Source: a virus. Taken from it: DNA of 24,710 bases. The DNA lies in the IMG/VR virus record IMGVR_UViG_3300028769_000041, positions 1 to 24,710 of that record. One strand, 5' to 3'. Below, piece after piece: positions 1 through 24,710 of this stretch (position 1 is its first letter; each line of letters begins with the position of its first letter). Position numbers and translations under genes: made by a program. Below the pieces are notes generated by a model. That model had not been told where the DNA came from, did not search any database, and saw only the letters and a list, made by a program, of their open reading frames with translations.

Positions 1-1213
1 GCTCTACATCTGTTTTCAGTGGTGGAAGATAGTTCTCAGGTACTTCGTGGTATGCTCCTGAGTCTGAAAAATGTGCATATCCTACAAATTCATAGTTCTT
101 GGCATTGGGTGTTTTGTATAGCGTAATTTCGGGTGTGATAAAAACTGACATCGATTTGATCAGCGACTTGTATTTCTGATCTATCGTTGCGTTGACTTTA
201 AATTTCAACCGGTTATAACTGGCCAGTAACCAAAGGTATTTATTTGCTACCTCGTTATTATTTTCCACTTTTCCATAAAATCCCAATACACTAGGTATGG
301 AATAAACCTGTGTTCCTATTCTGTCACCCGAATTGGGTGCAAATGCAAAACTGATTCCTGTTGGTATTCCAATGTTTGCATATCCATCGTTATTAATAAC
401 TGTTTCGTTCAGTGGAATGTTAGCGGGTTGAAATACTGCTTTCTTGTCCAGATAATTATAATTGATCGCATTCACCGCAACCTGATAGCGTGTTGATATG
501 TCAAATGATTGATTCAGCAATACTGGGTTTGAGTGCATGATAAATGAACCGTCGTACAATTCCAATGCAGTAATGGCCATTACAAACCCATTTAAAAAAC
601 CGTCTGTTTTTATTCCTGCCAATGCTTTTGCATGTAGTCCGTCGTAAATAAAAGCGCGGGTTTTTTGATTTTCTACAGTATTGGCATCTGAATTACTTCC
701 GTAGCTGAATTGTACATCGCTCCTGTAAGCTCGTGTTTTTACATATCCACTTGCATCCAGTTCACCATCTACTTTCAAATCTACTTTTACCGGTCCTATT
801 GCTGTACTGGTTTGGTCACCGTCAAAATTGGAGTCGATAAGTTTATACTCATTATCGTACCACAAAATATATTTCAATCCTGTTGTATCAAGTACATTCA
901 GAATATTTCCGATCTGTGTAATGGAAGGAACAGATGCAACCGTACATAACTCTGTATCGGTTTGCCCTGGTGTTCCTATGTTTTGAATGTACCAAAGTTT
1001 TCCACTTCTCACACCTATCCAGTTTTCACCGGTGGATGGTAATTGGTGTACAAACAATTCATCGTACTTATTGGCCAGTGTATAAATCGCTTTTCGTGGA
1101 GATACAGGTTTAAATACGCCATTCTTCTTGCGCATATTCACCACACTCATACAATCACCATCATTGTACACCGATGTAGTTGTTATCCCTTTTATCTCTA
1201 CTTTCTTCTTCAT
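1..1213 (-). CDS. Phage structural protein, tail/ring (P22 gp10-like) candidate, 3' end outside window
   Basis: An open frame of 404 codons starts at ATG 1213 and runs off the left edge without a stop, so the C-terminus is missing. The N-terminal part has the pattern VVNMRKKNGVFKPVSPRKA, then TLANKYDELFVHQLP, IGNILNVLDT and YILWYDNEYKLI. This resembles beta-rich ring or tail-hub proteins that follow the portal in Bacteroidota podovirus-like genomes, some annotated as P22 gp10-type stabilisation proteins. The gene lies just downstream of the portal gene in the same direction, as expected for a head-tail connector or tail component. No signal peptide or membrane segment is visible. The reading frame is certain. 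The family assignment is by pattern only and could be wrong in detail. Confidence 0.7.
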   Translation of the reverse strand, partial: MKKKVEIKGITTTSVYNDGDCMSVVNMRKKNGVFKPVSPRKAIYTLANKYDELFVHQLPSTGENWIGVRSGKLWYIQNIGTPGQTDTELCTVASVPSITQIGNILNVLDTTGLKYILWYDNEYKLIDSNFDGDQTSTAIGPVKVDLKVDGELDASGYVKTRAYRSDVQFSYGSNSDANTVENQKTRAFIYDGLHAKALAGIKTDGFLNGFVMAITALELYDGSFIMHSNPVLLNQSFDISTRYQVAVNAINYNYLDKKAVFQPANIPLNETVINNDGYANIGIPTGISFAFAPNSGDRIGTQVYSIPSVLGFYGKVENNNEVANKYLWLLASYNRLKFKVNATIDQKYKSLIKSMSVFITPEITLYKTPNAKNYEFVGYAHFSDSGAYHEVPENYLPPLKTDVE

Positions 1214-1224
1214 ATTTCTTTGTT

Positions 1225-1293
1225 CACTGAGCGTAGTCGAAGTGCTCTTCAATTCTTCGCGCTCTTAAGTCCCCTTCAGGGGATTTAGGGGTA
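1225..1293. repeat. Two Bacteroidota interspersed repeats between portal and downstream gene
   Basis: A CACTGAGCGTAGTCGAAGTG copy (1225-1244) is followed at about 1264-1293 by a second repeat type with the core CCCCTTCAGGGGATTTAGGGG. Both types recur in this window, the first about ten times, the second imperfectly at about 21429-21460. They fill the gap between the portal stop and the next gene. Such repeats are common in intergenic regions of Bacteroidota chromosomes. Confidence 0.8.
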
Positions 1294-1296
1294 GTT

Positions 1297-3309
1297 TTAC
1301 TGTTCACTGATCGCTCCTAACTGTTCTTTCACTTCCGGTGCAAACTGATATTGTCCTAACTGCTGTTGTAATTCCGGTGGCATTGGTTGTCCTCCCGGTA
1401 TAGGTTGTCCGGCTTGTGCTGCTTCTTTTACTTCGGTTTCGCGTTTGTTGATATAGTTTAGCAATTGATCTTTGAAAGGTAAATCACCGGCTTCAAGCAA
1501 TCCGCGCAAATCCAGTACATTGTTGGTGTCATATCCTTTCAACTGAAACAGTAAATCGTTTTTCATTAATCGGTAAGCGGGTGTATCTGTATTCTCTGAT
1601 ACTGATATTTCCACGTCAATGTTTTTTACTCTGTTTTCGTCGTATAGCAATCGTTTTCCTGATCCCTTGTCGAAAATATAGCGGGTTCCTTTGTAGAATT
1701 GTTGCATCAGTTGTACATTAATCTTGTCCCTGCGGGTTCTGTACGAACTTACGGCTTCAAATATTCCGTTTAAACTGGTAGCTGAGTTCTGACTTTGTTG
1801 TGCATACATCTGCGCGGGTGTTCCGGCCGTTGGTGCCGAACCTTGCAAAGCTCCATACACTCCGCTCACGTTTTCGCTCAAGCGTAAGTACATATTTACT
1901 ACATTCAGTGGAGTAAAGGCTTGCGCTACGGTATTTACATAAGTTGGTACAGGTGAACCAACTCCTTTTGATTTATATGGTATTACCGCATCATAATCAG
2001 TCATTTTACGTTCAATCTCAGCTATACCGCCACTTTCTTCATCAATGGCATCAGATGGCATAAACATCAATGACTTTGCACTGTACTTGGATAGTAGTTC
2101 CGAAATGGCCGAAAGTTTGTTGACTTGCTTTTGTGTATCGATCAGGTCTTTCACGAATGGGTAAACCTTCCCAACAAAGAATTCGTGTATCTCAAAGATA
2201 ATCGGCGGTTTTTCGTGCCAGAATGGATTGATACCTTCGTCCAACACTTCTCCAAATGGGGTCATAAAGTAGTATTTCCAATAACTGGAAGTTCCCCACT
2301 CATACTCAAGCAGTAGCATATCTTCGGGCAAGACTCCCATTCCTGCCTGTTGTTTTATCCGGCGGTTATTCTCGGCGGTTATCTCGTACTCTTTAATTTT
2401 GAAGTCGGGGTAATACTCACCGTTCAGATAGTCGTGAATCCAATAGCACTCACCGCTTTCTTTCCGCCACCCTTCAATTACTCTTCCCATCCCAAAGGCT
2501 TCAATTCCGGGAACAAAGAAATCTTTCTCTAATCGTTGGTCGGTGAACGTCTGTGTCATTTCATACATGCGTTCTTTGTCAGCTCCACGGTAAAAACTGC
2601 GGATCTTCTCAGCACGTACTTTGCTGCCTTTGGAAAACATACCTACAATATCATCTACCGACATATCATAAAAGCAACCCACAAGGCTACAATCTTTGTA
2701 GCGTGGATCCTTCATGGTATTATCTACAAAGAAATTGAAGGGGGAAATGTAATCGTTCACTATGTCACTATCACCATCACGGTTCACGTAGTGGTTCTTA
2801 GTGATCATTAGGCCGGAGATGAGCAGTTGAACCAATTGGGAGTAATCAAACTTCCAAAGTTCATTTTTTCTGTATACTGTATGGAGTGTGGCTGTAAGTA
2901 CATCGCTTTCGGCTTGATGTTCTTCTTTCTGAGCTACGCAAACGGGTAAAGTCTTGTTACTGGACCATACACCCACAATGGTGCGTAAAACGTTGCGTAT
3001 GATATTGTACTGAGATGGTTGTAATCCTTGTTCTATGAATAACTGGCGTTCTGTGATGCGTCGTTTTTTCTTATGATCATACACTGTGTCGCTGTGTTGA
3101 TCGCCATAAACGAATTCTTCATTACGTCTTATATCAGTCCTGAGCTGTGAAAGTGAGTTCCAACAGTTGTAAAACGACATCAATAGGTTTTGTTTTCTTC
3201 CCAGATCGTTGTCTGAAAAATTCTCACTATTGGCTTTCTTACGGTCTTTCTGTGCTGTTTTACCGTACTTCTTTGCGTATGCTGATATATTTCGGTTGGT
3301 TTCTTTCAT
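1297..3309 (-). CDS. Portal protein, P22/crAss-like type
   Basis: A 670-residue protein, a normal length for large podovirus-type portals, which form the dodecameric DNA channel at one capsid vertex. The N-terminus is basic and charged (1-40). Then come QYNIIRNVLRTIVGVWSSNK (100-119) and SPFNFFVDNTMKDPRYKDC (189-207), both typical of the portal stem/wing region of Bacteroidota phages. The C-terminal tail, rich in Q and P (about 635-670), is also common in this family. The gene is read on the minus strand into the structural gene at 1-1213, as in late operons. The large terminase is not adjacent; it lies about 15.7 kb away in the window. No truncation or missing segment is apparent. Confidence 0.85.
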   Translation of the reverse strand: MKETNRNISAYAKKYGKTAQKDRKKANSENFSDNDLGRKQNLLMSFYNCWNSLSQLRTDIRRNEEFVYGDQHSDTVYDHKKKRRITERQLFIEQGLQPSQYNIIRNVLRTIVGVWSSNKTLPVCVAQKEEHQAESDVLTATLHTVYRKNELWKFDYSQLVQLLISGLMITKNHYVNRDGDSDIVNDYISPFNFFVDNTMKDPRYKDCSLVGCFYDMSVDDIVGMFSKGSKVRAEKIRSFYRGADKERMYEMTQTFTDQRLEKDFFVPGIEAFGMGRVIEGWRKESGECYWIHDYLNGEYYPDFKIKEYEITAENNRRIKQQAGMGVLPEDMLLLEYEWGTSSYWKYYFMTPFGEVLDEGINPFWHEKPPIIFEIHEFFVGKVYPFVKDLIDTQKQVNKLSAISELLSKYSAKSLMFMPSDAIDEESGGIAEIERKMTDYDAVIPYKSKGVGSPVPTYVNTVAQAFTPLNVVNMYLRLSENVSGVYGALQGSAPTAGTPAQMYAQQSQNSATSLNGIFEAVSSYRTRRDKINVQLMQQFYKGTRYIFDKGSGKRLLYDENRVKNIDVEISVSENTDTPAYRLMKNDLLFQLKGYDTNNVLDLRGLLEAGDLPFKDQLLNYINKRETEVKEAAQAGQPIPGGQPMPPELQQQLGQYQFAPEVKEQLGAISEQ

Positions 3310-3443
3310 GGTGAGTCAAAATGAAATCAAAAATCCACATTTCTGACCGCTATTTTTGCCCACGTTGTCAATTTATTATTAGCAAACATTGCCTAACCAT
3401 TTCTATGTGCGTATTTTGCATTTAAACGTATACACCAACACCA
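3310..3443. promoter_or_regulatory. Divergent intergenic region between portal and TerS-like gene
   Basis: This 134-base AT-rich gap separates the minus-strand portal gene from the plus-strand gene at 3444, so it must hold or lie downstream of promoters for both. On the plus strand TATTTTG (about 3412-3418) comes close to the Bacteroidota -7 element TAnnTTTG but is one base short. No convincing -33 partner or operator is seen. Confidence 0.3.
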
Positions 3444-3812
3444 ATGAAAAAGAATCCCGAACAACCGCAACAAGCTAACGATGAAATCAAAATCGAAACA
3501 CCTAAACCTACTGCAAAGAAGATTGCAAAGAAGATTAAAACAGGAGGTAGGCAAAAAGGAACACAAAACAAAACAACTGCACAACTTAAAAATGCAGTTA
3601 TGGAACTTGTATGTGATTTTGTATTCGTAAAAATGAAAAACAAAAAGTTTAAAGATAAATTTGAAGCGCTCGATATAGATGTACAATTTGCACTCGTTTC
3701 AAAACTAATTCCTTTCGTTCTTGCCAAACAAACCGAAACTAAAGTAAACCTAGATGAAGAACTCACCAAAGCAGTAAAAGACTCCATGGATAAAATAAAC
3801 TCTATGTTTTAA
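3444..3812 (+). CDS. DUF5681-like DNA-binding protein, candidate small terminase subunit
   Basis: A 122-residue protein with a lysine-rich N-terminus (KKIAKKIKTGG, about 24-35) leading into GGRQKGTQNKTT. This matches the G-R-x-K-G-x-x-N-K-T signature of DUF5681-type proteins, which are often encoded near terminase or portal genes and are frequently proposed as small terminase subunits. The rest is predicted helical and ends in a charged tail. Small terminases bind pac/cos DNA and recruit the large subunit. The gene stands alone on the plus strand beside the portal and has its own terminator at 3874-3905. It is not next to the large terminase at 18971. A general DNA-binding regulator is an alternative. 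The coding call is firm, the role tentative. Confidence 0.6.
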   Translation: MKKNPEQPQQANDEIKIETPKPTAKKIAKKIKTGGRQKGTQNKTTAQLKNAVMELVCDFVFVKMKNKKFKDKFEALDIDVQFALVSKLIPFVLAKQTETKVNLDEELTKAVKDSMDKINSMF

Positions 3813-3830
3813 ATCTAATTTAATCTCGGT

Positions 3831-3869
3831 TACTGAGCTTGTCGAAGTAAGTCGAAGTAAGTCGAAGTA
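3831..3869. repeat. Interspersed repeat with tandemly expanded 3' arm
   Basis: TACTGAGCTTGTCGAAGTA (3831-3849) is a variant of the interspersed repeat. Its last ten bases (AGTCGAAGTA) are then repeated in tandem up to 3869, giving three copies of GTCGAAGTA spaced by 10. Confidence 0.85.
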
Positions 3870-3873
3870 CAAT

Positions 3874-3905
3874 AACACCTATCATTCACTTGATAGGTGT
3901 TTTTT
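3874..3905 (+). terminator. Rho-independent terminator of the TerS-like gene
   Basis: An 11-bp perfect stem AACACCTATCA (3874-3884) / TGATAGGTGTT (3891-3901) with a 6-base loop, followed by T residues to 3905. It lies 62 bases after the stop of the plus-strand gene ending at 3812. There is no U-tract for the minus strand. Confidence 0.85.
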
Positions 3906-3942
3906 ATTGCTTATACCCCAATAATTATCACATCATTAGGTA

Positions 3943-3960
3943 ACTGAGCGTAGTCGAAGT
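3943..3960. repeat. Interspersed repeat ACTGAGCGTAGTCGAAGT
   Basis: An exact consensus copy in the intergenic region. It has no expansion and does not touch a gene. Confidence 0.85.
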
Positions 3961-4183
3961 TCTATTTCTCTCTATTTTAGACTTTTCAACCATTCTAATA
4001 ATTTATTATTCATTCCTAACTACCTAATACAAAGAATATTCCTTTCCATTAATTATGAATTATGAATTAATAATTATGAATTAAATTACAGTTTCTTCCC
4101 CCCAGAGCGTGAATTTCATTCCCGCTTCCTGTTGGGAAGTATAGTACAAGCTACATAGTTTTATAAGTAATCATTATAAGGTT

Positions 4184-4228
4184 ACTGTGGTCACTGTGGT
4201 CACTGTGGTCACTGAGCTTGTCGAAGTG
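4184..4228. repeat. 9-base tandem repeat fused to an interspersed repeat
   Basis: Three perfect copies of ACTGTGGTC (4184-4192, 4193-4201, 4202-4210) run directly into ACTGAGCTTGTCGAAGTG (4211-4228). A second GTCGAAGTGAAG follows. The tandem unit looks like an expansion of the repeat's own leading bases (GTCACTG). Confidence 0.85.
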
Positions 4229-4251
4229 AAGAAGTCGAAGTGAAGCAAAAA

Positions 4252-4288
4252 AAAAGGAATTGGCTCTATAAAGTAGCCAATTCCTTTT
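4252..4288 (-). terminator. Strong hairpin terminator ending the early minus-strand operon
   Basis: A 14-bp perfect stem AAAAGGAATTGGCT (4252-4265) / AGCCAATTCCTTTT (4275-4288) with a 9-base loop. On the minus strand it is followed by a run of U from the A-tract at about 4247-4255. It lies about 75 bases beyond the stop of the replication initiator gene. It could act on both strands. Confidence 0.8.
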
Positions 4289-4296
4289 ATTAATAT

Positions 4297-4340
4297 ACTG
4301 ATAATCAATTATAGTATTTTTTCTATCGTTGATTATCAGT
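4297..4340. repeat. 12-bp inverted repeat beside the Rep gene, possible origin element
   Basis: ACTGATAATCAA (4297-4308) and TTGATTATCAGT (4329-4340) are perfect inverted copies with a 20-base spacer. There is no U-run, so this is not a typical terminator. It lies 25 bases beyond the stop codon of the gene II/X-like initiator. Rolling-circle initiators usually nick near a hairpin close to their own gene, so this is a candidate nick or binding site; this is inference. Confidence 0.45.
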
Positions 4341-4364
4341 TATTTATATATGCCTTTATGGGCA

Positions 4365-5363
4365 TTATTTACGGGTTATATCATATATACTGAATAACAA
4401 CGAGTTATATTCATTTTCTTGCGGTGAAGTGATTGTTTTAAACCGTCTGCTATCCACTTCATAGTCACGTATAAACTCCCGGATGGTACGGTATTGCTTC
4501 GCAGTTATCTTTCCCTTCTCAAAATCCGCTTTTGTTTGCTCTAAGTACGACTCAGTACCGTTATTGACAATGATACTCGCCCTTTCCACTTCACTCTTAC
4601 GTGCGCCCTTATAGGCTCGTACAGTGCGAAAAAAAAACAGGTCCTTCCAATCAATCCAAAAGTTCTTCACCAGGCGATTTATATTCTCATCCGTAAAGAA
4701 TTTATCACTCCTTTCATTCTTCCTTCGGTATACAGTCTCAATCCGTAGTATGTTTTTTTCCTTAGCAGTATTATCTCCCCTCTCCTCAAGGAGAGGGGTC
4801 GGGGGTGAGGTGCTTCTCTTCTTCTCCTTCATCTCCCACGTCTTATCATAAATTTTGAAGTACCGCCGTATATCCTTATGTTTCTCCGACGTTTTTTGGC
4901 GATTGATCTTATAGTTAGCATCAATAAACATAATCTTGTTTTCTTTGATGTCATTTTTGCGTGGTAGATAGCGTACCAGTTCTATAAAGGTGATAGGGTC
5001 ATAACTCACCGGCATGTTTAGGCCAATTTCAAATAGGACCACCTTTGTTTTCTGTGGAAGCAAACCATTTTCAAACAGCAACATCTCGAAAGCTGCCTTA
5101 GCTTCCGAGATCGTAAATACAGTATCGTTCCTGAGCTGACCGAAATTCCGATCGTTCCAGTACTTATGCAGCGAAGTACTCAGTGTAACCGTGTTATTCT
5201 GTATCTTCACCGATATGCCGGTAAACTTCTTGTAATTAACGCTACTACGATAATCTACCTGTGTACCTCTCTCGTTAGTCCACGACTGCAAATGATGAAT
5301 CTGTGCTAAATGCACACACTCATCATTCGAAACTTTGGCGCGTATGGTTATTTTGTCGAACAA
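4365..5363 (-). CDS. Replication initiator, phage gene II/X (CRI)-like
   Basis: A 332-residue protein beginning MFDKITIRAKV, with GISVKIQNNTVTLSTSLHKY (49-68), VVLFEIGLNMP (108-118), the motif IYDKTWE (171-177) and ILRIETVYRR (205-214). This order (substrate-like beta core, conserved Glu in an E-x-G-x-N segment, Y-D-K-x-x-E, then R-I-E) resembles the gene II / CRI family. That family nicks one strand at an origin to start rolling-circle replication in filamentous phages and related plasmids. It is the last gene of the early minus-strand run and is followed by hairpins. Residues about 184-200 are encoded by an interspersed palindromic repeat (4775-4811) and look like a neutral loop insertion. 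A plasmid-type Rep is the main alternative. No sequence search was possible. Confidence 0.6.
   Translation of the reverse strand: MFDKITIRAKVSNDECVHLAQIHHLQSWTNERGTQVDYRSSVNYKKFTGISVKIQNNTVTLSTSLHKYWNDRNFGQLRNDTVFTISEAKAAFEMLLFENGLLPQKTKVVLFEIGLNMPVSYDPITFIELVRYLPRKNDIKENKIMFIDANYKINRQKTSEKHKDIRRYFKIYDKTWEMKEKKRSTSPPTPLLEERGDNTAKEKNILRIETVYRRKNERSDKFFTDENINRLVKNFWIDWKDLFFFRTVRAYKGARKSEVERASIIVNNGTESYLEQTKADFEKGKITAKQYRTIREFIRDYEVDSRRFKTITSPQENEYNSLLFSIYDITRK
4775..4811. repeat. Palindromic Bacteroidota repeat inserted within the Rep coding frame
   Basis: CCCCTCTCCT (4777-4786) and AGGAGAGGGG (4789-4798) form a near-perfect 10-bp palindrome with a two-base loop, followed by TCGGGGGTGAGG. Read on the minus strand it encodes SPPTPLLEERG (residues 186-196 of the Rep-like protein) without breaking the frame. 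The same peptide is known from translated repeats in Bacteroidota proteins. Confidence 0.8.
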
Positions 5364-5368
5364 AGTGA

Positions 5369-5959
5369 TTAAATTTCAGGGTATTTTTTCAATTGAATTT
5401 CAAATATTATTTTTTTCAGTTGTAATTTTTGATTTTCTGACAAGTGATTTTTATAATCTGTTTCATTTGAAATATTGTTATTTTTACATGATTTATGGAA
5501 TGAATTTCCTTCTTGAATTGACAATTTTATTTTTTCAAATAATTCATCAGTATATAAAGACTTCTTAGAAAGATAATATTCCTTACTTGTTTCATCTATT
5601 CTTTTTTTCTGATCTTTAGTTAGATATTTTTTTATTTTGTTTAAGGCTATTTTGTTTATTATACACGCTTTTGATAAGCAATTACCTTGTTTAATTGTTT
5701 CAATTATTTTTTCAAGAATATCATCAATATCACAACTATTTATTTCTTTTTTTTTCGATAAATATTTTGCTGAATTTCTATAATAATGCTTCTTTAGAAT
5801 TGCATAAATTTCTTTTTTTTCTTCTGAAGTAGCATTTTTGAAACATAAATATTTGCTTTTACCAATTTTTTTGCAAGCATTTTTTATGTTTAATCCACTT
5901 TCAACGTATATTTTTACTTTCTGAATAATTGGGAAATTATTTTTATCAAATTCAATCAT
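5369..5959 (-). CDS. Hypothetical protein with three tandem HTH-like repeats
   Basis: The protein has 196 residues from ATG 5959; an in-frame TTG at 5980 would add seven. It is very rich in Lys, Asn and Ile and its DNA is more AT-rich than its neighbours. Three internal repeats of about 60 residues share the pattern (I/L)-x-K-(V/I)-x-x-x-(I/V)-(E/Q)-x-G-x-(S/N)-x-x-x-(A/S)-C, as in YVESGLNIKNACKKIG, TIKQGNCLSKACIINK and SIQEGNSFHKSCKNNN. Each is followed by a short helix and L/T-S/K-x-(D/E)-(Q/K)-K-(K/L). The pattern resembles small helix-turn-helix units found in terminase small subunits and transposase N-termini. It ends 5 bases before the Rep start, so the two are probably co-transcribed. 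DNA binding is inferred; the role is unknown. Confidence 0.65.
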   Translation of the reverse strand: MIEFDKNNFPIIQKVKIYVESGLNIKNACKKIGKSKYLCFKNATSEEKKEIYAILKKHYYRNSAKYLSKKKEINSCDIDDILEKIIETIKQGNCLSKACIINKIALNKIKKYLTKDQKKRIDETSKEYYLSKKSLYTDELFEKIKLSIQEGNSFHKSCKNNNISNETDYKNHLSENQKLQLKKIIFEIQLKKYPEI

Positions 5960-5990
5960 ACTACTTTTCAATTTTACCAACCTAAATCAC

Positions 5991-6281
5991 TCAAAAATTC
6001 TCAGTAAATAGCGGACATCCCTTTGGTATGCCGACCACCAAATTTTCAATACTCACTTCTGGGTAATACTCTTCCCATTCCTTCAGTGTCATATTTCCCG
6101 TGTCCGCATTCTCCGGATCGTATAGCATATCTTCGGTGTTCTCCTCCAAAACATGTACATAGTGTACTTCCTCTTCTTCATGCACCACAAACTTGCGGTC
6201 CAAAAATTCATCCGGCACCGTTGCCAAAAAATCCCGAAGCTCTCTAATTGTCTTGGCTTCTGCCATAATTGTGTTTTCCAT
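5991..6281 (-). CDS. Hypothetical acidic phage protein
   Basis: A 96-residue, strongly acidic protein with an EEEEVHYVHVLEEN stretch in the middle and a C-terminal hydrophobic VSIENLVVGIPKG. ATG 6281 is used; an internal ATG at 6266 (MAEAKTIREL) is a possible alternative start. The N-terminal KTIRELRDFLATVPDEFLD resembles a helical segment seen in many small phage proteins, but no family is recognised. It starts 4 bases after the adenine methylase stop, which indicates co-translation. An accessory or inhibitor role is possible but not shown. Confidence 0.65.
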   Translation of the reverse strand: MENTIMAEAKTIRELRDFLATVPDEFLDRKFVVHEEEEVHYVHVLEENTEDMLYDPENADTGNMTLKEWEEYYPEVSIENLVVGIPKGCPLFTENF

Positions 6282-6285
6282 AATT

Positions 6286-7131
6286 CTAAATTGTATGTTT
6301 TGTAAATAAATCGTTTTGTTTCTTATCGTAATTCATCCAAATAACCTCCTGCACTTCGCCACTGCGTATATTATTCTTCTTTACCGGAAACTCCACCTTT
6401 CGCCAGTCCTTATACAGTTCGTTGTACAATTCCGAATTGTAACTGCTTATCATGGCCATTCCTTCAATGCTGTGCAGTTTCTCGGATAACTGTATGTGTT
6501 TTTCGGTGCTAAACTCGTACTTGTAATCGTTTTTACTAGCTCGCGTTTCTTCCGGATAGGGTGGATCGCAATAAAAGAATGCTTTCGGAAAATCTACTTT
6601 ATCAATGCAATCCATAAAATCATGATTTATTATCTGAAAATTGGATCTGATTATTTCCGCCACATCATGAAGTTTCTCTATAGCATTGTTCCATTTACTC
6701 ACCGTTTCACCGCCCGCAGCATTTACATGCGATTTAGCCATGTGCCAACCTTTATTTTTTGTCTGTGCACCCAATGAAAAGAAAGATTGTCGTACACGTA
6801 CATAAAACCTACGTGCCTGTTCTATTTTATTGTCGGAGTTTATCCAACAGTTATTATATTCTAACTTACTACATGGTGTTAGTAATAGCAATCGTACAAG
6901 TTCCGACTCATGGTTCCTCAGCACTTCAAAGAAATTGGTGATATCTGCGTTTATCTCGTTGGCCGTTTTAATTACATTCCCCTTGTAATTAATCGATACG
7001 CACATACTTCCTGCAAATACATCTACCAAATGTGTAAAATCATTCGGGAAGTTGGCATACAAATGATCCAACCAGGTGAATTTTCCACCGAAGTAATTAA
7101 ATGCTATTATTTTGTTTGTATTTCCTGACAT
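6286..7131 (-). CDS. dam: D12-class DNA adenine-N6 methyltransferase
   Basis: A 281-residue protein with all main motifs of the Dam/DpnM class. The N-terminal FNYFGGKFTW (11-20) corresponds to the Y-x-G-G-K element. DVFAGSM (37-43) is the AdoMet-binding motif I. FFYCDPPYPE (185-194) is the catalytic DPPY motif. MISSYNSELY (227-236) resembles the C-terminal segment of the class. It would methylate the N6 of adenine at a short target site, which could protect phage DNA from host restriction. No restriction enzyme is encoded next to it, so it looks like an orphan methylase. Length is normal and the catalytic residues are intact. It lies between the NUMOD-type protein and a small acidic protein in the early operon. 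The target sequence cannot be read from the protein. Confidence 0.85.
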   Translation of the reverse strand: MSGNTNKIIAFNYFGGKFTWLDHLYANFPNDFTHLVDVFAGSMCVSINYKGNVIKTANEINADITNFFEVLRNHESELVRLLLLTPCSKLEYNNCWINSDNKIEQARRFYVRVRQSFFSLGAQTKNKGWHMAKSHVNAAGGETVSKWNNAIEKLHDVAEIIRSNFQIINHDFMDCIDKVDFPKAFFYCDPPYPEETRASKNDYKYEFSTEKHIQLSEKLHSIEGMAMISSYNSELYNELYKDWRKVEFPVKKNNIRSGEVQEVIWMNYDKKQNDLFTKHTI

Positions 7132-7135
7132 ACTA

Positions 7136-7567
7136 TCAACTAGGGTTACTGAGCGTAGTCGAAGTATCGACTATCAATTTGTTCCATTTCTCAAAATCCG
7201 TTTCATAAAACCACTGCACACTGCCGGCACTCTTTCGCTTACCTTTGCAGCAATGGCGTATATTCGTAGCACTAAGTTGCATTCCTTTTGCTTTTAGCAG
7301 TATTTCCGCCATTGCAGCACTTTCAAACATGCCGAAAAACTCACCGTTCTTTATCCCTACTATCTTTATGCACAGACTCGGCTTACTGGCCAGTGCTCCC
7401 AACTTTCGGCCTTCGTTGGTTAGGTTAGCAAGTATCTTCTTTCGGCTTTTCTTTGGTACCTTATAATCTCCCCACTTTTTCCCCTTATTAGCCGGCACAT
7501 GCCCCGGCAATATCCGCCCGTTCTTGGCATTACGCGTTAAGCGCGGTTGTTCTATGTATAATTCCAT
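7136..7567 (-). CDS. NUMOD-type DNA-binding protein, repeat-derived C-terminus
   Basis: The protein has 143 residues from ATG 7567 (MELYIEQPRL); an earlier ATG at 7597 is possible but overlaps the upstream gene more. GRILPGHVPANKGKKWGDY is a motif common in phage HNH/NUMOD-associated proteins. The later part, with FESAAMAEILLKAKG and IRHCCKGKRKSAGSVQW, follows the NUMOD1 pattern (S-x-x-E/M-A ... I-x-x-C-x-x-G-K-x-K-x-A-G). These modules bind DNA and often accompany homing endonucleases, but no HNH residues are seen, so it is probably not a nuclease. The last ten residues (DTSTTLSNPS) are encoded by an interspersed repeat (7147-7166). It overlaps the DUF4406 gene by 38 bases. Confidence 0.6.
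   Translation of the reverse strand: MELYIEQPRLTRNAKNGRILPGHVPANKGKKWGDYKVPKKSRKKILANLTNEGRKLGALASKPSLCIKIVGIKNGEFFGMFESAAMAEILLKAKGMQLSATNIRHCCKGKRKSAGSVQWFYETDFEKWNKLIVDTSTTLSNPS
7147..7166. repeat. Interspersed repeat forming the 3' end of a gene
   Basis: TACTGAGCGTAGTCGAAGTA lies 11 bases inside the end of the NUMOD-type gene. Read on the minus strand it encodes the tail DTSTTLSN before the stop at 7136. The insertion probably removed the original stop and extended the protein. Confidence 0.75.
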
Positions 7568-7910
7568 AAGGATCAATAATTTTATAATCTTTTTCAAAAC
7601 TGAATTTCAACCCATATTCTATGGATTTGTCTACTTCTTCCATACATCCGTATGACTCTGTACAACCATTGCACAGGAATATATCTGTACAAATATGTAG
7701 GTTCATTAAGTCCTCATGCAGATACTCCGCTTCAGTAGGTTCACAACCGGCAATTTCCAGAAACGACTTCCGCAACTGATCAGCCAATTCGAAAGGATTA
7801 ATAACCGTATATCCAATCTTCTCAAAATACCATTGCCATGCCAGTGCCGTAGCTCTCTGTTCACGCATATCATATCCTGTCATTGGAATTGAAATGTAAA
7901 TTGTTTTCAT
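7530..7910 (-). CDS. DUF4406 / nucleoside 2-deoxyribosyltransferase-like protein
   Basis: ATG 7910 overlaps the TGA stop of the cytosine methylase as TGATG, so this start is favoured over an in-frame ATG at 7949; it gives 126 residues. The N-terminus MKTIYISIPMTGYDMREQR is the signature of DUF4406, a Rossmann-like family related to nucleoside 2-deoxyribosyltransferases. The second signature, MNLHICTDIFLCNGCTESYGC with a following E, matches the C-terminal part, where the glutamate of the deoxyribosyltransferase fold is expected. Such proteins may act on nucleosides or nucleotides; the substrate is unknown. Coupling to a DNA methylase and an HD hydrolase elsewhere in the operon fits nucleotide metabolism. 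Confidence 0.75.
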   Translation of the reverse strand: MKTIYISIPMTGYDMREQRATALAWQWYFEKIGYTVINPFELADQLRKSFLEIAGCEPTEAEYLHEDLMNLHICTDIFLCNGCTESYGCMEEVDKSIEYGLKFSFEKDYKIIDPYGIIHRTTALNA

Positions 7911-9643
7911 CAAAAAGATAGTATATGCATTATTACTTTTATTGTCCATCCATTACCACACATTCGGTAAATCTGTGTATCTGAGCAAGCCCATATATAC
8001 CAATCAGGTACGGTTTGAAGTCGTGCCACTTCGGTTGGCGTTAGCCGACGAATACGTGACTCAGCATGAAGTACATTATTACCGGCCCAATCATTCGAAC
8101 ATAATACCGTTGGTGATTTTTCGAAGTGGCTACCACCTTTATTAAATCCATGAGATCGTTGTTCAATTTTTACCAATTGTCCGCAACTTTCGTCATCGGT
8201 TGCTGAGCCTGTCGAAGCACCGGTTTTACCGTCTTGTTTCATTCTCACACCTTCATCATGTCGGTAATCGCAGGGGGTAATTATTGCATGTGGTCTTGAA
8301 TCTGTATTCAAACATGGACTTATCCCGTTCGGGTCGTACACTCTATTTTGTTGGTAGGGTTGTACTCCGCCACTTTCTTTGCTAGGGTTAAGTTGTATTA
8401 CCAGGTTATCTTTTTGTACAGTGGTAATCGTATTCGTTTTACCATCTTCTCGTGGCTCCAACTGGCTCACTTCTTTGCGCATGGCCGAAACTTCTCCGGC
8501 TTCGTATTGCTTGCGTATCTGCTTACCATAATCAGTTCGCTTTGGTGTCAAACAAACCACTAAATTATCTTTCTGTACACTCGTTAAGCAGTTTGTTTTT
8601 CCGCTTAAATTTGGTTCTAAGCGTTGAGCTGCTTTAATGTCCGGGTCATTATCTTTGCGTGTTCCGTTTTCGTCAAGTTTACGGCCTACCATCGATACAC
8701 ATATCAAATCCATATCCGAATGATTACCGCCACTGTGCGCTCCGGCTGTGAAACAACTGGCCTTTTCTTGATCGGATTTTGGATTTAGTTGTTTGTCTAC
8801 TTTTACATAAGTATCATCTAATCTACCGGCACCATATTTTATTCCTATGCTACTGCTTTTTGATTCCAAATTATCTTTAACATCAAATTTAAAACCGCAA
8901 CCATTTTTTTGTTTTAAATCACTTCTATTACTTAGATAGTTGAATGTTTTATCACTCAAGTAATACTTCTCCGGCACATCACGTTCCAATACATCCCGCA
9001 GCAAAATACCTTCATCTTTCGGTTGTGGTATGTCGGCATGTAGTTCACCAAACAATCCTACTTGTTTGGTCCGTATATTCGTCCAGTAAATGCGCTTACG
9101 GTTCTGTGCTGATACTAATGCACTATTGATATGTACACCATAAATGCCAATAGCTTCACTAAGTACGCGCTCCCATTTATTCCCCATTTCTACGTTTTCA
9201 AGTAGAAACTTTACATTCGGATTGTACTTGCGTATATCTGTCAGTATTCGCATATACTCCCAGAATAGGTAGCTTTGCCCTTCAAACTCAAAACCTTGTT
9301 CTTTTAGCTCCAAGTATTTTTCAAGGGTATAAATTTCAACATCACATTTCGTTGCCATTCCCTTCCGCTTCCCGGCAAAACTGAACGACTGGCACGGACT
9401 ACCACCCAACAATGCATTCACATACTTCAATTTATTCACATCCACATCCACCACACTACCAAGTTGTATAGTATTCGGGAAGTTGAACTGTGTTTGGGCA
9501 ATAGCATGTTTATCAATTTCACTGGCGTAATACGTTGTAGGAGTTTTCCCAAGCTCAGTAAGTGCTATCTGACCGCAACTCATACCATCAAATAATGATA
9601 GCACTACAAATTCACCTTCTACCGCTTTTTTCTTTTCAATCAT
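7910..9643 (-). CDS. dcm: DNA (cytosine-5) methyltransferase
   Basis: The protein has 577 residues with the motifs of C5 methylases in order. LSLFDGMSCGQIAL (15-28) is the AdoMet motif I. GGSPCQSFSFAGK (80-92) carries catalytic Cys84. LLENV (147-151) is motif VI, and SAQNRKRIYWTN (178-189) is motif VIII. A long variable region follows, then RRLTPTEVARLQTVPDWYIW and YRMCGNGWTIKVI (motifs IX-X). It methylates C5 of cytosine and can shield phage DNA from host restriction. The variable region (target recognition) contains two similar segments, SVQKDNLVV and TVQKDNLVIQL, about 50 residues apart. An interspersed repeat (8201-8219) within this region is read in frame as GASTGSAT. The protein is coupled to the downstream DUF4406 gene by a TGATG overlap. 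Its own partner nuclease is absent. Confidence 0.9.
   Translation of the reverse strand: MIEKKKAVEGEFVVLSLFDGMSCGQIALTELGKTPTTYYASEIDKHAIAQTQFNFPNTIQLGSVVDVDVNKLKYVNALLGGSPCQSFSFAGKRKGMATKCDVEIYTLEKYLELKEQGFEFEGQSYLFWEYMRILTDIRKYNPNVKFLLENVEMGNKWERVLSEAIGIYGVHINSALVSAQNRKRIYWTNIRTKQVGLFGELHADIPQPKDEGILLRDVLERDVPEKYYLSDKTFNYLSNRSDLKQKNGCGFKFDVKDNLESKSSSIGIKYGAGRLDDTYVKVDKQLNPKSDQEKASCFTAGAHSGGNHSDMDLICVSMVGRKLDENGTRKDNDPDIKAAQRLEPNLSGKTNCLTSVQKDNLVVCLTPKRTDYGKQIRKQYEAGEVSAMRKEVSQLEPREDGKTNTITTVQKDNLVIQLNPSKESGGVQPYQQNRVYDPNGISPCLNTDSRPHAIITPCDYRHDEGVRMKQDGKTGASTGSATDDESCGQLVKIEQRSHGFNKGGSHFEKSPTVLCSNDWAGNNVLHAESRIRRLTPTEVARLQTVPDWYIWACSDTQIYRMCGNGWTIKVIMHILSF
8201..8219. repeat. Interspersed repeat variant inside the cytosine methylase gene
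   Basis: TGCTGAGCCTGTCGAAGCA is a divergent copy of the repeat. On the minus strand it encodes ASTGSA in the variable, probably loop, region of the methylase. The frame stays open. Confidence 0.75.
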
Positions 9644-9663
9644 ACTATTTTACTGATAACTGT

Positions 9664-9861
9664 TTACTGTTCACTGATAATTATGTACCTACTATTTATC
9701 GTCGGCCCCATCTTTATCATTCCCATACGTTCCAATACCGGCAGATCATTAGCTGCTTCCGGTTGGCGTTTTATCACCTCAATTTCTATCGCATGTGTCG
9801 GGCGAATATTAGCAGCTATATTTTCGGCTATCATTTGCCTGATTAGTTCCAGTGTTTCCAT
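9664..9861 (-). CDS. Small conserved phage protein, unknown
   Basis: A 65-residue protein from ATG 9861 (METLELIRQMIAENI); a TTG at 9885 would add eight residues. Its second half, with PEAANDLPVLERMGMIKM, looks like a short helix-turn-helix-like unit shared by small proteins of Bacteroidota phages, but I cannot name the family. It lies between the cytosine methylase and a 265-residue unknown in the early operon. A regulatory or host-takeover role is possible; nothing in the sequence proves one. Confidence 0.6.
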   Translation of the reverse strand: METLELIRQMIAENIAANIRPTHAIEIEVIKRQPEAANDLPVLERMGMIKMGPTINSRYIIISEQ

Positions 9862-9924
9862 GTAGGGGATAAACAGCACGGCCAACTTGCGCCGGCTGTG
9901 CTATAATAATAGGGTAGGGGGATT

Positions 9925-10722
9925 TTATTCGTTGGCGTATGCTTCTGAAAATTCTCTTGAAATATATACACCTATTGGAATGGGTTTTGCCGACTCTATA
10001 GAAGTGCTGTAAGTCTGTACAGTATAATCTCTATTTTTCTCTTTGGCTTCGTCAGCTCTGCGCTTCTCATTTTTAATCAGGTAGTCGTTTATAAGCATCA
10101 TTGCACGATCCACGTTCAACGTATGCACCACGGCTGAATTGGTAGTTACCTGTTCACCATCAATTTCAACATTGAAATCTATCTGGTAGAATTTCTTTTG
10201 TTCGTTCTGATTTTCTTCCTCTTCCACATTATCATCCTGATTTACTTTTTTGAGTGTATCGATCAGAATAATGTTCGTTTCAAACTCTCTTATAGAAGTT
10301 AGGAAGAAACCGGTAGAGTAATTCAACTCTATATAATCCTTCAGTAGGATTAATGCTGTGGCTATTTTTGTAGCGTAATAAAGAAACTTTTTTTTCTTAC
10401 CATCCATGTCAGCAATGGCAAGAAATGGGCGCATGGAAGTATTTTCATATTCAAATGCTACCCGACGTTGATTGCTTACTTCTACCTCTGTAATATCACC
10501 TGCGTCCTTGTGAAATTTCAATTGCGCTAATACGTCCTGAGTAATCAATGTTCCACGTTCAAATAGAACTTCATTTCTTTCAATTGTCACTACATCTCCC
10601 GTACCTTCGTCTACGAAATCTTCAGTCCAACTTTTAAGCACTCTACCTACAGTGTACTTATTTATCATTCGCTTTGGGTCAGTAGTTTTATACCTGATCT
10701 CCGTATTCTTAGTTTCTACCAT
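9925..10722 (-). CDS. Conserved phage protein, unknown function
   Basis: A 265-residue soluble protein beginning KNTEIRYKTTDPKRMINKY and containing VTIERNEVLFERGTLITQDV, with alternating beta-type and helical segments. A low-complexity acidic linker (EEEENQNEQKK) lies near residue 170. The C-terminal part contains VVHTLNVDRAMMLINDYLIK. No enzymatic motif is seen. Proteins with this opening pattern occur in early regions of Bacteroides-type phages and conjugative elements without assigned function. It is followed 60 bases downstream by the 65-residue protein and preceded 7 bases upstream by another small gene. A DNA- or RNA-related role is a guess. Confidence 0.65.
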   Translation of the reverse strand: MVETKNTEIRYKTTDPKRMINKYTVGRVLKSWTEDFVDEGTGDVVTIERNEVLFERGTLITQDVLAQLKFHKDAGDITEVEVSNQRRVAFEYENTSMRPFLAIADMDGKKKKFLYYATKIATALILLKDYIELNYSTGFFLTSIREFETNIILIDTLKKVNQDDNVEEEENQNEQKKFYQIDFNVEIDGEQVTTNSAVVHTLNVDRAMMLINDYLIKNEKRRADEAKEKNRDYTVQTYSTSIESAKPIPIGVYISREFSEAYANE

Positions 10723-10729
10723 TGTATTC

Positions 10730-10957
10730 TTATTTTTGAGGGTTTACTTCGCTATTTACGTTATTCAAATACTGAGTATAGTTCTCGGTATCTTCTACCA
10801 AATCATGTTCACCAACTACTATTTCGCCATGCATTAAGCATGTATTTTTTTTGGGGAAGTTCGTTATCACTCTCACACCACTACCAAAGTCGTGCGTCAT
10901 CTCTTCCACTCGATCGTGGTTAAGTTCATTCTGATGTTTTAATGTTGTTTTCCACAT
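10730..10957 (-). CDS. Hypothetical small phage protein
   Basis: A 75-residue protein with an N-terminal charged helix (LKHQNELNHDRVEEM), a short beta-like segment (VRVITNFPKKNTCLMHGEIVVGE) and an acidic C-terminus. No family is recognised. Its stop lies 7 bases before the start of the 265-residue unknown, so they are probably read together. Preservation in a packed operon is the main reason to call it real. Confidence 0.55.
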   Translation of the reverse strand: MWKTTLKHQNELNHDRVEEMTHDFGSGVRVITNFPKKNTCLMHGEIVVGEHDLVEDTENYTQYLNNVNSEVNPQK

Positions 10958-10993
10958 ACTATTTTTATTGAGTTATTATTTAGTTCACTGGGT

Positions 10994-11013
10994 CACTGAG
11001 CGGAGTCGAAGTG
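10994..11013. repeat. Interspersed repeat abutting a stop codon
   Basis: CACTGAGCGGAGTCGAAGTG ends at 11013. The TAG stop of the HD-domain gene occupies 11014-11016, so on the minus strand the repeat starts at the first base after the stop. Confidence 0.85.
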
Positions 11014-11778
11014 CTATTTTCTTACCATCCGCCCCACCATTTCATTGGTTTCGTCATTAGTGTACACATCCTCCCGCAACACATGCAGTGGACCGGTAGT
11101 ATTTCGATTAGCATTCGTCCAGGTATCTATCCGGCCGTCTCTATGTTCCGCCACCCAATTTTTATTGTGCCGGTCCACCCGTTCATGCCACATCAGTTTT
11201 TCAATCAAAGTTGGTTTCCATTTAGATGGTTTGTACTTGTATTCATCTTTCTGTTTCATATACTCAACTATCTCACCAGTCATTGATACCATTGGAATGT
11301 ATATAAAGCGTGGAAAATACGAGAAAGCCAGTTTATCCGCGAAGCAAAGTTTCGAAGGCTGAGCATTGTTCTTCTTAGCGTAGTAGCGCGAGTGGTAACA
11401 CGTAAAGTCCCTCCATTTGGTAGATTGTTCCATACGTTCGTATGTAACTGCATTATCACCATAATCAACCACATGCCATCCCGCTTTTCGTAATTCTACA
11501 AATCGTTGTATAGAAGGGAATATTTCAGTCATTTGTACCCGCTCCATTCCATCGAATATAAAATGCATTATCCTTGCACCTAGTTCCACATGCGTTTCTC
11601 CTTCCGGTCCATCCATATTAGGCTTACCCCAATATCCTAAGTCATGTACAAAAAATGCAATCCATACACGAGGATCCCACGGAAAGCCGTACAACTGAAT
11701 CCATGCCCATGCCACAAATACCGGGTGCAATAAAAACTGATGCGCCCCAAATAAAATTGATTTAGTTCCTATTTTCAT
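11014..11778 (-). CDS. HD-superfamily phosphohydrolase
   Basis: A 254-residue protein with the metal-binding residues of the HD superfamily. An early His lies in FGAHQFLLHPV (10-20), followed by the HD doublet in FFVHDLGYWGKPNMDG (42-57), EGETHVELGA (59-68), CYHSRYYAK (127-135) and FADKLAFSYFP (146-156), which supplies the distal Asp. Family members hydrolyse phosphate esters of nucleotides, for example dNTPs or 5'-nucleotides, in the cytoplasm. The substrate here is not readable. With the DUF4406 protein and two methylases it suggests nucleotide pool changes by the phage. It starts one base after the stop of the 95-residue gene at 11780, so the pair is translationally coupled. Confidence 0.75.
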   Translation of the reverse strand: MKIGTKSILFGAHQFLLHPVFVAWAWIQLYGFPWDPRVWIAFFVHDLGYWGKPNMDGPEGETHVELGARIMHFIFDGMERVQMTEIFPSIQRFVELRKAGWHVVDYGDNAVTYERMEQSTKWRDFTCYHSRYYAKKNNAQPSKLCFADKLAFSYFPRFIYIPMVSMTGEIVEYMKQKDEYKYKPSKWKPTLIEKLMWHERVDRHNKNWVAEHRDGRIDTWTNANRNTTGPLHVLREDVYTNDETNEMVGRMVRK

Positions 11779-11779
11779 A

Positions 11780-12067
11780 TTATTGTTTTTCTGAGTTTAA
11801 AATCACATCGATAGCAGCAGCTATCAATGCACCGGCTTTGGTTAGTTCTCTAATTCTGTCGTTTGGAGTAGGTTTAAACCAATGTAAATCCCATGGCCAA
11901 GGATCTGCTACAAAAAATGCATCTCTTTCATCTGCTGATAATGCATATATGGCTCCTGCTCTTGATAATTCACCATTAGTATGCTGTGAATCATGTTTTA
12001 CAGCAAAACCTTCTTCTTCAATTTGCCGTTTTCTTTCTTCAGCAATTAATTCTGATCCTGTTTTCAT
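11780..12067 (-). CDS. Conserved phage protein with ELIAEERKRQIEEEGF motif
   Basis: A 95-residue protein beginning TGSELIAEERKRQIEEEGF, followed by HDSQHTNGELSRAGAIYA, DPWPWDLHWFKPT and RELTKAGALIAAAIDVIL. This order (ERxRQ-x-x-EG, HD, WPW-x-x-x-W-K-P, R-E-L-x-K-A-G-A-L-I-x-A) marks a very widespread small phage protein family found in early regions of tailed phages, without a confirmed function. The helical, charged pattern is reminiscent of MazG-like folds but lacks clear catalytic residues. It couples directly to the HD hydrolase. Confidence 0.75.
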   Translation of the reverse strand: MKTGSELIAEERKRQIEEEGFAVKHDSQHTNGELSRAGAIYALSADERDAFFVADPWPWDLHWFKPTPNDRIRELTKAGALIAAAIDVILNSEKQ

Positions 12068-12072
12068 ATTAG

Positions 12073-12212
12073 TTATTTAGTTTTTTTTATAAAAAACTCC
12101 TGTATATCCAGTTCGGAGTCTTTTTGCTCGTGGTAGTCGGTTTCCCATTCATTTCTGCATATAGCTTACTTTTTTTACTTTCTCTGAACGCACTGGCAGC
12201 AAACCGATTCAA
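12073..12212 (-). pseudogene. Possible frameshifted small phage gene
   Basis: No intact frame fills this gap between 11780-12067 and 12244-12603. One frame from TTG 12212 gives a coherent NRFAASAFRESKKSKLYAEM. The -1 frame then gives EWETDYHEQKDSELDIQEFF and ends at TAA 12073-12075, six bases before the next gene. Joined at about 12152 they make one plausible 45-residue protein; separately, each half has no partner. One lost base, a sequencing error or frameshifting could explain it. The evidence is weaker than for the other two interrupted genes. Confidence 0.35.
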
Positions 12213-12243
12213 TTTATATCAGTATCTAAATTTCGTGAATTGT

Positions 12244-12603
12244 TTAATTTATTTCAATTGGTCTCCAATGTGTTATTCTATAAGCTAATGTTGAACCTTT
12301 CAACGAAAATGAATTAGAGTTTTTACAATAAATCCCTACTGCATACGTTCCATCTCTCATCTTCACAATTACTTCTTTTGAAAATCCATATTTCAAATCA
12401 AATTTGTCATCTTCATTTACTGTTGGAACTTTATCCTCTACTGAAATCCATTGCTGTGAAAGTTTTAGTTTGTCTTCCAAATCTTTAATCCAATAGATTA
12501 ATTCTTGTACATGTCGTGAATGAAATTCTGTAATACCATCGCCAAAACTGCATATTTTATTGATGATTAAAGTTCTCAGTTTTTCTCTATTTATTTTTGA
12601 CAT
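12244..12603 (-). CDS. DUF551-containing phage protein
   Basis: A 119-residue protein from ATG 12603, which follows the upstream stop at 12605 by one base; longer starts would overlap that gene by more than 100 bases. The N-terminal half is helical (INREKLRTLIINKICSF to IKDLEDKLKLS). The C-terminal half, QQWISVEDKVPTVNEDDK with EVIVKMRDGTYAVGIYC and ending ITHWRPIEIN, follows the DUF551 pattern (W-I-S-V-x-D-x-x-P ... V-x-V ... T-H-W-x-P). DUF551 is a common phage domain of unknown function. Confidence 0.7.
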   Translation of the reverse strand: MSKINREKLRTLIINKICSFGDGITEFHSRHVQELIYWIKDLEDKLKLSQQWISVEDKVPTVNEDDKFDLKYGFSKEVIVKMRDGTYAVGIYCKNSNSFSLKGSTLAYRITHWRPIEIN

Positions 12604-12604
12604 C

Positions 12605-13171
12605 TTAGTATCTGAATTTCGTGAATTGTATAATTGCAACTGGTTTTGATAAGTCAGCTTTTCTGAACCATGCTTTAAAGTCATGTAGTGATAAGCCGTC
12701 ATTTTCTGCAATATCTTCTATTTTTGGTTCAGAAAAATTATTTATTATTGGGTATTTAATCGATGGTATTTCATCTTTATCTTCATAAAATTCCAATTTC
12801 TGTACACCGCAACCTGAATCCTTATCAAACTGAGCAATCTCTACCGGCTTACTTCCATCGTGTAGTCTATTGTAAGCACTTCCCGACCACATTCGTACTG
12901 AAAGTATCGCTTCACCACGATTTACTTCATCAATTTTTCGCTTCCATTCTTCATAAGCTCCTTTCTTCTTTTTGCTGTTTTTAGAGTCAGCCCTGCATGT
13001 ATGAAGTTTTGGTTCTAAGTCAATAAGTAAATCACCAGGCATTTGTACTAAAAGATTAAGAGCAAGTTGTATTCTCTCTACGAAATAGGTAGGTTCTCCC
13101 TTTCTCGGATGATCATGTGGAAACTTCGGAGAAATCCAAAGCACATGTGTTTTTATCTTTGCTTCTTTCAT
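12605..13171 (-). CDS. ASCH/PUA-like phage protein
   Basis: A 188-residue protein opening with KTHVLWISPKFPHDHPRKGEP, then LEPKLHTCRAD (52-62), YEEWKRKIDEVNRGEAILSV (73-92) and RMWSGSAYNR (93-102). The pattern K-x-H-T-x-R, W-x-x-K-I-x-x-I-x-x-G-x-A-x-L-S-x-R-x-W-x-G resembles a family of Bacteroidota phage proteins with a probable ASCH/PUA-like barrel. The C-terminal NDGLSLHDFKAWFRKADLSK followed by IIQFTKFRY is typical of the same family. ASCH domains bind RNA or modified bases, so a role with modified nucleotides is possible; this is inference. It precedes the DUF551 gene by one base. Confidence 0.6.
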   Translation of the reverse strand: MKEAKIKTHVLWISPKFPHDHPRKGEPTYFVERIQLALNLLVQMPGDLLIDLEPKLHTCRADSKNSKKKKGAYEEWKRKIDEVNRGEAILSVRMWSGSAYNRLHDGSKPVEIAQFDKDSGCGVQKLEFYEDKDEIPSIKYPIINNFSEPKIEDIAENDGLSLHDFKAWFRKADLSKPVAIIQFTKFRY

Positions 13172-13179
13172 AACCCCGC

Positions 13180-13680
13180 TTATTTATGAATTTTACCGCC
13201 ACTTAACTCACACAAAAAACTCATCACCAATTCCATTTCAGCATTTCTGAAAGCATGGTTCAAATAAATTTGTGGGTTACTCAGGTTATGACCGTTTATT
13301 TTGATATGATGCTCAGCTCCTTTCTTTGTAAAAAATGCATTTTCACACTTTTTCTCGTAGTCGTAATACACTTTTTGGTAGCCTATCTTTTCCATCAACT
13401 CATCCCGATCATATTCATCCAGTTCCTTGATTTTTTTCTTTGACATGCTACCATCCTTGTAGTCATAGATAGCTTCAGTTATCTCATCTTCTTTTTCGAT
13501 AAGACTTCCATCATAGAACCAGGCTTGTGTTCCATTTCCTTCCGGAACAGCTATCTGATGTTCTGTCATAATTTGAAAGATATAAGGCATTGCAGTACAC
13601 AAATTATCCTGTGTGTTCAACTCCTTTGAAATTTCCATTAATGCTGCATGCATTTCGTCTGTAATCTCGATTGTTTTCAT
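13180..13680 (-). CDS. Hypothetical phage protein
   Basis: A 166-residue acidic protein beginning MKTIEITDEMHAALMEISKE, with NTQDNLCTAMPYIFQI (about 22-37). This opening resembles the N-terminus of ribbon-helix-helix or conserved phage proteins but is not diagnostic. The middle is Lys/Glu-rich and predicted helical. The C-terminus has NPQIYLNHAFRNAEMELVMS. It is followed 8 bases later by the ASCH-like gene and preceded by a 30-residue membrane peptide gene. No function is assigned. Confidence 0.6.
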   Translation of the reverse strand: MKTIEITDEMHAALMEISKELNTQDNLCTAMPYIFQIMTEHQIAVPEGNGTQAWFYDGSLIEKEDEITEAIYDYKDGSMSKKKIKELDEYDRDELMEKIGYQKVYYDYEKKCENAFFTKKGAEHHIKINGHNLSNPQIYLNHAFRNAEMELVMSFLCELSGGKIHK

Positions 13681-13714
13681 ACTGATTGAGTAGTTTTTTT
13701 TGATTAGTATTATT

Positions 13715-13807
13715 TCACCCCACCATAAATACTACTACTAACAGGATAAAAAGCCCGACAGTCATTAGCGTAAGAGTGGTAAATTTGATTTTATCTTTAA
13801 GTGTCAT
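13715..13807 (-). CDS. 30-residue single-pass membrane protein
   Basis: A short frame from ATG 13807 to TGA 13715. It begins MTLKDKIKFT, then has one hydrophobic stretch (about 11-29: TLTLMTVGLFILLVVVFMV), with the positive charges at the N-terminus. Its ATG lies one base after the TGA stop of the 125-residue gene (13809-13811), so it looks translationally coupled. Spacing to the next gene (13680) is normal. Small phage membrane peptides often affect host transport or exclusion, but the role here is unknown. Confidence 0.5.
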   Translation of the reverse strand: MTLKDKIKFTTLTLMTVGLFILLVVVFMVG

Positions 13808-13808
13808 A

Positions 13809-14186
13809 TCAATAAAGTGTTTTGAAAAATTCATTCATTTGTTCCGGTGTTTTATTGCTTTTCAGACAACTGTAACTTGGCTTACCAGAGTCTTTAAAAG
13901 TTATTTCTACGATGCTTAATCGTTCGCTGTACGTGTGGAAGTTTACACGGTAATGCTTCAGGTTCATACCGCTTGTTTGCTTATCTATGAATATGGCCGA
14001 AATGCTTTGTATGTCCATTCGTTCCTCGGTGGGCAATGTAGTACGGGCATATTCCTTAAACTTCCAATGCGGTAGTATCTTCAATGCGCGGAATGCATCA
14101 CCACATATCTTATTCATGTCCTCCACCGTTCGTTCCGGCCGTTGCCATTTCGCTGCGCGTGTTGCTGATGATTGTTGTTGTGCCAT
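13809..14186 (-). CDS. Hypothetical phage protein
   Basis: A 125-residue protein with a basic, Gln-rich N-terminus (AQQQSSATRAAKWQRPERT), a helical middle (MNKICGDAFRALKILPHWKF) and a C-terminal alternating pattern (HYRVNFHTYSERLSIVEITF). No family is recognised. The gene starts at ATG 14186 after an intergenic interspersed repeat (14209-14228) and is followed by the 30-residue membrane protein after one base. Confidence 0.6.
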   Translation of the reverse strand: MAQQQSSATRAAKWQRPERTVEDMNKICGDAFRALKILPHWKFKEYARTTLPTEERMDIQSISAIFIDKQTSGMNLKHYRVNFHTYSERLSIVEITFKDSGKPSYSCLKSNKTPEQMNEFFKTLY

Positions 14187-14208
14187 AACTATTCTATGTT
14201 ACTATGGT

Positions 14209-14228
14209 TACTGAGCGTAGTCGAAGTA
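14209..14228. repeat. Interspersed repeat abutting a stop codon
   Basis: TACTGAGCGTAGTCGAAGTA ends at 14228. The TAA stop of the coiled-coil gene occupies 14229-14231, so on the minus strand the repeat begins at the first base after it. Confidence 0.85.
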
Positions 14229-14486
14229 TTAGTTTACTGATTGCATTCTAAGCAATTTTACTTCTGCTTCCAGTTCAAGTCTTTTAGCATGTTCTTCTCG
14301 GTAATCTCCGGCTAGTCGTTCAGATTGCCGTTTATGGTATTCATTACTTACTTTCAGTCTGGCATTTTCTGCTTCTATTGCCGTTATTCGGGCTGTTTCT
14401 TTGTCCGAAAACTTACCGCCTTTGCCTTTGTAGAATATTTTCTTCTTTGGCTTTGCGGGTTCTGTAGTTGAAAATAGATCTCCCAT
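14229..14486 (-). CDS. Small coiled-coil phage protein
   Basis: An 85-residue protein from ATG 14486 (MGDLFSTTEPAKPKKKIFYK). The longer in-frame start at 14576 is rejected because the added residues come from two interspersed repeats (14519-14560). After a basic segment (KKKIFYKGKGGKFSDKETAR) almost the whole protein is a charged coiled coil, with ARITAIEAENARLKVSNEYH and further heptad-like segments. No enzymatic motif is seen. It sits between an excisionase-like gene and a 125-residue unknown. Structural or regulatory roles are both possible. Confidence 0.6.
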   Translation of the reverse strand: MGDLFSTTEPAKPKKKIFYKGKGGKFSDKETARITAIEAENARLKVSNEYHKRQSERLAGDYREEHAKRLELEAEVKLLRMQSVN

Positions 14487-14518
14487 AATATGATTATTTA
14501 GTTTGTAGTGGTTCGGTC

Positions 14519-14560
14519 GCTGATCTTGTCGAAGTCTGGTTACTGAGCGTAGTCGAAGTA
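14519..14560. repeat. Two interspersed repeats, one degenerate
   Basis: GCTGATCTTGTCGAAGTC (14519-14536) is a degenerate copy. TACTGAGCGTAGTCGAAGTA (14541-14560) is a full one. Both lie in the short gap between the HTH gene at 14581 and the coiled-coil gene. Confidence 0.8.
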
Positions 14561-14580
14561 AGCGGATTCGAAGCATGAGT

Positions 14581-14778
14581 TTAATAAGTTGCTTGCCATG
14601 CTTTCACTATTTCCAATCCTGTTACAAATGGTTTTTTATTTGCTTTCCTATATTGAGCTTTTAGCGTTCCGGCTTTAATGTATCGCTCTATTGTTCGCTT
14701 ACTTACTCCAAGTTTTATTGCGGTATCAGCTATCGAATACCTACTTACTGGTTCAACTTCTGGGGGTGTAGCTATCAT
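14581..14778 (-). CDS. Excisionase/MerR-like HTH protein
   Basis: A 65-residue protein. SRYSIADTAIKLGVSKRTIE (12-31) followed by RYIKAGTLKAQYRKANKKPF is a winged-helix HTH_17-type motif as found in excisionases and similar small DNA-binding proteins: an A-x-x-L-G-V-S-x-R-T-I-x-R-Y-I-x-x-G-x-L core. Excisionases bend attachment-site DNA and direct the integrase to excise. Here the gene is in the early operon, about 2 kb from attP, so Xis is plausible but a plain transcription regulator is equally possible. It overlaps the preceding gene through ATGA at 14775-14778. Confidence 0.7.
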   Translation of the reverse strand: MIATPPEVEPVSRYSIADTAIKLGVSKRTIERYIKAGTLKAQYRKANKKPFVTGLEIVKAWQATY

Positions 14779-15050
14779 ATCGGTAATTCTTGTGCGGTTT
14801 CATAAAAGTTCTCAAGCATCACTTCACGTCGTAGGTTAACATCATCGCTTCTGAATTCGCAAAACCATACGCCTTCTTCAATATCGCGCATTAGGTTGCG
14901 CCGTTCGTTGTCCTTTTCGGTTTCTATGTCTTTTTCCAACATCCCGAATTTCGCGTAGTACTTATCGCATAGCGAGTAGAGTAATGTTCCAGGCTCTACC
15001 TCCTTGCCAAATAGCGTATAAGTACGTTGTTGTATGGTGGTTATTTCCAT
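14775..15050 (-). CDS. Hypothetical early phage protein
   Basis: A 91-residue protein from ATG 15050 (MEITTIQQRTYTLFGKEVEP); the longer start at 15158 runs out of frame through the small gene upstream and is not supported. The sequence is helical and acidic: LLYSLCDKYYAKFGMLEKDI, then NERRNLMRDIEEGVWFCEFR. No known family. The stop overlaps the start of the excisionase-like gene by four bases (ATGA). Confidence 0.6.
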   Translation of the reverse strand: MEITTIQQRTYTLFGKEVEPGTLLYSLCDKYYAKFGMLEKDIETEKDNERRNLMRDIEEGVWFCEFRSDDVNLRREVMLENFYETAQELPI

Positions 15051-15060
15051 GTGAGTAGTA

Positions 15061-15264
15061 TTAATTCTGTTTATTACTAGCCGATTGTATCTGTACATCA
15101 ACCTTAATGCACTTCCAACCGTATTTTTTTGTTTCTTCCCAGGTAAGTGAAGTTCCACTAATGAAATTACCTATACACTCTTTTTTTACTCTTTATAAAG
15201 TGCTGTAGTAAACATTTTCATTTTTGTCAACTATTGCCCAAAGAGTTGCTTTGAAGTCTTTCAT
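15061..15264 (-). pseudogene. Small phage gene interrupted by an in-frame TAA
   Basis: The ATG at 15264 overlaps the stop of the 85-residue gene as ATGA, which marks a genuine start. The frame reads KDFKATLWAIVDKNENVYYS plus TL, then TAA at 15193-15195. In the same frame it continues RVKKECIGNFISGTSLTWEE, TKKYGWKCIKVDVQI and stops at TAA 15061-15063, 10 bases before the next gene. The two halves join into one compact 67-codon protein. Stop at codon 24 makes it either a nonsense-mutated gene, a sequencing error (TTATAAAG could derive from a variant codon) or a case of readthrough. No family is known. Confidence 0.6.
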
Positions 15265-15518
15265 GGTAGCTGTTTCTTTACTTTAGGTTTTGGCTTGGCC
15301 AAACAGGTCACTATATACTCATCTACCATACCGTCCTCTGATACAGTAAATTCATATCCTTCTTTTCTTTTCAGTTCAGAAGCAGCCACACGAGCTAATT
15401 GAACCTTAAATTGATTTGTGCTAAATAGCGTTGGAACACCTATTTCTATTGATTTTAAGGTGTTTGATAGTGATGGCTTACTCACTATTTTTACTCTTTG
15501 TGTTGTAGTTATGCTCAT
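15261..15518 (-). CDS. First gene of the early operon, unknown
   Basis: An 85-residue basic protein beginning SITTTQRVKIVSKPSLSNTL and ending with KPKPKVKKQ. It has no recognised domain. The middle has VQLARVAASELKRKEGYEF. It is the promoter-proximal gene of the minus-strand early operon, about 150 bases after the predicted promoter at 15679-15711, so it is likely the first early product, possibly a regulator such as a Cro-like or host-acting protein. Its TGA overlaps the next ATG. Confidence 0.6.
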   Translation of the reverse strand: MSITTTQRVKIVSKPSLSNTLKSIEIGVPTLFSTNQFKVQLARVAASELKRKEGYEFTVSEDGMVDEYIVTCLAKPKPKVKKQLP

Positions 15519-15632
15519 TTTTTGTATTTTTGTAAATTATTTAGCGTTGTAAGTTGTATTATTAGTGCTATTTATATGTTTCTCATACCAGATAGACACT
15601 TATATATTTTTTTTAATTTAAATCCTGTTGAT

Positions 15633-15653
15633 AAACTTATGCTGTATAAGTTT
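15633..15653. promoter_or_regulatory. Palindromic operator candidate
   Basis: AAACTTAT (15633-15640) and ATAAGTTT (15646-15653) are perfect inverted copies around GCTGT. The site lies between the predicted early promoter and the first early gene, and beside the divergent CI-like regulator gene. It is the expected place and size for a repressor dimer site. Confidence 0.6.
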
Positions 15654-15678
15654 TGTTATTAGTTATAATTATATGGTG

Positions 15679-15711
15679 CAAATATATAGAAATATTGATA
15701 TACTAACCAAA
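15679..15711 (-). promoter_or_regulatory. Bacteroidota-type promoter for the early operon
   Basis: On the minus strand TTTG (15711-15708) is followed after 21 bases by TATATTTG (15686-15679). This agrees with the Bacteroidota consensus TTTG-N19-21-TAnnTTTG recognised by the primary sigma factor. The start would be near 15672, leaving a leader of about 150 bases to the first gene. Confidence 0.55.
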
Positions 15712-15724
15712 TAATATATAGAAA
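15681..15724 (+). repeat. 12-base direct repeat at the regulator gene start
   Basis: AATATATAGAAA occurs at 15681-15692 and at 15713-15724, 32 bases apart, or three helical turns. The second copy lies directly before the ATG of the CI-like gene at 15727, and the first overlaps the early promoter. It could bind a regulator on one DNA face. Confidence 0.45.
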
Positions 15725-15726
15725 AA

Positions 15727-16143
15727 ATGATATATTTTTTTGATAGACTAGACAAATTCATGGAATACAAGGGTTTAAATGACAATAAACTTACTGTAGA
15801 AGTCGGCATTTCTAACGGATTGATTGGTAAAGCTCGCAAAAGAGGGTCCTTATCTCAGGATAATATATCAAAAATTCTATATACCTACCCAGAATTAGAC
15901 GCTAATTGGCTTTTTTTGGATGAAGGTGAAATGCTTAAGAGCAATAAAATTCATTCATCTGTTGCTGATTTACCAACTGAGTACAAAAAGCCAGATAAGA
16001 GTCAAATGCAAATTATTGAAGAATTACAAAAACAGAATCATGACCAAAGGAATGATATCGAGTGGTTCAAAAAAGAGTTGGATAAAAAGCAGGAAATGAT
16101 AGATGCATTATTGTCTGGAAGTGTGTGTGTAAAAAAAATGTAA
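15727..16143 (+). CDS. CI-like HTH repressor without peptidase domain
   Basis: A 138-residue protein with an N-terminal helix-turn-helix (about 6-60): RLDKFMEYKGLNDNKLTVEV, GISNGLIGKARKRGSLSQDN and ISKILYTYPELDANWLFLDE with GEML. This order (Y-P-E-L-x-x-x-W-L-x-x-x-x-G-E-M-L) is typical of repressors of Bacteroidota phages. The rest is a charged coiled coil (MQIIEELQKQNHDQRNDIEW), probably for dimerisation. No S24 autocleavage domain is seen, so induction would not follow the LexA-type route. Its start is next to the palindromic operator; it is divergent to the early operon and heads a three-gene plus-strand set. Confidence 0.75.
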   Translation: MIYFFDRLDKFMEYKGLNDNKLTVEVGISNGLIGKARKRGSLSQDNISKILYTYPELDANWLFLDEGEMLKSNKIHSSVADLPTEYKKPDKSQMQIIEELQKQNHDQRNDIEWFKKELDKKQEMIDALLSGSVCVKKM

Positions 16144-16167
16144 TTGTAAATTTAAAGTTTTAATAAC

Positions 16168-16551
16168 ATGAAATCAAAATTGGACTTTCCTCTGACGATA
16201 TTGGGATTTTTTTTAGTTATAGGATCTGCATTTTTATATCAAAAAGAAACATCAACATATATCGTTTCAGAGATTGGCGAATTATTCAAGTATCTATGCA
16301 TATTTGAATCTTGTTTTGCTTTTTTTATATACATTATTTTAAAAATTGTAACAAAATCTTATCATGATAAAGACAAAAATTATTCAGTCAGAATAATGGT
16401 ATCTTTTCATTTTTCATTTGTATTAATACTTAGCATTATATCAATCTATTTTTCAATGTCATTTATTCCTGTAGTTCTACTTATTTTAAGCGAATTGATA
16501 TTTATTTATGTTTTGTGGAATAATACTCCCAAAATAGAAATATTACAATAA
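16168..16551 (+). CDS. Four-helix membrane protein, unknown
   Basis: A 127-residue protein with four predicted membrane segments at about 5-24 (LDFPLTILGFFLVIGSAFLY), 39-61, 76-94 and 100-118, the last two almost continuous. It has no signal-type cleavage site and no known domain. It lies 24 bases after the CI-like gene and 3 bases before the second HTH gene, so it is expressed from the lysogenic side. This place is typical for superinfection exclusion or other prophage-expressed membrane proteins, but no direct evidence supports that role. Confidence 0.6.
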   Translation: MKSKLDFPLTILGFFLVIGSAFLYQKETSTYIVSEIGELFKYLCIFESCFAFFIYIILKIVTKSYHDKDKNYSVRIMVSFHFSFVLILSIISIYFSMSFIPVVLLILSELIFIYVLWNNTPKIEILQ

Positions 16552-16554
16552 TTA

Positions 16555-16863
16555 ATGTATAAACATATGTTTGGAAAAAATCTTGAAAAACTAATCCGGG
16601 ATCGGAAAACAAGTAAAACCAATTTTGCTGCTTATCTTGTCGTTTCTCGCAGCACGTTGGATGATTATCTAAATGAGGTTACATTTATGCCTTCAGATAA
16701 AATCGAAAAAACAGCAATTTACTTCAATGTTACTGTAGGTTTTCTGTTTGGAGAAGATCAATCCGGACAGCAAATTGAGCAATCTTTACAGAAACAACTC
16801 TCTGAAATGAACAAACAGCTCAGCGCACAAACCAAATTACTGAACAAAATCCTAAGCAAATAA
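16555..16863 (+). CDS. Xre-family HTH regulator with coiled-coil tail
   Basis: A 102-residue protein. NLEKLIRDRKTSKTNFAAYL, VVSRSTLDDYLNE and TFMPSDKIEKTAIYFNVTVG form a Xre-type helix-turn-helix (about 9-65) with the usual V-S-x-S-T-L-x-x-Y and the A-x-x-F-x-V-x-x-x-x-L-F-G end. The remainder (QQIEQSLQKQLSEMNKQLSA) is a short coiled coil. ATG 16555 is used; ATG 16567 is possible. It ends exactly at the start of the attP left arm repeat (16863). It may be the second switch regulator or control integrase. Confidence 0.75.
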   Translation: MYKHMFGKNLEKLIRDRKTSKTNFAAYLVVSRSTLDDYLNEVTFMPSDKIEKTAIYFNVTVGFLFGEDQSGQQIEQSLQKQLSEMNKQLSAQTKLLNKILSK

Positions 16864-16884
16864 TGTACAAGGAATTTTCAAGAC
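16863..16884 (+). repeat. attP left arm repeat A (P arm)
   Basis: ATGTACAAG-G-AATTTTCAAGAC matches 20 of 22 bases of the copy at 17125-17146 on the other side of the tRNA core. This pairing is the basis for calling it an integrase arm site. Confidence 0.6.
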
Positions 16885-16904
16885 AGCACATTTTCAATAA
16901 TACT

Positions 16905-16925
16905 ATTGTACGATTTTCTGTACAA
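16905..16925 (+). repeat. attP left arm repeat B with inverted TTGTAC/GTACAA
   Basis: ATTGTACGATTTTC (16905-16918) is identical to 17191-17204. TTGTAC (16906-16911) and GTACAA (16920-16925) also form an inverted pair around it. Confidence 0.6.
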
Positions 16926-16980
16926 AACAAATACTATATGTAGTATTTATCTTACAATCAACATACTAAATCCTTATATA

Positions 16981-17027
16981 TCTGCTTTGGGAGCAGGGGG
17001 TCGTGGGTTCGAATCCCGCTACCCCGA
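16981..17027 (+). other. attP core: 3' half of tRNA-Pro(UGG), no 5' half
   Basis: The bases fold exactly as tRNA positions 27-73. The anticodon stem is TCTGC (16981-16985) / GCAGG (16993-16997), and the loop TTTGGGA holds anticodon TGG at 16988-16990. Then come a five-base variable region, the T stem GTGGG/CCCGC with loop TTCGAAT (17008-17014), the acceptor strand TACCCCG (17020-17026) and discriminator A. CCA is not encoded. Nothing upstream resembles a D-arm or 5' acceptor strand. Such half-tRNAs restore the host tRNA on integration and are typical attP cores next to an integrase gene. Confidence 0.85.
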
Positions 17028-17049
17028 CAAGTTGAAAAACGTAGTTTAT

Positions 17050-17106
17050 ATAAGTGGTTTACAGTTGATTAGAATTTTTAATTCCAACTTTAAACCACTT
17101 ATTTTT
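17050..17106 (+). terminator. Long hairpin with U-run, between tRNA half and integrase
   Basis: ATAAGTGGTTTA (17050-17061) pairs perfectly with TAAACCACTTAT (17091-17102). Inner AGTTG/CAACT and GAATT/AATTC can extend it with one mismatch and a bulge. T residues follow to 17106. It may be the terminator that belongs to the tRNA-Pro gene and travels with the core, or a part of attP. It lies directly before the first possible integrase ATG (17108). Confidence 0.6.
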
Positions 17107-17124
17107 TATGTCCAAAAAACAACT

Positions 17125-17146
17125 ATGTACAAGAAATTTTCAAAAC
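17125..17146 (+). repeat. attP right arm repeat A (P' arm)
   Basis: The second copy of the 22-base arm repeat, beginning ATGTACAAGA. It differs from 16863-16884 at two positions (G to A each). It lies inside the region that would code for the longer integrase N-terminus. Confidence 0.6.
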
Positions 17147-17168
17147 GAATTGGCAAACACTGACAATT

Positions 17169-17204
17169 TGCGACAAAATGCGACAAATCAATTGTACGAT
17201 TTTC
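17169..17204 (+). repeat. attP right arm: TGCGACAAA doublet plus repeat B
   Basis: TGCGACAAA occurs at 17169-17177 and 17179-17187, one helical turn apart. ATTGTACGATTTTC follows at 17191-17204, identical to the left arm copy. Direct repeats on both sides of the core are the classic layout of integrase arm sites. Confidence 0.6.
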
Positions 17205-17248
17205 AAAAAGTATCTTTATCTTCATCCGGTTATCCTGAAGCAATAAGC

Positions 17249-18517
17249 ATGAAATTAGCCGTCATACTAGAAACACGCCGGGCGAAAGCGAATGGCAAAT
17301 TCTCCGTAAAAATCAGGTTCAACTTCAAGAACCAGGCCTTTTATGTAAATACCGGTATTGATGTTCCGCAGGAAAATTTCCTTCTGGGTAAAATCATTGG
17401 CTTACCAAAGGCCACTATGATGAATTACATCATATCCCAAAAACTGGAATATACACAAAATGTGCTCGAGGATCTGCAAATGCGTGGACTACTCAAAACG
17501 AAATTCCAAACCGGTACCGAAATAAAACGTTTTATCGAATCGGGTGCTGATGGATATGATGAACTGGATAAGGTGGACCGCATGAAACTGCATTTCAAAA
17601 CCTACACCGAAAACCACTTAAAAAAATATACTTCCAAGTCTTCGGCCGATCAGTACCGGCTTATGCTCAAAAAAGTGGAAGCATTTTGTGAAATCCAAAA
17701 TATATTTATTTCGGATATCACTGTGGGGTGGTTGAAAGATTTTGAAATTTTTTGCGATCAAACGGGTATGTCTACTAATGGAAAGGGAAATTACCTTCGT
17801 GCCATTCGTACTATTTTCAATGATGCTATCGATCGTGATTTAATTAGTCCGGATAAATATCCATTCCGTAAGTTCAAAATTAAAGAAGCTAATACGAAAC
17901 ATAGAAATATCACTTTGAAGGATTTACGCTATATGCTGAATTTCGACTATGAAATGTTTTATGCCGACCTGAAAGAAAATGCAAATAAATATACTTCTGA
18001 ATTTCCAAACGTAAAACGCTACGTCGATCTATTTTTTCTATCCTTCTACTTGTGTGGCCTAAACCTGAAAGATTTGCTATTTTTGAAAAAATCCGATATC
18101 AGGGGTGGTCAGTTATCCATACTTCGTGCTAAAACCGACGAACCTATTATTATTCGTATTGAACCGGAAGCTCAGGAAATAATAAGTCGTTACCCCGGTA
18201 AAAAATACTTACTCGATTTTATGGACACTTATTCTACCGACGATTATAAAAATGTTGAAAGGCGTATGAATACAAACATAAAATTTGTTCTACCATTCAT
18301 TACCGCTTACTGGGGGCGTCACTCGTGGGCAACTATTGCCGGCGAACTGGATATTCCTGATCCTATCATTGAAATCTCACAGGGGCGTAAAATAAAAGGT
18401 ATGTCTGCAACCTATGTAAACCGCAACATAAAAAAGATATCTGAAGCCAACAGAAAGGTGATCGATCATCTTTTCAAAGTGGAGAAAAAGAAAAATTCTA
18501 CTCCTAAAACTGAATAA
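17249..18517 (+). CDS. int: Tyrosine-type integrase
   Basis: The protein has 422 residues from ATG 17249 (MKLAVILETRRAKANGKFSV), the usual start of Bacteroidota integrases. ATG 17108 would add 47 unlike residues that overlap the arm repeats. The order is an N-terminal arm-binding domain (1-75), a SAM-like core-binding domain (about 120-220) and the catalytic domain. In the latter, GRHSWAT carries the Arg-His pair (residues 357-358 from this start), and the nucleophile is Tyr389 in SATYVNRN. The first catalytic Arg is not in the usual place (LCGLNLKDLLFL); some Bacteroidota recombinases such as IntDOT also lack it. It recombines attP with the tRNA-Pro gene of the host. Confidence 0.85.
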   Translation: MKLAVILETRRAKANGKFSVKIRFNFKNQAFYVNTGIDVPQENFLLGKIIGLPKATMMNYIISQKLEYTQNVLEDLQMRGLLKTKFQTGTEIKRFIESGADGYDELDKVDRMKLHFKTYTENHLKKYTSKSSADQYRLMLKKVEAFCEIQNIFISDITVGWLKDFEIFCDQTGMSTNGKGNYLRAIRTIFNDAIDRDLISPDKYPFRKFKIKEANTKHRNITLKDLRYMLNFDYEMFYADLKENANKYTSEFPNVKRYVDLFFLSFYLCGLNLKDLLFLKKSDIRGGQLSILRAKTDEPIIIRIEPEAQEIISRYPGKKYLLDFMDTYSTDDYKNVERRMNTNIKFVLPFITAYWGRHSWATIAGELDIPDPIIEISQGRKIKGMSATYVNRNIKKISEANRKVIDHLFKVEKKKNSTPKTE

Positions 18518-18573
18518 TTCAATTTATTTGTTTTTCTTTGTAGCGTAAAAACTACAATTTAATCAATATTATT

Positions 18574-18866
18574 ATGCAAGAAAAAGATAATTTTGTTTTC
18601 AAAAATATTCCTGAGTTAAAACCTTATGATTTTATTTTATCTATTGATATTTTAGATAAACCGGTATGTGTATATGCTCTTTTCAAAAGAGTTATTGGAG
18701 AACAACCTTACTGTATTAATATCAAAAAATCAATGACTATGATTTATTTGTTGAAGAAGTTCAGAATATTCAAAAATATTTTGATACTATTGTTGTAGGC
18801 AATTATAATGAAGTAAATAGTATATTCGAAGATATCAAAAATATAAATTTTATAGAAGCAGAGTAA
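18574..18866 (+). pseudogene. Small gene with a frameshift at an A6 run
   Basis: The first frame runs from ATG 18574 with NIPELKPYDFILSIDILDKP and VCVYALFKRVIGEQPYCINI, then becomes an implausible hydrophobic tail to a stop at 18798. From the AAAAAA run (about 18723-18728) the other frame gives NDYDLFVEEVQNIQKYFDTI, VVGNYNEVNSIFEDIKNINF and ends at TAA 18864-18866, just before the terminator. One extra A would give a continuous 97-residue protein. It may be a natural frameshift mutation, a homopolymer sequencing error or programmed slippage. No family is recognised. Confidence 0.6.
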
Positions 18867-18888
18867 ACATACTTATTCCTTATAACAA

Positions 18889-18914
18889 AAAAGCAACGTA
18901 ATCACGTTGCTTTT
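18889..18914. terminator. Bidirectional terminator between convergent units
   Basis: AAAAGCAACGT (18889-18899) pairs with ACGTTGCTTTT (18904-18914) around a four-base loop. T-runs follow in both directions. It ends the plus-strand integrase unit and the minus-strand terminase unit. Confidence 0.85.
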
Positions 18915-18951
18915 CTTTTTTACACTATACACTTTACACTATCAAATAGGT

Positions 18952-18970
18952 TGCTGAGCTTGCCGAAGCA
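18952..18970. repeat. Interspersed repeat variant abutting the terminase stop
   Basis: TGCTGAGCTTGCCGAAGCA ends at 18970. The large terminase TAA occupies 18971-18973, so the repeat starts right after the stop on the minus strand. Confidence 0.8.
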
Positions 18971-21067
18971 TTACCACGCCATTTTCTTACTCTTCACTCC
19001 ACTCACTACTTTTATTTTTGCCGGAATAGGTAATTCATAGCAAATATACAATCCTATCATAGTGGCCATAATCCGGTCATCGTGTTTTCCTTGTTTTGCG
19101 CCTGTCTTACCGTCTTTCTTTGTCTCAAAGGTTCGTGCTTCATTCAATGTTTCTTCGTCTCGCTCTACATATCCCTGCTCACGCAAAATGGCTATGTAGT
19201 TATTAATTACCATTGGCTTGGTACTCTTATTGGTATTAAAACCGTATTTTATGGGCGCACCTTCGCGTATCTTGTCAGCCGGCGTTCTGCTGTACATATT
19301 ATTGTAGTACTCTGCTATGGTATCGAAGATAAATTCCGTTTCGTCTCCATCTGCTGTACTGTCGTAGGTATTACTTTCTACTACCAACAATGCATTATTG
19401 TAATACTTGGCTATCTGTGCAGCTATCCAGATAGTAATATCCTTGTCAATATGCCCGTAGAATAAAGCCACAACGTACGGTTTTTCGCCGTACATCATCC
19501 AGTATCTATCAAAAACTTTTATCACACCGTAGTCAGCTCCTTCGCTTGTTCCGCGCTGTGGATCGAATACTACTACATACCTGTTACTTATTTTCTGAAC
19601 TGTGTCCGGGTATTCCCATACATGCAGTTTATTCACGCCTTTGTGGAAACGTAGCTTCTGATCACCATTCAACACAAAGTTGGTGGCTTCCGTATCTTCT
19701 ACAAAGTTTACTTCTTGTAATATTTCTTTTCGGCGCTTTTGTTCTACTACGGCTATTTCGGGTGCACATTTCGAACTCATGGTACCAACTGCCACCGGTG
19801 GGCAACAATCCGGACGAAGTTTCTCAATATCATCGGCTTTAAATACCGGACTACCTGAATCTTGAAACGCTTCTATATCATCACTGGGGTACTCTTGCTT
19901 CATCTTGCTTTCGCTCGGCATAGTGGCTGCCTTCATTCGTCTCCAGTTCAAATTTTCAAGGGTACAAATTTTTATTTTTGAATTATTATTGTATATGTTC
20001 CATTCATAATCTGTCATTGTAGAAATGAACTCGGCTACCGTTCCCTTTTTCTTTCGGCCATTATGCATGTAATAACTACCGTCGAAAGTTATTTCATACA
20101 TTTTCAGCATAAACCATGGTGCAAATATGGCTCTGTATGCTGTTTCTTCTTTTTTTGCTTTTTGATACTGCTCATAAAAAAAATCGCCGACCCCATTGGC
20201 TGTACTTTCACGTGCTATCATGGTATATGGACCACTTGTTGAAGATGAAATAATAGTTCCCTCCAATGACTCCGGATTATTATTTTCTGTCGATGGATAA
20301 AATGCTTCTTCCGAAAAGTGAATCATTTTTACGTCTTGCGATCGTACACTATCGGGTTCTGTCGCAAATCCTACAGTTATTCTACAACCTCTCTCAGGAA
20401 GTTCTTTTATGTTTTGTGTTCCTCCAAATCCTCGGATGCTAAACTTTACACCATTTATGGCCGGCATATTTGAAATTGATTTTTCATACATCGACCTTAC
20501 ATTAATGGCTGCATCTCTTGTATGGGCGCAAACTACACTATTCCAGTTTTTCCTATGAATGGTTTGAATCCATTTCATAATCATCTGTATCAATGTAGAA
20601 AAACCCATTTGTTTTGCTTTCAGAATTTGCAAAAGTATTTGAATCCCTGCATTTATATCTCCCATTATAATTATTAGAAGCATTCTTTGTGCCGGGTTCA
20701 AAATAAAAGGCCCTAACTCTGCCGTTTCTTTGTCAGGTATTGTCTCGCATGTTACTGCATAAAATTCAAAATCCCATTTATATCGTTCTTCGCATACTTT
20801 CAACCAAAAAAAATCAATTTCTATCTGTGACGGTTTATGCTTCAACTTTTCACGTAATGCTTTTTCAATGCTTCCATGTTTTTTCAGCATAAGTATCGCC
20901 GGATGATTTTCCATCTCCACCGGCATATAAAATGTCCGTGGGTTCTTATCCGCAACCTGTAATACAAACCTATCCCCGCAACAATTCAGACCTGATACCG
21001 GATCATAGTCTTTCTTCTTATCTGCATTCCTGCGGGCATTCTCTTGTATTATCTGTTCAGTTGTCAT
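18971..21067 (-). CDS. terL: Terminase large subunit
   Basis: A 698-residue DNA-packaging motor with ATPase and nuclease domains. The Walker-A-like segment is ILKAKQMGFST (148-158), a deviant form common in terminases. Walker B is VKMIHFSEEAFY (246-257), with Glu253/254 as catalytic candidates. TSGPYTMIARESTANG (276-291) fits the coupling motif. The nuclease part has VVVFDPQRGTSEGADYG (497-513) with Asp501 and Asp511, LLVVESNTYD (559-568) with Glu563, and KHDDRIMA (660-667) with Asp662/663. All are intact. It is the last gene of the right-hand late unit; the TGA or ATG of the zinc-finger gene overlaps its start (21064-21067). A small terminase is not adjacent. Confidence 0.9.
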   Translation of the reverse strand: MTTEQIIQENARRNADKKKDYDPVSGLNCCGDRFVLQVADKNPRTFYMPVEMENHPAILMLKKHGSIEKALREKLKHKPSQIEIDFFWLKVCEERYKWDFEFYAVTCETIPDKETAELGPFILNPAQRMLLIIIMGDINAGIQILLQILKAKQMGFSTLIQMIMKWIQTIHRKNWNSVVCAHTRDAAINVRSMYEKSISNMPAINGVKFSIRGFGGTQNIKELPERGCRITVGFATEPDSVRSQDVKMIHFSEEAFYPSTENNNPESLEGTIISSSTSGPYTMIARESTANGVGDFFYEQYQKAKKEETAYRAIFAPWFMLKMYEITFDGSYYMHNGRKKKGTVAEFISTMTDYEWNIYNNNSKIKICTLENLNWRRMKAATMPSESKMKQEYPSDDIEAFQDSGSPVFKADDIEKLRPDCCPPVAVGTMSSKCAPEIAVVEQKRRKEILQEVNFVEDTEATNFVLNGDQKLRFHKGVNKLHVWEYPDTVQKISNRYVVVFDPQRGTSEGADYGVIKVFDRYWMMYGEKPYVVALFYGHIDKDITIWIAAQIAKYYNNALLVVESNTYDSTADGDETEFIFDTIAEYYNNMYSRTPADKIREGAPIKYGFNTNKSTKPMVINNYIAILREQGYVERDEETLNEARTFETKKDGKTGAKQGKHDDRIMATMIGLYICYELPIPAKIKVVSGVKSKKMAW

Positions 21068-21381
21068 TTCTGTTTCAAAAACTTACTTATTTGGTCAAGG
21101 CCTTCACAACATTCCTTTGCCATTTTTGGAATATCTTTTTTCATATCTTCCAAAACTTCCTGAATTTTTATGTTCTGCTCTGTTTTTGGTATATTTTTTT
21201 GATAGAATACTTTTTTACACTCTTCACTACAGAAGATTAGTGAACTGTATTTAGTAGAAAATAAACACGCATTTTTGTAAATAAACCCCTTTTGTTGGGC
21301 TTCTATTCCAATTGATACTTTACTTGTTTTCCACGTTTCAAATAAAATTTTGCTACATTCATCACATATTACTTTTTCCAT
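21064..21381 (-). CDS. Small zinc-finger protein upstream of terminase
   Basis: A 105-residue protein with two Cys pairs: VICDECSK (4-11) and IFCSEECKKVFY (49-60). Together they look like a treble-clef or zinc-ribbon (CxxC...CxxxC) binding one zinc. The C-terminal half is Lys-rich and helical (KIQEVLEDMKKDIPKMAKEC). Its end overlaps the large terminase start by four bases, so the two are co-translated. A packaging partner or a general DNA-binding protein is possible; nothing decides it. Confidence 0.65.
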   Translation of the reverse strand: MEKVICDECSKILFETWKTSKVSIGIEAQQKGFIYKNACLFSTKYSSLIFCSEECKKVFYQKNIPKTEQNIKIQEVLEDMKKDIPKMAKECCEGLDQISKFLKQK

Positions 21382-21483
21382 AATTCAATGTTTCTTATTA
21401 ATCTGTACATATTCTATTCTTTGCACTCTTCAAGTACCCTTCAGTGGATTTAGGGGTGGTATTATTCTGTAAATTCTAAAATT

Positions 21484-21552
21484 CTGTAAATTCTGATTCA
21501 GACAATTTTTATTCTGTAAATTCAATCATCCTGTAAATTCTGATTCAGACAA
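21484..21552. repeat. 22-base direct repeats with internal palindrome
   Basis: CTGTAAATTCTGATTCAGAC plus AA occurs exactly at 21484-21505 and 21531-21552, with partial copies (ATTCTGTAAATTC) at about 21464 and 21511. Each full copy contains the palindrome TCTGATTCAGA. It resembles another Bacteroidota interspersed repeat type. Confidence 0.75.
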
Positions 21553-21558
21553 AAATGA

Positions 21559-21586
21559 AATCCCCGCGTTTCACAACGAGGGGATT
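21559..21586 (-). terminator. Probable terminator after the lysis genes
   Basis: AATCCCC (21559-21565) and GGGGATT (21580-21586) pair, with CGT/ACG adding three pairs after a G-A mismatch. On the minus strand the stem is followed by TTCATTTTTG. It lies 40 bases after the spanin stop and could uncouple lysis from terminase expression. Confidence 0.55.
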
Positions 21587-21625
21587 CCGCTACTCAATCT
21601 AATACTATGAAAAAAAATCACACAA

Positions 21626-22189
21626 TCATTTCCTTTTTATACCTATAAACCACCTTTTAAACGGGTGATCATTACACCAGGTACGATAGTAATTAAGTGC
21701 GGTTATGTCGGTAGTCATAGTTGCTACGGACTGCTTCAATAAACTTATGGCGGAGTCTTTATCGCTGTTGTTTTGCTTGAGTAAAAAAAGTGTTGTTTTC
21801 TGTGTTGTAATGGTACTGTCCAACTGTGTTATGGCACTATCTTTCTTCTGAATATTATATTGCTGAGCTGTCACCAATGAATCGCATTGCTCAAGCGTAT
21901 GGTTACGGTCATATCTCGCACGTAAAGTATCTACTTCTGTGTCCGACTGCTTTAATCTGAGTTTTAAATCGCCATTTTTGGCGTACAGCAAGAAACATGT
22001 ATTTCCAATTTTCAATAACTGACTATCCCTGATAGCACATTGTTTCTGTAGCGAATCTACCTTGCTCAGGTTCTCAACTACTACCGGCTGAATAGTCTGC
22101 ACCGGCAATGGGTCTTTTTTCATGGAGTAATACCACGCTGCACCCATTGCTACAATCACAATCGATAAAATGATAATTGTATTTTTCAT
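21626..22189 (-). CDS. Rz-like inner-membrane spanin candidate
   Basis: A 187-residue protein with one N-terminal membrane segment (TIIILSIVIVAMGAAWYYSM, 3-22) and then a long coiled-coil-prone periplasmic part (LSKVDSLQKQCAIRDSQLLK to KDSAISLLKQSVATMTTDIT). This matches i-spanins, which bridge inner and outer membranes in the last step of lysis of Gram-negative hosts. It follows the endolysin gene by one base, the usual place for Rz. No Rz1-type lipoprotein was found in another frame, so its outer-membrane partner is unknown. A general coiled-coil anchor protein is the alternative. Confidence 0.6.
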   Translation of the reverse strand: MKNTIIILSIVIVAMGAAWYYSMKKDPLPVQTIQPVVVENLSKVDSLQKQCAIRDSQLLKIGNTCFLLYAKNGDLKLRLKQSDTEVDTLRARYDRNHTLEQCDSLVTAQQYNIQKKDSAITQLDSTITTQKTTLFLLKQNNSDKDSAISLLKQSVATMTTDITALNYYRTWCNDHPFKRWFIGIKRK

Positions 22190-22190
22190 A

Positions 22191-22766
22191 TCAAAATTCT
22201 TTTAGTATTACCACTGATAAACTTTTTCGATCCATAAAATTCAACCAGGCCATAAACTGATCCAAATTATTCCGAACTAAACATGCTACCGACCAATTCG
22301 CGATAATGGTAGAGTTCATACCGGCCCGATGACAATTGGCACCAATAATGTCGTTGCACTCTTTTCCTATTTCTTCGGCATGTTCGTTTCGGTTAGCATC
22401 TCTGAAGTACGGAAATCCTTTACATTGCACAAAAGCCTGTTTTCCTTTGTGTAGTCCGTATTTGTGACTGTCATACACAATTGTGTCCGATTTCAATACA
22501 GCGCACCCCACTGAGTTGTATTCCTCAAAATGCTTTAATCCATACTGTCCGGCATTGGTGGTACCGGTACATACCATTATGAAGCGTGGAAGTTTTATGT
22601 CACCATAGCATTCAAACGTGTAGCATTTATCGTCAAACTGATCGTATGCATCCTCGTTGCTTCTTATCCATACATCTAATATGCCTTTCGGCCATCCTTT
22701 GAACGATGGTAATGATTTTACCCGCTCAAGTATTTCCTTATCGGTATAAGTTCTTACATTACTCAT
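22191..22766 (-). CDS. Endolysin candidate with L,D-transpeptidase-like Cys motif
   Basis: A 191-residue protein with FIMVCTGTTNAGQYGLKHFE (62-81), VGCAVLKSD (86-94), KYGLHKGKQAFVQCKGFPYF (102-121), a conserved His/Arg segment IIGANCHRAG (140-149) and NWSVACLV (157-164). Here Cys162 stands where related phage lysis proteins have W-S-A-G-C. The order (TT-x-x-G, G-x-x-x-L, G-x-H-x-G-K, N-x-H-R, W-S-x-x-C) resembles a family of phage cell-wall hydrolases in Bacteroidota and Proteobacteria. It lies between holin and spanin genes. No signal peptide is seen, so release would depend on the holin. An unrelated hydrolase is possible. Confidence 0.6.
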   Translation of the reverse strand: MSNVRTYTDKEILERVKSLPSFKGWPKGILDVWIRSNEDAYDQFDDKCYTFECYGDIKLPRFIMVCTGTTNAGQYGLKHFEEYNSVGCAVLKSDTIVYDSHKYGLHKGKQAFVQCKGFPYFRDANRNEHAEEIGKECNDIIGANCHRAGMNSTIIANWSVACLVRNNLDQFMAWLNFMDRKSLSVVILKEF

Positions 22767-22804
22767 AACTTACTATTTACTGATTACTGTTTACTGCTAA
22801 CTGT

Positions 22805-23482
22805 TCACTGTTTCACCTCTTCCTTACTCTGCGCATACGCCACTACTGCACCCAGTACAGCACCAATATACCACGCGTAGTCCGTAAACCACTGCGGGGT
22901 ATTTATTCCCGGTAATACGGAAGATGTTCCGGCGATGGCCACTACCACGGCCAAAAATGTAGCTGCCGTGTTTCTTATCTTTTTCCACTTCTGTGGAGTG
23001 GGAGAAGCAAACTTGCTCCAAAATGGTTTTGTACTCATATCTTCTTCGTTTATGTCGTAATGCCGACTTGATTTGTCTGTAAATATTTTTTGTAATAGTC
23101 TGGCCCACCATTTAGTATTGCAACTGCTTATGTTTTCGCAAACCGAAACGATCTGAACACCTATTACTATTGCTGCAGCAATGTTTGGTAAATGCAAATC
23201 TCCAAAATCCTTGGTAACATATGTATTTACCTGAATGGATAGCACCACAAATACTAAAGCATTAATTCCTGTTTCAATAATCTTATCTGCCTTTTTACTC
23301 TTGAATTTAGCAGTAGATAATCCGGTATATAGTTTTACTCGTTTCGACAGTTTATAAGCCGTCCAACAGTCCCATATTATTGCTGCAAAACAAATAGTTA
23401 CAAAAGGTATTGCGGGTTCTATAATTGCAACGATACTTGTTACAAGGCTAAATGTCCATTTAAGGAGTGGGCTTGTTGTCAT
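22805..23482 (-). CDS. Holin, possible fusion of two holin types
   Basis: A 225-residue protein with membrane segments near 10-38, 73-95, 98-118, 175-193 and 202-218. The first 150 residues, with PFVTICFAAIIWDCWTAYKL and IIETGINALVFVVLSIQVNT, look like the phage holin family of Bacteroidota, normally about 150-170 residues. The last 60, with AATFLAVVVAIAGTSSVLPG and AWYIGAVLGAVVAYAQSKEE, look like a separate two-helix holin type that usually stands alone. The lysis gene order supports a pore-forming role. It is followed 38 bases later by the endolysin. Confidence 0.65.
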   Translation of the reverse strand: MTTSPLLKWTFSLVTSIVAIIEPAIPFVTICFAAIIWDCWTAYKLSKRVKLYTGLSTAKFKSKKADKIIETGINALVFVVLSIQVNTYVTKDFGDLHLPNIAAAIVIGVQIVSVCENISSCNTKWWARLLQKIFTDKSSRHYDINEEDMSTKPFWSKFASPTPQKWKKIRNTAATFLAVVVAIAGTSSVLPGINTPQWFTDYAWYIGAVLGAVVAYAQSKEEVKQ

Positions 23483-23491
23483 AGTTTATAT

Positions 23492-24710
23492 TTATAAATC
23501 AGCGATTATATTAGTGAACTCATTCCAATACGGTGCTGCTTGATAGGATGCTAGTGATCCTACTGCTACGTGAAGTGGTATTGTTTTATTTACATTATAA
23601 AATGTATTTGAAAATATAATTTGTGGAGTTGATATCATATTATTAATTAATATCAACCCTATACAATTGTAAAATGCTGAATCTCCAATGGAAACAACTG
23701 AATTTGGTATTGTCAAATTTCCATTAAATCCAGTACATCCAATAAATGCAAGATTTCCGATTGAAGTAACTGAATTCGGAATTATCAAATTACCAGTTAA
23801 TCCAGAACAAGTATAAAAAGCATAATTTCCAATTGAAGTAACTAAATTTGGAATTGTAAAATTACCAACAAATCCTATACATCCTGCAAATGCTGCGTCT
23901 CCAATCGAAGTAACTGAACTCGGTATTATCAAATTACCAGTTAATCCAGAACAATTCTGAAATGTATTATTTCTAATTAATGTAATTGAATTCGGAATCG
24001 TTAAATTTCCAGTTAATCCATAACAGTTGTAAAATGCTGAATCTCCAATGGAAGTGACTGAACTTGGTATTATTAAATTTCCAATTAACTCAGAACAATT
24101 ATAAAAGGCTAAATTTCCAATTGTAACGACCGAATTTGGAATCGTCAAACGTCCATTAAATCCGGTACATCCAATAAATGCAAGATTTCCGATTGAAATA
24201 ACTGAAGTAGGTATTATCAAATTACCTGTTAATCCAGAACAAGTATAAAAGGCAGAATTTCCAATTGAAGTAACTGAATTTGAGATTGTCAAATTACCAT
24301 TTAATCCTGTGCATCCTGAAAAGGCCCCATCTCCAATCGAATTAACTGAACTCGGTATTATCAAATTACCAGTTAATCCAGAACAATTCTGAAATGTATA
24401 ATTTCTAATTAATGTAACTGAATTCGGAATTATTAAATTTCCAGTTAATTTTGAACAATTGCAAAATGCAAAATTTCCAATTGAAGTAACTGAACTAGGG
24501 ATTATTAAATTACCATTAAATCCTGAGCAGTCTTGAAATGTAAGGTTTCCAATTGTAGTAACTGAACTCGGTATTATCAAATTCCCAATTAATCCGGAAC
24601 AATTTATAAATGAAACATATCCAATTGTAGTAACTGAACTCGGAATTGTCAAATTACCAGTTAATCCATAACAGTTGTAAAATGCAAAATCTTCAATTAA
24701 ATTCAAACAG
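23492..24710 (-). CDS. BspA-like leucine-rich-repeat protein, tail/adhesin, 5' end outside window
   Basis: The frame is open to the right edge, so the N-terminus lies outside the window. At least 14 tandem 24-residue repeats follow the pattern (N/D)-x-x-F-x-x-C-x-G-L-x-G-N-L-x-I-P-x-S-V-T-x-I-G, the LRR_5/BspA type. The C-terminal cap, VAVGSLASYQAAPYWNEF, is usual for this family. BspA-like proteins bind host surfaces or extracellular matrix; in a phage late operon the likely role is tail fibre or receptor binding. DNA is repetitive with a 72-base period and a 432-base higher-order unit. Codon use looks more AT-rich than the neighbours. It stands 10 bases before the holin gene. Confidence 0.8.
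   Translation of the reverse strand, partial: CLNLIEDFAFYNCYGLTGNLTIPSSVTTIGYVSFINCSGLIGNLIIPSSVTTIGNLTFQDCSGFNGNLIIPSSVTSIGNFAFCNCSKLTGNLIIPNSVTLIRNYTFQNCSGLTGNLIIPSSVNSIGDGAFSGCTGLNGNLTISNSVTSIGNSAFYTCSGLTGNLIIPTSVISIGNLAFIGCTGFNGRLTIPNSVVTIGNLAFYNCSELIGNLIIPSSVTSIGDSAFYNCYGLTGNLTIPNSITLIRNNTFQNCSGLTGNLIIPSSVTSIGDAAFAGCIGFVGNFTIPNLVTSIGNYAFYTCSGLTGNLIIPNSVTSIGNLAFIGCTGFNGNLTIPNSVVSIGDSAFYNCIGLILINNMISTPQIIFSNTFYNVNKTIPLHVAVGSLASYQAAPYWNEFTNIIADL

Follow-up and report, generated by a model that had tools for sequence, protein, structure and literature searches.

Organization of the rep locus

The window, by which we mean the whole stretch of DNA analysed here, is a 24,710-bp virus record whose genes for a P22-like portal, a large terminase and a tyrosine integrase (Table 1) mark its owner as a temperate tailed phage. 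A contig of 49,463 bp (G001) is 99% identical to it over 23.4 kb and encodes the same Rep protein at 100%. The rep reading frame is open from a TTG start, with ATG, GTG or TTG used at the same place in homologues, and its product contains the segments FKIYDKTWE and LRIETVYRR, as the preliminary description of this DNA had reported. Beyond the rep stop lie two short boxes, an intrinsic terminator and a hairpin element (4095-4159, minus strand); the next gene, whose product has weak PHROGs matches only, to PHROGs of unknown function, is convergent to rep, so that the hairpin element sits between two 3' ends.

Table 1. Coordinates of rep, the neighbouring DNA elements and the phage genes of the window
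Feature	Position	Strand	Basis or remark
Rep, putative rolling-circle replication initiator, 332 aa	4365..5363	-	Foldseek matches 4cwe/4cwc/4cij and inovirus G2P; invariant catalytic residues
TGATAATCA box 1, inverted-repeat arm, possible Rep-binding site	4330..4338	-	conserved in relatives
TGATTATCA box 2, other inverted-repeat arm	4299..4307	-	conserved in relatives
Intrinsic terminator of early (rep) operon	4249..4291	-	17-nt inverted repeat, then T run
GCTTGTACTATAC, unpaired strand 5' of hairpin, proposed nick region	4139..4151	-	conserved to about 30% Rep identity
Hairpin 1 (CTTCC/GGAAG)	4125..4139	-	compensatory changes across family
Alternative long stem, CTTCCC 4139-4134 / GGGAAG 4100-4095, enclosing inner hairpin 4106-4126	4095..4139	-	
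TCTAAAATAGAGAGAAATAGA, second conserved element with doubled AAATAGA core, after origin hairpin	3961..3981	-	podovirus branch only
122-aa conserved gene, convergent to rep	3444..3812	+	homologues beside portal in G002-G005, L026
P22-like portal	1297..3309	-	PF16510 E=5.5e-31
Tyrosine integrase	17108..18517	+	PF13102 E=5e-18, phrog_1
Large terminase	18971..21067	-	phrog_24361 terminase E=2e-14
GAGCTTGTCGAAG / GAGCGTAGTCGAAG repeats	1236, 3841-3861, 3953, 4220, 4234, 7158, 11005, 14220, 14528, 14552	one strand	

A family of Rep proteins in Bacteroidota phages

Searched alone, the Rep protein found no usable match in Pfam, PHROGs, NCBIfam or PDB sequences, and none in the genome contigs scanned with it. 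The first homologues came from a faecal phage record that carries no annotation and from a plasmid of Phocaeicola massiliensis; 18 viral contigs followed, together with two genomes of Bacteroidota. Surveys of Bacteroidota genomes returned relatives at 6 of 301 (family of genome G019), 9 of 200 (family of genome G020) and 8 of 395 (a draw from the phylum), counts that include some distant relatives. The family was found in more than 20 distinct Bacteroidota phages or prophages, at identities from 74% down to about 30%. Rep and 17 relatives have no direct match in Pfam or PHROGs, and a search of 50,697 phage records gave a single Rep match, itself without annotation; as things stand, such phages therefore give the impression of lacking a replication gene. 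A literature search, in which few subscription journals were covered, returned no description of the family in tailed phages.

Fold and superfamily placement

An AlphaFold2 model was built from 16 Rep homologues, two rows from annotated records being excluded (pLDDT 84, pTM 0.79). Against the PDB, Foldseek placed only RepDE (4cwe, E=1e-8; 4cwc) and RepSTK1 (4cij, E=1e-4) below E=0.001, each with probability 1.00 and at modest TM-scores (0.36-0.50); the solved structures of this Rep_trans class have a mutual identity of only 13% (PMC4797284). Among the predicted viral proteins of BFVD, the top named matches are inovirus G2P/Rep proteins (G2P E=8e-8). A sequence bridge runs through a distant family member, L086, which the family profile (A2) reaches at E=1e-12 and which itself passes the gathering cut-off of Phage_CRI (2.6e-9), with Rep_trans a weak second.

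The preliminary description had assigned Rep to the gene II/CRI initiators and named a profile search as one check. Neither Rep nor any of the 17 relatives matches PF05144 (Phage_CRI) or PF02486 (Rep_trans), L086 alone passing the former; a PDB profile search from 18 Rep sequences gave chance matches only, and hhalign of the family against nine gene II proteins aligned the motifs collinearly at a score that is not significant (probability 1.7%, E 0.03). Direct sequence evidence is thus weak, and the assignment stands at the level of the superfamily, through the fold, the L086 bridge and the catalytic residues, and falls for direct membership of Phage_CRI. On the predicted model and the conserved residues, Rep is supported as a rolling-circle initiator of gene II/Rep_trans type.

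Within rep, a GC-rich palindromic repeat at 4776-4810 (CTCACCCCCGACCCC...CTCTCC type) is carried in frame and adds an SPPTPLLEERG-like peptide; it falls in a low-confidence loop of the model between the YDK and RIE motifs, and nearly the same peptide occurs there in a relative (L009).

Active site

The class to which these structures belong is recognised by an N-terminal Asp, motif I (RxD), motif II, motif III (YxKxxE) and motif IV (RxE); the motif III tyrosine is the nucleophile, three carboxylates bind metal and there is no HUH motif (PMC4797284, PMC5714925). The reference residues are Y191, K193 and E196, with metal ligands D46/D142/E214 (PMC4797284). Only ten columns are invariant across 12 widely divergent Rep family members (D3, S64, K67, N79, E112, G114, Y172, K174, R207 and E209), and E177 is invariant in the alignment of 18 members. 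Motif III reads Y172-x-K174-x-x-E177, and L-R-x-E209 resembles motif IV of Rep_trans/Phage_CRI. Motif I RxD is absent in the family, which has FEIG (E112) instead, so that D3, E112 and E209 take the places of the three carboxylates (D, D, E) with one D replaced by E. By position in the alignment, the N-terminal Asp, the acid of motif I (as Glu), motif III and motif IV are among the invariant columns.

The predicted model puts each of D3, E112, Y172 and E209 on a different strand, with E177 in the helix directly after the tyrosine strand, as described for RepDE. We propose Y172 as the nucleophile and D3/E112/E209 as metal ligands, with K174 and E177 alongside. HUH-like active residues, which had been suggested as something to look for, do not occur: the family alignment has no HUH motif and no invariant histidine, and the superfamily likewise lacks HUH (PMC4797284).

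A conserved hairpin element follows rep

An inverted repeat at 4297-4340 had been described next to the rep stop as a place where a nick site could be. The repeat is present (arms 4297-4314 and 4323-4340, 18 nt, 89% complementary) and is more than a chance feature, since both arms are boxes that recur in relatives: 30 TGATAATCA/TGATTATCA boxes occur between rep and the hairpin element in 23 loci, where shuffles gave a mean of 1.9 and a maximum of 7 (n=300). Because they recur at this place in most relatives and so far above expectation, the boxes are probably functional, perhaps as sites for Rep or a regulator. As a nick site the repeat was rejected; it is less conserved and less structured than the element at 4095-4159 (minus strand), about 150 nt further on, which is the conserved, structured and rep-linked one.

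This element consists of an unpaired CTTGTMCTATAC followed by a hairpin, and its consensus across relatives is RCTTGTMYTATACNNCC, then the hairpin. Folded as single-stranded DNA, the window copy is 4.9 s.d. better than shuffles (z = -4.9). In the family alignment 89.8% of stem cells are paired and 15 cells are altered on both sides, each value being reached in 0 of 500 shuffles; one position varies as T-A, A-T and C-G and the next as T-A, G-C and G-T, and sliding the partner destroys the pairing signal. Hairpins are imperfect in some relatives. A covariance model matches the window at 4115-4159 (E=1e-7) and finds one match per phage genome, beside rep, the weakest true match being 4.5e-5 and the next 0.79.

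The element is on the rep strand; its distance from the rep stop is about 115-215 nt in most relatives and about 60 nt in L103. Nearly every relative has it behind rep, and this holds to an identity of about 30%. L091 has a diverged copy, GCTTGCCTTATGCCTGCCAGAGCAGGC, missed by the covariance model and recognisable by eye only; L086, from another branch, has no element. The element shows the arrangement looked for in a double-strand origin, a conserved, rep-linked candidate nick region beside a hairpin. In the podovirus branch the TCTAAAATAGAGAGAAATAGA element was found in 9 of the 9 loci tested. The element motif has CAACTTG in common with the phiX174 nick region, and agrees at 15 of 19 bases, in our own alignment, with the IncP oriT nick region; the IncP sequence used was confirmed to be present in IncP-type plasmids, and both resemblances are possibly convergent.

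Linkage of the element to rep across phage backbones

Scanning 2.9 million viral contigs with two 18-base versions of the motif returned 19 contigs, 18 of which encode Rep just upstream. Twelve were already known rep carriers; in six of the seven new ones the motif is closely preceded by a gene for a Rep relative in the same orientation, and the seventh (L063), having neither stem nor rep, looks like a chance match. The covariance model also finds the element behind rep in seven loci outside the model, all from relatives that later protein searches brought up (L082, L083, L085, L088, L090, L096 and L103), and in L084, which has an element identical to one of those the model was built on.

The rep-element pair accompanies a P22-type portal in the window and an HK97-type portal, capsid and TerL in the Bacteroides branch (in L017, TerL PF03354/PF20441 and portal PF04860), so it appears to travel as a module. 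Bacteroides-branch phages have a DUF3127 gene directly beside the element; its product is possibly a single-stranded DNA-binding protein, for which a literature search found no confirming paper. Several relatives have, in the neighbourhood of rep, genes like the pcfJ and pcfK of conjugative plasmids (L011 667-2070, L036 85-477, L017 6049-7332).

Other replication genes and GC skew

The preliminary description saw no other replication protein in the window, and this was borne out: no helicase, primase or polymerase was found among the proteins scanned in the window or in G001, and none was recognised among 45 early proteins of two further relatives (G003 and G004). Host enzymes would therefore extend a nicked strand. 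The related genomes scanned are 48-54 kb long and may be incomplete; in G004 both ends fall inside what seems to be one giant gene, the pattern expected of a circularly permuted genome. The early region of one of them, G003, has genes for a DnaN-type sliding clamp and for a reverse transcriptase (L036 489-1592 and 1887-2882), the latter possibly part of a diversity-generating element. G001 encodes a polyvalent protein of 4265 aa (L006 51-12848) with pyrophosphatase, ADP-ribosyltransferase and methyltransferase-like domains.

Cumulative GC skew, proposed as a further check, runs in one direction across all five related genomes, the rep strand always being G-rich. This is consistent with unidirectional copying; there is no switch at the element, and the signal is confounded by gene orientation.

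Proposed replication mechanism and alternatives

Homology, fold, a conserved active site, a conserved and covarying hairpin and its tight linkage to rep are the basis on which we regard Rep as the likely replication initiator of this temperate tailed phage, with 4095-4159 (minus strand) as its double-strand origin. We infer DNA nicking by Rep, the exact nick position and rolling circle as the main replication mode. Rep would bind the origin region, perhaps at the TGATAATCA boxes, the hairpin or both; the CTTGTMCTATAC strand would be exposed beside the extruded hairpin, and Y172, with metal held by D3/E112/E209, would nick it and remain attached to the 5' end. From the 3' end, synthesis around the circle would then fall to host helicase and Pol III, possibly aided by the phage's own DnaN-type clamp in one relative and, in the Bacteroides branch, by the product of the adjoining DUF3127 gene. 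Such copying could give concatemers for terminase. Given the recurrence of the rep-element pair in otherwise different tailed phages, rolling circle is the probable mode of DNA copying in these viruses; host primase and helicase could support another replication mode, and the element could bind Rep for some purpose other than origin function.

Rep might instead be a rolling-circle-type nickase with the job of a relaxase, as MobT/Orf20 has in Tn916, and the element an oriT that mobilises the prophage. The likeness of the motif to the IncP nick region and the PcfJ/PcfK-like genes near rep in some relatives would suit this reading. Rep_trans does include such relaxases (PMC4797284). Against it, neither a coupling protein nor a further relaxase was seen, rep belongs to the early operon of portal-, terminase- and integrase-bearing genomes with no other recognised replication gene, and in Bacteroides-type phages a DUF3127 gene directly adjoins the element; we consider mobilisation improbable. 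Slightly less credit still goes to a packaging site (cos or pac), which could be suspected in the podovirus branch from the position of the element between rep and the portal operon and from the second conserved motif nearby. The same element accompanies differing terminase and portal types (window versus L017), its spacing from rep stays constant, motif-first scans show it going together with rep, and its presence in HK97-type as well as P22-type backgrounds argues for a mobile rep-origin module instead. That the hairpin works as RNA, as a leader or 3'-UTR regulator, is the least probable of the three: its 3' arm overlaps an AAGGAGG ahead of the next gene in several Bacteroides-type phages, whereas in the podovirus branch the element lies past the rep terminator, facing the end of a convergent gene, and so leads no transcript and has no co-directional gene to regulate.

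Relation to known initiators

With inovirus gene II proteins (Phage_CRI; M13 pII) Rep shares its fold and the order of motifs (N-terminal D3, S..K, YxKxxE, RxE), besides the Pfam match of L086; it differs in lacking a direct profile match, in its length with a helical C-terminus of its own, in its occurrence in 48-54 kb dsDNA tailed phages and in the proposed nick-region sequence. Rep_trans (pT181 RepD/RepE, RepSTK1; Tn916 Orf20) provides the best PDB matches and agrees with Rep in Y-x-K-x-x-E and in the order of the three carboxylates, whereas Rep has E112 for the motif I RxD, no Pfam match and a differently laid-out origin hairpin. Among tailed phages, the best-known rolling-circle initiators are P2-like HUH proteins; P2 gpA is such a protein, in a tailed dsDNA phage that replicates by rolling circle from a Rep-cut site. 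The same mode is proposed here, with a family of the Rep_trans/CRI class, which lacks HUH.

The one replication gene recognised in these temperate tailed phages comes from a non-HUH class of initiators otherwise characteristic of filamentous phages and small plasmids. We lean towards the broader view that this initiator and its hairpin origin form an unrecognised Rep_trans/CRI-class module, on which various temperate tailed phages of Bacteroidota chiefly rely for replication and which has moved between podovirus and HK97-type backbones, linking filamentous- and tailed-phage replication. The hosts are Bacteroidota, including gut Bacteroides and Phocaeicola, and the Rep family with its short conserved candidate origin offers a marker for finding such phages and a means of building Bacteroidota replicons.

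Additional features of the window

The early operon also encodes two DNA methyltransferases (6286-7131 and 7910-9643; adenine D12 type and C5-cytosine type), and an internally repetitive BspA-type leucine-rich repeat protein occupies the right end of the window (23492-24709). Short GAGCTTGTCGAAG and GAGCGTAGTCGAAG repeats, all on one strand, are scattered over the window and through G001.
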